From the NCBI RefSeq assembly GCF_003268005.1, contig NZ_CP014213.1, forward strand, positions 2,625,501 to 2,689,500: a stretch of 64,000 bases of DNA, in the 5' to 3' direction. The DNA comes from Methanosphaera sp. BMS. Its GTDB lineage: Archaea > Methanobacteriota > Methanobacteria > Methanobacteriales > Methanobacteriaceae. The notes below the pieces were generated by a model that saw only the letters and a program-made list of their open reading frames with translations, had not been told where the DNA came from and searched no databases. Of this stretch, positions 1-64,000 are shown one piece after another. Positions within the stretch are counted from its first letter, which is position 1, and the number at the start of each line of letters is the position of its first letter. The position numbers and the translations under genes are program-made.

Positions 1-270
1 AAACAGGTATGTGATGTCATACCAACTATACGGGATAACGGCAAGGATAAGCTCATAATAGTTGGTGGAGCCAAGGTGCCTACGGAGGTTTACGAGGAAT
101 CCGATTGGAACCTCAGCGTAACCAATCAGCCTCACTCCGAAGTGGCCGCACTTGCCATATGTCTTCATTATATCATGGACGGTGAGGAATTTAATACGGT
201 CTATTCTGATAGTAAAATGGAGATTATTCCAAACAATGAATTTAAAGAAGTTATTAATAAGAGAAAATAA
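1..270 (+). CDS. tRNA (cytidine-56-2'-O)-methyltransferase aTrm56, C-terminal part
   Basis: Only the last 89 codons are in the window; the frame is open from base 1 and stops at 268-270. The segment LIIVGGAKVPTEVYEESDWN followed by NQPHSEVAALAI matches the conserved end of the archaeal SPOUT-class methyltransferase aTrm56, whose trefoil-knot region binds S-adenosylmethionine. The family methylates the 2'-hydroxyl of C56 in the T-loop of archaeal tRNAs, stabilising the tRNA elbow. The internal ATG at 76 is not the start, because conserved sequence continues upstream of it. The assignment is by recalled motif. Promoter and N-terminus lie outside the window, and a T-rich stretch follows the stop. 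Confidence 0.85.
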   Translation, partial: KQVCDVIPTIRDNGKDKLIIVGGAKVPTEVYEESDWNLSVTNQPHSEVAALAICLHYIMDGEEFNTVYSDSKMEIIPNNEFKEVINKRK

Positions 271-739
271 ACTTCATTATTACTTTTTTTTATTCAATTT
301 CTATTTGATTAATATATTTATTCTATTTAATCGTTCATAATCCATTTGCATTTCTAACATACTTATAGATGTTGATTTAATATCCTGATTTTAGACTCGA
401 TACTCTCAATAAAATGCTTGATTTGATTATATTTAATATTTTTGTGTTTTTGTTTATTTTTTATTGGAAAAGATTGATTTTTTATTTTTTAGTATTTGTT
501 GTGTTTTATAGTTAGTTTGTTTACTGTTTATTGGTGTTTGTTGTTGGTTTGTTTATTTTTGGTGGTGTGTTTTGGGTTGTTTTGTCGTATATTAATATAA
601 TATGCGAACAAAAAATCATAGAAAAATGGAATATGATACAGGAAATAAAGTTGTAAAAAAATAGTCGTAGTTACTATATGAAATGTAGGTATATCCGTAT
701 CCTTATCTGTTAACTATTGTTTATTAAATGAATTGGAGG
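271..739. other. A+T-rich intergenic region
   Basis: No supported gene. The start is T-rich after the aTrm56 stop and may serve as its terminator. Around 430-600 there is G/T-rich low-complexity sequence resembling that at 7.9-8.3 kb and 12.7-13.5 kb. This suggests decayed adhesin DNA read on the minus strand, but no frame could be reconstructed. Confidence 0.4.
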
Positions 740-835
740 TTAACATTTAATAACTTTGTATAAAAGAATTATTTCTCTTATTATTTCAAATATTAGTAAA
801 ATGATTACTAAAACCTGATAAATGACGGATAGCAT
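740..835 (-). CDS. Possible 31-residue hydrophobic peptide
   Basis: A short minus-strand frame starts with ATG at 835 and stops at 740-742. It has a near-ideal Shine-Dalgarno sequence, AAAGGAGGTGAAAATATG, which is the best ribosome site in this part of the window. The peptide begins MLSVIYQVLVIILLIFEI and ends with a short basic/polar tail (LLYKVIKC), giving one membrane-spanning helix. Bacterial type I toxins and small membrane peptides look like this, but I recognise no family. The start-codon region is repeated in inverted orientation at 1085-1100, where the frame is broken. Expression is inferred only from the ribosome site; chance cannot be excluded for so short a frame. Confidence 0.4.
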   Translation of the reverse strand: MLSVIYQVLVIILLIFEIIREIILLYKVIKC

Positions 836-1100
836 ATTTTCACCTCCTTTAATAGTAAATAGTGTTTGAAAGATAATTTAAGTGAGTAATTATCAATCAA
901 GCAAAAAGAGGATCTTCATCTATACCTACAAGTATAATGTCTATAAAAAATAATATAAAAGATTTGTTAAAATTGAAAAATATCTTTAAAATGTGATTTA
1001 TTAGAAAAACGAGTACATACTTTTAAATGCTATGTTATAAGAATCTATAAATAGATTCTAACATAGACATTCCACTTAATTACTATGCTTCCGTCATTTA
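819..1100. repeat. Inverted repeat pair, about 16 bp, 250 bp apart
   Basis: TAAATGACGGATAGCAT at 819-835 recurs in inverted orientation at 1085-1100 as TAAATGACGGAAGCAT (one base missing). Each copy spans an ATG, so the two would be the divergent starts of the small peptide and a decayed copy. Weak similarity continues past the repeats. A degenerate duplicated gene pair is the simplest reading. An invertible segment is possible but unsupported. Confidence 0.45.
1030..1066. repeat. Hairpin-forming inverted repeat
   Basis: The arms 1030-1048 and 1051-1066 can pair over 16 bp, with one 3-nt bulge at 1037-1039 and almost no loop (the inner pairs would open). It lies inside the inverted repeat pair 819-1100 and 120 bp upstream of the integrase remnant. 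It could be a recombinase-binding site or part of an RNA. No T-run follows closely, so a terminator is less likely. Confidence 0.45.
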
Positions 1101-1185
1101 CTGAAAGTCATTAGTATGGTTAATATTATCTAATTTATTAATATATATACTTATCTCAAATAAATTCATCAAATAAAAATAATAA

Positions 1186-1383
1186 AAAAATACCACATGC
1201 TATTCGGAAAATCTAAAACCACACAACCTACGACACACATTTGCAATAGAAGCACTAAAAAACAATGAAATAAACTACGTAAAAGAATTCCTAGGGCATG
1301 AAAATATAGCAACAACACAGATATATACTAATTTAAAAGAAAAAGATGTAATTGTCAGATTTAAAAAATTAGAAACAATATAA
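1186..1383 (+). pseudogene. Tyrosine recombinase/integrase, C-terminal remnant
   Basis: An open frame without a start encodes KPHNLRHTFAIEALKNN, then EFLGHENIATTQIYTNL, and stops at 1381-1383. These are the signature pieces of the tyrosine recombinase catalytic domain: the HxLRH box with the second catalytic Arg, the LGH box, and the nucleophile Tyr in TTQIYT. The N-terminal DNA-binding part and the first catalytic Arg are absent and a stop codon lies just upstream, so it is a fragment of about 65 residues and cannot be active alone. It marks a former integrated element or a XerC/D-like gene in this accessory region. The catalytic residues left are intact, so decay by truncation is more likely than by point mutation. 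Confidence 0.85.
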
Positions 1384-1396
1384 ATATTTTCAAAAT

Positions 1397-1431
1397 AAAA
1401 AAAATGTGTTGTGGAGAGTGTTATCTCCACA
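1397..1431 (-). terminator. Hairpin plus T8 downstream of the adhesin gene
   Basis: On the minus strand an 8-bp perfect stem (TGTGGAGA/TCTCCACA, 6-nt loop, 1410-1431) is followed after five bases by eight T. It lies about 95 bp past the adhesin stop codon and is the only G+C-containing stem nearby, so it is a likely transcript end for that gene. Confidence 0.65.
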
Positions 1432-1525
1432 TCAAACTAATTATTTCATAGTCTATTATTAAGTTATATCCACTATAATTAAAAGGATGATATGTTGTAA
1501 ATTGCTTGTATGAGTGTATATTTTT

Positions 1526-4500
1526 TTATGATTTTACAACAGTCATCGTAGTATTATCTGTTAATTTTTCATAACCTGAGGCTGTAAATACAGCTTCAAT
1601 GTTGTAAGTTCCTGCTTTGAATGATTCTGGTATGGTGTAGTCTACACTTACCTCACCATTAGCATTTACCTTAGCATAGATTACTTTTCCATTTTCATCT
1701 TTAACGGTTTTACCGTTAATTTTAAAGACAATTTTACCGGTGGTGATTGCTTTGTCACCAATTGCTACTTTAGCCTTAAGTGTTACTGTGCTTCCTGTTT
1801 GTACGTCACTTGTTATTGGTGTTATGGTGATTTTTGCTTCAGGTGCTGTGACAGTTGTAGTGATTGTTGTGGTTTCTTTGTTGTATTTGCTTGTTCCAGT
1901 GTATACTGCTGTAATGTTAATGTCTTGTCCGCCAAGGTTTTCCGGTACAGTGTATTGAGCGGTTGCTACTCCGTCAACTACTTTGGCATATACTACTTTA
2001 CCATTAGCATCTTTGACGGTTTTACCGTTTACTTTGAATGATACTTTTCCACCGGTTATGGCTTCATCATTTTCATCCGTGATATGTGCTGTTATTGAAA
2101 CTGTTTCACCTGCTGTTGGGTTTACTTCGTCTATTCTGATTGTTGTCTGGAATTTGTCTTTGACTGTTAATGTTATCATTGTTTCAATCATAGCTATTCC
2201 TGAACTTGTTGAATTGTATACTACATACATTAATGTATTTGTTGTTTCTTTGAATATATGGTCTACTTGTGCTGTTCCATTAATAACATCTGCACTTGCA
2301 ATAATTCTTCGTGATATGTCTTTGAAGTACACTGTTCCGGTATTAATATTATTTCCATCTATGGTTGTAACTGTTGCTTGGAGTGTTGTTGGTGTGTTTA
2401 TTATTGTGGTTATATCTTCTATGTTTATTTTTGGATAAATTACATTGTCTGATATATCTGCTGTTTCTGGTGCTATTATTGTTTCGTCTCCATAGCCTTT
2501 GCTGCTGGTTAATCTGTTGTTTATTGCTGTCACGCTTTCTTCATCTGAATGTATTGTAGTATCTTGTCCACCTACATCGGATGTAGTGATAGTGTTGGCT
2601 TCCATGTATATGTTTTGTGTTCCATTTTGTATTCTAATTCCTGTATTTTCAGGTTTTATCTCTTCTGTTATTTGGTTGATAGGTGTGGTGCTGTCACCGT
2701 TTATGTTTATATGATTTCCAATAGCATTACCGTTTGGTGCGTAGCTGTATCCTATACCTAGTGAGTATGGACCGGTTACTGTAATGTTGTTGTTGTGTAT
2801 TTCGGTGTTGTTTACTTTGTACAGTTCTATTGCGTAGTTTACTGTTCCTGTTATGTCTATGTTGTTGTTTGTAATGGTGATATTGTTGGATTCAGCACTT
2901 CCCATGCTGGTTGCTATTACTCCGTATGTTATTGCTCCTTCATCGTTTAATGGGGTGTTATTTATACATATGCATGTGATGTTGTTGTTGTCAATGGTTA
3001 TGTTGTTTGCTCCATTTCCTACTTGTATTCCATCACAATATCGTTCACCATTGACTTGTATTGTGTTGTCTGTTATTAGGATATTTTCTACATCAGTTAA
3101 GCTGTTTATTGCATAATTAAAGTTTGCACCTGTTATATTTATTCTATTTTTTCGGATAAGAGTATTTGTTGCACCGTTACTATTTGTTATAGCTTCTATT
3201 GTTCCGTAAGCAGTATTTATTCCACTACTATTAACTATTATGTCATTGTTTTGTATAATGTTATTGTTTCCACCTATTAATAATATTGCTTGTGTATCTG
3301 CTATTGAAGCTATAGAATGATCTATTGTGTTTGCTGGTCCTGATACAGTTAATGTGTTGTTTTCAATGATTGTATTAGATGCGTGAGTGTATATGGTGGC
3401 AGTTTTATCATGGATATTTGTAATTGATATGGTGTTGTTGGTTATAATGTTGTTGTTTTGGTAGTTTGCTATTGGATATGTTGTTTCACTATTAATGATG
3501 TTCATGTTTTGGATTGTAATGTTTTCTGCATCAAGTGTGAATTCTGTATTTGTAAATGTTGCGTTTGAACCATCTAATATGATGTCGTTTGTGTCTATGT
3601 ATATTTCTCCTTTGTCTGTGAAATCACCTTGGAATAGTACTTTACTATCTTTTCCTACACCGAGTAATGTTCCTTCATAGATATATTCATTGTAGTTTTC
3701 AGGTGTGATAGTAATGTTTGATAATGTTGTTGCTCTTATTGCTATGGTTTTACGTGTTTGTGATATTGTTGGTTGAACAGTTAACATCATAGTTCCTGTT
3801 GTTGGTGTAATAGAAAATTCAAGATTATCTACCGTTTGATTTAATCTTCCATTAATGTATACTTGGAATTGATTTTGATCTAATATGTTATTGTCATAGT
3901 TTGAGCCTAATATTTGATATGTTCCAGTAATGGTTATTGGTTCACCAGAATATATTTTGTTAGGTGTATTTAATGTGATATTGTCTGTGATAGTAGTGTT
4001 ATAGTATGAATTATTTTCTATTATGGCAGATTCATTATTGGTATTGATTGTATTGCTTGAACAATTATTGTCTATGAATGTATTATTTATGATGTAATCG
4101 GCAGTTCCATAAATAAGAATTTGATTATTGTTATTTGTAAATGTGTTATTTATTATTTTCATGATTGGATCTGTTCCATCATCAATTATAAATCCACTTC
4201 CTATATTGTTATAGAAGTATGAGTTTGTGATGGTGTTTATCATTAGTTCTGTTCTATGATTATTTGATGAAACAATCATGGTGTTTCCTGTTTCTTCTTC
4301 TGTAAATGTACAATTGTCTATCGTTAATATTCCATCTTGTCTGTAGATTGTATTTCCTCTTCTACTTCCAAATGTAGAGGAAATTGTTTCAAAATGATTT
4401 TGTTTGAATAATGTGTTATTTACAGAAACATTCGAATTAATTCTAGTATTTTGTTCACCTATTCCAATGGATATGGCAGCACCACCATAAATAACAGTAT

Positions 4501-7500
4501 TTCCTCCATTTGTGGAAACAACTATTTTATTATTTATGAATTCATTATCGGAAATATTTATATCTCCATTTGTAATTAATATTGCACCGCCACATTGTGT
4601 AGCTGTGTTATTGTAAAATGTGGTATTAATTATATCCATATAGCTATTGGAAATTATTGCTCCTCCGTTTTTACCAGAGTAGTTATCTTCAAATAATGAA
4701 TTATTAATTAGAACTGTTCCTGCCTGATTATAAATACAACTTCCATCTCCAAAGTTAACTCCATAATCATAATGATAATCTGATTCTTTATCAGTTATCA
4801 TAGCATAACCCACTGTATTATTTCTGAAAGTAGTATTTATAATGGATAAATTACCTCTATTGACAATAGCACCACCTAATTTATAGAAATTACTTGATTT
4901 ATTATTGGATATATTAAAAGTATTATTTTCAAAAATACAATTTATAACTGAAGCATTACCTAAATTACTAAATAGTGAAGCTGAAGGAGTAAATGCTGCT
5001 TGATTGTTCATGTAGTTGTTTGATAAACTGCAATTAATTAATGTGATATTCCCCTCATTGGTAATTTTTGCACTAATGTTACAATTTATTAATTTTAAAT
5101 TACCAGTGTTAGTTTTATCAGTAATAATTGTTTGATTTTCTATAGTATAATCTCTATTATATTGGGTGAAGTGAGGTAATATTCTATTTATATCATTTAT
5201 GGTGATATCACCATAGTTGTTTATGAGGAAATTTTCTCCAATTATTGTATTATCATCAATTGTTAGGTTAGCATTATTGGTTATTGTGGAGTTCAATATT
5301 GAAGTGTTGAATGTTAGGTTACCATTATTTGTTATTGGTGCTGTTATATTAGAATTGATGAATGTTACATTTCCATCATCGGGAATAGTAATTGATTTGT
5401 TTATTACAGTATTTTCTTTTATGATGTTTCCGGAGTATATTCCTACTCGGGTGGTATCGTTCATGATTAGTTGTCCATTTCCTGTTATTTGGCAATTGTC
5501 TCCAATTATACAGTCATCGCTTATTGTTAGGTTTCCATTGTTTATTATTGTTGAATTTAAGGTTGAATTTTTTATTGTTAGGTTTCCATTGTTTGTTTTT
5601 GTTGTTGTTATGGTTGTGTTTTCTAGTGTGTAGTTTCCTTTGTATGTTGATAAGTGGGGTACTATTTTATTTGTATCATTGATTGTTATTTCTCCGTTTC
5701 CATTTATAACTAAATTTTCTCCGAGGACTGTTTCATCATTGATTATCAGTATTCCATTGTTGGTGATAGTTTTGTTAAGAGTACAGTTTTTTAGTGTTAA
5801 GTTTCCATTATTGGTAATGGTTTTATTGATATTCATATTGGTTAACGTAGTGTTTCCACTAAATGATTCCGTATATGGATATATTTTATTTCCATCATCA
5901 CAAATAAGTGTACAACCATAGAAAGAAGTATTGATTATGGTTTCATTACTTATGATAACTGTAGCATATTGTATTGAACCACAAGAAAGAGTACTTTCTT
6001 CATATGTGGTTATAGTACCTTGCATTATTTGATTAGATGAAATTATAGAATTATTGATAAATATATTTCCGTAGTTTGTATCAAGATTTCCACTAAATGT
6101 AGTATTGTTAATTAGATAAATATTTCCATAGTTTTCCATACGTTTAGTCATTGTACAATTGTAAAGGGTTAAATTTGCATAGTTTTGGTTAATTAATGCG
6201 GCATTTACTGTACAATTTACCAATGTTAAATTACCATAATTCTGTTTAAATGTATTAATATTCATATTTGAGAACGTGAATGATCCATTATATATACTTT
6301 GATAAGGTATTAACTTATCTGTATCATTAATTATGATATTACCATAGTTTGCAATAAGGAAATTTTCTCCAAATATTGTATAATCATCAATTGTTAGGTT
6401 TCCATTGTTTGTAATGGCACTATTTATTGTTACGTTATTTAATGTTAGGTTTCCATTGTTTGTAATGGTTTTATTGATACTTATATTGGTTAATGTATTA
6501 TTTCCACTAAATGAGTTGATGTATGGATATATTTTATTTGAATTATTCATTATAATTTTTCCAGAGCCATATTTATCTACATATAGGAAAAAATTTGTTC
6601 CAAATGTACATTCATTATCAATAATTACACTACCACCATAAAGATAAAGACTTCCAGTAATAGTACAATTTTTCAATGTTAATGTTCCATTATCCATGTT
6701 ATCTATTTCATCGTTAAGATTACAGTTTATATAAGTTAAATTACCATAATTAGATTTATATTTATTTATAGTAACATTTTCAAAGGTATATGTCCCATTA
6801 TAACTCATCATGTATGGTAAAAGTTTGTCAATGTAATTAATATTAATTATTCCAAGACCCATGATATTAGTATTTGTACCAATTACAGTTTCATTATCAA
6901 TAGTTAAATTGTATCCATTATTAATAGTGTTATTGATAACTGATTTAATCAGAGATAAATTTCCATTATTTTCAATTGCAACAGTCGGCGACTGATTTAC
7001 TAATGTTAAGTTTCCATTGTTTATTCTTCGACCAGTACCCGTAATTACTAAATCATTTATAGTAATGTTACTGCCACTGTTTATGTAAATATTTGTTGTT
7101 CCTGCTTGTAATGTCTGATGATTACCATTAATAATTATACTTTTATATATTGGGGAATTTCCACCCCAATTAGCATTATTAGACATGGACCAACCAATAT
7201 TATATTCTGATTCCTTTAGATTAATTATATATTCTTGATTATCTGCATCATTTACAGCAGTATTTATTGCTGTTTTCAATTCATTATAATCGTTTACTTC
7301 AACAGTCTTTGTTGTAGTTTTCAAGTTTTTATCTTCTTTTTCTATCATCTTTGTATTAACATTATCATTACTTGTAGTTGCAGTTTCTGTTACAATAGTA
7401 TCACTAACTGATGCAACATCACTTAAACTACTATCAGCAGCAGCTGTGCTGTTTGCATCATCTGCTGCACATACAGCACCAACTGTTGCAAGTAATGTAA

Positions 7501-7543
7501 CAAGTGTTAATACAAAGAATATACTTTTTATGTTCTTTGTCAT
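1526..7543 (-). CDS. Giant secreted adhesin-like protein (beta-helix repeats and Ig-like domains)
   Basis: 2005 residues starting MTKNIKSIFFVLTLVTLLAT, a Sec signal peptide with probable cleavage after VCA near residue 26. Residues from about 110 to 1270 are a long run of Asn/Thr-rich units such as NNGNLTLKNCT and NNGNLTIDD, followed after a short linker by further parallel-beta-helix-like repeats to about 1700. Three Ig-like modules of about 95 residues follow (about 1708, 1801 and 1901 to the end), each with a GKVSFKVNGKTVKD-type core. No C-terminal membrane anchor or sorting signal is visible, so attachment is unexplained. Such proteins are abundant in Methanosphaera and Methanobrevibacter and are thought to mediate contact with other cells or host surfaces; that role is family knowledge, not shown here. 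Near-identical DNA in the repeats makes slippage and recombination likely. The gene stands alone, with a ribosome site (AAAAAGGTCGATAG) before the ATG. Confidence 0.88.
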   Translation of the reverse strand: MTKNIKSIFFVLTLVTLLATVGAVCAADDANSTAAADSSLSDVASVSDTIVTETATTSNDNVNTKMIEKEDKNLKTTTKTVEVNDYNELKTAINTAVNDADNQEYIINLKESEYNIGWSMSNNANWGGNSPIYKSIIINGNHQTLQAGTTNIYINSGSNITINDLVITGTGRRINNGNLTLVNQSPTVAIENNGNLSLIKSVINNTINNGYNLTIDNETVIGTNTNIMGLGIININYIDKLLPYMMSYNGTYTFENVTINKYKSNYGNLTYINCNLNDEIDNMDNGTLTLKNCTITGSLYLYGGSVIIDNECTFGTNFFLYVDKYGSGKIIMNNSNKIYPYINSFSGNNTLTNISINKTITNNGNLTLNNVTINSAITNNGNLTIDDYTIFGENFLIANYGNIIINDTDKLIPYQSIYNGSFTFSNMNINTFKQNYGNLTLVNCTVNAALINQNYANLTLYNCTMTKRMENYGNIYLINNTTFSGNLDTNYGNIFINNSIISSNQIMQGTITTYEESTLSCGSIQYATVIISNETIINTSFYGCTLICDDGNKIYPYTESFSGNTTLTNMNINKTITNNGNLTLKNCTLNKTITNNGILIINDETVLGENLVINGNGEITINDTNKIVPHLSTYKGNYTLENTTITTTKTNNGNLTIKNSTLNSTIINNGNLTISDDCIIGDNCQITGNGQLIMNDTTRVGIYSGNIIKENTVINKSITIPDDGNVTFINSNITAPITNNGNLTFNTSILNSTITNNANLTIDDNTIIGENFLINNYGDITINDINRILPHFTQYNRDYTIENQTIITDKTNTGNLKLINCNISAKITNEGNITLINCSLSNNYMNNQAAFTPSASLFSNLGNASVINCIFENNTFNISNNKSSNFYKLGGAIVNRGNLSIINTTFRNNTVGYAMITDKESDYHYDYGVNFGDGSCIYNQAGTVLINNSLFEDNYSGKNGGAIISNSYMDIINTTFYNNTATQCGGAILITNGDINISDNEFINNKIVVSTNGGNTVIYGGAAISIGIGEQNTRINSNVSVNNTLFKQNHFETISSTFGSRRGNTIYRQDGILTIDNCTFTEEETGNTMIVSSNNHRTELMINTITNSYFYNNIGSGFIIDDGTDPIMKIINNTFTNNNNQILIYGTADYIINNTFIDNNCSSNTINTNNESAIIENNSYYNTTITDNITLNTPNKIYSGEPITITGTYQILGSNYDNNILDQNQFQVYINGRLNQTVDNLEFSITPTTGTMMLTVQPTISQTRKTIAIRATTLSNITITPENYNEYIYEGTLLGVGKDSKVLFQGDFTDKGEIYIDTNDIILDGSNATFTNTEFTLDAENITIQNMNIINSETTYPIANYQNNNIITNNTISITNIHDKTATIYTHASNTIIENNTLTVSGPANTIDHSIASIADTQAILLIGGNNNIIQNNDIIVNSSGINTAYGTIEAITNSNGATNTLIRKNRINITGANFNYAINSLTDVENILITDNTIQVNGERYCDGIQVGNGANNITIDNNNITCICINNTPLNDEGAITYGVIATSMGSAESNNITITNNNIDITGTVNYAIELYKVNNTEIHNNNITVTGPYSLGIGYSYAPNGNAIGNHININGDSTTPINQITEEIKPENTGIRIQNGTQNIYMEANTITTSDVGGQDTTIHSDEESVTAINNRLTSSKGYGDETIIAPETADISDNVIYPKINIEDITTIINTPTTLQATVTTIDGNNINTGTVYFKDISRRIIASADVINGTAQVDHIFKETTNTLMYVVYNSTSSGIAMIETMITLTVKDKFQTTIRIDEVNPTAGETVSITAHITDENDEAITGGKVSFKVNGKTVKDANGKVVYAKVVDGVATAQYTVPENLGGQDINITAVYTGTSKYNKETTTITTTVTAPEAKITITPITSDVQTGSTVTLKAKVAIGDKAITTGKIVFKINGKTVKDENGKVIYAKVNANGEVSVDYTIPESFKAGTYNIEAVFTASGYEKLTDNTTMTVVKS

Positions 7544-8310
7544 TCTATCGACCTTTTTTCTTGAATTATATTTTTTTAAATCAACTAATCTAATTACTAA
7601 ATTAGTTGACTTTTTTTCGATATTGATAATAAAATCATTTGATATTAGATATTTACTAAGTAATATTGGATGTATTGATGTTAAACCGTGTAATTTCTAA
7701 TAATTTATAATAAATTATTGTTTGTTTGGTTATTCTAATTATATTGATAATGTCACTAGAATTTTATAATATTTCAAATTGATGTTATTATCAAGTATAT
7801 CTTTTAGAATTGATATTTAATAAATATAATCATTGTATTACATTTTTAGAAATAGGATATTAGCTTTTATTTTTATCTAAGGATTATTTAAACCTTATGT
7901 TTTATTATTTTAAATTTTTTCGTTTGGAGGGGGGCTTAGTGCATTTATTATCTTTTTAGAGTAAAGGGGGGGGGGGGGTGAGTTGATGTTTTATTTTTTT
8001 AAGTTGTGTCGCGGTTTGGTTTTATTTTTTACTTATTTTTATTGTTTTTTTAATATTTTTTCTATTGTTTTTTATTATTTGTTTAATTTTGGTTTAATGT
8101 AGAGTGGGTGCTGTGAATGTGTGGGTATTTATTTGCATATTGTCTGTATCTAAATTAATGTACATATTTTTCTGTATGTTCATGTATTGTTCTGTTATGG
8201 GATGGTCTTAGCATTTTTTTGTATTTCTATTTTTTCTTTTAGGGGGTTTAGTTTTCATGTTTTATTTTGTGACATGTATATGTGGTGGTTATTTTGTAGT
8301 GTTTTCGGAT
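7544..8310. other. A+T-rich intergenic region with a G13 tract
   Basis: The right-hand side of the adhesin start holds its promoter region, though no TATA box could be fixed. From about 7900 the plus strand is G/T-rich low complexity. 7966-7978 is a run of 13 G, striking in such A+T-rich DNA. A minus-strand piece near 8110-8180 reads NMYINLDTDNMQINTHTFTA, vaguely adhesin-like, and may be a decayed adhesin fragment. No intact gene seen. Confidence 0.4.
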
Positions 8311-8625
8311 GTTTTTTCTTGTTTTTTGCTATGTTGGTGTTTTTAGTTGGGGGGGTGATTGGTTGATTTTTACTTCGTTATATATGTCTATAGCAAAGTA
8401 AATTAAAAGCTATCATAAAAAGCATATCTGGCCCTGAAATCCAACACATTATTCCATACTCCACATCCAACAGATCATTATCATGTGTCATATGATTACT
8501 AATACTAACATGGGAATATTATCACATTAATATAAACAATATCGTAACATTAATGTTTGCCTCTTATATTCTTTTTAATTGTCTGGTAATATTATATGTT
8601 GATAGATTCTGAAAATGAAATTGTT
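8311..8625 (+). repeat. Long diverged direct repeat, left copy
   Basis: Similar over about 300 bp to 13237-13540 in the same orientation. The best-conserved core includes AGCATATCTGGCCCTGA and CCAACAGATCATTATCA, interrupted by small indels. The homology appears to resume at 8961 with the 155-bp repeat unit. Function unknown; the two copies bracket about 5 kb of mobile and decayed genes. Confidence 0.7.
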
Positions 8626-9155
8626 GCATGCTCTTATTTATCAATACTTTTCAATAAAGGCTCTTTTCATCTACAATGTATTATTATTCTATGAAAATTA
8701 ATGGTTAAATGATTTTTGGCTTTATTTTATATTTGTAGGATTTGTTGTATAACTATTCTTTTCTTTGGAAAATGATACAATAAATGTTTCTTTTCATTTT
8801 ATCATTATATTAAAATTACTAACTATAATTAATGGGGAGATTTGAATAAAATATCAAATCATCAGGGCAACTGATAATTAAATTAAATGCTTGGTTCTAG
8901 TTTAATATTTTTGGATGGATAATCTACATTTGGTATGTTAAGTTATGTGTTTGCATTGGTTGTGGGAACATTTTGGTTTTGTGTACCTATGTATTATGTG
9001 TTAATCAGGTGATGGGTAACTTAATGGGGGTGGAATTGGAGATTAATAAGTCGATTGGACTAGTGTATGTACAACTGAAGATTGTGGGTACAACTGAAGA
9101 TTGTGGGTACAATTGATGTATTTAAATTACCTGATTTAATTGTAGAATGTATTAA
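8626..9155. other. Intergenic region with one copy of the 155-bp repeat unit
   Basis: 8626-8960 shows nothing recognisable. From 8961 (GTGGGAACATTTTGGTTTTG) to about 9120 there is a single diverged copy of the unit that forms the tandem array at 13.6-14.4 kb, ending in two copies of a 20-nt unit with the core GTACAACTGAAGATTGTGG. Confidence 0.5.
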
Positions 9156-9413
9156 CAAATAGATAAAAACTTTGATAAACTCACGCTCCATATTGAAAAT
9201 AAAGATATTCCAAGTACTAACAATTTATCAGAGTTATTTTTCATAGTTACGTGTCTTGCAAGGTTAAAGAAACGTTATCGTACGGATAAAGGAGTAAATC
9301 GTAAAATGAAAATAAATCGTTCACGTTGGAATTATATAATTTGCTTAGGAAAAAAAGATTCAATCTTACTCATATTTGTATTACAACCAACTGATAAATT
9401 ATTAAATATTTAA
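9156..9413 (+). pseudogene. Transposase remnant, C-terminal
   Basis: The frame has no start (stop codon just upstream) and ends at 9411-9413. It contains IENKDIPSTNNLSELFF followed by a basic stretch (LKKRYRTDKGVNRKMKINR). The P-x-TNN-x-x-E pattern and basic tail resemble the end of DDE transposases, where the last catalytic Glu lies just after TNN. The stop lies 6 bp before a 22-bp repeat (9420-9441) that behaves like an IS end. About 85 codons remain of a protein normally several times longer. The IS family is not certain; ISL3-like is a guess. Confidence 0.6.
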
Positions 9414-9631
9414 TTAGGGGGACTGGATTTCGGACACTCCCAATAAGGACAAGTTAAATCAGATTTAACATACAAAACACCATTAATTGATGGATTAAGC
9501 AACTTTAAAAAAGGTATTAAATCAGGAGTGACTGTTTCTGGCAATTCTAAATATGATTTATCATCTTCACCGAAAAATTTAACAACTTGAAAATTAATAC
9601 ATATATCTGTAGGGCGTTTTTTCGTGTACAT
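9410..9631 (-). pseudogene. Transposase remnant, N-terminal zinc-binding part
   Basis: A minus-strand frame of 73 codons starts MYTKKRPTDICINFQVVKFF and runs to VKSDLTCPY, where a zinc-finger Cys-Pro-x-Cys pair is expected. From there the frame reads straight into the 22-bp IS-end repeat (residues WECPKSSPP come from it) and stops. This is the start of a transposase cut off at another element's terminus. Its own upstream end would be the second copy of the repeat at 9915-9936. The natural protein is much longer, so this is a fragment. Homology is judged by pattern only. Confidence 0.55.
9420..9441 (+). repeat. 22-bp IS-end repeat, copy 1
   Basis: GGACTGGATTTCGGACACTC plus CC; the identical 22 bp occur at 9915-9936 in the same orientation. 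It sits directly after the plus-strand transposase remnant, so it fits as the right terminus of that element. Confidence 0.75.
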
Positions 9632-9914
9632 AATAATATATAACTCCCTACACTTATTTAAACTTATTTTATAATCCTATTTTTAAAAATAACAACATAC
9701 AAATAACCACAAATATAAACAACCACATATATACCAAATAAACTAAAAAAAAGTATCCATTAAACTCTATTAATTAAATAAAATATTCATACAATTTAAA
9801 TTAACCTATATACATGAATTATTAGATAGTTTAATGAAAAATTATTATTAAATTAATGATTAATAAAAAAAAGTTTTATTTTTTATCTATATTTGAAAAG
9901 AAGTTTGTTTTGTT
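9632..9914. other. Leader region of the truncated IS
   Basis: Very A+T-rich DNA between the minus-strand transposase start and the second 22-bp repeat. It is presumably the IS promoter region; no other gene seen. Confidence 0.4.
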
Positions 9915-9936
9915 GGACTGGATTTCGGACACTCCC
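9915..9936 (+). repeat. 22-bp IS-end repeat, copy 2
   Basis: Identical to 9420-9441 and directly repeated. Read on the minus strand it begins GGGAGTGTCCG and lies upstream of the truncated minus-strand transposase, as the left terminus of that element should. Confidence 0.75.
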
Positions 9937-10152
9937 GTTTTTTCACTCTTAAGTAATACTTTTATAAACTTACTAATTTATTAGTATCTGTTTTAGTTAA
10001 TATTTAAAATAATTATATTATTAATACTTCTTATCATGACTCCCCTTTGAATACTTATCAGATGCTCGCATTTTATTTATATAGTATCTATGAATAATAT
10101 AATAATATAATTATGTAATATGTTATATCATTATTAATATGAGAGTGTTATG

Positions 10153-10172
10153 AATGTTTATCATTAAACATT
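10153..10172. repeat. Perfect 8-bp hairpin upstream of tnpB
   Basis: AATGTTTA-TCAT-TAAACATT forms an 8-bp stem with a 4-nt loop 67 bp before the tnpB start. IS200/IS605-type elements carry subterminal hairpins at their left ends, so this is a candidate left end. The match to a true element boundary is inferred. Confidence 0.4.
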
Positions 10173-10238
10173 TAATTGTTAGATATTATGTGATTATGTT
10201 TATTCAGTGATTATAGGGGAGGTGAACTAAGAGAGATT

Positions 10239-11576
10239 ATGTCAGATGATTGTGTTTTATTAACTCAAAGTATTCTTATTCGTGGTCTTACCATGAAACA
10301 ATATACTGTTTTGGTGGATATTTCCTTGAAACTTAACTCTTTGAGAAATTGTGCGGTGGAAAAGACGCCATTTGTTAAATCTACTGATAAAAAGCATTTT
10401 AAGAAAATAAATTTTAAATCAATAATTAGCAAGGTCAAAGAGGAATTTAAGATGGAATATTCTTTTCTTCAGGCTCATTTAGCTAATGCTGCTATAAAAA
10501 AGCATGTTGAATCATTTAATGGCTATGTTGAGTTGAAAAATAAAAAAATTGATGGTGAATATGATCGAAAGGTTAATCCGCCTAAAAAACATGAGAATTA
10601 TCGATTACATAATATTATAATTCCGAAAGAATCTATTACTTCTTCTAAAAAGAAGCTAAGGGAGGGTTTTATAGAATTGCCATTAAGTAGGGAGTATAAG
10701 AAAGTGTTGGAATCAAAGAATTGTAGACCTAGAATAAAAATTCCTGGAAATATACGAGATAAAAAGATTATTCAAGTGGAAATTATTCCTATAAATAATG
10801 GAAAGATGTTTAAGGCAAATTTCACTTATGAAGCTGAAAAAGAGCCGTTGGATTTGGATAAGGATAAATTTATGGGTATTGATCCTGGTGTAAATAATTT
10901 TGCAACAATTGTTACAACCGAAGGGCCTCCATGTATTGTGGACGGGAGAAAATTAAAAAATCAAATATACTTCAAATGTAAGAAAACAGCTCACTACAGA
11001 TCAATTCTTGATAAACAAGGACGTAAAACATCCAATAGAATCCGAAAAATAAACCAAAAATTCAAAAACATACAAGACAACTTCCTCAACCAAACAGTAA
11101 ACTTCATCATAGAAAGATGTAAAGAACAAGATGTAGGTACAATTGTGCTTGGATACAACAATAATTTCCAGCACAAGACCAATATGGGAAAAAAACAAAA
11201 CCAAATATTTTCACACATAGCATTCAAACAATTCAAACAAAAACTAGAAACACGATGCCAAATACACGAAATAGACTTTATAATACAGGAAGAATCATAC
11301 ACAAGCCAAAGTAGCTTCCTAGATGAAGATATACTACCAGAATACCAAGAAAAAAAAGACGCTGAAAATAAGGGGGATAAAAAGAAGGAAGATAAAGTTA
11401 AATATGAATTTAAGGGCAATAGAGTCCAACGTGGATTATACGAAACACAAAATGGAAAAATTATTAACGCAGATGTAAACGCTGCAGCCAATATTATAAG
11501 AAAATGTAAGCATAGGTTCAATTTTGAGCTATTGTGTAAGTGGGTCCAGACTACTCCAAGTAAAATCAAATTATAA
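10239..11576 (+). CDS. tnpB: TnpB-type RNA-guided nuclease (IS200/IS605 OrfB)
   Basis: 445 residues. The RuvC-like catalytic pieces are in order: MGIDPGVNNFATIV near 212 (first Asp), QEESYTSQSSFLD near 352 (Glu), and INADVNAAANII near 415 (last Asp). TnpB proteins cut DNA guided by an RNA made from the element's right end and support transposon retention. Between the second and third motifs the usual four-Cys zinc finger is missing and replaced by a Lys/Glu-rich linker (about 365-390), as in the OrfB subgroup with SFLDED and RGLY motifs. No tnpA lies nearby, so the element depends on TnpA from elsewhere or is stranded. Start: ATG with GGGGAGGTGA 13 bp before it. Codon use changes sharply inside the gene (see findings). 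The guide RNA would overlap the 3' end and continue past 11576. Confidence 0.85.
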   Translation: MSDDCVLLTQSILIRGLTMKQYTVLVDISLKLNSLRNCAVEKTPFVKSTDKKHFKKINFKSIISKVKEEFKMEYSFLQAHLANAAIKKHVESFNGYVELKNKKIDGEYDRKVNPPKKHENYRLHNIIIPKESITSSKKKLREGFIELPLSREYKKVLESKNCRPRIKIPGNIRDKKIIQVEIIPINNGKMFKANFTYEAEKEPLDLDKDKFMGIDPGVNNFATIVTTEGPPCIVDGRKLKNQIYFKCKKTAHYRSILDKQGRKTSNRIRKINQKFKNIQDNFLNQTVNFIIERCKEQDVGTIVLGYNNNFQHKTNMGKKQNQIFSHIAFKQFKQKLETRCQIHEIDFIIQEESYTSQSSFLDEDILPEYQEKKDAENKGDKKKEDKVKYEFKGNRVQRGLYETQNGKIINADVNAAANIIRKCKHRFNFELLCKWVQTTPSKIKL

Positions 11577-12009
11577 CCAAGACATCCAGATATATAATAT
11601 GTGCGGTATAAAAAAAAATGTTTATCCCTTATTGTCCATTATTGTTATTATCATATGTTTGTCGTTATTTGATTTGAACAAAGGCAAAAGAGAGTATTCC
11701 ATGCAGTATGATTATTTCTGGGTTTTAAATCTTTTATAATAAAAGAAAGAAAGGTTGTACTGTTTATTGTTTACTTGCTTTAAGGTGAAAAAATGGTTGT
11801 ATTATAAAATATATGTTTATGGAAGTTTTTTTTTCTTCTTGACTTATATGAGTAATACTTTTTTTTTGTTTTAAAATACTTTTGGCCAAGTCTCGATTGA
11901 TATGGTTAAATATGATGAAGAGTATACTAAATTATTATGAAATGATTTCTGAGGATATTCTTATTTTGAGTTTAAATATTAAATTATACATTGTAATTGG
12001 GGTATTAAA
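11577..12009. other. Intergenic; possible TnpB guide-RNA end
   Basis: The first 100-150 bases after tnpB are where the right end and guide RNA of such an element should lie, but I found no convincing hairpin or boundary. The rest is A+T-rich. Another frame across 11524-11739 overlaps tnpB and shows no recognisable protein. Confidence 0.35.
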
Positions 12010-12315
12010 TTGCTTAATCGACTTGAATTAGCAAATGATTTTGCAAAGAAAATAAAATCTGATGATATTAAATTAATAATGTTATATGGTTCTGTTGCTC
12101 GTGGAGAAGATAATTCAGAGTCTGATATTGATATTTTAATTGTTTCAGATAATGCAGATGATTTAAGATATAAGGTTAATGATTTAGTTGTTGATGTGAG
12201 TCTTGATTGTGGTGAGATTATTTCTCCTCATTTGATGACTGAAAAACATTTTAATAAGACTAAGGATTTAAGGTTTTTATCAAATGTTCTTAAGGAGGGT
12301 GTTATTCTAGGATGA
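12010..12315 (+). CDS. Minimal nucleotidyltransferase (MNT-type), probable antitoxin
   Basis: 101 residues with the polymerase-beta-like signature YGSVARGEDNSESDIDILI (about 25-43): GSxxRG followed by the SDID metal ligands, and a third acidic position in VVDVSLD (about 60-66). This matches stand-alone MNT nucleotidyltransferases, which in MNT/HEPN toxin-antitoxin pairs adenylylate and silence the HEPN partner. The start is TTG at 12010 with GGGGT six bases upstream; no better start exists. The next gene begins 4 bp after the stop and encodes the HEPN partner, so the two form one operon. The length is normal for the family. Activity is inferred from intact motifs. Confidence 0.82.
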   Translation: MLNRLELANDFAKKIKSDDIKLIMLYGSVARGEDNSESDIDILIVSDNADDLRYKVNDLVVDVSLDCGEIISPHLMTEKHFNKTKDLRFLSNVLKEGVILG

Positions 12316-12319
12316 TGTT

Positions 12320-12673
12320 TTGGAAGCTCTTAATGTGGGTAGAGAAAATTTAACTTCTAGTAAATTGTTATTTGAAAAAGATCAATATAGGGATTCTATT
12401 ACCATGTCTTATTTTGCTATGCATTCATCAGCAATGGCGTTATTTCATGATTATGATGGCTTTATTAAATCACATGATGGTGTTTTACGATTATTATCTA
12501 AATGTGTTAAAAATGGAAAATTCAGTAGAAAATCTTATGGTTATCTTTATGATGCTAGGGGTTTACGAAATAAGGCTAGTTATGATTTTTCGGCTGTTTT
12601 TTCAAGAGAACTGGCTGAAGAATTAATTTCTGAGGCTGAAGAATTTATTGAAGAAGTCGAAAGTAGGGTTTAG
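12320..12673 (+). CDS. HEPN-domain protein (UPF0332/COG1895 type), probable partner toxin
   Basis: 117 residues, all-helical. Family patterns seen: SYFAMHSSAMALF (about 29-41; family S-x-YYAMFHAA), KSHDGVLRLL (about 50-59) and RGLRNKASYDF (about 80-90). HEPN proteins paired with MNT nucleotidyltransferases act as RNases or RNA-binding toxins. The classical R-x4-6-H RNase motif of the HepT type is not evident, so this is the COG1895 branch, whose activity is less certain. Start: TTG at 12320 with AGGATGAT 8 bases before it. The upstream ATGs at 12312 and 12315 are in other frames. It is co-transcribed with the upstream nucleotidyltransferase gene and followed by T-rich sequence. Confidence 0.78.
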   Translation: MEALNVGRENLTSSKLLFEKDQYRDSITMSYFAMHSSAMALFHDYDGFIKSHDGVLRLLSKCVKNGKFSRKSYGYLYDARGLRNKASYDFSAVFSRELAEELISEAEEFIEEVESRV

Positions 12674-12783
12674 TTCATTGCTTAATCAATTTTATTCAAT
12701 TCTTTTCTACTTATTTTATCCATTTTTTTCTTGTTTTAAGTTAACTGTATGTGATTGTTAAGTTCATGTTTTTTGTAAATCCG

Positions 12784-13236
12784 TTATAAATGGTTGTCTC
12801 CTAGTTTTATGGTTAGTTGGTATGTTCGGGCTTTGTATGTTTTTGTTGGCAGTTTGATGTCTAGCGGTCCGTTTTTTAGTTGTGTGTTTGGTATTGTTTT
12901 TTGGTTTAGTTTTATGGATATAGTGTCGTTTCTTTTCATTGTTTCATTGTGTGCGTCTTTGATTAGTGTTTTTATGTGTAGTGTTTTTCCTTTTTTTTAT
13001 TCTCGTGTCTTTTAGTGTTATGGTGGTGTTTATTCGTTTGATGTTGAATTGTTTATTTGCGTCTAGTCGTTTGTAGTTTTTGTTTCCGTATACACTGTTA
13101 TGTTGTGTTTACGGTTGGTTTTTAGTAGTGGTAGTTTATAATGCATATTTGTTGTTCCGTTTTTTAGTCTTGGTGTTGCCATAGTTTTTCTGTTTATTTT
13201 TACTGTTGTCTTGATGATTCTGGTTATTTTGTCGGT
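12784..13236 (-). pseudogene. Decayed adhesin-like protein, Ig-like C-terminal modules
   Basis: Minus-strand translation in three successive frames gives a continuous adhesin-like sequence. Frame one reads KINRKTMATPRLKNGTTNMH and then KLPLLKTNRKHNITVY. After a shift near 13080 comes NKNYKRLDANKQFNIKRIN, then TTITLKDTRIKK. After a second shift near 12985 comes KTLHIKTLIKDAHNETM, ending TYQLTIKLGDNHL at a stop (12784-12786). Such Asn/Thr/Lys-rich Ig-like modules are typical of adhesin ends. At least two frameshifts and no N-terminus make it a pseudogene. Codon use (AAC, ACA, CTA) differs from the intact adhesin at 1.5-7.5 kb, so it is not a recent copy of that gene. Confidence 0.65.
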
Positions 13237-13540
13237 GTTTTTTCTTGTTTTTTACCATGTTGGTGTTTTTAGTTGGGGGGTGATTGTTTGAGTTTTACTT
13301 CGTTATATGTATGTATAGCAAAATAAAATATAAAAGTCATCAAAAAAAGCATATCTGGCCCTGAGTCCAACACATTATTCCATAATCCCCATCCAACAGA
13401 TCATTATCAAGTTTTATATGATTAATAATGACTAACATGTGGATATTATTCCATTAATAAAAAAATAATATTGTTACATTAATTTATATTCTTTTTATTG
13501 TCTGGTTAATTATGTTTTATATTTTGAAAAATGGAATTGG
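13237..13540 (+). repeat. Long diverged direct repeat, right copy
   Basis: Counterpart of 8311-8625, sharing AGCATATCTGGCCCTGA, a CCAACACATTATTCCATA stretch and CCAACAGATCATTATCA in the same order and spacing. It directly precedes the tandem array, as the left copy precedes its single repeat unit. Confidence 0.7.
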
Positions 13541-13578
13541 TGTATAATTAGTATGTCATTTCATGGTTTACATTAATT

Positions 13579-14460
13579 GTGGGAACGTTTTGGTTTTGTG
13601 TACATATGTATTGTATGTTAATAGGGTTTGTGTGTTAATTGAAGAGTAGGTGACTTAAATATTAATAAATTGATGTTTTGTGGGAATAATTGTGTATTGG
13701 GGTACAAGATTTAATTAAATACTACTTTTTGTGGGTACGTTTTGGTTTTGTGTACATATGTGTTTATTTGTTTATCGTGTTTGTTGGTAACTTTAAAATG
13801 AGTGATTTGAATATTCATTATTTGATTGAATTGTTTGGAGGGTACAATTATGTATTGGGGGTACAATATTTGATTGGATGCTGTTTTTTGTGGGTACGTT
13901 TTAGTTTTGTGGGTTCAAAGTAAGGTGTGTATGTTTATTTTTGTGGGTACGTTTTGGAATTGTGTACCCTGTATTGTATGTTAATCAGGTTGGTGTGTAA
14001 CTTGAAGAATAGGTGACTTGAATATTAATAAATTGATGTTTTATTGTGAGAACAATTGTGTATTGTGGGTACAAAATTTAATAGGATGCTGTTTTTTGTG
14101 GGTACGTTTTGGAATTGTGTGCCTATGTATTGTATGTTAGTCAGGTTGGTGTGTAACTTGAAGAATAGGTGACTTGAATATTAATAAATTGATGTTTTAT
14201 TGTGAGAACAATTGTGTATTGTGGGTACAAAATTTAATAGGATGCTGTTTTTTGTGGGTACGTTTTGGAATTGTGTACCCTGTATTGTATGTTAATCAGG
14301 TTGGTTTGTAACTTGAAGAATAGGTGACTTAAATATTAATAAATTGATGATTTATTGTAGGTACAATTGTGTATTGGAGGTACAAAATTTAAGGGGATAC
14401 TGTTTTTTGTGGGAACATTTTGGTTTTGTGGGTTCAAAAGATGGGTATGTATATTTTTTG
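13579..14460 (+). repeat. Tandem array of about 155-bp units
   Basis: Units begin with GTGGGTACGTTTTGG or close variants at 13579, 13731, 13890 (a short partial unit), 13943, 14098, 14254 and 14409. The three full units from 13943 to 14408 are nearly identical with periods of 155, 156 and 155 bp; the outer ones are diverged. Each holds GGGTAC...GTACCC-type inverted elements and the shared block GAAGAATAGGTGACTT. No coding frame is conserved through the units on either strand. It is too long-period for CRISPR. Function unknown. Confidence 0.85.
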
Positions 14461-14701
14461 TGGGAACAATGCTGATTGTGTGTACAATATATTAAAATGT
14501 GTTCATGTAAACAATTACCTGCTTGTATATGTGTCAAAGATTCAATTGGGCTCAGATGATACGGAAGTTACAATGGATTTCACTCATAATATATGCTAAC
14601 TTCACACACTAAAGGATAGTTAAAATACGTATCCAGGAACTTAAAAGAACAAGCAAATATTTTTTTTAAAAATAAAAAATAAGGATTAGGTGGTTAGGTA
14701 G
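14461..14701. other. Intergenic after the tandem array
   Basis: No gene seen. A poly-A tract at about 14660-14685, read as T-rich on the minus strand, follows the stop of the inositol phosphate synthase gene and is a plausible terminator for it. Confidence 0.35.
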
Positions 14702-15805
14702 TTAATGGTCTAGTTGGCCATTAATAAATTTCTCAACGTTGTCATGTGCTTCATCATCAGGATATTGAATTGGTGGGTGTTTCATAATGTATGATGAAAT
14801 GGATGTTAACGCTCCACTGGTACCACGTTTTAATGCTAATTTACAGCATCTGATGGCGTCGATTACACATCCTGCACTGTTTGGGCTGTCTTCAACACTG
14901 AGTCTTAATTCTATGTTCATTGGGACATCACCAAAGGTTTTACCTTCCATACGTAAGAAACATAGTTTGTTATCCTTTTGGAATGGAACATAGTCACTAG
15001 GACCGATATGGATGTCATCATCATCAAGTCTGTGTGCTAATACGGATTGTACTGCTTCCGTTTTTGATTCTCTTTTTGATGCTAATCTGTCATGGTTTAG
15101 CATGTTCAGGAAGTCTGTATTTCCACCTGTATTTAATTGGTATGTACGTTCTAGTCTTACGCCCCTGTCTCTAAATAGGCTTGCAAGTGTTCTGTGAGTA
15201 ATGGTTGCTCCGATTTGTGCTTTTATGTCATCACCGATACATGGAATTCCTTTTTCTCTGAATTTTTCTTCATAATCAGGGTCGCTTACAATGAATATCG
15301 GTACGCAGTTGATAAATGCAATGCCCGCATCCAATGCACAGTCTGCATAGAATTTACCGGCTTCTTCAGATCCTACTGGCAAGTAGTTTACAAGTATTTC
15401 GGCACCGCTTTGTTTTAGTAATTCCACTATTTCCTCTTGTGTTTTTTCAGCTTCCTTGGAGACTACGAATGTGGAGTCAGCTTTGTAGTTTTTCATATGT
15501 GGTGCTACACCATCCAATACTTTACCCATTGAAACAGTAACGCCCATTTCTGGAATGTCATCGCAGAATACTGTGGTACAATTTGGTTTTTCAAACATTG
15601 CTTGGCTTACGTCCTTTCCAACTTTTCGTTCATCGATATCTATTGCAGCTACGACTTCAATATCTGACGGTTTGTATCCGTCTATTGTCCAGTGCATTAA
15701 TCCTTCCACATCTTCTTCATTCTTATCTTCGTAGTAGTATATTCCTTGAATTAAGGAACTTGCACAATTACCTAATCCTACTATTGCAATTTTAATTTTT
15801 TCCAT
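14702..15805 (-). CDS. ino1: Inositol-3-phosphate synthase
   Basis: 367 residues, the size of archaeal myo-inositol-1-phosphate synthases. The N-terminal nucleotide-binding loop is IAIVGLGNCASSLIQG (about 6-21). The central catalytic region has DDIKAQIGATITHRTLA (about 193-209), with the conserved Lys, and LNTGGNTDFLNM (about 225-236). The enzyme converts glucose 6-phosphate to inositol 3-phosphate with NAD as internal redox cofactor. In methanogens this feeds archaetidylinositol lipids. The start ATG at 15805 has a good ribosome site (CAGGTGG). It is monocistronic on the minus strand and forms the boundary between the accessory region and the housekeeping genes. Confidence 0.93.
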   Translation of the reverse strand: MEKIKIAIVGLGNCASSLIQGIYYYEDKNEEDVEGLMHWTIDGYKPSDIEVVAAIDIDERKVGKDVSQAMFEKPNCTTVFCDDIPEMGVTVSMGKVLDGVAPHMKNYKADSTFVVSKEAEKTQEEIVELLKQSGAEILVNYLPVGSEEAGKFYADCALDAGIAFINCVPIFIVSDPDYEEKFREKGIPCIGDDIKAQIGATITHRTLASLFRDRGVRLERTYQLNTGGNTDFLNMLNHDRLASKRESKTEAVQSVLAHRLDDDDIHIGPSDYVPFQKDNKLCFLRMEGKTFGDVPMNIELRLSVEDSPNSAGCVIDAIRCCKLALKRGTSGALTSISSYIMKHPPIQYPDDEAHDNVEKFINGQLDH

Positions 15806-16072
15806 TTTTCCACCTGTATATTTATTGTTATACGCTTGTCATTATATTATATGATAAACTTCTTTTAATTTTTTTGTATAATTTGGTATTATAATTATTG
15901 CCTTGAATCATTTTTATAATATAATCAATATTATTAATAGGTTTGGTTTTTTTAATATAATAATTTTTGCAAAGTTTTAACCTTTAAAGTGAGTTGATGA
16001 TTTTGGGTTATATGATTTAAATACTTTTTTTTAGACTGTATATATCATTATATTGATGCTTTTGGCATACCC

Positions 16073-16966
16073 CTACTGGTTATCCAGTGATTTTGTAAGT
16101 TTGGCACTGATGTCATCTGCATGATGTAATGCAAGGGCTTCAGGTATTAATGGGTCTACCGTTGAACCCCATCCCAATTCCTTTTGTCCGTGGTGGCTTA
16201 AAATCATATGTACCAGTTTCGTTTTCACTTCTTCATTGATGTCCAGTCGTTCACATTGCTGTTCTACCATGTTGGCTCCTATATAAATATGATCCAAGAG
16301 TTTTCCTTTCCTGTTTATTGTTATCAGATTGTTTTCATCCAAATCATAGGTTTCTATTTTTCCTATATCATGAAGGATTGCGGCAGTAATTAATAAATCC
16401 TTATCAAGTTTCTCATAGACCTGGCATAGATTTAAGCATATTGATATTACTTCGTTGGTATGTACAATCAGTCCGCCTTTATAGTTGTGATGATGTATTT
16501 TGGCCGCCGGTGCGTTAATGAATTTCTCTCTCAATATTTCATCGGTAAATATGCTTGATAAGAGTTTTACCATGTCCTTGTTTTTTATTTCCTTTTGTAT
16601 GTTGAAGAAGTACTCTATATGTTTGTCCAGTTTATGGGCTGTTCTTTTAAATTCATCCATGTTATATTTCTTGGAATCCCTAATGTCATCTATTAATATG
16701 TTGAATTTATTGCTGCCTACGGGAAATTCACGTATTTTTCCAACAATGTTATATACATTGTTTACGCTTATGTTGTCATATCTTTTTTTACAGTTGTTTG
16801 TAAACATTCTTGCTTTAATGCTTCCTGTTTTGTCCTGTAATGTGAATTCAACATAGGGCTTGTTGTTCTTGTCCTTTTTTATTTCCTTTGTCGTTATTAG
16901 AAATTGGGAGATTATGTCTCTTGATTGATTAAATTTATTTATATAATCCGCTTCTTTTTTTACCAT
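16073..16966 (-). CDS. OB-fold/HD-domain protein, YhaM-like 3'-5' exoribonuclease
   Basis: 297 residues. An N-terminal OB-fold nucleic-acid-binding domain (about 15-95, with YVEFTLQDKTGSIKARMF) precedes an HD phosphohydrolase domain. The domain has the metal-binding pattern HHHNYKGGLIVHT (about 156) and AAILHDIGKIETYD (about 192-205), followed by HMILSHHGQKELGWGS (about 252-267). This order is that of the bacterial YhaM exoribonuclease and archaeal homologues. All HD metal ligands appear intact, so it is probably an active metal-dependent nuclease or phosphodiesterase; the substrate is not known for the archaeal forms. It stands alone between ino1 and the pilus genes with T-rich flanks. Confidence 0.82.
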   Translation of the reverse strand: MVKKEADYINKFNQSRDIISQFLITTKEIKKDKNNKPYVEFTLQDKTGSIKARMFTNNCKKRYDNISVNNVYNIVGKIREFPVGSNKFNILIDDIRDSKKYNMDEFKRTAHKLDKHIEYFFNIQKEIKNKDMVKLLSSIFTDEILREKFINAPAAKIHHHNYKGGLIVHTNEVISICLNLCQVYEKLDKDLLITAAILHDIGKIETYDLDENNLITINRKGKLLDHIYIGANMVEQQCERLDINEEVKTKLVHMILSHHGQKELGWGSTVDPLIPEALALHHADDISAKLTKSLDNQ

Positions 16967-17086
16967 ATTTTTGCCTTTTTGTTCTATAGTACTTTTTTTA
17001 TAATCGTTGATTATTATCTTTTTTTAATGTTATGATTGTCTGATGCTTCGAAGGGAAATTTCTTGTATGGTTCGTATTCTTTTATT

Positions 17087-17938
17087 TTAAAGTGTTGTCG
17101 GTTCCATTTTCTTGATTATCAGTATCATGAATGATACTACCAGTGGGAAGAAGAATAAATATAATATTATCAGTAGCTTTCCGTCGATGATGGGTCCTGT
17201 CACTGTGGTTGCGGCTATGATCATGATAAACAATATGACCGGTATCAGTACGGCTACGAACATGTATATCAGCATTATTGAATTTAGTTTTTCTGAGTAT
17301 TCCTTATATTTTATCTTCATGTTTTCATTGTTTTCATTGGCTAGGCTATTTAATGTCTTGGAGAGGTTTCCTCCACTATTCAATGTTCTTTTTATTTGAT
17401 TTACTGCTTTCTTCATTGTCTGGGTATCGTTTCGTTTTACAAGGTTGTCAAATGCCTCATTGTAGTTGGTTCCATAACGTATTTCTTCCAGGGTTATCTT
17501 GAATTCATCGGATAATTTGCCGTAGTCACTGCTAGCTACCGTTTTCATGGCATCAAAAAGTCCTATTCCTGCCTGCAGTTCGATTGATATCTGTCTTAAT
17601 GCATAGGGAAGTTGTTTTGTCACTTCGATTTGTCTTTGTTTTTCCTTTATTTGTGGATATGACTTGTATATGGCCAGCGTTATAGCTATTATTATGATGA
17701 GTTCTATGAGCAATATGTTTTGCAGGTATATTGATATCAGAAGTAGTATGATTGGAAGGACATATCTGCTTTTGTCTTCTTTTTTTTCATTTTTGTTTAT
17801 TGTGAGTATTTTTTCAATACTTTCCTTTTCTATGATGTTTTTTTGACTACCTCTTCTGTGGTTGAAATTTCTCTTCAACATTCTTTCTTTTATTTTAATT
17901 GTAGCTTTTCCTATTTTTATAATGTTATGTCTGATCAT
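17087..17938 (-). CDS. Type II/IV pilus membrane platform protein (T2SSF/TadC-like)
   Basis: 283 residues. A basic N-terminus and two membrane helices (about 58-92) precede a cytoplasmic T2SSF domain with QLPYALRQISIELQAGIGLF (about 109-128) and RYGTNYNEAFDNLVKR. Two or three C-terminal helices follow (about 222-275). GspF/TadC proteins form the inner platform on which the secretion ATPase assembles pilin subunits. The ATPase gene lies 29 bp upstream in the same orientation, so the two form an operon. Whether it serves pili, an adhesion device or another surface fibre cannot be told. A second T2SSF gene is at 26728 beside a pilin-like gene. Confidence 0.85.
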   Translation of the reverse strand: MIRHNIIKIGKATIKIKERMLKRNFNHRRGSQKNIIEKESIEKILTINKNEKKEDKSRYVLPIILLLISIYLQNILLIELIIIIAITLAIYKSYPQIKEKQRQIEVTKQLPYALRQISIELQAGIGLFDAMKTVASSDYGKLSDEFKITLEEIRYGTNYNEAFDNLVKRNDTQTMKKAVNQIKRTLNSGGNLSKTLNSLANENNENMKIKYKEYSEKLNSIMLIYMFVAVLIPVILFIMIIAATTVTGPIIDGKLLIILYLFFFPLVVSFMILIIKKMEPTTL

Positions 17939-17967
17939 AATTTTTATCGAGTGTACCTTTAATTATT

Positions 17968-19314
17968 TTAGTTGTCATAGTATTTGTTGATAATTTCTTC
18001 CGTGTTATCTATATTCTCTTCATTCTTTTTTTCCAAAACTTCAATTATGTATCTTTGCCTATTATCGATTTCATCCAGCACATCCTTGTATGATAATCCC
18101 TTCATCTCCGCTATCCTGTTTAGAACATTGCATGATATTGCCATGAACTCTATCCTGTCCTTTTGTGGGTTGTAGTTGTAGATTTTATTTAACTGCAGAT
18201 TGTCCAACTCCATTCCCGTAACCTCAACAACCTCCGTTATTCGTCGGATGTTTCCTTTCTTATTGTTGTAAAGTCTTTTTTGCATGATTATAAAATCTAT
18301 CGAATTAATCATTATCTTCGGCACATTCATTGGCGGATTGTTTAGCCGGGTTATTGTTTCATGGCTACTGTTTGCATGTAACGTTCCCATTCCTGAATGA
18401 CCCGTATTCAATGCACCAAATAGGGTGTTTGCTTCCTTGCCTCTGACTTCACCGACTATTATCTTATCGGGCCTTTGTCTTAACGAGTTTTTAAGAAGCA
18501 GGTCCATGGTGATTTCGCCCCTGTCTTCTATATTGGGGGGTCTTGTTTCACATCTTATTATGTGCTTGTGATTTATTTGCAATTCCATGGTGTCCTCTAT
18601 TGTTATGATCCGCTCATTGGGGGGTATGAATGAACATAGGCAGTTAAGGGTGGTTGTCTTGCCGGAACCGGTTCCACCTGCAATTATGATATTTGACGAG
18701 TATGTATTCATGCCCTCTATAATCATCCATAGAAATGCCGCCAGGTGTGTTGAAATCGTATTTGTTTCTATCAAATCGAAGATTGTAATGGGCGTCTTTT
18801 TAAATTTCCTGATTGTCAATGTTGGACCGTCGGGTGTAATTGGTGGTATGGTAGCATTTATCCTGCTTCCATCTGGCAGTCTTGCATCCAATAGGGGTGT
18901 TTGTTTATCTATCTTTCTTTGCACCTGGTTTGCTATTTTTTCTATAATCTGTCTTATTTCATTGTTGTTTAACGTTATGTTTGTTATCATCATCCCTTCC
19001 CGTCTATGGTATACATATACTGGATTCTTATCGTTGATAATCATTATCTCCTCCAGGTTGTCATCCTTTAACAGGTCATTGATCTTTCCATATCCCTCGG
19101 AATCCAGTTTCAGCTTCCTTAGTATCTGCTTAATGTCAAGATTGTCATTGTTGGATAGCCGGGCAATAAGCCTTTCATCAATAGTTATGTCGGGATTGTT
19201 TACCTGAAGCTGTATGACTTTGTCCTTGATTGACGTGTATTCTTCTTCATGTTCATTTCTTAAGTTGATGTTTTCTTTTGTTTTGTATGTTTTTATGTTG
19301 TTGTTTTGATTCAT
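17968..19314 (-). CDS. Type II/IV secretion system ATPase (GspE/TadA-like)
   Basis: 448 residues. Walker A IIAGGTGSGKTTTLNCL (about 213-229), Walker B-like PDKIIVGEVRGKEA (about 280-293) and the preceding Asp box RIITIEDTMELQ (about 238-249) are intact. LLDARLPDGSRINATIPPIT (about 140) is the usual N-terminal pocket of CpaF/TadA-type ATPases. The hexameric ATPase drives assembly of pilin-like subunits through the membrane platform protein encoded next in the operon (17087-17938). Start: ATG at 19314, 87 bp from a divergent methyltransferase gene. G-rich codons near the middle make it look slightly less A+T-biased than its neighbours. Confidence 0.9.
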   Translation of the reverse strand: MNQNNNIKTYKTKENINLRNEHEEEYTSIKDKVIQLQVNNPDITIDERLIARLSNNDNLDIKQILRKLKLDSEGYGKINDLLKDDNLEEIMIINDKNPVYVYHRREGMMITNITLNNNEIRQIIEKIANQVQRKIDKQTPLLDARLPDGSRINATIPPITPDGPTLTIRKFKKTPITIFDLIETNTISTHLAAFLWMIIEGMNTYSSNIIIAGGTGSGKTTTLNCLCSFIPPNERIITIEDTMELQINHKHIIRCETRPPNIEDRGEITMDLLLKNSLRQRPDKIIVGEVRGKEANTLFGALNTGHSGMGTLHANSSHETITRLNNPPMNVPKIMINSIDFIIMQKRLYNNKKGNIRRITEVVEVTGMELDNLQLNKIYNYNPQKDRIEFMAISCNVLNRIAEMKGLSYKDVLDEIDNRQRYIIEVLEKKNEENIDNTEEIINKYYDN

Positions 19315-19401
19315 AATGTACTACACATACATAATTATTACTTTCATAATATATTAGTATTACTATTATTTTTATTACCATGAAAAAATAAATATAAAAA
19401 C

Positions 19402-20340
19402 ATGAAATGTCAATGTGAAAAAAGTTGTATAATTGATAAAAGACAACTGCTAAAAAAAACGAATGGATTATACGCTCCCTGCGATGAATGCAACACCAAA
19501 AAACTAAAAAAATCACTGCCCATAACAAGACAGGTCAAAGCGGATAAGATAAATGCCCGCTACGGACTATGTTCAAATTGCAAAAAAAGAAACATAGACT
19601 ACGTGATGGCACACATACTCAAAATACTGATGGACAACAATCTGCAAAGTGATTCGGCATCTATCCGGAAAACCGGAACGCCCCTGATAACACCAGGAGT
19701 ATACCTTGAAAAACAGCCATACCTCTCAGAAAACACACTGATTATCCTCATAGATAACATCGATAAAAAAACGGCACAGATTATCTTAGAAGAAGTTCCT
19801 GAAGTAAAGGGGGTATTGAAGGGCAACATCAACAATACCGTAGGACAAATAACCGAAAAAGATGAAGTATACAACTACGAACTGCTGGCCGGATGCGACA
19901 TTAGATGTGACATTCAGAATACTGATGCCGGAGAGATAATACTATACAAGCAGCAATCAAAGATTCACATTGAATATCCGAAACTTGAGTCTCCGAAGAT
20001 ACTTGAAGTTAAAGAGGCACTGGAAAAATATGACAATCCAAGAGTGATAGATGCAATGTGCGGGCCGGGAACACTGGGAATATATGCACTAAAAAGGAAT
20101 GCCGAACGGGTAATCTTCAATGACATATATAAGGACGCCATAGATAACCTGAAGTTAAACCTTGAAATAAATCAAATAAATCCTGATCAATACGAAATAT
20201 ACAATAAGAATCTTGATGACTTGATAAACCTGGTTGATTCAAAATATGACATAGGATTAATAGATGCATTCCCAAACGTCGATACTGCCGATTATGAAGA
20301 CAAACTAAAAAATATCTGTAAAGATGTAATCATAATCTAA
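19402..20340 (+). CDS. SAM-dependent methyltransferase, class I, with Cys-rich N-terminus
   Basis: 312 residues. The N-terminus has CQCEKSC, CDEC and CSNCKKR pairs (about 3-62), suggesting one or two metal-binding knuckles. The C-terminal half holds a Rossmann methyltransferase core: motif I RVIDAMCGPGTLGIYALK (about 214-231), then the acidic loop IFNDIYKDAIDNLKLNLEIN (about 237-256) and DIGLIDAFPNVDTAD as the motif IV area (about 285-299). The family is conserved in methanogens; I infer RNA as a possible substrate from the layout, but no substrate is known to me. It is divergent from the pilus ATPase gene and its stop overlaps by 4 bp the end of the convergent TctA-like gene. Confidence 0.72.
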   Translation: MKCQCEKSCIIDKRQLLKKTNGLYAPCDECNTKKLKKSLPITRQVKADKINARYGLCSNCKKRNIDYVMAHILKILMDNNLQSDSASIRKTGTPLITPGVYLEKQPYLSENTLIILIDNIDKKTAQIILEEVPEVKGVLKGNINNTVGQITEKDEVYNYELLAGCDIRCDIQNTDAGEIILYKQQSKIHIEYPKLESPKILEVKEALEKYDNPRVIDAMCGPGTLGIYALKRNAERVIFNDIYKDAIDNLKLNLEINQINPDQYEIYNKNLDDLINLVDSKYDIGLIDAFPNVDTADYEDKLKNICKDVIII

Positions 20341-21578
20341 AACAGTCCAAGATACGTGATGATTGATGGGACTATCAAAACACCCATCAGATTACTCTTG
20401 CTGATGTCAAGATAATTGGGAAGTAAACCCAACGCGGTACCTGTAACATAACATATCAATACATATATCAATGGTGCATTTGTAACAACAGAATATGCCA
20501 GCACTATAAATGTAACCAGAACAACCAAAGCGATGTTCAAATTATAATAATTTACATTATTGACCCTCTCGATAACATAATCACCTAATTTTATGGAAAT
20601 GATGCATGACAACGACACGCTAACCAATGCTATGAATATGAAAAAAATCACATGCACCAATTCCAAATTGCTTAAAATATAACTTACATACATGCTAACG
20701 GCACTTCGTGGATTTCCTATCAGATATATCGCTATCAATGAAAAGATCGTATCCGATATGTTAACGCCACTGTTTGTCAGAAGAAAATCCTCGGGAGTGA
20801 TATTTCTATTGAAAGTCAATGTCTGTGCTATGATGCTGCCCTGAGCAGGACCAAGACCCGGAAGCAAGCCTAAAATACAACCCGAAATGCTGCCCGCAAA
20901 TGTTGACTTTATAAGGCGATTGTTGATGTTGATGATTTTATCATTTCTTTGTGGCGGAAGATGTGACTTTTTGGTAATGGAATACAATAATGTGCTGATG
21001 CTGAACAATGCAGATAATATGCATAGCAATGCTGTATTGCCACTTAAATTACTATTCAGGACAAAATAACCCAATATTCCAGATAACAAAAAGATTGCTA
21101 GGCTGTAAAGCCTGTGACTGTTGCTTTTATTTGTAAAATAAATCATCAACGTCATGGTAATGATTAACAGATATGCAATGAATTCCTTTAGAAAGCCGTA
21201 AAGAATTGGCAGAATCATAAACAATAAAGGAAGCAGGATAACTAGGATAATGATTGACAAAAAACCTCCAAAGCTTACAAGTCTTATTGCCTTATGACCT
21301 TCACCCTTAAAAAGTAATCTATGGGCAGGTTGAACGCTTGTGATGGTATCCTCGGTTGACAATCCGAATATCAATGAAGGAATAAATTCAATCATTGCAT
21401 GAACAACCGCAATTGTCACGAAGAATGTGCATAGTGTTATGCTGCTAGTATGGTTTAAGATTAAATCTGATGATGAAAATACGATTATGCCCACAGTATT
21501 TACGTGTAGGCCGGGAGTTAATCCAGTTAAGATTCCAAAAAATATTCCTGTGATGATTGCTAATAAAATTTCTATCAT
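20337..21578 (-). CDS. TctA-family integral membrane protein (archaeal DUF112/COG1784)
   Basis: 413 residues with about ten to twelve predicted membrane helices. The two halves each carry a glycine/proline signature: FFGILTGLTPGLHVNTVGII near the N-terminus (about 13-32) and CILGLLPGLGPAQGSIIAQ near 238-256, typical of the TctA permease of tripartite tricarboxylate transporters. No TctB or TctC partner lies nearby, as is usual for the archaeal COG1784 branch, so substrate and energy coupling are unknown. Its end overlaps the convergent methyltransferase gene by 4 bp. A promoter would be in the 380-bp region to its right. Confidence 0.82.
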   Translation of the reverse strand: MIEILLAIITGIFFGILTGLTPGLHVNTVGIIVFSSSDLILNHTSSITLCTFFVTIAVVHAMIEFIPSLIFGLSTEDTITSVQPAHRLLFKGEGHKAIRLVSFGGFLSIIILVILLPLLFMILPILYGFLKEFIAYLLIITMTLMIYFTNKSNSHRLYSLAIFLLSGILGYFVLNSNLSGNTALLCILSALFSISTLLYSITKKSHLPPQRNDKIININNRLIKSTFAGSISGCILGLLPGLGPAQGSIIAQTLTFNRNITPEDFLLTNSGVNISDTIFSLIAIYLIGNPRSAVSMYVSYILSNLELVHVIFFIFIALVSVSLSCIISIKLGDYVIERVNNVNYYNLNIALVVLVTFIVLAYSVVTNAPLIYVLICYVTGTALGLLPNYLDISKSNLMGVLIVPSIITYLGLF

Positions 21579-21835
21579 AACATACTTAATACTTATTTAT
21601 ACAAAAAGTAATATTTATATTTTATTATTGAAAATATTTTAGAAAAATGGCCATATATGTTTAAATAATTATAAATTTATTTGAGTAATATCATATTTTT
21701 TTTAACATCATATCCTCTTATCAATTCATCTTTTTGGATAATATTCGCATTTCTCATGAATTAATTGAAAAAGGTTGTCGAAAAAAACTGTGTACTGAAA
21801 ATAAGTTGTTTTTTCAAAATTTAATTAATTAATAT

Positions 21836-21903
21836 AAAAAAAGTAGTTTAACAAGAGAGCTATTCAGGTAATAACCCTCTTGATTTCTAGTTATAGTAAA
21901 CTA
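21836..21903 (-). ncRNA. Structured RNA element or terminator after the EF1beta gene
   Basis: On the minus strand, 57 bp past the EF1beta stop, TAGTTTA/TAAACTA (21897-21903 with 21844-21850) closes an inner stem of 13 positions (21852-21864 with 21870-21882; two mismatches; 5-nt loop). Seven T follow directly. This is far more structured than other gene ends here. It may be an elaborate terminator or a small stable RNA processed from the transcript. Confidence 0.5.
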
Positions 21904-21959
21904 GTCGTGTTTCAAGTGTATATTTCTTGACGTAATGACTTTAATATAAGTTTTCGAAC

Positions 21960-22226
21960 TTACATTAATCTTCTTACATCAGTAACTTCTACACTAGCAA
22001 CGCCATCTAAATCTGCTATTGCTTTTTCTGCTGGTTCAGTTCCACCTTCACCATCATCCACTACAATAGTCACATTTAATGCTACTAATCCAAATCCGAT
22101 AGGTTCTTCTTCAATTCTTTCAAATTCTTCTTCACCTACGGCACCCTGGATGCTTGATTTTAATGCTTCTAAGTCTACATCCGGACTTTCAGGCATTACT
22201 TTTAATATTCCTGCTACGTCAGACAT
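21960..22226 (-). CDS. ef1b: Translation elongation factor 1-beta (aEF-1beta)
   Basis: 88 residues from the chosen start. MSDVAGILKVMPESPDVDLE, a central EEPIGFGLVALNVTIVVDD and the ending DLDGVASVEVTDVRRLM match the small archaeal nucleotide-exchange factor for EF-1alpha, which reloads it with GTP. ATG at 22226 is chosen because AGGTGAT sits just upstream; a GTG three codons earlier lies inside that ribosome site. The zinc-ribbon gene is 52 bp upstream in the same orientation, a pairing often seen in archaea, so it is probably the last gene of the ycaO-pth2-mfnE-zinc ribbon operon. A strong stem-loop with a T-run follows. Confidence 0.93.
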   Translation of the reverse strand: MSDVAGILKVMPESPDVDLEALKSSIQGAVGEEEFERIEEEPIGFGLVALNVTIVVDDGEGGTEPAEKAIADLDGVASVEVTDVRRLM

Positions 22227-22278
22227 TAATATCACCTAATATATTTTTTTTTATTTTATTCTATCATTTAAAGTTAAT

Positions 22279-22443
22279 CTAAGGTCCTTTAAATCCACAT
22301 TCACATGTGTATTCATGTCCAAAGGTTCTGCATTTAGGACATCTGTATATGTCTGCATCACATTCAGGACAGTAGAATTTTACATATTCATCGATTGGTG
22401 AGATTTCTTGTTTACAAGAAGTACAAATCATTTTTTCTGCCAT
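22279..22443 (-). CDS. Small archaeal zinc-ribbon protein (54 aa)
   Basis: 54 residues, starting [20 protein letters not shown], with four CxxC or CxC pairs (CTSC, CPEC, CPKC, CEC) that could bind two zinc ions, and ending CGFKGP. It is the widespread archaeal two-zinc-finger protein found next to EF1beta genes; its role is thought to be linked to translation or regulation but is not established. The Shine-Dalgarno GGAGGTAA contains the TAA stop codon of the upstream mfnE gene, so translation of the two is probably coupled. The gene is short and easily missed in annotation. Assignment is by Cys pattern and neighbourhood. Confidence 0.88.
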
Positions 22444-22449
22444 ACTGTT

Positions 22450-23097
22450 TTACCTCCTTATATGTGTATTTATTGTATGAAAACCATTTAAGTGACATAG
22501 TACTCTCTCTGGGTAGATACCATTCATCACAAAACAGTCTAAATTATATTTAATTAATAATTTTGGTAAGCATTTATCCACAGAAGTTTCTTCAAAAATT
22601 AATAGTTCATTAGCACTTATACTTTTTATAAGATTTTTGTCATTTGAGAAAATGTTACCTCTATATATACCATCTACATTTGTTAATATTAATAGTTTGG
22701 CATTTAGTCTATGTGCAAAGTAACATGCAATTGAATCGGATGTTATGTTCCATGAATGTTTTAGCGGGTCTTCACTCTTCAATATTTCAAAACTTAATAA
22801 TAAAGGTATCTTGCCGTCATCATGAACCTTTTTGATATCCTCTAGTTTGGTGATAGGTTGAATGTGTTTATTTCTGCTGGCTATCAACTCTCCAATAATG
22901 TCCATACATTTAATTGCACTCCAATGCATAACATCATCGGAAAAATCATATTCATCATTATATTCCCTTAGCTTATTTGCAAAGTCCCCTCCGCCATTGA
23001 TAAGCACTATTTTTTCATTGGATTTGGCCAGGTATTCGCATAGCCTATCGGTATGCTCTGGAAATAAACTGCCACCAATTTTTACTACCGTCAGCAT
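22450..23097 (-). CDS. mfnE: Amino acid kinase family; [5-(aminomethyl)furan-3-yl]methyl phosphate kinase (methanofuran pathway)
   Basis: 215 residues. VVKIGGSLFPEHTDRL (about 4-19) and VLINGGGDFANKLREY (about 31-46) are the two glycine loops of the amino acid kinase fold, and TSDSIACYFAHRLNAKLLIL (about 119-138) is the nucleotide side. The length and the MHWSAIKCMD segment fit MfnE, which phosphorylates the aminomethylfuran phosphate to a diphosphate for coupling in methanofuran synthesis. ATG at 23097 (MLTVVKIGG) is chosen over the ATG at 23106, which directly follows the pth2 stop, because the family starts just before VKIGG. It lies in an operon with pth2 upstream and the zinc-ribbon gene downstream. 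Confidence 0.78.
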   Translation of the reverse strand: MLTVVKIGGSLFPEHTDRLCEYLAKSNEKIVLINGGGDFANKLREYNDEYDFSDDVMHWSAIKCMDIIGELIASRNKHIQPITKLEDIKKVHDDGKIPLLLSFEILKSEDPLKHSWNITSDSIACYFAHRLNAKLLILTNVDGIYRGNIFSNDKNLIKSISANELLIFEETSVDKCLPKLLIKYNLDCFVMNGIYPERVLCHLNGFHTINTHIRR

Positions 23098-23106
23098 TAA
23101 AATCAT

Positions 23107-23445
23107 CTATAATAGTTTTAAGTGTCCCGTCAGTTCATCAAGTTTATCATCGGGGTATGGGCCGACACCGACACATGTCTTGGTATTGGATTCTATCTGT
23201 GTATGTCCGGCATCTGTTATCAGTGCACATGGAATTCCTTCAAATTTGATTTTTCCATATAACTCCAGTAAATCTTTTTCGGACGGTACTTTCAGGACTA
23301 CCTTTTTCTGGCCGGTTAATTCCCATTTTCTTATGCGTAATTTGTCAGCCTTCTTGTATGCTGCCAGGCAGGCATGACATGCTTGTGCGGCAATTTTTCC
23401 CTTGCCCATCTTCAAATCAGTTCTCATTAATATTACTTGTTTCAT
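23107..23445 (-). CDS. pth2: Peptidyl-tRNA hydrolase 2
   Basis: 112 residues. [31 protein letters not shown] and the end PYPDDKLDELTGHLKLL are the Pth2 signature found in archaea and eukaryotes: a first basic/glycine loop, a Gln-Ala-Cys-His helix and an ITDAGHTQI segment with catalytic Asp. The enzyme cleaves the ester between peptide and tRNA on stalled peptidyl-tRNAs, recycling tRNA in the cytoplasm. Its start overlaps the end of the YcaO gene by 4 bp, and mfnE begins right after its stop, so the three are translationally coupled. Confidence 0.95.
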   Translation of the reverse strand: MKQVILMRTDLKMGKGKIAAQACHACLAAYKKADKLRIRKWELTGQKKVVLKVPSEKDLLELYGKIKFEGIPCALITDAGHTQIESNTKTCVGVGPYPDDKLDELTGHLKLL

Positions 23446-24644
23446 ATTAAACTTCCCATTATCGGATCTTTTTGTTTCAATCTATTTCCTATTCGTGACG
23501 TGTCTACGCTATACACTTCCATCTGTGGTATGATGACACGGACAACAGGGATATCTATGTCCCTTGTTAGGTTTACATAGTATGCATCGGTAATGCCCGA
23601 TTTTTCAAGTAATCTCATTGTTATGTCAATATCCTCTTTAAATGAATCTGATGACCTGTCGGGTATGTCCTCCAGGTTGATTGTCTTCTCGGACTTTCTA
23701 AACCAGTGTTTGTTGAGTCTTTTCATCCGTTCATATCCCGTTTGACGTAGCAGATTTGCTCTTGTAGTATCCTCACGTGTTCCATGTATCTGCGTAGCCC
23801 TGCTTTGAGCCACTTCTGTTATTGCTCTTATTGCCGCTATATCCGGGTCCAGGTGTGTTCCAATACCCAGCGTTAATAATGCTGGATCTTTCAGTGTCAA
23901 ATCCTCCGATACTGCTGCTATTGTAGGTATCTGATTTTCTATAGTCAAGTCAAGTAGTTTTATGGAGACATTATTGTTTTCGAATTTCTCCAGTAATTCC
24001 AGGATATATTCGTTATCCGTATTTTCACAGTTGATTTCGGCTTTATCCTCCTTGAATACTTCAAAAAAGCTCCAGGCATCCCTTTCAACCACTTCCATCA
24101 GTCCATGAAATATAGCTTCTTCCAATGCGTTTCCCGAGGCCAGACCATTTGTATTTGATAAGTGTATATGATGCACTCCCTTTGAATTATATGGATGATA
24201 AACGGCATTTGATGGAACATACACTTCCTTTTGTGTCTTTATGGAAGTTGCCTTGGTCCATTCAATCTCTTCATCATGATAAGAATCCTTCGGAAGAATC
24301 AATTCTTCAGGATCAATACAATCAGCCGGATTATATCTTTTTATTATGTTTTCATCCGTTTCCTGTTGTTCGGCAGAATATCTTTCGATTGCTTCCATTA
24401 TTGAGGATACCTTTGCATGAATGTCTGTCGGACCTTTGCCGGCGTATACGCTAACTGCACCTTCTTCTGCCAGTGGCCTTACGGATGTATAGACTGGTAT
24501 GTTTAGTCTGTCAAGATGGGTTATCTTGCTTGTTCTTGTAAGACCTATATCCATTGTGATATCCGATATTTTATCCAATGTCTCTTCTGGTAGATTGGTC
24601 CGATGTGTTGATTTCTTATATTTAATTGGAGCCTCGTTTAACAT
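23442..24644 (-). CDS. YcaO-domain protein, methanogenesis marker 1 (probable McrA thioglycine formation)
   Basis: 400 residues from ATG at 24644; a TTG nine bases earlier is less likely. YcaO-type ATP-binding segments are seen: [16 protein letters not shown] (about 83-98), [20 protein letters not shown] (about 173-192) and [20 protein letters not shown] (about 275-294). The C-terminal part is short, without the Pro-rich tail of azoline cyclases. In methanogens the YcaO of this type (methanogenesis marker 1) works with TfuA to thioamidate a glycine of methyl-coenzyme M reductase. No tfuA gene is in the window. The gene is first in a likely five-gene minus-strand operon. Confidence 0.85.
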
Positions 24645-24779
24645 ATAAATCAATATCTATTTTTTTAATTTTTTTCTTTTGTTTATTAATTACTATCTTT
24701 ATCGTTGATTGTTGATAAAACTTTTTAGACAACCGGGTTGTGATGTCAAAAGGTGTGATGATTTTTCATATATGTCCTA

Positions 24780-24799
24780 TTGTTCACGTGCATGAACAA
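24780..24799. repeat. Inverted repeat TTGTTCA-N6-TGAACAA
   Basis: Perfect 7-bp arms at 24780-24786 and 24793-24799, 136 bp upstream of the ycaO start and 29 bp past the M50 stop. It could be an operator for the ycaO operon or a processing hairpin. On the minus strand six T precede rather than follow it, which argues against an intrinsic terminator. Confidence 0.35.
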
Positions 24800-24827
24800 A
24801 AAATAATTAAAAAAATTAAAGGGGGGT

Positions 24828-25451
24828 TTAGTGGATATAAGCAGATAGTGTTAATAATCCGGATATTACAATACTTATAAGCCATATCGGTAGGTTCCAA
24901 CTTATAACCTTAGAACCATCAAGTGGTGGTATTGGAAGTAGGTTAAACAATGCTAGGAAACTGTTGATGTTAAATCCTATCACTGATAAGAAATATAGAT
25001 AAACCATCATATCAATGTTGGAAAGTGTGACAAGTGGTTGAATTGATATTTGGATACCTAAGAATATCAACGCTAATATTATATTTACAATAGGCCCTGC
25101 TATTGATATCTTACCATTTTCCTCCTCGCTTATAATGCCGGTGGGAGAACCAATCATAACGGCTCCGGGTGCAAAGAATAAAAAGCCCATTAAGGCTGTT
25201 ACTATTCCCAGCATAAGTCCTTTGTCTGATCTTCTAAACTCTGCATAAAATCCATATTTCTGTGCAACAAACTTATGGCCCAATTCATGCAATACGAAAC
25301 CCAATCCTACCGTAACAAATGCTATTGGTATGAATAATAATAATTTATCCACTGTAATGTTGGGTCTACTGTACATAAATGAAATAATCAATGTAAGAAC
25401 AATGATGGATATGGATAAGTCTATTTTTTCCTGCTTTGAAAATTTGTTCAT
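24828..25451 (-). CDS. Site-2 protease-like membrane metalloprotease (M50 family)
   Basis: 207 residues with about six membrane helices. The zinc motif HELGH (about 52-56, in FVLHELGHKFVAQKYGF) and the second M50 motif with the third ligand, NLLPIPPLDGSK (about 172-183), are both intact. S2P-type proteases cut substrate proteins inside the membrane. This compact form without PDZ or CBS domains is common in archaea, and its substrate is unknown. The start ATG at 25451 has CGGAGAG upstream. The M24 peptidase gene is divergent, 131 bp away. It appears monocistronic, ending in T-rich sequence. Confidence 0.88.
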   Translation of the reverse strand: MNKFSKQEKIDLSISIIVLTLIISFMYSRPNITVDKLLLFIPIAFVTVGLGFVLHELGHKFVAQKYGFYAEFRRSDKGLMLGIVTALMGFLFFAPGAVMIGSPTGIISEEENGKISIAGPIVNIILALIFLGIQISIQPLVTLSNIDMMVYLYFLSVIGFNINSFLALFNLLPIPPLDGSKVISWNLPIWLISIVISGLLTLSAYIH

Positions 25452-25582
25452 TTAATTTTCTCTCCGTTTATTATTATCATTAATATTATTGTATATGGAT
25501 ATTTATATATTTATTAGTTTAAATAAGTATTAATGATGATTAGCATATTTCTAATAGGAAAATAAATAGGCTGTGACTACTT

Positions 25583-26584
25583 ATGAAAAATAACGAATTA
25601 ATAACAAAATTAAATGAAGACAACATAGATTCAATGTTTGTATATAAGCCAGAAAACATCAAATATATATCCGATTTTTATCCATCAAGCTTCGCATATT
25701 TAATCATAACTGATGAACCAGTATTATACGTAAACAGTATAGACAAGGAGGATGCTTCAAACCTATCACAGGTGGAAGTAAGGGATGTTAAGAAATTAAG
25801 CCAAATCAAAGAGGAACTAACGGGTAAAATAGCCGTTGAAGAGTCACTTGAGTTTTCCATGGCAAAGTATTTGAGTGATAATTTGAATGACTTAAGCGTC
25901 TCGGGTGTAATCGAGGATTTAAGAAAGACAAAGACTGATGAGGAAATCACCAAGATAAAAAATTCCATAGCGATAGCCGAAAATGCCATAGGGGAAATAG
26001 ACTTTACAAGTACTGAAAAGTATGCGGCTGCCACGCTTGAGTTTGACATGACAATCAACGGCTCCATAAAACCTGCATTTGATACCATCGTTGCATCAGG
26101 TAAACGTTCAAGCATGCCTCATTCTGTCACGTCAATGAATCGCGTTGAAACTCCTATCGTTGTTGATTGGGGAGCAAAGTATGATCATTACTGCTCTGAT
26201 ATAACAAGAACATTCATTGACAGCGAACGTCAGGAGGAAATATGGAATATTGTATTGGAAGCTCAGACGGCGGCTATAAAAACTATTTGTCCCGGTGTTG
26301 AAATATCCGAGGTTGATAAGGCTGCAAGGGATGTTATAACGGAGTATGGTTATGGTGAATACTTCATTCACAGTACCGGTCATGGATTCGGGTTGGACAT
26401 TCATGAGAATCCTAATGTTTCAAAGAATTCAAATGGTGTTCTTGAAGAGAATATGGTTATCACAGCAGAACCTGGTATTTATATTCCAGGGGAGTTTGGT
26501 GTCCGAATAGAGGATGATATTCTTGTTAAAAAGAATCCTAAGCAGTTAACTACATTGGATAAGAAGTTGGACTTCCTGTTATGA
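25583..26584 (+). CDS. M24-family aminopeptidase (Xaa-Pro dipeptidase/aminopeptidase type)
   Basis: 333 residues. An N-terminal creatinase-like domain (1-110) precedes the pita-bread catalytic domain. Metal ligands are visible in order: VDWGAKYDHYCSDITRTF (two Asp, about 193-210), HSTGHGFGLDIHE (His, about 262-274), VITAEPGIYIPG (Glu, about 292-303) and GVRIEDD (Glu, about 306-312). All five binuclear-metal positions are intact. The family removes N-terminal residues before proline or splits X-Pro dipeptides in the cytoplasm; the exact specificity is uncertain. The start ATG at 25583 follows GGCTGTGACTACTT, a weak ribosome site. The gene stands alone. Confidence 0.9.
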   Translation: MKNNELITKLNEDNIDSMFVYKPENIKYISDFYPSSFAYLIITDEPVLYVNSIDKEDASNLSQVEVRDVKKLSQIKEELTGKIAVEESLEFSMAKYLSDNLNDLSVSGVIEDLRKTKTDEEITKIKNSIAIAENAIGEIDFTSTEKYAAATLEFDMTINGSIKPAFDTIVASGKRSSMPHSVTSMNRVETPIVVDWGAKYDHYCSDITRTFIDSERQEEIWNIVLEAQTAAIKTICPGVEISEVDKAARDVITEYGYGEYFIHSTGHGFGLDIHENPNVSKNSNGVLEENMVITAEPGIYIPGEFGVRIEDDILVKKNPKQLTTLDKKLDFLL

Positions 26585-26727
26585 ACTTCTTTTTTTTAAC
26601 TTTTTTTCAATCATTTGTTTGATATTGTTTCATAATTATGCAAATATATTAATTATTATCATATACTCTTTTCATATTGTTGAAAATTATTTAAATAATA
26701 ACAGTCATAATTAATAGTAATAACATT

Positions 26728-27648
26728 ATGTATATGGAAATTATTAAAAAAACAAATGAATTAATAAGAAAATTAATATCCGACGATGACCTGGAGTATA
26801 TGCAGGATATATTAATCCAATTGAAAATTTACCACCAGATAACAGATATTCTTACATATATCCTATTGGTTACATTAATTGTCTTTCTATTATTGTTTTT
26901 TATCTCATTGATATTCGGAGTATCGGTCTTTATAGTGCTACTGTCAACATTGCCCGTGATGCTTTTTATCAACTACCTGGTATATAAAAAGCAAAAACGA
27001 TTAGATTCAATAGAAGAGGACTTGCCCGATTACCTGTTACAGGTTGCATCACTATTAAATGCAGGTATGGCACTTGAATCATCCTTTGATGAGATATCAA
27101 AAAATATGGACGGATACCTGAATGATGAAATCAAAAGGGCATTGATAGAAATCAGGATGGGAAAAACATTCAATGATGCATTCATGGATATTGCAGATAG
27201 GTGTGATTCATATAATCTGAACAAGGCAATTCAAATAATAATAAACACCAAGGAAAGTGGTGGAAATCTGTCTGAAATACTGATTGTTATGGCTGATGAC
27301 ATCAAGCAAACACAACTATTAAAAAGGAATAAAAAAACGAGTGTAATGATGTCCGTCATGTTTCTACTGGTCTCTGCTATTATAGCCACACCATTTTCCT
27401 TTGCAACAATACAGATATACACAATCTTTTTGGAATCGGTTGGAAAAACAAACTCTCTGATTGATGTAATACCAATAGCCAGCAACGGTTATATAATAAT
27501 ACATTCGTTATTGGTCAGCATATTGATAGCAATTGTAATGGAATCAAATTATAAAAAATGTATAAAGTGGATTGTGATAATACTGCCCTCTTCAATGGCT
27601 GTATTTTATTTTTCAAAAATGCTAATTGGAACGATATTGGGAATTTAA
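26728..27648 (+). CDS. Type II/IV pilus membrane platform protein (T2SSF/TadC-like), second copy
   Basis: 306 residues. Two N-terminal membrane helices (about 44-92) are followed by a T2SSF cytoplasmic domain (LPDYLLQVASLLNAGMALES, about 105-124; EIRMGKTFNDAFMDIADRCD, about 143-162; ESGGNLSEILIVMADD, about 177-192). Three or four C-terminal helices close it. It pairs with the pilin-like gene 11 bp downstream. It is only distantly similar to the 17087-17938 protein, so it is not a recent copy. The needed ATPase is not beside it and may be the one at 17968. There is no strong ribosome site before the ATG at 26728; the ATG at 26734 is equally possible. Confidence 0.83.
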   Translation: MYMEIIKKTNELIRKLISDDDLEYMQDILIQLKIYHQITDILTYILLVTLIVFLLLFFISLIFGVSVFIVLLSTLPVMLFINYLVYKKQKRLDSIEEDLPDYLLQVASLLNAGMALESSFDEISKNMDGYLNDEIKRALIEIRMGKTFNDAFMDIADRCDSYNLNKAIQIIINTKESGGNLSEILIVMADDIKQTQLLKRNKKTSVMMSVMFLLVSAIIATPFSFATIQIYTIFLESVGKTNSLIDVIPIASNGYIIIHSLLVSILIAIVMESNYKKCIKWIVIILPSSMAVFYFSKMLIGTILGI

Positions 27649-27659
27649 TGGTGAAATAA

Positions 27660-27854
27660 ATGTCTGATTTTTATTATGATAATAAAGCACAGGTATCGGC
27701 GGAGTTTATATTACTGATTGCAGGATTAATGCTAATAGTATTATTTGCCATGCATATCTATCAGCAATATCTAAGTGATTTGGCCAATCAAATAAATGAT
27801 ACCGAGTTGAATGAGCTGATTGATAAGATAGACAGCTTAAATGAGTACGTCTAA
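27660..27854 (+). CDS. Class III signal peptide (archaeal type IV pilin-like) protein
   Basis: 64 residues. DNKAQVSAEFILLIAGLML (about 7-25) is a QxSxEF class III signal: a short charged leader, then Gln at +1, Glu in the mature N-terminus and a hydrophobic helix. In methanogens such leaders are cut by EppA-type prepilin peptidases and the mature helix packs into a fibre or stays as a membrane anchor. The mature part is only about 54 residues, small for a main pilin, so it could be a minor pilin. Eleven bp separate it from the T2SSF gene, which argues for one transcript. It is short but well supported by the signal. Confidence 0.85.
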   Translation: MSDFYYDNKAQVSAEFILLIAGLMLIVLFAMHIYQQYLSDLANQINDTELNELIDKIDSLNEYV

Positions 27855-27912
27855 TTGTTAAATGTCAATTTAACCGTATATTATAAGAAAAAATTGAGGG
27901 GAGGATGAGGTT

Positions 27913-28638
27913 CTAATCTTTAATGTATGCATCAACCAGGTTTCTTGTTTCATTAAATGCATTAACATCGATGTGTTTTGGAAGACTTCCCAATTCTCCT
28001 TCAACGTCCTTAAGAATTCCTTCTCCCGCACCTAAAAACATTCCCTCACTGGCAATTCCCATAAATTCTGATGGCGGAAGTAGACTGACGGCTACATGGT
28101 CATTATCCTTAACGGTCAAATCATTGGTTATGACGGTTATTGCACGTTTTCCCAGATTTACATTACATACCATCAAATTATCGGTTTTCTGATGTTTGCT
28201 TACACTGACAAGTTCTCCCACTACAATATCCACACCAATTACGGGATCATCTATTTCTCCCAACATCAATCTATCCGGCAAGCCCCTTATTGTATTGAAA
28301 AAGAACTTCATTTTAGATAATGGTAAATCAAGTTTTTCACGTTCTTGTCTGTTTAATTCAGACTGGAATTTCTTTGCATAATCCTCTCCACCAAGATTTT
28401 CAATAATCTCATCCATGCTTTTTAATAGATTTTCCATCTGGGGAGTTTTGGCTAACTCTTGTGGGCTAACATATGAATAGTATAACGTTTGAATATCCGG
28501 ATTCATATTCTTAGCAATTAATCTTACCTGTTTCTTATTCCATGAACCCCTGAGGTTGGAACCTTCAACTACTCTTATAAAATCCTCTACGGCTTTTTCA
28601 GCTACTTTTAATCTATAATCCTTACTAGTATCCCACAT
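27913..28638 (-). CDS. tRNA-binding-domain protein (EMAPII/MetRS-C-like OB fold)
   Basis: 241 residues. The N-terminal half is helical and charged (1-115). The C-terminal half (about 125-225) is an OB-fold tRNA-binding domain: VGVDIVVGELVSVSKHQKTD, NLMVCNVNLGKRAITVITND, and LLPPSEFMGIASEGMFLGAG near 188-207. This domain occurs at the end of methionyl-tRNA synthetase, in Arc1p/EMAPII and in stand-alone archaeal proteins. Binding of tRNA elbow structures is likely; a chaperone role for a synthetase is inference. It is convergent with the pilin-like gene and stands alone. Confidence 0.85.
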   Translation of the reverse strand: MWDTSKDYRLKVAEKAVEDFIRVVEGSNLRGSWNKKQVRLIAKNMNPDIQTLYYSYVSPQELAKTPQMENLLKSMDEIIENLGGEDYAKKFQSELNRQEREKLDLPLSKMKFFFNTIRGLPDRLMLGEIDDPVIGVDIVVGELVSVSKHQKTDNLMVCNVNLGKRAITVITNDLTVKDNDHVAVSLLPPSEFMGIASEGMFLGAGEGILKDVEGELGSLPKHIDVNAFNETRNLVDAYIKD

Positions 28639-28937
28639 ATTATCGTCCTTGATTGTTCATTTAATTTAATATATTTATTCGCTTATTTTTCATTGTTATG
28701 TATATTATTTTTAATTTAAATCATATATTATTTTCTGGTTAGTGAAATTCAATTAAAGTCTATCTTTTTTTGGATTGAAAATATCAAGGTAATTATTATA
28801 TATTATGTAAAATATATATTATATGTAATAGAACTTTATAAATAAAAAGTTTCAATTAGGGGATATTGAACCAATAAAATCAGTAATAGATTATATCTCA
28901 TTAATTACATTTAAAATAAATAATTCGGTGATAATTT
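28639..28937. other. Divergent promoter region
   Basis: A+T-rich DNA between the tRNA-binding protein gene and the PRC-barrel gene. TATA-like stretches occur at about 28797-28830 (TATATATTATGTAAAATATA). No hairpin or small gene seen. Confidence 0.35.
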
Positions 28938-29312
28938 ATGGTAAACTTATCAACATTTTACAACTTAAACGTTTATAACACAGAAGGAAAATTCATAGGT
29001 CAAATATGTGAAGTAGTGCTGAATATTAAAAAAGGAAGAATCTCATTTTTCAAAACAAAAGCTCTAACTCAAAATAAGGCAAGTCTAGGATTTGCAGATG
29101 TGTTAAAAAATCTGAGATTTGAACAGGAAGAAGAAAACTTGAAAGAAGTAAGTACTGAAGGTACTCTCGACATTCCATATGAACTCGTATCAGCAGTAGG
29201 CGATATCATAATCGTTGATCAAAACAAATTAACACAGTATCAAAATGAATTAAAAGCTAAAGAAGTCAAATCACAACAAGTTAAAAGGCCTGCACCTACC
29301 ATTAAAAAGTAA
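28938..29312 (+). CDS. PRC-barrel domain protein
   Basis: 124 residues. The first 45 (FYNLNVYNTEGKFIGQICEV, then ISFFKTKAL) form a PRC-barrel beta domain. A Gln/Glu-rich middle and a second short beta segment (PYELVSAVGDIIIVDQ) complete the family's usual archaeal form, followed by a charged tail of about 25 residues. PRC-barrel proteins in archaea include partners of CdvB/FtsZ-based division and of RNA processing, so the job of this one is not defined by sequence. GGTGATAATTT precedes the ATG. The nadX gene starts 15 bp later, so they are likely co-transcribed. Confidence 0.85.
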   Translation: MVNLSTFYNLNVYNTEGKFIGQICEVVLNIKKGRISFFKTKALTQNKASLGFADVLKNLRFEQEEENLKEVSTEGTLDIPYELVSAVGDIIIVDQNKLTQYQNELKAKEVKSQQVKRPAPTIKK

Positions 29313-29327
29313 TTTCGGTGTATTTTA

Positions 29328-30098
29328 ATGAAAATAGGCATAATAGGTTGTGGAGCAATAGCATCAGCATTGGTTGATTTTGTAGAAAAGGGTAAATTGG
29401 ATGCAAATCTTCACTGTTTTTATGATTTAAGTCCAGAAAATGCTCAAAAATTAGCATCAAGAATAGATGCACAGGTAGCCTCGGATATAGATGATTTAAT
29501 AGAAAAATCTGATTTGATTATGGAGGCGGCATCCCAGCAGGCAGTCATATCAAACATTCCTTATATATTGGAACATAAAAGGGATGTTGTTATAATGAGT
29601 GTGGGTGCATTGATGGATAAAGAATTTCATGACAGGATACAACAATTGGCTAAGGAAAATAAATGTAAAATATATTTACCGACAGGTGCCATAACCGGTA
29701 TCGACACGGTCAATGCTGCAAATATGGGGAAAATTACCCAAGTATCACTAACCACACGTAAACCACCTGTATCATTAGGTGTCCACTTAGATGGTGAGGA
29801 TGAAAAGGTACTCTTTGAAGGAAAAGCATCAGAGGCAGTTAAATTATTCCCTAAAAATATTAACGTTTCATCCACATTAAGTCTGGCATCAGGTATTGAC
29901 GTTGATGTAAAAATCATTGCGGACCCAAAAATTAAAAACAATACTCATGAAATTCATCTTAAAGGTAGTTTTGGTGAATTAACCACCATCACATCAAATG
30001 TAAGTAGTAAAAACAATCCAAAAACAAGTGCACTGGCTGCTTACTCTGCTGCCAGTCTCTTAAACAAATTAAATAAAACAATACAAATTGGTTCATAG
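29328..30098 (+). CDS. nadX: L-aspartate dehydrogenase
   Basis: 256 residues, the usual length. MKIGIIGCGAIASALVDF (1-18) is the NAD(P) Rossmann loop. KIYLPTGAITGIDTVNAAN (about 115-133) and the His in NNTHEIHLKGSFGEL (about 204-218) belong to the catalytic domain. The enzyme oxidises aspartate to iminoaspartate, the first step of NAD synthesis with quinolinate synthase, replacing NadB in anaerobes. No nadA or nadC is in the window. It lies between the PRC-barrel gene (15 bp) and the Thg1-like gene (about 80 bp downstream), in the same orientation. Confidence 0.92.
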   Translation: MKIGIIGCGAIASALVDFVEKGKLDANLHCFYDLSPENAQKLASRIDAQVASDIDDLIEKSDLIMEAASQQAVISNIPYILEHKRDVVIMSVGALMDKEFHDRIQQLAKENKCKIYLPTGAITGIDTVNAANMGKITQVSLTTRKPPVSLGVHLDGEDEKVLFEGKASEAVKLFPKNINVSSTLSLASGIDVDVKIIADPKIKNNTHEIHLKGSFGELTTITSNVSSKNNPKTSALAAYSAASLLNKLNKTIQIGS

Positions 30099-30178
30099 AC
30101 ATAATATATCATAAGATATTTTATTCATTATCACCCAATTTTACTTTTTTCTAAACCACTCTTTTTTCGGTGATTTAC

Positions 30179-30907
30179 TTGAAATCATATGAAATCTTTT
30201 CTAATTTAAAGGTAGTTGAAGACATGCCCATAATCATCCGATTGGATGGAAGATATTTTTCCAGATATACAAAAAATTTGGAATTGGAAAAACCATTCGA
30301 TACAAGATTAAGGGATATATTCATAGGAATATCCAAGGATCTAATAAGGGAGTTCAACGCCAAATACATATACACTTTCTCCGATGAAATAAACATATTG
30401 ATGGACAACATACCATTCAATGGGAGAATAGAAAAGATAGATTCGGTGATGGCTTCTTATGCTGCCTCATCATTTAACAGACATCTATATATGAATGAGC
30501 AACTGTTTGAAAAGTCAGTACAATCAGACATGCTGGCATCATTTGACTCAAGAATAATAATGACACATCAAAATATTGACAATTACTTCAAATGGCGTCA
30601 GGATGAAGCATGGAGAAATTGTATTAATTCATACGCCCAGGCATTATTGAATAAAACACATGCTCCAAGACAGACGGCTGAAATATTGTATAAACTCAAT
30701 AAAAAGGAGCTTCATGATTTGTTATTTGAAAACGGCATCAACATAGCCCATGTACCTGCATGGCAAAGAAGAGGAATAGCTGTGTACAAAGAAAAGTATG
30801 AAATCAGGGGGTTCAATCCTAAGGACAATAGCTCCACAATATCATATAGAAATAAAATTAAAGTTGACATGCAACTAGATTTATTTAATGGTACGAACAA
30901 TATATAA
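30179..30907 (+). CDS. tRNA(His) guanylyltransferase-like protein (Thg1 family)
   Basis: 242 residues from TTG at 30179, chosen because GGTGAT lies 4 bp upstream and the family starts at (M)KSYEI; the GTG at 30170 is inside the ribosome site. The metal-binding motifs IIRLDGRYFSRYTK (about 17-30) and YTFSDEINILMD (about 61-72) resemble polymerase palm motifs with both carboxylates. Thg1 adds nucleotides in the 3'-5' direction. Archaeal forms complete or repair tRNA 5' ends with template-dependent addition. Further family segments are DSRIIMTHQNIDNYFKWRQD and QRRGIAVYKE. Together with TiaS and the archaeosine gene it adds to the tRNA-maturation theme. Confidence 0.88.
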   Translation: MKSYEIFSNLKVVEDMPIIIRLDGRYFSRYTKNLELEKPFDTRLRDIFIGISKDLIREFNAKYIYTFSDEINILMDNIPFNGRIEKIDSVMASYAASSFNRHLYMNEQLFEKSVQSDMLASFDSRIIMTHQNIDNYFKWRQDEAWRNCINSYAQALLNKTHAPRQTAEILYKLNKKELHDLLFENGINIAHVPAWQRRGIAVYKEKYEIRGFNPKDNSSTISYRNKIKVDMQLDLFNGTNNI

Positions 30908-30951
30908 ACTATTAATTACTTATTTTTTGAATATAAGTTGAGGCAATAAAT

Positions 30952-32079
30952 ATGGATTTTAATAAAACATTGGCAAAACTATTAGGAAACGATAAAAGAA
31001 TTAACGAAGTTCAAATAGATACAAGAGTCATCGATGAGATAATAAAAATAGCAAAAAATGCTGATCCAAAGGAGTATGTTGCTTTATTATCCGGTAAAAT
31101 AAAGGATGAAATACTTAAGATAACAGGTCTGATATTTCTGCCATTTGAAGCATCAGAAAACAGTGCAGTAATGCAGGTATTCATGATGCCATTGACAACA
31201 GATGCTGTAGGTTCAATTCATAGTCACCCTGGCCCAAGCAATCGTCCATCAAATGCTGATAAAATATTTTTTGGAAAAAACGGTTATTTCCATATAATCA
31301 TATGCAGGCCATATAATGAATTAACCATTGCAGGATATGATGCATTCGGTGAACCGATGCCATTTACCGTTACAGATTTGGGTGATGAAATAGAACTTAA
31401 AAGATGGGATGAATTGGATATTGATAAGGAGTTATTTGATGAGGAATTATTGGCTGAACTTGAAAGACTAGAACATGAAGAAAATAATCTTTGTGATGAT
31501 AATTCTAATGAATTAAGCCAGGACACAACCGAAACATCAAATGATGTTAACCAATCCATAACCAATGAATCCAAAGTGTTAAATGATAGCCAAAATAAAA
31601 TATCAAATAAAGATAATTCGGATGATAAGTATTATATTAACTCAACATCAAGTAAAAAACAGCAAAACGATAATCTTGAAGATAATTCAAAAAGTATAGG
31701 TGAAAACATGAATAATAAAAACAATGAAGAAAAAGAAGTGAAAAATCCAGAAGTCATAGAACCACAGGTTCCAAAAACAGTCAATCTTCAAATAGAAGCC
31801 GGAGGCAAAGTCATTGAAAAGGTATTGCCTCTTCCACCCGAATATGAAATAGGTGATGAATTGATTGTTGATGTAAGAACTGACAGAACACCTGGGGATA
31901 ATATTGATGAAATATTACTCAGTGTTAAAAAATCCCCTGAAAACCTTGCGAAAATGGAAGAAGTTCAAAACATTGATGGCAAATCAACCGATGAAATAGA
32001 TAAGGAAATACAACAAATGGAAGCAGATATTCAGAGATTAAAAGAAGAAAATGAACGTCTTCGTAAAAACAATGGATAA
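30952..32079 (+). CDS. JAMM/MPN-domain protein with long disordered linker and coiled coil
   Basis: 375 residues. The N-terminal MPN domain (about 20-145) has the JAMM zinc motif: GSIHSHPGPSNRPSNAD (about 86-102: His-x-His, then Ser and Asp), with the upstream Glu in EYVALLSGKI. A low-complexity Asn/Ser/Glu-rich stretch (about 175-260) follows, then a compact beta segment (VNLQIEAGGKVIEKVLPLPP, about 278-297), and a C-terminal coiled coil (DKEIQQMEADIQRLKEENER). Archaeal JAMM proteases cut ubiquitin-like SAMP conjugates; this is a possible role. The coiled coil suggests an oligomer or partner. The gene appears alone, 44 bp after the Thg1-like gene. Confidence 0.83.
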   Translation: MDFNKTLAKLLGNDKRINEVQIDTRVIDEIIKIAKNADPKEYVALLSGKIKDEILKITGLIFLPFEASENSAVMQVFMMPLTTDAVGSIHSHPGPSNRPSNADKIFFGKNGYFHIIICRPYNELTIAGYDAFGEPMPFTVTDLGDEIELKRWDELDIDKELFDEELLAELERLEHEENNLCDDNSNELSQDTTETSNDVNQSITNESKVLNDSQNKISNKDNSDDKYYINSTSSKKQQNDNLEDNSKSIGENMNNKNNEEKEVKNPEVIEPQVPKTVNLQIEAGGKVIEKVLPLPPEYEIGDELIVDVRTDRTPGDNIDEILLSVKKSPENLAKMEEVQNIDGKSTDEIDKEIQQMEADIQRLKEENERLRKNNG

Positions 32080-32292
32080 CTCTTCCAATAATTTTTCTCC
32101 TTCTTTAAACTTTTTTGACGTGACTGCATTATATTCCAATCTTTTTTTAGCCAATTGGCGTTGAAGAAATTGTATCATCATCAAATGTTATTGATATTAC
32201 TTCTTATTTGGTTTAATTATCCGTTTAAAAAATAGTTTGAATTTAAATTTGGTAATATTGGGGTTTATTTTTAAAAAAGAAAGAGGAGGGAT

Positions 32293-33864
32293 TTATAATT
32301 TAACCGCTTTAACGGTATAAATTTTCTCATCTTTTAATAGTTCACAGACTGCATCTTCAACAATTTCTGAATCTACTTTTAGAACCATTACAGCTTCGCC
32401 GCCTACCTCTTTTCTACCAACCTGCATTTCAGCAATGTTGATTTCGTAGTCGCCTAATATCTTGCCAATTTTTCCTATGGTTCCAGGTAAATCCATGTAT
32501 GAGATTATTCCCATGTACCCTTCAGGAGTCATGTTTACTGAATACTGATCGATTGAAATGATTTTAGGTTCCTTGTTTTCGATAATTCCTTCAATGTTCA
32601 TTTCCTTATCATCATATTTAACGTTGACTTTCATGTAAGCGTCATATTTTTCGTTGTCTGTTTCACCTTCGGTTAAACCAATGCCTCTTTGTTTAGCTAC
32701 TGCTTTGGCGTTAACGGAGTTTACAGGTTCTGTTAATATAGGGTTTAGGAATACTTTTAATAATTCTCTTGTCAATGGTTCTTTGGATCTTCCTGATACT
32801 TCTCCACCGTATACGATGTTTAATTCAGTAATGTTAGGTGTTGTTGTCTGTACTAATATTTGACCTAGTTTGTCGGCTAATTTGAAGTATGGTTTTAACT
32901 GTTGAAATGTTTCTGAGTCAACAATGGGCATGTTTAAAACATTTGTTGGTGTTTGCTTGTTTAAAACATTTTTTACTTCTTTGGCAACGATAATTGCCGC
33001 GTCACGTTGAGCTTCTTTTGTTGAAGCTGCTATATGTGGTGTTAGCACTACATTGTCAAGTGTTGTAAGGGGACTGTCTGTTAATGGTTCTTCTTCATAC
33101 ACATCTAAACCTGCTTTCATGTCAGGTCTTTCCTTTAAAGCTTCATATAAATCTGCTTCGTTGATTATTCCACCTCTGGCACAATTCAAGATTATTGCAT
33201 GATCCTTCATTTTTGCCAGTTGTTCTTTGGATATTAATCCTTTGGTTTCAGGTGTTAAAGGTACGTGTATTGTCATAACATCCGCTTTTTGGATTAAATC
33301 ATCAAGTGTGGTTATTTCCACGCCTAATTCTTTTGCAGCTTCTTCTGTTATGTATGGGTCGTATACTATTACATCCATTTCAAATGCTTTGGATCTTTTA
33401 ACTACTTGGCTTCCTATTCTTCCCATTCCGATTACACCAAGAGTTTTGTTTCTTAGTTCCATTCCCATGAATTTACTTTTTTCCCATTTGCCTGCTTTTA
33501 CGGATGCATCTGCTATTGCTATTTTTCTGCTTAATGCTAACATTAAACCCATAGCATGTTCTGCTACTGTGATGGATGTTGATTGTGGGGCATTTACAAC
33601 CATTATTCCTTTGTCGGTAGCTGCATTCACGTCAATGTTGTCTACTCCAACACCTGCTCTTGCAATTATTTTAAGATTTTCAGCTTTTTCAATAACTTCT
33701 TTGGTTACTTTGGTTCTGCTTCTTACTATTATACCTTCATATTCATTGATGGTTTCAAGAAGTTCTTCAGGTGTAATCGTTGGATTGTTAACTACTTCTG
33801 CAGAGTCTTTCAATACTTCTACACCTTTTTCATTAATACTGTCTGCAATTAATACTTTTGGCAT
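32293..33864 (-). CDS. serA: D-3-phosphoglycerate dehydrogenase
   Basis: 523 residues, the long form. The catalytic and NAD domains (1-315) include [20 protein letters not shown] (about 142-161), [15 protein letters not shown] with catalytic Arg (about 226-240), and [18 protein letters not shown] with catalytic His. An intervening domain (about 330-450) and a C-terminal ACT domain ([20 protein letters not shown], about 446-465) complete it. It oxidises 3-phosphoglycerate in the first step of serine synthesis; the ACT domain allows feedback control by serine. The ribosome site AAAGGAGAT precedes the ATG. It is divergent from the TIM-barrel gene at 34033 and alone in its transcript. Confidence 0.95.
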
Positions 33865-34032
33865 TTTTATCTCCTTTATTATTTGTTATGATAATGATTA
33901 TCATTTGATATCATTAGTTATAGTAATATTTTTAAATCAATAATTTTTTTGATTAATAACAGTAATAATTATGTTTTTAATATTATAAATAATATAATAT
34001 ATTTAAGTAACATATTTAGGACATGATTTTTT

Positions 34033-34770
34033 ATGACATTTAGTGAAGTTATTTTAGGTTGCTCTCCATTCACATTGGGCTATCAGTTTGGGCACAGATC
34101 CAGATTGTATGAACTGGACTTTTCAAATCAACCGGAAAACATTCTTGAAGTAATAGATAGGGCATATGAGTTAAACGTAAAAAATATAATGCTTAAACCA
34201 AACAAAGACTTGGAAACTGCTATTTGTATGTCTGAAAAAAACGGTAACGAGTGGACAGTTACGGCCTTCAGTGATTGTGAAAATATTGATGATGACTTGG
34301 AACTATTTTCTGATTTCAATACAAAACGTGTAATATTAAGCGGTGAATTTATCGATAGAAAAATAGCTGAATCAGACTATGATACTATATGTGATTATCT
34401 AAACAAGGTATCTGATGCATCATTTGAGGGAGCCATTGAAACAAGGATGCCTTTCAAGAATTTGCCGCTGATTAAAGAATCATCATTTGTCGATGAGTTT
34501 AAGACCATTATGATTCCATTAAACTTCTATGGTTATATGATGGACTGTAACTTTTTTGATGGTGAAAACAGAAATCTTTTTTCAGAAAGAGTAAAAAGTC
34601 TAAATAAGGAGGTTATAGCTAATCGTACACTTGCTACAGGAATACTGCAGCCACAGGAGGCCTATGACTTCTTAAAGAATATTGACTATATTGACGCAGT
34701 TTGTGTGGCAGTTGCAAAGGTCAGTGAGGCAGAGGAGACATTCTCAATAATCAACGGCATATTGAAATAA
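34033..34770 (+). CDS. Conserved protein, possibly an aldo/keto-reductase-like TIM barrel
   Basis: 245 residues. It starts MTFSEVILGCSPFTLGYQFG, with an LGCSPF strand-turn resembling the first strand of aldo/keto reductases, and ends with VCVAVAKVSEAEETFSIING, like the last barrel helices. The alternating strand/helix pattern (LNVKNIMLKPN, TAFSDCENIDD, RVILSGEFIDRK, IMIPLNFYGYM, VIANRTLATGILQP) also suggests an eight-fold barrel. The catalytic Tyr and His of aldo/keto reductases cannot be placed, so enzymatic function is uncertain. The start ATG has a weak ribosome site. Its 3' end converges with the HTH regulator gene with 2 bp between stops. Confidence 0.55.
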   Translation: MTFSEVILGCSPFTLGYQFGHRSRLYELDFSNQPENILEVIDRAYELNVKNIMLKPNKDLETAICMSEKNGNEWTVTAFSDCENIDDDLELFSDFNTKRVILSGEFIDRKIAESDYDTICDYLNKVSDASFEGAIETRMPFKNLPLIKESSFVDEFKTIMIPLNFYGYMMDCNFFDGENRNLFSERVKSLNKEVIANRTLATGILQPQEAYDFLKNIDYIDAVCVAVAKVSEAEETFSIINGILK

Positions 34771-34772
34771 CA

Positions 34773-35819
34773 TTATTCTCCCTCATTTTCCCTTTCTTTT
34801 ATTAATTTTTCAAGATCCTTATTTTTTTCCATGTTATCCAGTTCCCATGTATATATCACAGGGATATTCTTTATGGAATTCTGTTCATGTTCATGCTTAA
34901 GTACAAACAATGCTTTATGTCCTGTAATGGATGAGATGTCATTGGTTTTTTCAGCTATCTTGCTTAATGTACTGATGTTTCTGTTTCTTTCCAAATTGGT
35001 AATCAGGATTTCATTGTTCACAGTCTTTTTAGCCAGTTTTTCTTTTATCTTTTCGATTTCATCAATTTTTTCGGACAACTGTTCTTTTAATTTCAGAACT
35101 TCCTTCGAATCATCAGTTCTTGTTGAGACTGCATCAAATGGTGTTTTTGTGGATGAATTTACTTCATAACCTAATTTTATTAACTCGATAGGTTCCTGTA
35201 TCTTGGTATCGAGAATATGATTGTGTTCTGATTCAAGAATGTTAATAGATAATGTAATTGGCTTGTTAAGTATTTCCTCCAGTAGCAGTGCCGTTTCGGG
35301 ATAAGCCTGGGAGTTTTGCTGTTCATATTTATAAATGGTCTCCCTGGATACATGTGTCAGGTCAGCCAATTCCTTAAGGGACAGATTTTTTTCTTCTCTC
35401 AACTGTTTTAATAGTCCACCGTTAATCTTAACATAGAATCCTCCACGTTTGGAGAGTATCTCCGGATGCATATCATTTGCAATGATATCATAGAGTGTCT
35501 GTGGACTGACTGCAGGTATTTCATGTCTTTCATACACCACATCATCTTCAAGGTAGCTGTGCTTTGATTTCAAACCGATGATTATGGGACTGGCCAGGAA
35601 GGTCCCTGATATTTTAGATAATTCCTCCGCCTGCTGGGTAGTTAAGCTGTCAATGTTTACAAGAATTTTTAAAATGATTAATATGTCCTTTTTTCTTGCA
35701 AGAATATCAAAACAACTTCTTTCATAGATATTTGAAGTTTTAAAACCAAAATTAATGAGTAAATTATTGATTTCATGCAGTATGGTTTCACGGTTTATCA
35801 TGGAATTATCTACTTTCAT
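34773..35819 (-). CDS. Archaeal HTH (XRE-type) transcriptional regulator with N-terminal nuclease-like domain
   Basis: 348 residues. The N-terminal about 110 residues ([35 protein letters not shown]) resemble a restriction-endonuclease-like fold seen in a methanogen-wide regulator family. Residues about 125-180 are an XRE helix-turn-helix ([30 protein letters not shown]). The C-terminal part has a coiled coil (about 225-265) and an [20 protein letters not shown] segment. The family is annotated as a putative transcriptional regulator in Methanobacteriales; its targets are unknown. It is convergent with the TIM-barrel gene and divergent from tiaS, with 112 bp between. Confidence 0.82.
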
Positions 35820-35931
35820 AATATATAATATATATTCATAGTTAATAAAACTAATATATAGAAAAAATTAAAATCCACATATATTATCATAACAGTAATA
35901 TATTTTTTTTTGATTTATAGGAGAATATATT

Positions 35932-37203
35932 TTGAATTCAAACGATAAAATCACATTGCATGTGGGTCTGGATGATACCGATTCAACAGAGGGAATGTGC
36001 ACTACATATCTGACACACATCATATTGGAAAAGCTAGAGCAAATGGGAATTAAAGCACTGGACTATCCTAGACTGATTAGACTTAATCCATTTGCAAGAT
36101 ATAAGACCAGAGGAAACGGTGCATTATCATTTGTAGTTGAAATAGATACGTCAATGAGGGATACGGTTAAAAATCTCGTGTTGGAAAATGTCGAGAAATA
36201 TTCAATGTTTGAGGGAGTAAATACCAATCCGGGTGTGGTCTTTTATGAGGGAGAAATTACCGATAAGATGACCGAATATGCATTAAATGCCATATACAAT
36301 ATATACACTATTGAATATGCCGAAAAATTTGCCGTAGACAATAACATCGAATATCATAAATTCAAAAAGGGAAGGGGTATCATAGGTGCTATTGCAGCAA
36401 TAAGCATAGTTCTTGATGATGTGACCTATGAATGCCTGGCATATAGGATGCCCGAAAACTACGGGACAAAAAGAAGACTTGATGAGGACAGCATATTCCG
36501 CATGAATGATGAAACCTATCCAGAAACCTTTGAAAACATTGATTTTGAACAGAATTATGCCGCTATAGAACCGCATACTCCATGTCCGGTATTATATGGA
36601 ATAAGAGCTAATAATCCAGAAATACTTGAGAAGGCCAGAAGTATAGTTGTAAGTCATGAGGATATGGAAGGTTACAGAATATTCAAGACCAATCAGCATA
36701 CCGATATGCACATTCAATGTGGTGTTGACATAGCAGATATGAAAAACACTTCCTGCTACAAGTTCAAGTGTCATGTTGTGGAAGCTCCCCATGACATTGA
36801 GGGAGGACATGTGTTTTTCAAGGTATCCGATGATACGGATGTCATAGAATGTGCCGCATTTGAACCTACAAAGTCATTCAGAAACATAGTCAGAAAATTG
36901 ATAGTGGGTGATGAGTTGCTCATATATGGGGGCATAAACGATAATCATACTCTGAACATTGAAAAATTCAAGCTCTTAAAGATGGCCTCCAAATTCAATT
37001 TGGTAAATCCCCTGTGTAGTTGTGGAAAACGCATGAAATCAGCCGGTAAAAATAAGGGATTTAAATGTTCAAAATGTGGAAATAAACTTAGAAATTCATC
37101 CAAAGTCAAGGAAGTCATTTCCCGGGATGTTGAATTGGGTTTTTATGAAGTTCCCACTGAAGCTAGACGACATCTATCCAAACCGATAATCAGATTTGAT
37201 TAA
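35932..37203 (+). CDS. tiaS: tRNA(Ile2) 2-agmatinylcytidine synthetase
   Basis: 423 residues. ITLHVGLDDTDSTEGMCTTY (about 7-26) is the acidic loop of the N-terminal domain of TiaS, and RLNPFARYKTRGNGALSF (about 49-66) continues it. An OB-fold follows near 270-350, and a C-terminal zinc ribbon is given by CSCGKRM and CSKCGNK (about 363-385). TiaS attaches agmatine to C34 of tRNA-Ile(CAU) with ATP so that it reads AUA codons, which are very frequent in this A+T-rich genome. The start is TTG at 35932 with TAGGAGAA upstream; no ATG is in frame close by. Monocistronic. Confidence 0.95.
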   Translation: MNSNDKITLHVGLDDTDSTEGMCTTYLTHIILEKLEQMGIKALDYPRLIRLNPFARYKTRGNGALSFVVEIDTSMRDTVKNLVLENVEKYSMFEGVNTNPGVVFYEGEITDKMTEYALNAIYNIYTIEYAEKFAVDNNIEYHKFKKGRGIIGAIAAISIVLDDVTYECLAYRMPENYGTKRRLDEDSIFRMNDETYPETFENIDFEQNYAAIEPHTPCPVLYGIRANNPEILEKARSIVVSHEDMEGYRIFKTNQHTDMHIQCGVDIADMKNTSCYKFKCHVVEAPHDIEGGHVFFKVSDDTDVIECAAFEPTKSFRNIVRKLIVGDELLIYGGINDNHTLNIEKFKLLKMASKFNLVNPLCSCGKRMKSAGKNKGFKCSKCGNKLRNSSKVKEVISRDVELGFYEVPTEARRHLSKPIIRFD

Positions 37204-37576
37204 AAATGATTATTCCTTTTTAAATATTTTTTTTATTTTTTTACAATTTTTTGATTATTCCTTATTATATTCCAAAGCTATTTTTTTCATCTGTAGACTA
37301 TCTTAAATTATTTCATTTATCATCAAATTCTATAATTATATAACTAATAACAGATAATATATATTATTATAAGATATATTTTTTGAACTGATTATAATAT
37401 AACATAATAAATTTTATGTTAAATATTAGTTCTCATGTCTATCTTGAGGTGATAACTAGTTTGTTGTAACTCGATAAAAATTCAATTAAAAAGAAATATT
37501 ATGTTTATTTTAAAAAAAATTTTTTTAACATAATATAATTTAAATATAAAAAGATCATATTAAAGGGTGATTTATA
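37204..37576. promoter_or_regulatory. Upstream region of the ATP synthase operon
   Basis: 373 bp of very A+T-rich DNA. An AT-only stretch at 37531-37550 (TAATATAATTTAAATATAAA) is a plausible TATA box for the aha operon, 26-45 bases before the ATG, and AGGGTGAT at 37564-37571 is the ribosome site of ahaH. No operator-like repeat was found. Confidence 0.4.
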
Positions 37577-37891
37577 ATGGCATCAATTTCTGAAACTATC
37601 TCAGCTATCAGACAAGCAGAATCTGAAGCAGATAGTATAATAGAAAACGCAAATAAAAAATCAACTGAAATGATCCAAGAAGCTCGTTCAAACGCCGATT
37701 CATTAATTGAAACAGCTAAAGCTGAAGCTGAAGACCAAGCTAAACACATAATTTTAGCAAAAGAAGAAGAAGCAGGCAAAGAAGCTGTAATTATTACAAA
37801 TGAATCAGAAGCAAATATCAAAGAATCATTAAGAGGTTCTCATGATAAAGTAGATGACGCAGCTGAAATAATAATCGAAACTGTATTATAA
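37577..37891 (+). CDS. ahaH: A-type ATP synthase subunit H
   Basis: 104 residues, almost all coiled coil with an Ala/Glu/Lys-rich heptad pattern (for example SAIRQAESEADSIIENANKK). Subunit H pairs with subunit E to form the peripheral stalk that stops the catalytic head from turning with the rotor. The length and first place in the operon match the order H-I-K-E-C-F-A-B-D of methanogen ATP synthases. AhaI starts 4 bp after its stop. Sequence alone would be ambiguous, as many coiled coils look alike; position makes it firm. Confidence 0.9.
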   Translation: MASISETISAIRQAESEADSIIENANKKSTEMIQEARSNADSLIETAKAEAEDQAKHIILAKEEEAGKEAVIITNESEANIKESLRGSHDKVDDAAEIIIETVL

Positions 37892-37895
37892 AGGG

Positions 37896-39902
37896 ATGAC
37901 TATGTTTAGGCCAGCGAGAATGCAAAAATTAAGCATAGTAACATTGAATAAATACTCCAAGGCCACAATCGATGCACTTCACGAAAAAGGATACATTCAA
38001 ATAGATGACCTATCTGAAGTAATCCAAGAGGATGAAGCCTACGAAGGATTAGGAGTATCTAAACAAGACCCTGTTGCTAGCAGAATAGCATCATTATCAA
38101 TGAAATGTAATAATATTATTGATACTTTAAAATCTGCAGAGCAATCACAAAGTATAGTGGATGTTATTAAAGGATATATCAGCCCTAAAGAAATTCAACC
38201 AAAAACCGTTGAAAATCTACAATCAGATGAATTAGCTGATAAGGCTGAAGAAATAATTAATAAAGTTGATAATGTTCTCAGTCCAATTGAATCTCGTATG
38301 AATGAAATTGGTTCTGAAAAAACAAAATATAAAGATTCTTTAAATGTTGCAAATCAATTAAGCAGTTTTGACATAGACTTTGCTTACTTGCAGAACAGTA
38401 AATACACTAATGTAATTACAGGTAGATTACCAACGGATAATCTAGCTGAAGCAAAATCACAAATTGAGGAAATAACTCAGGAAGTCGAAATCGCAGAAGG
38501 TTCAACCACAACAAGTGGGGATGTAACATACGTACCATTAATAATTGTATGTGCAAGCAAATTTGAAGAAGAGATATCCGGTGTACTCAGACGTTTGGAA
38601 TTTGAAAAATTGGATGTAACCAATCTAAGCGGAAAATCCAATGAAATAATTGAAGCATCTGAAAGTAAACTGGATGAATTAGAAAGTGAAAGAAAACAAT
38701 GTTTAAAAGATATTGACGAAATAGGTCAACGTTCTAAAGAACATCTTTTAGTAATTAACGAACAGTTAGAAGTTGAAAAAGAAAGAACAGAAATCTATTC
38801 ATACTTCGGTGAAACAGAAACTTCTAAAATGTTCCAGGCATGGGTACCTAAAGATAAGGTTGAAGAAACTAAATCTTTAATTGACGAACTTACAGATGGA
38901 CACAGTGTAATTGAAACTGAAGATCCAACTGATGAAGAAATTGACAACAATAAAGTTCCAGTTAAACAAATGAATCCTGGTTTTGCTAAACCATACGAAT
39001 TATTTGTAAACATGTACTCAACACCAAACTACAAAGATATAGACCCTACTATAATCATGGCATTATGTTTCCCATTTTTCTTCGGTTACTGTTTAACCGA
39101 TGCATTCTATGGAATCATATTGGCAATAGTTGGATTTATTCTATATCAGGGAATGGGAAAATTCAGTAAAACATACAAATCCTTTGGAGTAATAGTAGTT
39201 CAATGTGGTTTGTGGACAATCCTACTAGGTCTATTGACTGGTGGATTCATAGGTGACTTCGTACCTAGATTTATAATGGGCGATGCAAGTGCGGCTCTGC
39301 CAACGGTTCTACCTGATATCAATGCATTCGCACATCCTGAAAACATTTTAATAATCGCTATAATAATCGGTTTAATACACTTAAACATCGCATTCTTATT
39401 CGGTATTATTGACAATGTTAAAAGAGGAAATATCAAAGAGTTATGTGGCGGACAATTATGTTGGGTTTTAATTGAATTAGCAATTGTCCTATTCATCGTT
39501 ACAGGTTCATTACCATTATTAGGTATAGTATTCGTAATTGCATTATTATTATTAATATATGGTGTAGGACCTATGGGTGTAATGGACATATTCGGTTTCC
39601 TTGGAGATATCTTATCATATTCAAGGCTATTGGCATTATGTCTATCTACTGGTGGTATAGCAATGACTGCTAACCTCTTATGTGAAATGTTAACTGGTAT
39701 GATACCATATGTAGGTATTGTTCTTGGTATAATTGTATTCTTAGCAGTACACTTATTCAACATTGCATTCCAGTCCATGGGAGCATTTATCCACTCACTT
39801 CGTTTACACTTTGTAGAATTCTTCGGAAACTTCTACGAAGGGGACAGTGCAGAATTTGTACCATTCAAAGCAAGTAGAATATATACAAAAGTAAAAGAAT
39901 AA
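37896..39902 (+). CDS. ahaI: A-type ATP synthase subunit I (a-subunit homologue)
   Basis: 668 residues. The N-terminal cytoplasmic half (1-370) is coiled-coil-rich and anchors the peripheral stalk. The C-terminal half has about seven or eight membrane helices from FGYCLTDAFYGIILAIVGFI on. Near the end, SYSRLLALCLSTGGIAMTA (about 570) carries the essential Arg of the ion half-channel, and FNIAFQSMGAFIHSLRLHFV (about 622-641) follows. It forms the stator channel facing the K ring and couples ion flow to rotation. ATG at 37896 and ATG at 37902 (MFRPARM, closer to family starts) are both possible; neither has an ideal ribosome site. A 227-bp gap follows before ahaK. Confidence 0.95.
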   Translation: MTMFRPARMQKLSIVTLNKYSKATIDALHEKGYIQIDDLSEVIQEDEAYEGLGVSKQDPVASRIASLSMKCNNIIDTLKSAEQSQSIVDVIKGYISPKEIQPKTVENLQSDELADKAEEIINKVDNVLSPIESRMNEIGSEKTKYKDSLNVANQLSSFDIDFAYLQNSKYTNVITGRLPTDNLAEAKSQIEEITQEVEIAEGSTTTSGDVTYVPLIIVCASKFEEEISGVLRRLEFEKLDVTNLSGKSNEIIEASESKLDELESERKQCLKDIDEIGQRSKEHLLVINEQLEVEKERTEIYSYFGETETSKMFQAWVPKDKVEETKSLIDELTDGHSVIETEDPTDEEIDNNKVPVKQMNPGFAKPYELFVNMYSTPNYKDIDPTIIMALCFPFFFGYCLTDAFYGIILAIVGFILYQGMGKFSKTYKSFGVIVVQCGLWTILLGLLTGGFIGDFVPRFIMGDASAALPTVLPDINAFAHPENILIIAIIIGLIHLNIAFLFGIIDNVKRGNIKELCGGQLCWVLIELAIVLFIVTGSLPLLGIVFVIALLLLIYGVGPMGVMDIFGFLGDILSYSRLLALCLSTGGIAMTANLLCEMLTGMIPYVGIVLGIIVFLAVHLFNIAFQSMGAFIHSLRLHFVEFFGNFYEGDSAEFVPFKASRIYTKVKE

Positions 39903-40129
39903 TTTAATAAATTTGATTTAAATTATGATATTAAAATGATTATAGAGTATTGGATTAAATCCATATTTCTATTACTTTAAAAACCGAATAATCCCTCAAT
40001 GAGGATATGTGTTTTATTAAAGTTCACATATTAAATGCATTATTCAAATAAAACAAAGTCTAAAAAAAAAATAGTATGGTGACTACATACAAATACAATA
40101 TAATTATTATATAATTGGAGGAAAAAAGC
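39903..40129 (+). promoter_or_regulatory. Gap inside the ATP synthase operon, before ahaK
   Basis: This is by far the largest gap in an operon whose other genes overlap or nearly touch. It contains a near-palindrome at 39992-40007 (ATCCCTCAATGAGGAT) and A+T-rich TATA-like DNA (about 40095-40113). A separate promoter or an RNA-processing site that raises K levels is plausible. TTGGAGGAA at 40115 is the ahaK ribosome site. Confidence 0.35.
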
Positions 40130-40618
40130 ATGGCAGCAGAATTAGCATTAGGTTCAGCTTTAGCTGCAATCGGAGCAGGTGTAGCAGTAGGTTTTGCAGC
40201 ATTAGGTTCAGGTATCGGTCAAGGTATCGCATCAAGTGCATCTGTAGGTGCAGTAGCTGAAGATTCAAGTATGTTTGCACAAGGTTTAGTATTTACAGCT
40301 ATTCCTGAAACTCAGGCTATTTATGGTTTCCTTATAGCTATCTTATTATTAGTATTTTCAGGAATTATGGGAGGTTCCGCATTAGGCGTAACATCAGGTT
40401 TAGTAGCAATAGGTGCTGGAGCAGCAGTTGGTTTCGGTGGTCTTGGTTCTGGTATGGGTCAAGGTATCGCTTCAAGTGCATCTGTAGGTGCAGTTGTAGA
40501 AGAACCAAGTATGTTCGCACAAGGTTTAGTATTTACAGCTATTCCTGAAACTCAGGCTATCTACGGTTTCCTTATAGCTATCCTTTTATTAGTATTCGGT
40601 GGAATACTCGGAGCATAA
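40130..40618 (+). CDS. ahaK: A-type ATP synthase subunit K, double-hairpin proteolipid
   Basis: 162 residues from ATG at 40130; the TTG at 40115 overlaps the ribosome site GGAGGAA. Two hairpins of about 80 residues each give four membrane helices. Both copies keep the ion-binding Glu in FTAIPETQAIYGFLIAILLL, and both have the Gly-rich first helix (LGSGIGQGIASSASVGA; LGSGMGQGIASSASVGA). The rotor ring built from it turns as ions pass subunit I. A duplicated proteolipid with two binding sites is known from Methanothermobacter, so it is typical of the order. The two halves share 44 identical bases (40277-40320 and 40517-40560). Confidence 0.95.
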   Translation: MAAELALGSALAAIGAGVAVGFAALGSGIGQGIASSASVGAVAEDSSMFAQGLVFTAIPETQAIYGFLIAILLLVFSGIMGGSALGVTSGLVAIGAGAAVGFGGLGSGMGQGIASSASVGAVVEEPSMFAQGLVFTAIPETQAIYGFLIAILLLVFGGILGA

Positions 40619-40678
40619 GTACAAAAATATACTAAAGGCATAAGCCTTTATAAATAAATATTTTTTGGAGGAAAGTAG

Positions 40679-41302
40679 ATGAGCGTTGGATCAGATAAAA
40701 TAATTTCAAGCATTCAAGCAGATGCTCAACAAAAAGCTGATGAAATTCTCTCCAAAGCCACTGCACAATGTGATGAAATCAGTGCAGCCGGTGAAGTAAA
40801 AGCTGAAGAAGAAAAACAACAGATTTTAAGTTCTGCAGAAAAACAAGCTGACATGAAATATCAACAGATAATTTCAGAAGCAAAAGTTAATTCCAGAAGA
40901 AAAGAACTTGAAAGCCGTGAAGAGTTAATTGAAAAAGCTTTCAGAGTAGCATCAGAAAAAATTGAAAAACAGGCATCTGAAAATTCCGCAAATTATGTGG
41001 ATTCTTTAAAAACTATGGTTAAAGATGCTTCCGTACAAGTAGGTGGATCACAACTTGAAATTCTCGTAAGAGAAGATGACGTTGATAATATAAAATCCAT
41101 GATTGACGAAGTATCCGAATATGTTACTAAAGAAACAGGTAACGAAACTTCCTTCATCATTGGTGAACCAATAGACATTATTGGTGGAGCTATAGTAAAA
41201 ACTGTTGATGGAGAAATTGAAGTTAAAAACACTATTGAAGCACGTATGCTTCGATATAAAAAATATCTAAGATCAGAGGTTGCTAAAAAACTATTTAGAT
41301 AG
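40679..41302 (+). CDS. ahaE: A-type ATP synthase subunit E
   Basis: 207 residues. The first about 100 are a long helical stalk (IISSIQADAQQKADEILSKA); the C-terminal globular half has the beta/alpha pattern of subunit E (LEILVREDDVDNIKSMID, IGGAIVKTVDGEIEVKNTIE). With H it forms the peripheral stalk holding the A3B3 head. The ATG follows TTGGAGGAAAG at ideal distance. The gene starts 60 bp after ahaK and ends 19 bp before ahaC. The length is normal for the family. Confidence 0.94.
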   Translation: MSVGSDKIISSIQADAQQKADEILSKATAQCDEISAAGEVKAEEEKQQILSSAEKQADMKYQQIISEAKVNSRRKELESREELIEKAFRVASEKIEKQASENSANYVDSLKTMVKDASVQVGGSQLEILVREDDVDNIKSMIDEVSEYVTKETGNETSFIIGEPIDIIGGAIVKTVDGEIEVKNTIEARMLRYKKYLRSEVAKKLFR

Positions 41303-41321
41303 TTATAGGAGGAGAATTTAA

Positions 41322-42479
41322 ATGGAAGAAAGCATTACAGGATTAATTACATCTTTCGGATTCTCTTCTCCTGAAGCATTCATTGCATTATTAGTTATGG
41401 TACTTGCTGTAATTGGAGCAGTCGTAGTAGTAATAACCTTTAGACCATTAATGGAATATTATCCATACACTTACCCTAACTCAAGAGTTAGAGCAAAAAT
41501 AGGTAAATTATTTAACGAAAAACAAATCACAGAACTGGCAGAAGCTGAAAGTCTTGATGAAGTAACTAATTACCTAAGAGGAACAAGGGACTACGCTCCA
41601 TTTGTTGATAAATACCCAATTGAACAAGCATTAGATGCAAATTTAGCAGAATCCTATGATTTATTAGCTAAAATAGCACCTAAAACATTAAAACCAACAT
41701 TCAATTTAATGTTAAAACAATGGGATATTAAAAACATCAAAAGTGTATTAATTGCTAAAGAAGCTAAATTAAATGAAGAAGAAACTCGTGAATTATTAGT
41801 TCCATATGGTGAATTAAAAGATGACCACGATAAACTAATTGAAGCAGATTCAATTCAAGATATTATCGTAGCACTTGAAGGTACACCTTACGCTAAAATT
41901 CTAGAAGAATCATTACCTGATTACAATGAAAATAAAACTTTATTAACATTAGAATCAGCATTAGACAATTATTACTATGAAAAAGTACTAGTAGCTTCTT
42001 CAAGTCAAGAAGATGATAATACTAGAATGTTACACAGTTACATAGGAACAAAAGTAGATATTGAAAATATAAAGATTATCATGAGAGCAAAAGCAGATGG
42101 TCTTTCATATGAACAAATCAATCCATATGTAATAAATAATGGATACAGATTACGTGAATGGAAACTTAAAGAATTTATGGAATCAGAAGACATGAATTCA
42201 TTATTAAGCAGTATCGAAAGTTCTGAATATGGTAGTGTTGTTGCAGATCACATTCCAGAATACAACCAGACAAAATCCATATCAGTATTCGATGAAGCAT
42301 TAGATGCTTACGAAAGAGATACAGCTAAAAATATCTTTAAGAAAAAACCATTCGGTATAGGTCCTATAGTAGGTTTCATGTATAAAAAAGAAGATGAAAT
42401 CAAAAATCTTAAAATTATTGCAAGAAGTAAAAGAGGACCTGTTGTACCTAGTTCCGAAATTAAGGAGATGTTATTATGA
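41322..42479 (+). CDS. ahaC: A-type ATP synthase subunit C
   Basis: 385 residues, all-helical after one N-terminal hydrophobic stretch (FIALLVMVLAVIGAVVVVIT, about 20-39). Subunit C caps the K ring and connects it to the central shaft. Family-like segments are ALDANLAESYDLLAKIAPKT (about 106-125) and IGTKVDIENIKIIMRAKADG (about 242-261), typical of the V-ATPase d/C fold with three similar helical lobes. The hydrophobic N-terminal helix is seen in methanogen forms. The ribosome site is TAGGAGGA. The last codons overlap ahaF by 4 bp, so the two are translationally coupled. Confidence 0.94.
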   Translation: MEESITGLITSFGFSSPEAFIALLVMVLAVIGAVVVVITFRPLMEYYPYTYPNSRVRAKIGKLFNEKQITELAEAESLDEVTNYLRGTRDYAPFVDKYPIEQALDANLAESYDLLAKIAPKTLKPTFNLMLKQWDIKNIKSVLIAKEAKLNEEETRELLVPYGELKDDHDKLIEADSIQDIIVALEGTPYAKILEESLPDYNENKTLLTLESALDNYYYEKVLVASSSQEDDNTRMLHSYIGTKVDIENIKIIMRAKADGLSYEQINPYVINNGYRLREWKLKEFMESEDMNSLLSSIESSEYGSVVADHIPEYNQTKSISVFDEALDAYERDTAKNIFKKKPFGIGPIVGFMYKKEDEIKNLKIIARSKRGPVVPSSEIKEMLL

Positions 42480-42796
42480 AAAAAGACATTGCTATAATGG
42501 CAGATCCAGATACAGTAACTGGTTTTATGTTGGGTGGAATCAAAAGCGGTTTCCCTGTACATAACGAAGATGAAGCAAGAACTACTTTAAAACAGTTGGT
42601 TGATGAAGAATACTCAATCATTATCACAACTGAAGAAATTGGTGATGAACTACGTGAAGATATAACCAAATACACTAGTTCAACAGCATTACCAATGATA
42701 ATTGAAGTACCAGATAAGTCAGGCTCACATAAAAGAGAAACTGACCCAATGAATGAACTTATTAAAAGAGTTATTGGGGTAGAGATGGTAAAATGA
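42476..42796 (+). CDS. ahaF: A-type ATP synthase subunit F
   Basis: 106 residues with the small Rossmann-like fold of the F subunit: [20 protein letters not shown] (about 5-24) and [17 protein letters not shown] (about 44-60), then [20 protein letters not shown] (about 72-91). It sits on the central shaft with D and modulates ATP hydrolysis through its mobile C-terminus. Start and stop overlap ahaC and ahaA by 4 bp each, the typical tight packing of this operon part. Confidence 0.95.
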
Positions 42797-44547
42797 TCAC
42801 AGGAAAAATTATTAAAATTGCAGGTCCAGTTATTGTCGGTGGAGGTATGAGAGGTACCCAGATGCACGAAATGGTTCGTGTCGGTGATATTGGACTCATA
42901 GGTGAAATTATTGAACTTGAAGGCGATACAGCCACAATTCAGGTTTACGAAGAAACTGCTGGTATCAAACCAGGAGAAAAAGTAGAAAGTACTGGTGGTC
43001 CGCTCTCTGTAGAATTAGGTCCTGGTATACTTAAATCTATTTACGATGGTATTCAAAGACCATTAACAGAAATTAAAAGTTTATCCGGAGATTACCTACC
43101 TAGAGGGGTAGACGTACCAGCATTAGATAAAGAAAAAGAATGGGATTTCAAACCAACAGTATCTGTTGGAGATGAAGTAAATGGTGGAGACATCATTGGT
43201 ACAGTTCAAGAAACTGTAGCTATCGAACATAAAATTATGGTACCACCTAACGTATCAGGTACTGTAAAATCCATCGAAAGTGGAAGACACACTGTAGTAG
43301 ATGACATTGCAGAAATCGAAACAGCTGATGGAATCAAAAAATTACAAATGATGCAAATTTGGCCGGTAAGGGTAGGTAGACCATACGTCAACAAATTAGA
43401 CCCAGATGTACCTCTTATAACAGGTCAAAGAGCACAGGATACATTCTTCTGTGTAGCTAAAGGTGGAACATCTGCTATTCCAGGTCCATTCGGATCAGGA
43501 AAAACAGTTACACAACAACAATTAGCAAAATGGGCAGACGCTGATATAGTTGTATATATTGGATGTGGAGAACGTGGTAACGAAATGACAGAAGTACTTA
43601 CCGAGTTCCCTGAATTAGAAGACCCAAAAACTGGAAATCCTTTAATGGACAGAACAGTTCTTATTGCTAACACATCAAACATGCCGGTAGCAGCTAGGGA
43701 AGCATGTGTATACACAGGTATTACCATTGCTGAATATTTCAGAGACATGGGTTACGACGTAGCACTTATGGCAGACAGTACCTCAAGATGGGCAGAAGCT
43801 ATGAGGGAAATTTCCGGACGTCTTGAAGAGATGCCAGGGGAAGAAGGTTACCCTGCATACTTAGCTTCAAGATTAGCACAGTTCTATGAACGTGCAGGAC
43901 GTGTAACAACAATCGGTTCACACAAAGCAATCGCTTCAGTAACCGTAGTTGGAGCAGTATCTCCAGCAGGTGGGGACGTATCAGAACCAGTTACAACCAA
44001 CACATTACGTATTGCAAAAGTATACTGGGCATTAGATGCTTCACTTGCAGACAGACGTCACTTCCCATCCATCAACTGGTTAAACAGTTATTCATTATAC
44101 GTGGACAGTATTACTCCATGGTGGAACGGTGAAGTCGGTAGTGATTGGAGAGATCTAAGAAATACCGCTATGGCTCTTTTACAGAAAGAAGCAGAACTTA
44201 ACGAAATTGTACAATTAGTAGGTCCTGACGCATTACCTGAAAAAGACCGTGTAACATTAGAAGCAGCACGTATGTTAAGAGAAGACTTCTTACAACAAAA
44301 CGCATTCGATGATACAGATACATATTGTTCACCTAAAAAACAATATAACATGCTAAAAACACTTTTATTATACAACACAACCGCTCAAGAAGCATTAGCT
44401 GACGGCGCAGATGTAAATAAACTTGTAAACTTAGATGTTAGAGTAGACTTAGACAGAATGAAATATGTACCAGAAGATGAATTTGATGCTAAAACAGAAG
44501 AATTAAGAAATCAAATTACAAAACAATGTAGCGAGGCTGGACAATGA
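42793..44547 (+). CDS. ahaA: A-type ATP synthase catalytic subunit A
   Basis: 584 residues, with no intein. The P-loop is [17 protein letters not shown] (about 234-250), followed by [18 protein letters not shown] with the catalytic Glu (about 257-274) and [20 protein letters not shown] (about 325-344). The non-homologous insert typical of A subunits lies at about 115-185. Three alternating A/B pairs make the catalytic head that produces ATP from ADP and phosphate. Overlaps: 4 bp with ahaF and 4 bp with ahaB. Codons are clean and strongly biased, as expected for a highly expressed gene. Confidence 0.97.
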
Positions 44548-45968
44548 ATGATGTAGATATTAAAACAAGAGAATATACTACAGTATCAGAAGTATCTGGA
44601 CCTTTAATGGTTGTTCAAGATGTTGAAGGTGTAGCTTACAACGAAATTGTAGAAATCGAAACTCCTACAGGTGAAAACAGAACTGGACAAGTATTAGAAG
44701 TTGAAAACGATGTAGCACTTGTTCAGGTATTCGAAGGTACAAGTAACCTCAACACATTATCCACAAAAGTCCGTTTCACTGGTGAAACTGCAAAAATCGG
44801 TGTATCAACTGATATGTTAGGAAGAATATTCAACGGTATTGGTAAACCTATCGACGGTGGACCGGATATCATTCCTGACAAAGAATTGGATGTGAACGGT
44901 TCTCCAATGAACCCTGCAGCAAGACAATTCCCTGCAGAATTTATCCAAACCGGTATCTCAACTATCGACGGAATGAACACACTTGTACGTGGTCAGAAAT
45001 TACCTATCTTTTCAGGTTCTGGTTTACCTCACAACCAGCTTGCAGCTCAAATTGCAAGACAAGCAAAAGTACTTGCTGAAGATACTGAATTTGCAGTAAT
45101 TTTCGGTGCTATGGGTATTACTCACGAAGAAGCAAACTTCTTCATGAACGAGTTTGAACAAACCGGTGCATTAGAAAGAGTAACAGTATTCATGAACTTA
45201 GCAGACGACCCTGCTATTGAAAGAATCATGACCCCTAAAATGGCACTTACAACTGCTGAATATTTAGCATTTGAAAAAGGTATGCACGTATTAGTAATTC
45301 TTACCGATATTACTAACTACTGTGAAGCACTTAGGGAAATTTCATCAGCACGTAGTGAAGTACCAGGACGTAGAGGATACCCTGGTTACATGTACACTGA
45401 CTTATCACAGATGTACGAACGTGCAGGACGTATTGGTGGAAAAGACGGATCTATTACACAGATGCCTATATTGGTTATGCCTCAGGACGATATTACACAC
45501 CCTATTCCTGACTTAACCGGATATATTACAGAAGGTCAGATTGTATTAGACCGTGAATTAGACAGAAACGGAATCTACCCTCCAGTAAACGTACTTCCTT
45601 CATTATCAAGGTTAATGAGTGGGGGTATTGGAGCAGACCGTACTCGTGAAGATCACAGTGGGGTATCAGACCAATTATATGCAGCATATGCAGAAGGTCG
45701 TGACTTACGTGATTTAACAGCTGTAGTTGGGGAAGAAGCTTTAACTGAAACCGATCTTAAATACTTAAGATTTGCTGATGCATTCGAAGATCAATTCATC
45801 AGACAAAGTCTTGATGAAGACAGATCTATTCAAGAAACTCTTGATTTAGGTTGGAACTTATTTACCATCTTACCTAAAACTGAACTTAAACGTGTAAAAG
45901 ACGAATACGTTGAAAAATATTTACCAACTGAAGAATCCAAAGTAGAAGAAGAAACTACTGAAGAATAA
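44544..45968 (+). CDS. ahaB: A-type ATP synthase regulatory subunit B
   Basis: 474 residues. [20 protein letters not shown] (about 152-171) occupies the P-loop position but lacks the GKT motif, as in all B subunits, so it binds nucleotide weakly and does not catalyse. [20 protein letters not shown] and [20 protein letters not shown] (about 253-291) are family hallmarks, and the tail is Glu-rich. It alternates with subunit A in the head. The first ATG overlaps the ahaA stop by 4 bp. A hairpin begins at its stop codon (see 45962). Confidence 0.97.
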
Positions 45969-45983
45969 TTTCAATTATTCTTT
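45962..45983 (+). promoter_or_regulatory. Hairpin at the end of ahaB
   Basis: AAGAATAA-TTTCAA-TTATTCTT is a perfect 8-bp stem spanning the ahaB stop codon. It is followed by TAAATTTTAAGG rather than a long T-run, and ahaD lies only 40 bp further. Partial termination or RNA end protection is possible. Confidence 0.4.
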
Positions 45984-46022
45984 AAATTTTAAGGTAAATA
46001 TGTCAGTGAAGGAGGCTAGTTA

Positions 46023-46667
46023 ATGGCAGGAGAAAAACTGGATGGAATTAATCCAACACGTATGGAACTTCTTAATTTAAAAGACAGAGCTAAATTGTCT
46101 ACTAAAGGTCATAGTCTTCTTAAAGAAAAAAGAGATGCTCTCATTAAGGAGTTTTTTGAAATATTGGATAGAGTTCAAGGTTCTAGAGATGAAGTAGAAA
46201 AGAAATTAGCTATTGCTTATGCAGAACTAAACAAAGCTCAAATAGACATGGGAGATATGGCAGTTAAACGTGCCGCTTTATCAGTTAGAGAATCTATCGA
46301 ATTAGACATAAGTTCTAGAAGTATTATGGGTGTTTCTGTCCCTGTTGTAAAAAGTCAAGCTACACATAACGATGTAATTAGCAGAGGTTATGGTTTTGCT
46401 GGAACTTCAGCTAACTTAGACATAGCTGCTAAGGAATTCGAAGAGTCAATAAAAATCATTATTGAACTCGGTGAAATCGAAAAAACCATTCTTATGTTAG
46501 CTAAAGAGATTGAAGCAACTAAAAGAAGAGTAAATGCTTTAGAACATGTAATGATTCCTCGTATCAACAACACCATTTCATTTATTGAAATGCGTTTAGA
46601 GGAAATGGAAAGGGAAAGCTTTGTACAGCTTAAAGTTATTAAGCGTAACATTGACTCAAGAGAATGA
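46023..46667 (+). CDS. ahaD: A-type ATP synthase subunit D
   Basis: 214 residues. [20 protein letters not shown] (about 9-28) and [20 protein letters not shown] (about 28-47) form the start of the long antiparallel coiled coil that runs up inside the A3B3 head. The C-terminal helix [20 protein letters not shown] (about 173-192) returns along it. It is the central shaft that turns with the K ring. GGAGGCTAGTT precedes the ATG. It is the last gene, followed by a strong hairpin terminator. Confidence 0.96.
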
Positions 46668-46673
46668 ATAAAT

Positions 46674-46702
46674 TCATGGATTTCTCCATGATTATTCTTT
46701 TT
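46674..46702 (+). terminator. Terminator of the ATP synthase operon
   Basis: TCATGGA-TTTC-TCCATGA forms a perfect 7-bp stem with a 4-nt loop, immediately followed by a T-rich run ending in five T. It starts 7 bp after the ahaD stop. A good intrinsic-type terminator by structure and place. Confidence 0.7.
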
Positions 46703-46746
46703 CATATCCTTTCTCAAATATAACTATTTTTTTTTCAATTATAGAT

Positions 46747-47891
46747 GGTGTGTAACAATTATTATAATCCGCCCTATTTTTCTATAATTTAATTGATTAT
46801 TTTTTTCTATAAACGTCTTATTATTAACTATATTATATATAATTTTAGAATTAAATTTTAATTAATTTTTTAAGTATTAATTATAGGTATATTTTATATT
46901 AGATTGTATATGAATATTACATATAAAATATATTTTATTGGTTGATTTTTTGGTTTTAAAGGACGATAATATTGATCAGACATTTTTATTATCTTTGGAT
47001 ATATGTACAATCATTCCTGATAATCATGTATGTTTTTTATTAGAAAGTTGGTAGATTGTATAGCTTTTAGTTATATTGGCTGTGAATATGGGAATACTCA
47101 TGGTCAAAAGGCTTATTCTGCAGCTTTAATGATAGAGTTATTGTTTTAAGTATGATTTATTCTATACATAGCAGTCGTAAATTGGAAGCATCCTTCGTGA
47201 GAATGTTATTTTTATGTACATGGCTAGTTTTGAAACTCCAGTATTCACTACTATTGGGGATTTTAAACGTGAACATCAAGATTTGATAGGAAGAGTATTT
47301 TTTGAAAAGGTAAATTATGGACATAATCGTTATTTAATTGATTTTAACAGAATTAATGTGGATAGCAGTAAAACAAGAGTATATACAAATAAATATAATA
47401 GTTTAACAAGTGAAGACATTGCTAAATTACTTCATATTGTTGAACAAGGATTCATTACAGATGAAGAAGAAAAAATCCTGGATAACTGCAACAAAAAAAC
47501 GTTAATGATGATGGCTTGAAAAAGAAACAAATCAAAAAAGACTTAAGAGAAAGTAAAAACCTAAAAATCAAAGAAGAAAGAACAACTAACAATAATAAAA
47601 ACCGATAATAATCAAATGTAGAACCAAGATTCGCATACAACAAGTGCACACTAATAATAGACGATATCACCTAAAGGACAAAAAAGTGCAAAAACAGAAC
47701 AATTACTCCAGACAACTAAATACATGATAAAAATACAGAATATAGAACAAAACCTACTAAAAGAAAACATAATACCCATAGAATGATAAAAACTAAAAAT
47801 ACAAAAAAATTAAATAATATAAATACATCAAGGTTTACTTGGACCAATGTGACAATCACAATTAACTTTCAAAATGTAATTGTCGCACACC
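46747..47891 (+). mobile_element. Decayed IS element (IS1182-like) with terminal inverted repeats
   Basis: GGTGTGTAACAATTA at 46747-46761 and its inverted partner at 47877-47891 (GGTGTGCGACAATTA on the minus strand; 13 of 15 identical) enclose a broken transposase gene read on the plus strand. About 1.15 kb remains, shorter than intact elements of this type, so an internal part is lost. It lies just behind the ATP synthase terminator without breaking any gene. A second, similar inverted segment (TGTGACAATCACAATT at 47849) lies just inside the right end. Confidence 0.7.
46964..47519 (+). pseudogene. Transposase pseudogene (DUF772/IS1182-type N-terminal part)
   Basis: Joining frames gives a transposase start. 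DNIDQTFLLSLDICTIIPDN comes first, then after a shift LVDCIAFSYIGCEYGNTHG, then SMIYSIHSSRKLEASFVRM, and finally the open frame 47214-47519 with FMYMASFETPVFTTIGDFKR. The last frame ends in a charged segment (SLTSEDIAKLLHIVEQG). DQxFLLP, IxSSRKLE and TIxDFR are the recognisable boxes of IS1182-type transposases. At least three frame changes and missing catalytic regions make it nonfunctional. The 101-codon frame at 47214 is therefore a fragment and not an independent gene. Confidence 0.75.
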
Positions 47892-48016
47892 CTCTTTTTT
47901 TATTTTCAAATCTTTTTTTTTACTAGATGTGTCCTGTTTTTTTTGAATTTAATAAATAAATTTAATATATTTAAACTTACTAATTTTAATAATATAAGAT
48001 AATTATATTTCAGGTT
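47520..48016. other. Remnant 3' part of the IS and upstream region of the ATP-grasp gene
   Basis: To about 47810 the DNA is A-rich with charged-residue codons, as in decayed transposase sequence. The IS right end is at 47891. A T-rich run follows, then 47940-48010 is a promoter-like A+T-rich region before the GTG start. No intact gene seen. Confidence 0.45.
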
Positions 48017-49117
48017 GTGTATATTATTACTAAAATATTAATAGTAGGTTCCAATACTCGTCCGTTATCAAAATCCTTAAAGCAATTGGGTTACACGGTA
48101 TATGCCACTAGTTTTTTTAATCTCTTGGATCAGGAGGATGTTGTTGATAAACTGATTGTTCCGGATGAGTTCTCATCATTTGATATGGACGTCATAATTG
48201 ATTTGGCATTGGAATATGTCAATGAAGTGGATTACATCATATGTTCCAATGATATTGACGTAACTCGTTTTCCAAAATCTAAGGTTATCGGTAATTATGA
48301 TGTGGATGCTATTAATAACAAGTATAAACTCTATAAGAAGTTGCATAAGAATTTTTTAATGCCTGAAACGTTTAAGTTAAACTCTCTGGAAGAGGCATTT
48401 GAAATAAGCAAGTCCAGTGATAAGAAGTATATTGTAAAACCAATCTATGGCTCTGGAGGGGTTAATATTGACTGGTTAAATGAAGATTCCCATGTTGATG
48501 ATACATTTATCCTGCAGGAGTACATTGATGGTAACAGTATCAGCAGTTCATTTCTATCCTATCCTAATGGGGAGGTGGATATTATCACTGCATCCCATCA
48601 GATAATCGGCTCCAATAGGTTGAACGCCGCTAACTTTTTATATTGTGGAAATGTAACGCCTTTGGTTAATCATAGTGATAAGATTGACAATATATCTACC
48701 AAGATTTCTCACATGTATAATCTTGTCGGCTCCAATGGAATTGACTTTATCATGCAAAACAACAGGTTTTATGTACTTGAAGTTAATCCTAGGATTCAGG
48801 GAACTTTTGAGAATATTGAAAATTCCTTCGATTTCAACCTTGCAGATGCACATATCAATTCTTGCAATAATCATAAAGTAAACATACCTACCGTTAAAAA
48901 GTTCAGTGTTAAATTAATGCCCTATTCATTTAAAGATGCATATTATAATTTAAATAATATTCCTAATGTACATGATATATCTAGTGTGGATTATTTAATC
49001 AAGAAATCATATCCGGTATGTACTATAATAACAAGTGATCGAATATTGGAAAATGCAATGATAAAATCTGAAATGATTCAAAAAAGAGTTTACAGTTCTA
49101 TTGTAAAAGAAGTTTAA
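48017..49117 (+). CDS. ATP-grasp domain protein (COG2232-like carboligase)
   Basis: 366 residues. The N-terminal pre-ATP-grasp Rossmann part (ILIVGSNTRPLSKSLKQLGY, about 7-26) precedes the ATP-grasp core. The core has KYIVKPIYGSGGVNIDWL (about 136-153) with the ATP-binding Lys and glycine loop, FILQEYIDGNSISSSFLSYP (about 168-187), and the metal-binding FYVLEVNPRIQGTFENIE (about 252-269). Such enzymes join a carboxylate to an amine or thiol via acyl phosphate. The COG2232 branch is common in methanogens but its substrate is not known to me. The start is GTG at 48017; AGG lies just before it. It stands alone. Confidence 0.78.
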   Translation: MYIITKILIVGSNTRPLSKSLKQLGYTVYATSFFNLLDQEDVVDKLIVPDEFSSFDMDVIIDLALEYVNEVDYIICSNDIDVTRFPKSKVIGNYDVDAINNKYKLYKKLHKNFLMPETFKLNSLEEAFEISKSSDKKYIVKPIYGSGGVNIDWLNEDSHVDDTFILQEYIDGNSISSSFLSYPNGEVDIITASHQIIGSNRLNAANFLYCGNVTPLVNHSDKIDNISTKISHMYNLVGSNGIDFIMQNNRFYVLEVNPRIQGTFENIENSFDFNLADAHINSCNNHKVNIPTVKKFSVKLMPYSFKDAYYNLNNIPNVHDISSVDYLIKKSYPVCTIITSDRILENAMIKSEMIQKRVYSSIVKEV

Positions 49118-49170
49118 ATTTTTCGCAGAGCAAGTCTTTATATATTGTATAAAAAAAGGATAGTGATTAA

Positions 49171-49329
49171 TTATATTATTCCAAATTCTAATAATATGAA
49201 CATTATAACTCCGAATGCTATTAGGAATGTGGATATAATCATTATACGAGTGTAAATATAGAATAACTTAACTCTTCTTTCGGGATCTTTATCTAAATAG
49301 TCCTTCAATGGATCTTCATAATTTGGCAT
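49171..49329 (-). CDS. Small single-span membrane protein (52 aa)
   Basis: 52 residues starting MPNYEDPLKDYLDKDPERRV, a charged cytoplasmic head, followed by one hydrophobic helix (IMIISTFLIAFGVIMFILL) and a short tail. GGTGAATAATC before the ATG is a fair ribosome site. Codon use and the charged-head/single-helix design argue for a real gene, and it resembles small membrane proteins of Methanobacteriales, but I cannot name a family. It lies between the convergent ATP-grasp gene and tRNA-Gln on the same strand as the tRNA. Function unknown. Confidence 0.65.
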   Translation of the reverse strand: MPNYEDPLKDYLDKDPERRVKLFYIYTRIMIISTFLIAFGVIMFILLEFGII

Positions 49330-49410
49330 GATTATTCACCTAAAGTAATTAGTAGTTATATTTGTGTAATATTATTAATAAATGTTTTCAAAATGAGAAT
49401 AAAAGTATAA

Positions 49411-49482
49411 TAGCTCCCAGCGGAGTCGAACCGCTGTCCCCGGTTCCAAAGACCGGGAGGATTGCCACTACCCTAGGGAGCT
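49411..49482 (-). tRNA. tRNA-Gln (anticodon UUG)
   Basis: 72 nt on the minus strand. The acceptor stem AGCTCCC/GGGAGCT is perfect, with discriminator A. The anticodon stem CCGGT/ACCGG closes the loop CTTTGGA with anticodon TTG. The T stem AGCGG/CCGCT has loop TTCGACT. No CCA is encoded. It reads CAA (and CAG by wobble) for glutamine. In archaea it is charged through Glu-tRNA(Gln) and GatDE. No intron seen. Confidence 0.95.
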
Positions 49483-49858
49483 ATGCTTAAGACTCTTTTT
49501 AGAGTACAATATAAGTTTTGTATATTCTCATTTATATACTTTTCTATTTTTTCAATATTTTTTCAAGTTTTTCTTATTTTTATCTTCATGATACTCCAAT
49601 TGGTAATAAAATTAATCACATATGTAATAAAATATACATAGATTTATATATTAACATAAAGATAAGTAAAAGTTAGAATTAAGAATATGTTCAATTCTTA
49701 ATTTGCTTGCTTATTAATTTTTCATAAAAATTGATTAATCAAATTAAATAAAATCAGAATATCAGAGTTATACTTTTTTATGATATAATTATAAAATTTA
49801 TGACTTACTTAATCGAATTAATAATTCATATTTTGGTTTATTAAATGGAGGCGGTAAG
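49483..49858. other. Intergenic region between tRNA-Gln and the cell-wall protein
   Basis: The first part must hold the tRNA promoter (minus strand; TATA-like DNA around 49500-49540). A+T-rich DNA follows, ending in the ribosome site GGAGG at 49847-49851 of the next gene. No other gene seen. Confidence 0.4.
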
Positions 49859-52441
49859 ATTAAGCGAAATTTGATTTTGATTTTCATGTCTGTACTATTA
49901 ATAGGTATGATGGCTGTCAGTGCTACTGGCAGTGATACGGTTAATAATGACAGTACCGATATCTCAAGCGTATCAGTAAATGAACAATCAAATGTAGAAT
50001 CAAATGTTATAGAAAAAAGCACAGTAAGCATTAAAGGTGATTCAAACACTGACCCTACAGGCACCACCAGTCAAAGCACAATAAATAAAGCAAATTCAAT
50101 TACTGATGATGCTGTAGTAAACAATTCTACAACAAGTACTACATTGAATAAACAAGAATCAAACATTAAAACAAGCTCATCAAAGATTGACACCACAGTA
50201 AACACAAATAAATATATGTTTGCAAAAAAAGGTGATAAGATAAATATATCCACTACAGTATTAACAACTGCAGGCAAAAGTACTGCAGGTAGTGTGGTAT
50301 TTAAATTAAACGGTATAAGTATTGGAACTGCAAAATTGGTAAACAATCAAGCATCCATCTTATATGATACATCAAGCTTATCACAACGTGATTATACAAT
50401 ATTGGTAAAGTATGGTGGATCAACATCATTCAATCCAAGTCAATCAACATCTACATTAAAAGTATCCACAACAATAAACAAGTATACTTTTTCACAGATA
50501 GGTGATGCGGCAAACAGAACGAAAGTGTTTATTGAAAAATATAACCAATTACCAAATTATGTGGTAATGGGTAATGAAAAAGTCCAAATGAAGGACTTTT
50601 TATATATGTTAAGTAAAACATCATTATCTAAGGCATCTGTAGTACATCCGATATTTACAGATGCTTCAACAGCTAACACTAACTGTTATAATACAAGAGT
50701 ATACAAAGAGGAATATTCTTCATTATCTTTGAAAGTGATAAATGAATATGAAAATACGCTAAAAAATCCAACAAAGGTTGCTTCAACCGTTGGAACAATC
50801 GGATTTGATGATTTGGTATATTTCTATTCAAGAATGGTAGCATACATGTATAATAATGGAGCCTATCCAAACTATTGTACCGTATTGCCATTATCAACTA
50901 ACTATGATGATTATGTTAGATCTACACAAAAACAAGATATCAACATACAATTAAATTCATATGAAGTTAATCCGAATATGCCCGCAACCATTTCTGCCAC
51001 ATACACATATGGCAATGGTACCAGCGTAAACGGTTTAACCACTGTATTCAAAGTTAATGGTATAACAATTGGTTCTGCAAAAATAAATAATGGTAAAGCA
51101 TCATTAACATTTGATGTTCCAAACTGGAAGATTAAAAACTATACATTACTTGCCAAGGTCGGAGCAACAAATACCAGTTATGAAGCAACAAGACAATCAA
51201 CATTATCCGTTGTAAAATTCACCATTAAAAGTACAAAAATTATATTGGAACCATTATACATTGCTCAGAAGGATAAAACTTTCACTTTAAAAGCAAAAGT
51301 TTTAGATTCAAGTAACAATCCTGTTGATGGAGGAAAATTTGTCCTCAAATTAAACGGTGTATCAAGTGGTACTACAACAGTATCAAATGGTGTGGCAACA
51401 ATATCATTTGGCACATCAGCACTGTCAACCAACAAGATTAACACTATTGAAGCAATATATGGTGGAACAAACAAATACCAATCAAGTAAAAACTCATCAA
51501 AAATCAGGACAGTATCATCCCTATCAACATATACTTACTCACAAGTATTGGATGCGGCAGTGAGGGTAAAAAATTATATCGAACAACATGAAAGTTTACC
51601 TAAATATGTCGTGATGGGAAATGATAACGTTGCAATGTCAGAGTTTTTATACCTATTGGCAGAAGTTGTAACAACCAATAAAACCTACGCTAATGGTAAA
51701 TTTGGAGATAATGTGTCTTCATACAATACAAGCTGTTACGGTAAAAATCTTGTACAAAGCGAGTATGTTAAATCAGCGGGAAATATAATTTCATTCTACG
51801 CAAATAACTCACGAGCACCAGCAGCGATATCCACAGCTATCGGAACAATCAACTTTGAAGACACCGTGTATATTTACGCACGTGTAGTGGCATATATCAG
51901 TAACAATAAACAGTTACCTGCCTATGCCGTAGTTTCAAAGCTCAAGTCCGATTCCTCAAGCTACACATCAGACAATACAGTAGCTTCAGGATATCAGCAA
52001 TACTTGGTAAAAACCAAGAATTGTGAAGTAAACGCTACAATATTTAAGAATGCAGTAGCCAGTGCAATTTCCGGTGTAAGCGGTGCATATAATCAGGCAA
52101 AAGCAATATTTGATTATGTGAACAAACACACTACATACAGCTATTACGCCGATACAAGATACGGATCCGTAAGAACACTCAGTCAAGGTTACGGTAACTG
52201 TGTAGACATGGCTCACGTATGTGTTGCAATGTTCAGAACAGCAAACCTGCCTGCCAGATATGTTCACGGTAAAAGCTGTGTATTCAGAAGCGGACTGGTA
52301 ACCGGTCACGTATGGGCAGAAGTGTACGTTAATGGTAAATGGGTTCAATGTGATGCAACATCTGACTACAACTCCTTTGGAACTATTGTAAATTGGAGCA
52401 GAAACTCAGGTGAAGTAAGATATATTGAATTACCATTCTAA
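49859..52441 (+). CDS. Secreted pseudomurein-binding protein with C-terminal transglutaminase-like (peptidase C71-like) domain
   Basis: About 860 residues. The N-terminal signal peptide is KRNLILIFMSVLLIGMMAVS. A Ser/Thr/Asn-rich region and an Ig-like module follow (about 95-200). Next come pseudomurein-binding repeats (TFSQIGDAANRTKVFIEKYN, near 205, and IGFDDLVYFYSRMVAYMYNN, near 312), two Ig-like modules (about 355-545), and a second repeat pair (TYSQVLDAAVRVKNYIEQHE, near 555, and INFEDTVYIYARVVAYISNN, near 660). The last 120 residues are a transglutaminase fold with catalytic Cys (GNCVDMAH, near 780), His (GHVWAEVYV, near 816) and Asp (CDATSDY, near 832). The same pairing of repeats and domain occurs in pseudomurein endopeptidases of methanogen viruses, so cell-wall remodelling is likely. 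The frame opens with ATT at 49859, seven bases after GGAGG; TTG at 49871 is the alternative. Confidence 0.85.
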   Translation: MKRNLILIFMSVLLIGMMAVSATGSDTVNNDSTDISSVSVNEQSNVESNVIEKSTVSIKGDSNTDPTGTTSQSTINKANSITDDAVVNNSTTSTTLNKQESNIKTSSSKIDTTVNTNKYMFAKKGDKINISTTVLTTAGKSTAGSVVFKLNGISIGTAKLVNNQASILYDTSSLSQRDYTILVKYGGSTSFNPSQSTSTLKVSTTINKYTFSQIGDAANRTKVFIEKYNQLPNYVVMGNEKVQMKDFLYMLSKTSLSKASVVHPIFTDASTANTNCYNTRVYKEEYSSLSLKVINEYENTLKNPTKVASTVGTIGFDDLVYFYSRMVAYMYNNGAYPNYCTVLPLSTNYDDYVRSTQKQDINIQLNSYEVNPNMPATISATYTYGNGTSVNGLTTVFKVNGITIGSAKINNGKASLTFDVPNWKIKNYTLLAKVGATNTSYEATRQSTLSVVKFTIKSTKIILEPLYIAQKDKTFTLKAKVLDSSNNPVDGGKFVLKLNGVSSGTTTVSNGVATISFGTSALSTNKINTIEAIYGGTNKYQSSKNSSKIRTVSSLSTYTYSQVLDAAVRVKNYIEQHESLPKYVVMGNDNVAMSEFLYLLAEVVTTNKTYANGKFGDNVSSYNTSCYGKNLVQSEYVKSAGNIISFYANNSRAPAAISTAIGTINFEDTVYIYARVVAYISNNKQLPAYAVVSKLKSDSSSYTSDNTVASGYQQYLVKTKNCEVNATIFKNAVASAISGVSGAYNQAKAIFDYVNKHTTYSYYADTRYGSVRTLSQGYGNCVDMAHVCVAMFRTANLPARYVHGKSCVFRSGLVTGHVWAEVYVNGKWVQCDATSDYNSFGTIVNWSRNSGEVRYIELPF

Positions 52442-52744
52442 ACTCCCTTCTTTTTAAATTTTTTATATATTTTCGCCAAATATCATTTTTATTTCATATG
52501 GGGATAATCCTTATCAAAAATACTGTAATTGGGTTTTGAACTGTTATATTCTATAGTATCATGGGAGTATATCCTGATAATTAATCATTCATGCAATGTG
52601 GATGCTTTATATGATTAAATTATTTCTATCATTTTTTTATAGGGCAGTGATAATACCCTAATGGTGTATAATTGATGATTTTTTTCTTTTAAATACAATA
52701 AAAAGTATTATAAATAATCATTTAAAGAAATATTAGTAGATAAT
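52442..52744. other. Intergenic
   Basis: A T-rich terminator-like stretch follows the stop (CCCTTCTTTTTAAATTTTTT). Nothing else is recognised apart from A+T-rich promoter-like DNA near 52680-52730. Confidence 0.35.
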
Positions 52745-53557
52745 ATGCGAGTTAGGCAAATAATAATTGAATCATTAAAATTACCGTTAACTGATTATAA
52801 GTCTTTTTTAACAGTATTTTTGTTGTTGTTTTTATGTGAAGTAATATCTCAGGTATCTTATTCCTTTAAAATCGGTGAATATTATTTATTATTTGTATTT
52901 ATCAGATCAATAGTTAGTCTAATATTGATTGGCTTAAGTATGAATATTGTAAACCATGTGGTATTTAACAAGTCAATACATCTACATTTTAAACAACATT
53001 TTAAGGAAGGTTTAAATGAGTATGTCCTCACATTATTTTATCTTTTAATTCCATTAATATTAAGTCTGTTCTTCATTTATATAACCGGGCTGTATTCTAT
53101 TGTTGTGGACATTAGGGAGTATATACTGCAGATGGATATTGATTCGGCAGCATTAACAGTTGAAGAATTATCTCATGTATTGCCGGAGTCAATGACAATT
53201 GATTTTTTACACACGTTTCAATTACATTCACTCTTCACTTTGTTTTTGTATGTATTGTTCACATCATTTTCTTTCATTGGACGAATACTGATGTTTAAAT
53301 ATGGAAATTTAAAAATGGCACTAGATTTACGTAACATTTTTATTGTCGTTAGAAATATTGGATGTCTTCGATTTATGAAATTTGTTCTAATATTCACGAT
53401 AATATTGATATTTGTTGTCAATTTACTGGTAATTCTCGGAGCAGTATTTGATGATGTGTTACTATCAACATTTTTCGAAGTATTCCTGTTGTTTTTTGCC
53501 ACTAATGCTTTTTATAAGTTATATTTTGATAACACTGCATCAAATGAGTTGGATTAA
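52745..53557 (+). CDS. DUF4013-family membrane protein
   Basis: 270 residues with about six membrane helices: FLTVFLLLFLCEVISQVSYS, then LFVFIRSIVSLILIGLSMNI, LFYLLIPLILSLFFIYITGL, LFTLFLYVLFTSFSFIGRIL, FVLIFTIILIFVVNLLVILG and a last one near 240. A start like RQIIIESLKLPLTDYKSF and the spacing match the DUF4013 family, abundant in Methanobacteriales and of unknown role. It lacks recognisable transport motifs. The start ATG at 52745 has no strong ribosome site, only TTAGTAGATAAT. A paralogue elsewhere in the genome would be normal. Confidence 0.72.
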   Translation: MRVRQIIIESLKLPLTDYKSFLTVFLLLFLCEVISQVSYSFKIGEYYLLFVFIRSIVSLILIGLSMNIVNHVVFNKSIHLHFKQHFKEGLNEYVLTLFYLLIPLILSLFFIYITGLYSIVVDIREYILQMDIDSAALTVEELSHVLPESMTIDFLHTFQLHSLFTLFLYVLFTSFSFIGRILMFKYGNLKMALDLRNIFIVVRNIGCLRFMKFVLIFTIILIFVVNLLVILGAVFDDVLLSTFFEVFLLFFATNAFYKLYFDNTASNELD

Positions 53558-53732
53558 TCAGTTTATTCGGTCATATGTCGGGGTAATTTTAATCATCTCA
53601 ATATTCCTTTTTTTTATTAATCTAATTGAACTGTTTATCATTATTTTTAAAACTCTTTTTTGACTAAAAAAATATAGAAATAATAAACTACATAACTATA
53701 TAATAATTAATCTAATAATTTACAGGAGAGTA

Positions 53733-54707
53733 ATGCAATTGAAATTTTCTTTAGAATTATTACCCAACGAACCTATAAGTAATCTACTTGAATTAATTAA
53801 GATTTCAGAGGATATTGGTTTTGAAAACGTATGGATAACCGATCATTACAATAATAAGAACGTATTTGAAATCCTTGCACTCGCAGCATATGAAACCAGT
53901 ACGATACACATGGGTTCAGGAGTATCAAATCCATTTATCAGAAATCCCGTAACAATAGCACAGGCAACAACCACTCTGGATGAAATATCAGACGGCAGGG
54001 CACTACTTGGAATAGGGCCTGGTGATAAGGCAACGATGAATGCCCTCGGCATCAAATGGAACAGGCCATTATCTGCCGTGGAGGATGCAGTAAATCTAAT
54101 AGGGGACTTGATTGAGGGTAAGGAAGTTAAGGATGGTGCAAAGCTAACAGGTACCAGTAAAGTTCAGGAAAAAATACCGATATATATAGGAGCACAGGGT
54201 CCTAAGATGCTCGAATTATCGGGTAAAATTGCAGACGGAAGTCTGGTCAACGCTTCAAGTCCCAAAGACTTTGAACATGCCATACCACTAATTAAAAAAG
54301 GAATATCCAATTCCTCAAATCCGGAAAAAGACTTTAACTTTGCAGCATATACTGCCTGTAGCGTTGATGATGATAAGATGGCTGCATTTAATCAAACCAG
54401 AATCGTGGTGGCATTTATCATAGCCGGTTCACCTGAAGTTGTACTGAATCGCCATGGAATCAATGTCGAATCTGCAAAACTGATTAAGCAATACCTGTCA
54501 AACAATGATTTCAAACAAGCAATCAATGCCGTAGATGAGGATATGGTAAACGCATTTAGCGTATGGGGAACACCTTCACAGATAAGTGACAAGATAGAAA
54601 TATTGCAGGATATGGGCGTTAATGAATTTGTAGTAGGTTCACCTATAGGAAAAGACAGAATCAAATCTCTTAAATTATTGGAAGATATAATCAATTCATT
54701 TAATTAA
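53733..54707 (+). CDS. mer: 5,10-methylenetetrahydromethanopterin reductase, F420-dependent
   Basis: 324 residues, the usual length. It is a luciferase-like TIM barrel: LKFSLELLPNEPISNLLELI (3-22), GFENVWITDHYNNKNVFEIL (about 30-49), SGVSNPFIRNPVTIAQATTT (about 65-84) with the family's non-prolyl cis-peptide region, and ALLGIGPGDKATMNALGIKW (about 91-110). It reduces methylene- to methyl-tetrahydromethanopterin with reduced F420, a central step of methanogenesis from CO2. In methylotrophic Methanosphaera, which reduces methanol with H2, it serves mainly biosynthesis. The ribosome site CAGGAGAG is strong. TATA-like DNA (ACTATATAATAA) lies at 53696-53707. The archaeosine gene follows within 12 bp. 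Confidence 0.96.
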   Translation: MQLKFSLELLPNEPISNLLELIKISEDIGFENVWITDHYNNKNVFEILALAAYETSTIHMGSGVSNPFIRNPVTIAQATTTLDEISDGRALLGIGPGDKATMNALGIKWNRPLSAVEDAVNLIGDLIEGKEVKDGAKLTGTSKVQEKIPIYIGAQGPKMLELSGKIADGSLVNASSPKDFEHAIPLIKKGISNSSNPEKDFNFAAYTACSVDDDKMAAFNQTRIVVAFIIAGSPEVVLNRHGINVESAKLIKQYLSNNDFKQAINAVDEDMVNAFSVWGTPSQISDKIEILQDMGVNEFVVGSPIGKDRIKSLKLLEDIINSFN

Positions 54708-54718
54708 GGATGTATAAT

Positions 54719-55825
54719 ATGCAAGTACAGAAGATTAACAGACAAATACGTGAAAAATCCATTCAAAACCTTAAAAACAAGATGGAACGCAAGAAAAATA
54801 AGAAGCCCCTGGAAGCATATGCTGCTAGCTGGGCTGGTGAAGACAGGTTATATGACTGTGTTGGTTATACAATATTTATAGTACTTCCAACCAGCGGTTG
54901 CCAGTGGGCAAGAGATAGTGGTGGATGTACCATGTGCAGTTATATAGCCGATTCCCCGTTATGCGATATCGGGGATGATGACCTGATAAGAATCTTCGAC
55001 CTCCAGTGGAATAAGCAGTTGGACAAGGTTGATATAACCTCTTATGAGAATGTGGCGATAAAACTATTTGTATCAGGTAGTTTTTTAAATTGCAATGAAG
55101 TACCCAAAAATGTTCAGGAATATATCTTCAATAAATTCAATAAATACGATAATTTAAAAGAGGTAATTGTAGAGTCAAAGCCCGAATTCATTGATGAAGA
55201 TTCACTTATTCGATTGGCATCACTGATACCTGATAAAATTTTTGAGATTGGTATAGGTCTTGAGACTTCAAATGAGGAAACTCGTCAAAATAAGATAAAC
55301 AAGGGAATAACAAACAGGGCATTCGAAGACTGTGTAAGCCTAATAAACAGCATTGAAGACTATGACATAAGAGCCAAAGCATATCTATTGGTAAAACCAA
55401 TACTGATATCAGAAAAAGAAGCCATTCAAGAAGCTATTGAATCAGCCGAATATGCCAAAAAAGTCGGAGTAAAGAGAATAGCATACTGTCCCGCAACGGT
55501 CCATGCAGGAACATTAATGGATTCGCTATGGAAAAAAGGCTCATACAATCCTCCATGGATATGGAGCACTGTGAAGATAATCAAAGAAGTGCGAAAAAAT
55601 GTTGATATCCCATTTATAATGGACACTGCAGGATTCGGAACAAGACGGGGCCCATTCAATTGTAAAAAGTGTAACTCAAAATTGAAGTCATTAATCATAG
55701 AATCAAACCTGACCCAGGAAATCCCCGAAGAATTAGAGGACTTCACCTGTGAATGTAAGGACAAATGGCTGGCTGATTTAGAGTTTGGTGAAGTTTTAAA
55801 TACTACAACCAATCCTAAATGCTAA
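54719..55825 (+). CDS. Radical SAM protein of archaeosine synthesis (RaSEA, ArcS partner)
   Basis: 368 residues from ATG at 54719, preceded by AAGGATG; the ATG at 54710 lies in that site. CQWARDSGGCTMCSY (about 61-75) has the variant Cys-x8-Cys-x2-Cys cluster motif of the COG1244 radical-SAM family. VESKPEFIDEDSLIRLASLI and IGIGLETSNEETRQNKINKG are further barrel segments. Two C-terminal Cys pairs (CKKC; CECK) may hold a metal. In archaea RaSEA works with ArcS to convert a lysine adduct on preQ0-tRNA into archaeosine at G15. It follows mer within 12 bp, so co-transcription is likely. Confidence 0.87.
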   Translation: MQVQKINRQIREKSIQNLKNKMERKKNKKPLEAYAASWAGEDRLYDCVGYTIFIVLPTSGCQWARDSGGCTMCSYIADSPLCDIGDDDLIRIFDLQWNKQLDKVDITSYENVAIKLFVSGSFLNCNEVPKNVQEYIFNKFNKYDNLKEVIVESKPEFIDEDSLIRLASLIPDKIFEIGIGLETSNEETRQNKINKGITNRAFEDCVSLINSIEDYDIRAKAYLLVKPILISEKEAIQEAIESAEYAKKVGVKRIAYCPATVHAGTLMDSLWKKGSYNPPWIWSTVKIIKEVRKNVDIPFIMDTAGFGTRRGPFNCKKCNSKLKSLIIESNLTQEIPEELEDFTCECKDKWLADLEFGEVLNTTTNPKC

Positions 55826-56097
55826 TCAATCTCTCTTTTTTTTATTCTTTTTGATATCAATCTGTTTTATTCAATCATTTGCTATTTTTTTTACATTTCA
55901 TGAGTTTATACATTAATAATCATACAGTGATATGATAAATTATCGATGGTTATAATAACCCGATTTTGAAATGTGAATATATATAGCAGAATATTTGTTG
56001 TTGATAACTGATATTTGTGTTGATTTGATTTATTGGAGTTTATGTTGAAATAACGGGAGTACAAACTAAAAAAAGAGAAAAAAGGTAGGGTAGTGAT

Positions 56098-57396
56098 TTA
56101 TCCTAATATGTTTTTGATATCCTCTTCAGGATTTGATATTAGTTTTAAGTCGAAGTTATCGACCAGTACGTTAAGTATTGTTTCATCCACCCATGCAGGA
56201 AGTATTGGGCCGATGTGGATGTTGGTTAAACCTAATGCCAGTAGGCTCCAGAGTATGGATACGGCTTTTTGTTCCATCCAACTTAACACGAACGTTACAG
56301 GTAAATCATTTAATCCCATGTCAAATACTTCTGTAAGTGCAGTTAATATTTCGGCTCCTACAATTGCATCGTTACATTGTCCTAAATCAATATGTCTTGG
56401 TATGCCTTCTATGTCACCTAAGTCCAAATCGTTGAATCTGTATTTTCCACATCCGACTGATATTATTATTGTATCTTCAGGTAATTGTTTTGCAAAGTCA
56501 GTGTAATAACTCATTGCTGGGTTTGGCACGTCACATCCGCCCATTACGAAGAATTGTTTGATTTTACCTGCAAGTACCAGTTCCTTAATCTTATCTGCCA
56601 ATGAAAGCACGGTGTCTTTTCCAAATCCTGTCATGTATGATGTTTTGTTTTCTTCCTCTTCAAGTTCTGGAAGTTCCAATGCTTGAGTGATTATGTCAGA
56701 GAAGTCGTAATCATCAATATGTGGTACTTCAGGTAGTTGTGCTATACCGGAGGTGTATATTCTGTCTTTATAACTTTCTTTTGGTATCAGTCCGCAATTT
56801 GTCGTTACAAGTACAGGGATTTCGTATTTTTCAAAGATTTCTTTTTGATCAAACCATGGTCCGCCTAATTGGCCTTTGAGGTGTTCATATTTGTTTAAGC
56901 CAGGATAACCGTGTGCTATTAACATTTCACTGTGGGTGTAGATGTTTATGCCTTTTCCTTCGGTCTGTTTTAGTAGCTCTTCCAATACTTTTAGGTCGTG
57001 ACCTGTAACCAATATTCCATGTCCTTTGCTTGCACCTTTTGGTACTTCTTTTGGTTCGGGTTCTCCGTAATTTTCACGGTGTGCTTGTTTAAGTCCGTCC
57101 ATTACTTTGATATTGATTTGACCTGCTTCAAGGGCCATTTCAATAAAGCTTTGAATATCGAAGTTTACGTTTGTTAATGTTGAGTATAACGCTTTTGTTA
57201 TGAATTTGTTTACTTCTTCATCGACTTTTCCGAATTCCTCCATTTGGTAGTTGTATGCGGCAATTCCTTTGGCTGCAAAGATTAGGTTGTCCTGTAGTCT
57301 TGCAAGGGTCTCATTTTTTCCGCATACTCCTATTTTTGTACATCCTTCGCCTTGAACGGCTTGTGAACATTGGTAACAAAACATATTGTCATTCAT
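56098..57396 (-). CDS. hcp: Hydroxylamine reductase / hybrid cluster protein
   Basis: 432 residues from ATG at 57396, chosen because AGGTGATT lies 6 bases before it; the ATG at 57414 is upstream of that site. [20 protein letters not shown] (5-24) holds the Cys ligands of the N-terminal cluster. The hybrid cluster ligands appear in [33 protein letters not shown] and [10 protein letters not shown]. The short form fits anaerobic archaeal Hcp, lacking part of the helical domain of the enterobacterial enzyme. It reduces hydroxylamine or nitric oxide and protects against nitrosative stress. A TrmB-family regulator gene is divergent. Confidence 0.93.
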
Positions 57397-57462
57397 TTTA
57401 TAATCACCTATCATTTTTTTTGTTATATTTATTTAATGACTTATTGAGTATATAATATTATG

Positions 57463-57477
57463 TCACTATGTAAGTGA
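57463..57477. promoter_or_regulatory. Inverted repeat between hcp and the TrmB gene
   Basis: TCACT-ATGTA-AGTGA, 5-bp arms, 67 bp upstream of the hcp start and 82 bp from the regulator start. It may be the operator of a redox or nitrosative-stress regulator, possibly the neighbouring TrmB protein. Short and therefore weak evidence. Confidence 0.3.
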
Positions 57478-57558
57478 ATTTGGAACAAACTTTAAATACT
57501 TATAATTATATACTATTAAAAATAATGAGAAAATATTTTAAAAATGGGGCTGTAACAA

Positions 57559-58329
57559 TTGACAGATAACGAAAACTTGAACATATTAAAAAAGATGGGA
57601 TTGACAGATTATGAATCAAAGGCATACCTTGCATTGATGTCTCTAATAACATCAAAGGCGGATACCATAAGTAAGGAATCGGGAGTTCCACGCTCAAAGA
57701 TATATCCGGTACTGGAAAGTTTAAAACAAAAAAATCTCATAAAAATACGTCAGGGAAGACCACTCGAATATGATGTAATAGATCCATTGGAGTCATTAAC
57801 TAATTATAAAGAAGATTTTTTAAGGCAAATGGACATACTTGAAAAAAACCTGGTTGAAATATATGATAATAAACTGCCAACCGTAAATACGCCAATCCAA
57901 TCAATCGAAGACATAAATAAAATTTTACAAAAGCAGAAAGACATTTTAAACAAGTCTAAAAAAATAGTCCTGATACGTTTGGGATTTTTATTGCCGTCGG
58001 AAGTTGATTCATTCAAAAAAATGATACTCAAACTGGACAAGAATGGAATCAAGGTAAAAATATTATCCGTAAGCAAATGTGAGGTGGATGGTGTAAATAT
58101 TGACATGGAAGAAATTCTATCCAATCTACCGGTAAATGTAAGGTATGTGCAGCTTCCCTCTGCACAATTGATAATAAGGGATTATAAGGAGATGATGTTG
58201 GTATTTGCAGAAAATTCTGGAAAATCAATACGTAACGCTAATATGGTAGGTTTATACAATACATATTCGACAATCATATCAAATTATTCATCCGCATTTA
58301 ACAGGAAATGGAATTCAACAGACAAATAG
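57559..58329 (+). CDS. TrmB-family transcriptional regulator
   Basis: 256 residues. Residues 5-75 are the winged helix of TrmB proteins: LKKMGLTDYESKAYLALMSL (about 9-28), then SKESGVPRSKIYPVLESLKQ (about 38-57), with recognition helix PRSKIYPVLESL, and IRQGRPLEYDVIDP. A coiled coil (about 80-130) and a C-terminal effector domain related to phospholipase D-like regulators follow. The start is TTG at 57559. It is divergent from hcp across 162 bp, which suggests it controls hcp, itself or both; effector unknown. Convergent with the DUF89 gene. Confidence 0.85.
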   Translation: MTDNENLNILKKMGLTDYESKAYLALMSLITSKADTISKESGVPRSKIYPVLESLKQKNLIKIRQGRPLEYDVIDPLESLTNYKEDFLRQMDILEKNLVEIYDNKLPTVNTPIQSIEDINKILQKQKDILNKSKKIVLIRLGFLLPSEVDSFKKMILKLDKNGIKVKILSVSKCEVDGVNIDMEEILSNLPVNVRYVQLPSAQLIIRDYKEMMLVFAENSGKSIRNANMVGLYNTYSTIISNYSSAFNRKWNSTDK

Positions 58330-58334
58330 TCACA

Positions 58335-59210
58335 TCAAATCTTATAACATATGCTGCTTGCCAAGTCTACACCTATCTCGGATGAAATTACATTGCATTT
58401 CGTATTAAGAAGATAATAAATGGTGGTATTTATATCCATTTCAGTCAAACCCTCAAAGTTGCCCATTCCCTTGCTGATAATCATGTCTACATCATTTATC
58501 AGCTCATGCAGCTCATCAGAGACATAATCCTTCACGACGCCCACGGAATTGGCGCCGGTGCTTATGATGGTGGCATATTCATCCAATCCTAAATCATATG
58601 CATCGCTCACGATTGCATCATTTAATATTGGGGCTTCCTTTAAAGCCAGTATGATTTCCAGGTCATAATCCTCTTTAATCTTCTTTATCAATAGTTTATC
58701 AAATACGATTTCTCCTCCGTTATCTGATAAATAAAGTATTCTGTTGGCTTTTTTCAGGTCCTTGTCCAGTTTGTCGACATCATTGATTACAAGTTCATCT
58801 GTAATCTTTTGTTTGATTAACTTTTCCATGTCGGTGTCCTGCTTCAATGCACCAAAATCGATGATGTTTCCGCAGACTGCAATTTTAACATAGCTTTCAA
58901 GTGAGGGATTTTCATCAATAACTTTTTTTACAGTTGGAATTAACTTTTTGGCCAGATTATTTCCTTTTTCTCTGTACAGCTTGTATGGATCATCATTATC
59001 CGTTAGTTTCATAATCATATGATGCAAATCTGTACCTAACTTGTTGGAGTTGGTGTTCTTTTTAAAGTTTTTACCCATAAACTCCAATACTTCTAATGTT
59101 ATATCCATACGTTTATCATAATCTTCAACAGAATTTTCTATAGCTTCTCTTGATTGTCTTAACATACATGATGCACATTCATATTTAACTTTCACATTTC
59201 TCAAATCCAA
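58335..59210 (-). CDS. DUF89-family damage-control phosphatase (ARMT1-like)
   Basis: 291 residues. The DUF89 signatures are visible: N-terminal CASCMLRQ (Cys pair, about 11-18), CGNIIDFGA (about 113-121), LYLSDNGGEIVFDKLL (metal-binding Asp/Asn, about 159-174), and SKGMGNFEGLTE (about 245-256). The family removes phosphate from damaged or surplus phosphometabolites in a metal-dependent reaction; the archaeal Cys-containing form has its own unknown substrate. All acidic metal ligands appear in place. The start ATG at 59210 lacks a strong ribosome site. It is convergent with the TrmB gene, with 5 bp between stops. Confidence 0.85.
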   Translation of the reverse strand: MDLRNVKVKYECASCMLRQSREAIENSVEDYDKRMDITLEVLEFMGKNFKKNTNSNKLGTDLHHMIMKLTDNDDPYKLYREKGNNLAKKLIPTVKKVIDENPSLESYVKIAVCGNIIDFGALKQDTDMEKLIKQKITDELVINDVDKLDKDLKKANRILYLSDNGGEIVFDKLLIKKIKEDYDLEIILALKEAPILNDAIVSDAYDLGLDEYATIISTGANSVGVVKDYVSDELHELINDVDMIISKGMGNFEGLTEMDINTTIYYLLNTKCNVISSEIGVDLASSICYKI

Positions 59211-59409
59211 TAACTTCTTAATTAATAATCTCTGCTTTAAACTTAATTAATTTAATGGATTTTTGCTCATTTTATCCATCTTTTTTCACTTTTTAAAAAA
59301 ATCATACTAAAATATAAGTATTCATAAAATGATAAATATTAGTATAATTAATAAATTTTTTTACTTCAACTTCATTTTTTAATTTACATAATTGATGGGG
59401 AGACAAAAA

Positions 59410-60807
59410 GTGCAAGATACATTGCAAGATAAATGTGGAATAGTGGGTATATATTCTTTTGATGATTCAATGGATGTAGCTTCATGGATTTATTCAGGAT
59501 TATATACTTTACAACATAGAGGGCAGGAATCTGCCGGAATAAGTGTTTTTAAAGATGGTAGAATTAATACTCATGTAGATATGGGTTTAGTATCAGAGGT
59601 ATTTGATAATGATCTGTTGGATTTATTAAATGGAAATGTGGGAATAGGGCATGTACGTTATTCAACCACCGGTGAATCAGAATTGTCAAATGGACAGCCA
59701 TTTGTAGAACGTGAAAATGACTTCATAATTGCAGAGGCACACAACGGTGATATTGTCAATTCAAAATTACTGCGGGATGAATTAATGGATGCCGGTTATG
59801 AATTCAAGTCCACCACGGATTCGGAGGTAATATGTCATTTAATACTGTCCGAATATAACAAATGCGGAGATGTGGTTGAGGCCATCAAGTCATCCTGTTC
59901 CAAATTGATAGGTTCTTACTCATTGGTACTGATGATTAATGGCGTAATCTATGCTATTCGTGATCCATTGGGAATGAAACCGCTATCACTGGGTGGAGAT
60001 GAAGAATTTATAGTGGTAGCTTCAGAAACCGTGGCATTTGATTCATTGGATATAGATTATATACGTTCCATAGATGCCGGAGAGATACTCGAAATCAACA
60101 AGGGAGTACAAAAAAGTTATTATCTGCCTAGAGGTGAACATACGGCAAATTGTATGTTTGAATACCTGTACTTTGCAAGACCTGACAGTATGATATTTGA
60201 CAAAAGTGTATATCAGGTACGTTTAAACATTGGAAAGCAATTGGCAAAGGAATATCCGATAGATGCCGATGTGGTAATTGCCGTACCGGACTCTTCCATA
60301 CCTGCAACCCTGTCCTATGCAAGACATAGTGGAATACCATATGCAGAGGGTTTAATCAAAAACAGGTATGTTGGTAGAACATTTATCATGCCAACCCAGA
60401 AAGATAGGGATATCGCAGTAAAATTAAAGATGAATACAGTGGATGAGGTAATAAAAGGTAAAAAAGTAATTGTAATAGATGATAGTGTCGTAAGGGGAAC
60501 AACCTCACGTACCATTATCAAGATGATAAAAGATGCAGGTGCCAAAGAGGTACATCTACTGATAGGATGTCCGGAAATCATCTCTCCATGCTACTATGGA
60601 ATAGCAATGGCTACTAAGGAAGAATTAATAGCCGTAGACAGAACCAATGAAGAAATCAAAGATGCAATAGGTGTGGATTCCATAGGGTACATCAGTATCG
60701 AAGGGCTTGTAGATTCAATAGGTACACCTCGTGAAGACTTATGTCTTGGATGTATAACAGAGGAATATCCTACAATTATCCCACCAGAATTATATAAAGA
60801 AGAATAA
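59410..60807 (+). CDS. purF: Amidophosphoribosyltransferase
   Basis: 465 residues from GTG at 59410; GGGGAG lies 8 bases upstream, so the TTG at 59392 is less likely. The short propeptide MQDTLQDK is followed by catalytic Cys in CGIVGIYSFDD (9-19), exposed after self-cleavage. The glutaminase domain has LQHRGQESAGISVF and RYSTTGESELSNGQPF; the phosphoribosyl domain has KVIVIDDSVVRGTTSRTIIK (about 352-371) with the PRPP loop. CMFEYLYFARPD and the C-terminal CLGCITEEYP follow the family. It makes phosphoribosylamine, the committed step of purine synthesis. A hairpin terminator overlaps the stop. Confidence 0.96.
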   Translation: MQDTLQDKCGIVGIYSFDDSMDVASWIYSGLYTLQHRGQESAGISVFKDGRINTHVDMGLVSEVFDNDLLDLLNGNVGIGHVRYSTTGESELSNGQPFVERENDFIIAEAHNGDIVNSKLLRDELMDAGYEFKSTTDSEVICHLILSEYNKCGDVVEAIKSSCSKLIGSYSLVLMINGVIYAIRDPLGMKPLSLGGDEEFIVVASETVAFDSLDIDYIRSIDAGEILEINKGVQKSYYLPRGEHTANCMFEYLYFARPDSMIFDKSVYQVRLNIGKQLAKEYPIDADVVIAVPDSSIPATLSYARHSGIPYAEGLIKNRYVGRTFIMPTQKDRDIAVKLKMNTVDEVIKGKKVIVIDDSVVRGTTSRTIIKMIKDAGAKEVHLLIGCPEIISPCYYGIAMATKEELIAVDRTNEEIKDAIGVDSIGYISIEGLVDSIGTPREDLCLGCITEEYPTIIPPELYKEE

Positions 60808-60839
60808 ATGGATTATTCTTCAACGTTACCCCTTTTTTT
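60799..60839 (+). terminator. Hairpin terminator overlapping the purF stop codon
   Basis: GAAGAATAA-ATGGA-TTATTCTTC is a perfect 9-bp stem whose left arm contains the last codons and the TAA of purF. A run of seven T lies 11 bp after the stem. The gap to the T-run is longer than in bacterial terminators, so transcript-end protection is an alternative. Confidence 0.55.
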
Positions 60840-60880
60840 AATAGTTATCTCATTTTTTAAATTTATAAAGGTAGAGTGTT

Positions 60881-62104
60881 ATGGTAGAATTATTAGCTCC
60901 CGCAAAAGATAAAAGATGTGTTAGTGCAGCAATAAACAACAATGCAGACAGTGTATATGTTGGGATAACCGATTATAATATGCGTGCAAATGTGGCAAAC
61001 ATCAGTTTGGATGATATTGAAGATATCGTAAAGTATTGTCATGATTATGATAAAAAGGTCTATGTATGTACAAACACAATCGTATCTGATAATCAGCTTG
61101 TCAAATATAAAAAACAACTTGAAAAGCTTGAATCATTTGACGTTGATGCATTGATAATATCCGATATGGGAATGATCAATATAGCTAAGGATTCATCAAT
61201 CCCGTTACATCTAAGTGTACAGGCAAACATAACAAATGTGGAAGCACTAAAATTATATAATGAACTGGGTGTTACACGTGCAGTATTGTCACGTGAATTA
61301 TCTTTGGAGGACATTAAAAGAATAAAACGGAATTCTCCAATAGAAATCGAAACCTTCATTCATGGGGCAATGTGTGTGGCAATATCGGGCAGATGTTTCT
61401 TAAGCAGCTACTTCTATAATCGAAATGCTAACTGCGGAGAATGTTTGCAGCCATGTCGTCAGGAATGGAGGATTCAATCTCATGATGACAAGGAGTTGAT
61501 TCTAACTGCTCCCGAGGATAATGATATTGAAAAGTCAAGACTCTTGAGTCCAAGGGATATGTGTATGATAGAGCATATTCCCCAGCTGATGGAAGCAGGC
61601 ATTGACGCATTTAAAATAGAAGGACGAGCAAGAGCTCCGGATTATGTTGCAACGGTCACGAAGTGTTACAGTGACGCAATCAAACTATATCAATTGGATA
61701 AATGGGATGAATCATCCGAGAAATATCTTCCGCAATGGAAGAATGAACTTAAGGGCGTATTCAACAGGGGCTTTGACACTGGATTTTACTTCAGGGTACC
61801 AAAGCAATGCAGTTGTGATAATGAAGCCACATATAAGAAGGTTGATATTGGACAGATAACCAATTACTACAAAAAAATCAACGTGGCCGAACTGAAATTA
61901 TGGGATGAACTGAAAGTGGGCGATACCATTATCATACAGGGAAACAAAACGGGCAGCGTTACAGAAGAAGTGGAATCTATGCAAGTTGACGGCAGGAATA
62001 TTGAATCGATAAGCGAAGGGCTTGTTGGAATTAAATTTAATAACGTGGTACGTGAAAATGACCATGTATATAAAAAAGTACCAATTAAGGAGTTGAGTTT
62101 ATGA
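60881..62104 (+). CDS. U32-family peptidase-like protein
   Basis: 407 residues. The N-terminal TIM-barrel part ([20 protein letters not shown], 2-21) is followed by the U32 Cys motif region [20 protein letters not shown] (about 161-180), then [15 protein letters not shown]. The Cys residues match those that hold a 4Fe-4S cluster in U32 proteins involved in tRNA or rRNA hydroxylation (TrhP and RlhA types). [20 protein letters not shown] (about 239-258) is the other hallmark. The C-terminal 80 residues form a small beta-rich domain. Peptidase activity is doubtful for this class. Its stop overlaps cfbC by 4 bp, which couples the two. Confidence 0.85.
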
Positions 62105-62895
62105 CAAAAAAGAAAATAGCAATTTATGGAAAAGGAGGAATAGGTAAATCTACAACGGTATCAAATATTGCCGCCAGTTATGATAATTCCACCTTTGTAA
62201 TAGGATGCGATCCTAAATCCGATACCACCAGAACATTGGTGGGAAAAAGAATTCCAACAATCCTTGATACAATGAGAAACAATAAGAATCCCGTATTGGA
62301 TGACGTGTTATATGAGGGATTTAACAATACGTTGTGTGTAGAAAGTGGAGGACCTGAGCCGGGTGTTGGATGTGCAGGTAGGGGCGTTATCGTCGCCATG
62401 AAATTGCTCAATCAGTTGGGTGCATTTGACAGCAATCCCGAATTGGTGATTTATGATGTTCTGGGAGATGTTGTATGTGGCGGTTTCAGCGTACCTCTGC
62501 GTGAAGAATATGCTGATGAGGTATACATTGTAACCAGTGGGGAGTACATGTCACTTTATGCTGCAAACAATATTGCAAAGGGTATACGTAAACTCAACGG
62601 CAAGCTGGGCGGAATTATCTGCAATTGCCGTAATGTAGAAAATGAGGTTGAGATTGTTAGTGAATTTGCAAAGTTGTTGTCAACGGAGGTAATTGGAATA
62701 ATACCTAGAAGCCCATTGGTTCAAAGCAGTGAGTTTCAGGCAAAGACTGTTGTTGAGGTATACCCTGATTCAGATCAGTCCAATGAATACCGAAAACTGA
62801 TTAAATCAATCATGGATAACGATAATCTTGTTGCTCCAACTCCTCTGGAATCAGAGGAATTTGAAAAATTTTTCTATTCCTATGTGGATAACTAG
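62101..62895 (+). CDS. cfbC: Ni-sirohydrochlorin a,c-diamide reductive cyclase, NifH-like reductase component
   Basis: 264 residues. [20 protein letters not shown] (6-25) is the NifH-type P-loop, [14 protein letters not shown] the switch, and Cys in GVGCAGRGV and VVCGGFSVP ligate the shared 4Fe-4S cluster of the dimer. Compared with true NifH it is shorter and lacks nearby nifDK, so CfbC of coenzyme F430 synthesis is the better call: it passes electrons with ATP hydrolysis to CfbD in the reductive cyclisation of the tetrapyrrole. CfbD is not in the window. It overlaps the U32 gene by 4 bp. T-rich DNA follows the stop. Confidence 0.88.
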
Positions 62896-62947
62896 AATGA
62901 CCCATCCATACTTTTTTTTCTTAAATCTTTCTTTTTATTGTTTTTAA

Positions 62948-63391
62948 TTATATCCATGTGTATACATCATATCCAAGTTTTTCCATCACACCTATGGAAA
63001 CATTTATGGCTTCATCATAACTATCAAAATAATACAAATGAGACATGCATTTACAATCAGAACAGCCAAAAGATTCAATATGTTTGTCCGTATTTTCATT
63101 TATTTTATGTGAAATATCACATTCTATTTTTTTATCACAATGGGTGTATATCACTTGATTTATTTCCACATTTTTATTAAGAGACAAGTAATCCATATGC
63201 CAATGTTTTTTCTTATCCTTGGAGATATGTCTTGAAATACGACTTTTCAAACTATTTAGTGCACTGCCCACATATACATAGTAACCAGTATCAAATTTTA
63301 TAAATCCTTTTGCACCAATTTTTATTCTGCAATCCTTTTTAACATGGATGATCAAACAGTAACTGCCCTTATCAACTTTTTCATAATTCAT
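62948..63391 (-). CDS. DUF123 GIY-YIG-like nuclease domain protein
   Basis: 147 residues from ATG at 63391; a TTG five codons earlier is less likely. [12 protein letters not shown] (about 9-20) and [20 protein letters not shown] (about 35-54) give the GIY-YIG-like strand pair and Arg helix, then [14 protein letters not shown] (about 61-74) with conserved His residues. A Cys cluster at [15 protein letters not shown] (about 124-138) could bind zinc. The DUF123 family is common in archaea, sometimes fused to endonuclease III or other DNA enzymes. Here it is alone. It is probably a nuclease-fold protein; activity not shown. Convergent with cfbC. Confidence 0.82.
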
Positions 63392-63455
63392 GATAATTAC
63401 TATCAAAAAAGTAAAATATAAAATTATTTAAAAATAATTACTATAGGCGATAGAA

Positions 63456-64000
63456 ATGGATGACTCCGATAAAAAAAATTTAACATATGTACTCGTGGAT
63501 AGAAATCCGGATGAAAACAGTTATGATGATTCTAAAGATACAACAACAAGACAAACTAACGACGTTAATCCGATAATTAATTCATATGATGTTATTGACC
63601 AAAATAACAGTCAAATAATAGGTAGAACTTGTAATATAAATGACAGTCAGAATAATCTATCAAAGAATAATGTGTCCACGGATGACTCTTCATGTAGCAG
63701 AAATCAGGCAGTTAATCTGAATTATTACATCAGTGTTTCATTGCTGTCTATTATAACATATATGATAGTTGCATATTCAAGCAATGTAGCATTTGCAGAA
63801 TTAATCGATTTGGAAATACCCTTGATAATCTTTTTATCATTAGCAATGGTATTCCTAACAAGTAACTGGTCAAGAATATACACGTATCTGTTATTCATAA
63901 TTGTAATTGCCGTTATGATAGCTTTATCATTTAACTATTCATTCCTATTGATGATGGTACTGTTCTCTGAACTAGTAATCTACTCTATAAATGGTATTAT
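63456..64000 (+). CDS. Membrane protein with polar N-terminal region, partial
   Basis: Open from ATG at 63456 to the window end (181 complete codons). Residues 1-88 are polar and Asn/Asp/Ser-rich (NNLSKNNVSTDDSSCSRNQ), probably disordered and cytoplasmic. From about 89 four hydrophobic helices follow (ISVSLLSIITYMIVAYSS, then IPLIIFLSLAMVFLTS, YTYLLFIIVIAVMIALSF and YSFLLMMVLFSELVIYSI). I recognise no family. A weak ribosome site (GGCGATAG) lies before the ATG. Its start is divergent from the DUF123 gene, with 64 bp between, so the two may share a promoter region. Confidence 0.65.
   Translation, partial: MDDSDKKNLTYVLVDRNPDENSYDDSKDTTTRQTNDVNPIINSYDVIDQNNSQIIGRTCNINDSQNNLSKNNVSTDDSSCSRNQAVNLNYYISVSLLSIITYMIVAYSSNVAFAELIDLEIPLIIFLSLAMVFLTSNWSRIYTYLLFIIVIAVMIALSFNYSFLLMMVLFSELVIYSINGI

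Follow-up and report, generated by a model that had tools for sequence, protein, structure and literature searches.

Dispersed arrays of a paired 12-bp box, predicted to bind a protein, in a Methanosphaera genome, most of them joined to the decayed 3′ end of an IS1182-family element

The 64,000-nucleotide stretch that we analyzed, called the window below, comprises bases 2,625,501 to 2,689,500 of the complete, single-contig genome (2.868 Mb) of a gut methane-producing archaeon; the closest matches to it are Methanosphaera assemblies. Its source, Methanosphaera sp. BMS, is the closest known relative of ISO3-F5 (PMC11008217). A noncoding tandem array in the window has on its right a myo-inositol-1-phosphate synthase gene, with the 3′ end facing the array, and on its left both a dead-looking stretch with fragments of genes for adhesin-like proteins (ALPs) and a nucleotidyltransferase/HEPN gene pair. 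The pair (12010 to 12673, the nucleotidyltransferase being MNT-like) is likely a module of the toxin-antitoxin type, and a similar pair adjoins an IS1182 copy elsewhere in our data (L178, 3078 to 3741). Farther left is a gene for a TnpB-like protein (OrfB_IS605/Cas12f1-like; 10239 to 11576), upstream of which a 33-nt sequence containing TGGACTGGATTTCGGACACTCCC or a near variant occurs twice in direct orientation (9409 to 9441 and 9904 to 9936).

Tandem Repeats Finder (TRF) divided the array into a segment at 13577 to 13911 (period 159, 78% matches) and a segment at 13938 to 14430 (period 155, 93% matches, score 851). Together with a repeat search, this gave units of 152 to 159 bp, of which units 3, 4, and 5 are 90 to 97% identical among themselves, and units 1 and 2 are 75 to 83% identical to the remaining units. 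A sequence-only reading of the same DNA had described an array with a 155-bp period, three nearly identical units, diverged outer units, and no conserved reading frame, and this description holds; the longest open reading frame (ORF) overlapping the array encodes 77 aa. The same reading had placed the array at 13579 to 14460. An array is indeed there, but the feature extends beyond 14460, with the last pair of boxes (described below) ending at about 14487 and a conserved tail running to about 14680. The single diverged unit that had been noticed near 8961 is real and is a true relative of the array. It stands behind a block, at 8325 to 8620, that is duplicated immediately before the array. The features are listed in Table 1.

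Table 1. Features of the window related to the array (positions are those of the window)
Feature	Positions	Strand	Evidence and remarks
Left block, common to window 8325–8620 and the copies at 316, 517, and 1701 kb	13250..13566	+	Borders adhesin-like-protein gene fragments
Tandem array: five 152- to 159-bp units plus two partial units	13577..14487	+	23 boxes of the TTGTGGGWACAA type on one strand, 19 of them strong; TRF, repeats, box scan
Final box pair, with the first half of the tail that is conserved in nine dispersed copies	14440..14565	+	Alignments; no match to IS
Remaining half of the tail, homologous to IS1182-family transposase genes at their 3′ end	14565..14680	+	Truncated in the window, terminal repeat lost
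AT-rich left region, found as well ahead of the first box of the 527-, 755-, 765-, and 1701-kb copies	8685..8960	+	
Single diverged unit ending in three boxes with 19-bp spacing (GTACAACTGAAGATTGTGG ×2.5)	8961..9112	+	TRF, searches, box scan
Decayed, internally deleted IS1182-family copy without boxes	46744..47893	+	Terminal repeats GATGGTGTGTAACAATT and AATTGTCGCACACCCTC; comparison for the tail

What is essential to the array is not the 155-bp unit but the 12-bp box TTGTGGGWACAA. A weight matrix refined on the eleven loci described below gave this box, which has quasi-palindromic arms, TTGT..ACAA. In the window array 19 boxes score >13, versus 0.15 expected in first-order Markov sequence. 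Over the eleven loci 94 boxes are on the array strand versus 2 on the other strand, and across 261 kb of this genome the arrays account for 73 of the 79 strong boxes. The boxes form direct pairs with an intrapair spacing of 17 to 20 bp, mostly 19 bp, which is about two helical turns. The distance from one pair to the next is 26 or 33 bp, rising to 103 to 107 bp where the long spacer of the unit intervenes. Inverted GGGTAC/GTACCC elements, which the sequence-only reading had attributed to every unit, are present in some units only; what is conserved is the direct TTGTGGGWACAA pairs. A CRISPR array was ruled out, as the spacers are repeated and the spacings are irregular.

Searches of the genome found eleven arrays, at about 296, 316, 517, 527, 755, 765, 921, 1701, 2013, 2634, and 2639 kb. 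The queries were the array and the flanks on both of its sides, and more diverged arrays may exist. The longest parallels to the window array are the copies at 517 and 316 kb. Copy number differs among the loci, from one to five units, and some of the dispersed copies are truncated or decayed. Seven of the eleven (genome positions 296 to 921 kb) fall in a part of the chromosome that makes up 22% of it and is roughly opposite cdc6, a pattern seen post hoc and to which neighboring pairs of arrays contribute. Those genes beside the arrays that were tested against Pfam are metabolic, membrane, adhesin-like, or unknown, and none is a rep gene.

Nine of the eleven arrays have a common right-hand tail, the decayed 3′ end of a transposase gene of the IS1182 family. 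The match to IS1182 is confined to the second half of the tail; the first half, which carries a box pair, is unmatched. A sequence-only model built from the tails and searched against the same genome also picked up IS1182-family transposase genes at their 3′ ends; searched again, it matched intact insertion sequence (IS) copies here and in a second Methanosphaera genome (G013) with E values of 5e-8 to 2e-6. By blastn, the tail of one copy matched the IS1182 3′ end with E = 1.5e-28, and the 921-kb copy is 79% identical to the IS over 159 bp. The transposase of an intact relative scores 294 bits against the NCBIfam model NF033551 (IS1182; cutoff, 270). The right end of the 316-kb copy, TTGTTGCACACTCTC, is an exact terminal repeat, identical to that of the IS in G013, and the right terminal repeat is recognizable in the copies at 316, 517, 765, 921, and 1701 kb. 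The 2013-kb copy has a transposase remnant (a motif around GAACCAAGATTCGCA) before its boxes and a transposase 3′ end after them; an intact transposase gene is present in none of the array copies. Weak blastn matches of the AT-rich left flanks to the IS were rejected as noise, given that reversed or unrelated segments reached E = 1e-9.

All nine tailed copies adjoin the 3′ end of a convergent gene, and in most of them the terminal repeat is roughly 0 to 90 bp from the stop codon of that gene. Under random orientation nine of nine would occur with a probability of 0.002, a value to be read in light of the pattern having been noticed after the fact. At 2774 and 2779 kb, two long copies of IS1182 are similarly placed beside gene ends. 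The placement of the tailed copies is best explained by IS1182-type insertion at gene ends. The left terminal repeat is missing or decayed save for a single candidate with two mismatches in the 1701-kb copy, so that movement borne by IS1182 is probable rather than certain. At the inositol-phosphate synthase gene the relatives carry other genes, which leaves no empty site to compare. In a separate IS1182 copy (L179, genome positions 1972498 to 1974628), about 1.6 kb of other DNA interrupts the transposase gene, so that residues 425 to 519 and 516 to 578 are encoded far apart; this looks like an insertion into the IS.

Within the tail alignment, the two boxes have a mean pairwise identity of 93% versus 67% for the other columns (P = 1e-6); with G/C columns alone, the values are 91% and 54%. 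All columns of the tail should nevertheless share an equal divergence time. The difference points either to selection acting on the boxes or to gene conversion among them.

Among 139 genomes of the family, with one genome per species compared, the box-pair pattern occurred only in this genome (13 pairs), in G013 (2), and in G018 (3), the last two being Methanosphaera genomes in fragmented assemblies whose contigs could be misbinned. There were none in the 136 other genomes, and the control pattern gave two hits in all. The exact core TTGTGGGWACA occurs 28 times here versus 5 times for its reversed control, and in G018 and G013 it is found in clusters. The boxes on three of the contigs retrieved numbered twelve (L242), six good ones (L241), and three (L249). 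Pairs with 19-bp spacing are kept in the G018 and G013 arrays, and their spacers are unrelated. The unit and the box-bearing part of the tail were in none of 40 to 60 relatives in a nucleotide search; the matches that did appear were adhesin-gene fragments or chance, such as a 25-bp match inside a trpE-like gene. The sequence-only reading had taken absence from all relatives, together with the lack of a transcript or bound protein, as a mark of neutral expansion. Arrays of the box are present in two other Methanosphaera genomes, although the unit sequence itself is found only here. Searches of plasmid and phage collections gave no match to the arrays; boxes in a viral contig (L240) lie inside a phage gene for a VPTKPSK-type repeat protein and are a codon coincidence. 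We found no description of such arrays in the open-access literature.

One of the G018 arrays is preceded by a histone gene; the encoded protein has 92% identity to the histone encoded before the 755-kb copy in this genome. The first box pair follows the stop codon of the orthologous histone genes at similar distances, 381 and 404 bp, in poorly conserved DNA, and the local alignment score of the two loci is 140 versus a maximum of 118 in 200 shuffles. No such array stands at the other histone-gene loci that we fetched. In neither genome does the histone-locus array have an IS1182 tail, and the G018 arrays are likewise without one. The sharing of a tail-less array at an orthologous locus makes it probable that the box array predates the dispersed copies and does not need the tail. 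Most boxes of the histone-locus copy in this genome have decayed, so the boxes are not indispensable at that locus here.

We favor reading the array as clustered sites of a predicted, sequence-specific DNA-binding protein, spread by an IS1182 derivative (probability, about 0.55), because the boxes are paired in a fixed register, are conserved over their surroundings, and occur in three genomes. Both the binding and its cooperativity are inferred from these patterns. The predicted protein would recognize the 12-bp box, and the 19-bp spacing of the direct pairs would allow two units of it to sit next to each other on the DNA; an array consists of several such pairs. In this species an array would have acquired the 3′ end of an IS1182-family element, and the composite, with no intact transposase, would have spread to at least nine places beside gene 3′ ends. 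The shared IS end and the placement suggest that the IS1182 transposase probably acted in trans. In the window, recent tandem duplication would then have multiplied the units. Binding by a protein had been among the options of the sequence-only reading and is the one that fits best. Secondary replication origins with Orc1/Cdc6 boxes are a very improbable account, which we rate the least probable of all: direct boxes do adjoin an AT-rich region, but the arrays are at many places away from cdc6, and the cdc6 locus near 2.027 Mb has a different box, TTACACTTGAAA or TTACACTTGC, presumably resembling the mini-ORBs of Methanothermobacter. Arrays of TTACACTTGAAA and TTACACTTGC near cdc6 (L176, 6282 to 6590; genome position about 2.0283 Mb) are likely the chromosomal origin.

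The strongest competitor, possible although clearly less probable than the favored reading, is that the boxes were sites for a transposase or for the replication protein of a mobile element; the arrays would then be fossils of a nonautonomous element, and the conservation of the boxes would date from its mobility. The dispersal, the IS1182 tails, the placement at gene 3′ ends, the truncated and decayed copies, and the small number of genomes all agree with this, and 19-bp pairs beside an AT-rich stretch recall iteron origins. Against it, boxes are absent from the IS1182 copies checked, the tail is missing from the G018 arrays and from the histone-locus array here, no rep gene was seen beside the arrays, and there is no plasmid or phage match. 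The arrays might instead be a neutral satellite to which no protein binds: a decayed element with units that multiply through slippage or unequal exchange. Recent tandem expansion, the variation from one to five units between loci, and the decay of some copies would all follow, but boxes far better conserved than adjoining sequence, and a 19-bp spacing kept in other genomes despite unrelated spacers, make this unlikely. The satellite-like selfish repeat suggested by the sequence-only reading is partly borne out, by the dispersal, the IS1182 3′ end, and the terminal repeat in several copies. That reading had also offered a transcribed repeat RNA, and with it one may consider a structured untranslated region. 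The motif is strand asymmetric and noncoding, and some GGGTAC/GTACCC pairs lie inside units, but RNAalifold gave no compensatory changes, folding energies were mostly near those of shuffled sequences with z-scores scattered around 0 on both strands, and there was no Rfam match, so an RNA is very improbable.

The arrays share features with several known systems. As in miniature inverted-repeat (MITE) and deletion derivatives of IS1182, there are several dispersed copies with a decayed transposase 3′ end, a right terminal repeat in several of them, and intact IS1182 relatives in the same genome; unlike those derivatives, the copies here carry a long run of unrelated paired boxes, are about 1 kb or longer, and have no convincing left terminal repeat. 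Plasmid iteron arrays also consist of direct repeats on one strand, about 19 bp apart, adjoining AT-rich DNA, but the present arrays are chromosomal and at many loci, with no rep gene among the neighbors, a box of 12 bp, and pairs 26 to 107 bp apart. Clustered direct boxes with fixed spacing are likewise found in centromere-like arrays (plasmid parC/tubC, archaeal SegAB sites), whereas here there are eleven dispersed arrays, beside which we saw no partition genes. Like REP/BIME and REPIN sequences, the arrays are intergenic, lie beside gene 3′ ends, and would have been spread by a transposase in trans; unlike them, they are far longer, are few in number, and lack a palindromic hairpin.

If a protein binds the boxes, transposition would have rewired a methanogen genome by scattering a multisite array, including beside a histone gene. 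The box would then offer a defined DNA bait with which to capture a DNA-binding protein in a group where few regulators are known, and loci could be tagged by means of the arrays. A more specific and doubtful proposal is that the boxes are sites of a chromosome-organizing or segregation protein, or a nucleoid anchor, of some Methanosphaera, tied to a specific histone locus and multiplied by an IS1182 derivative. In G018, the box array that follows the histone gene is itself followed, on the minus strand of contig C66 (L241, 5270 to 5840), by a second, looser cluster of TGTATGTACA and TGTACGTATA motifs, which resemble the second box of the tail pair (TTGTATGTACA).
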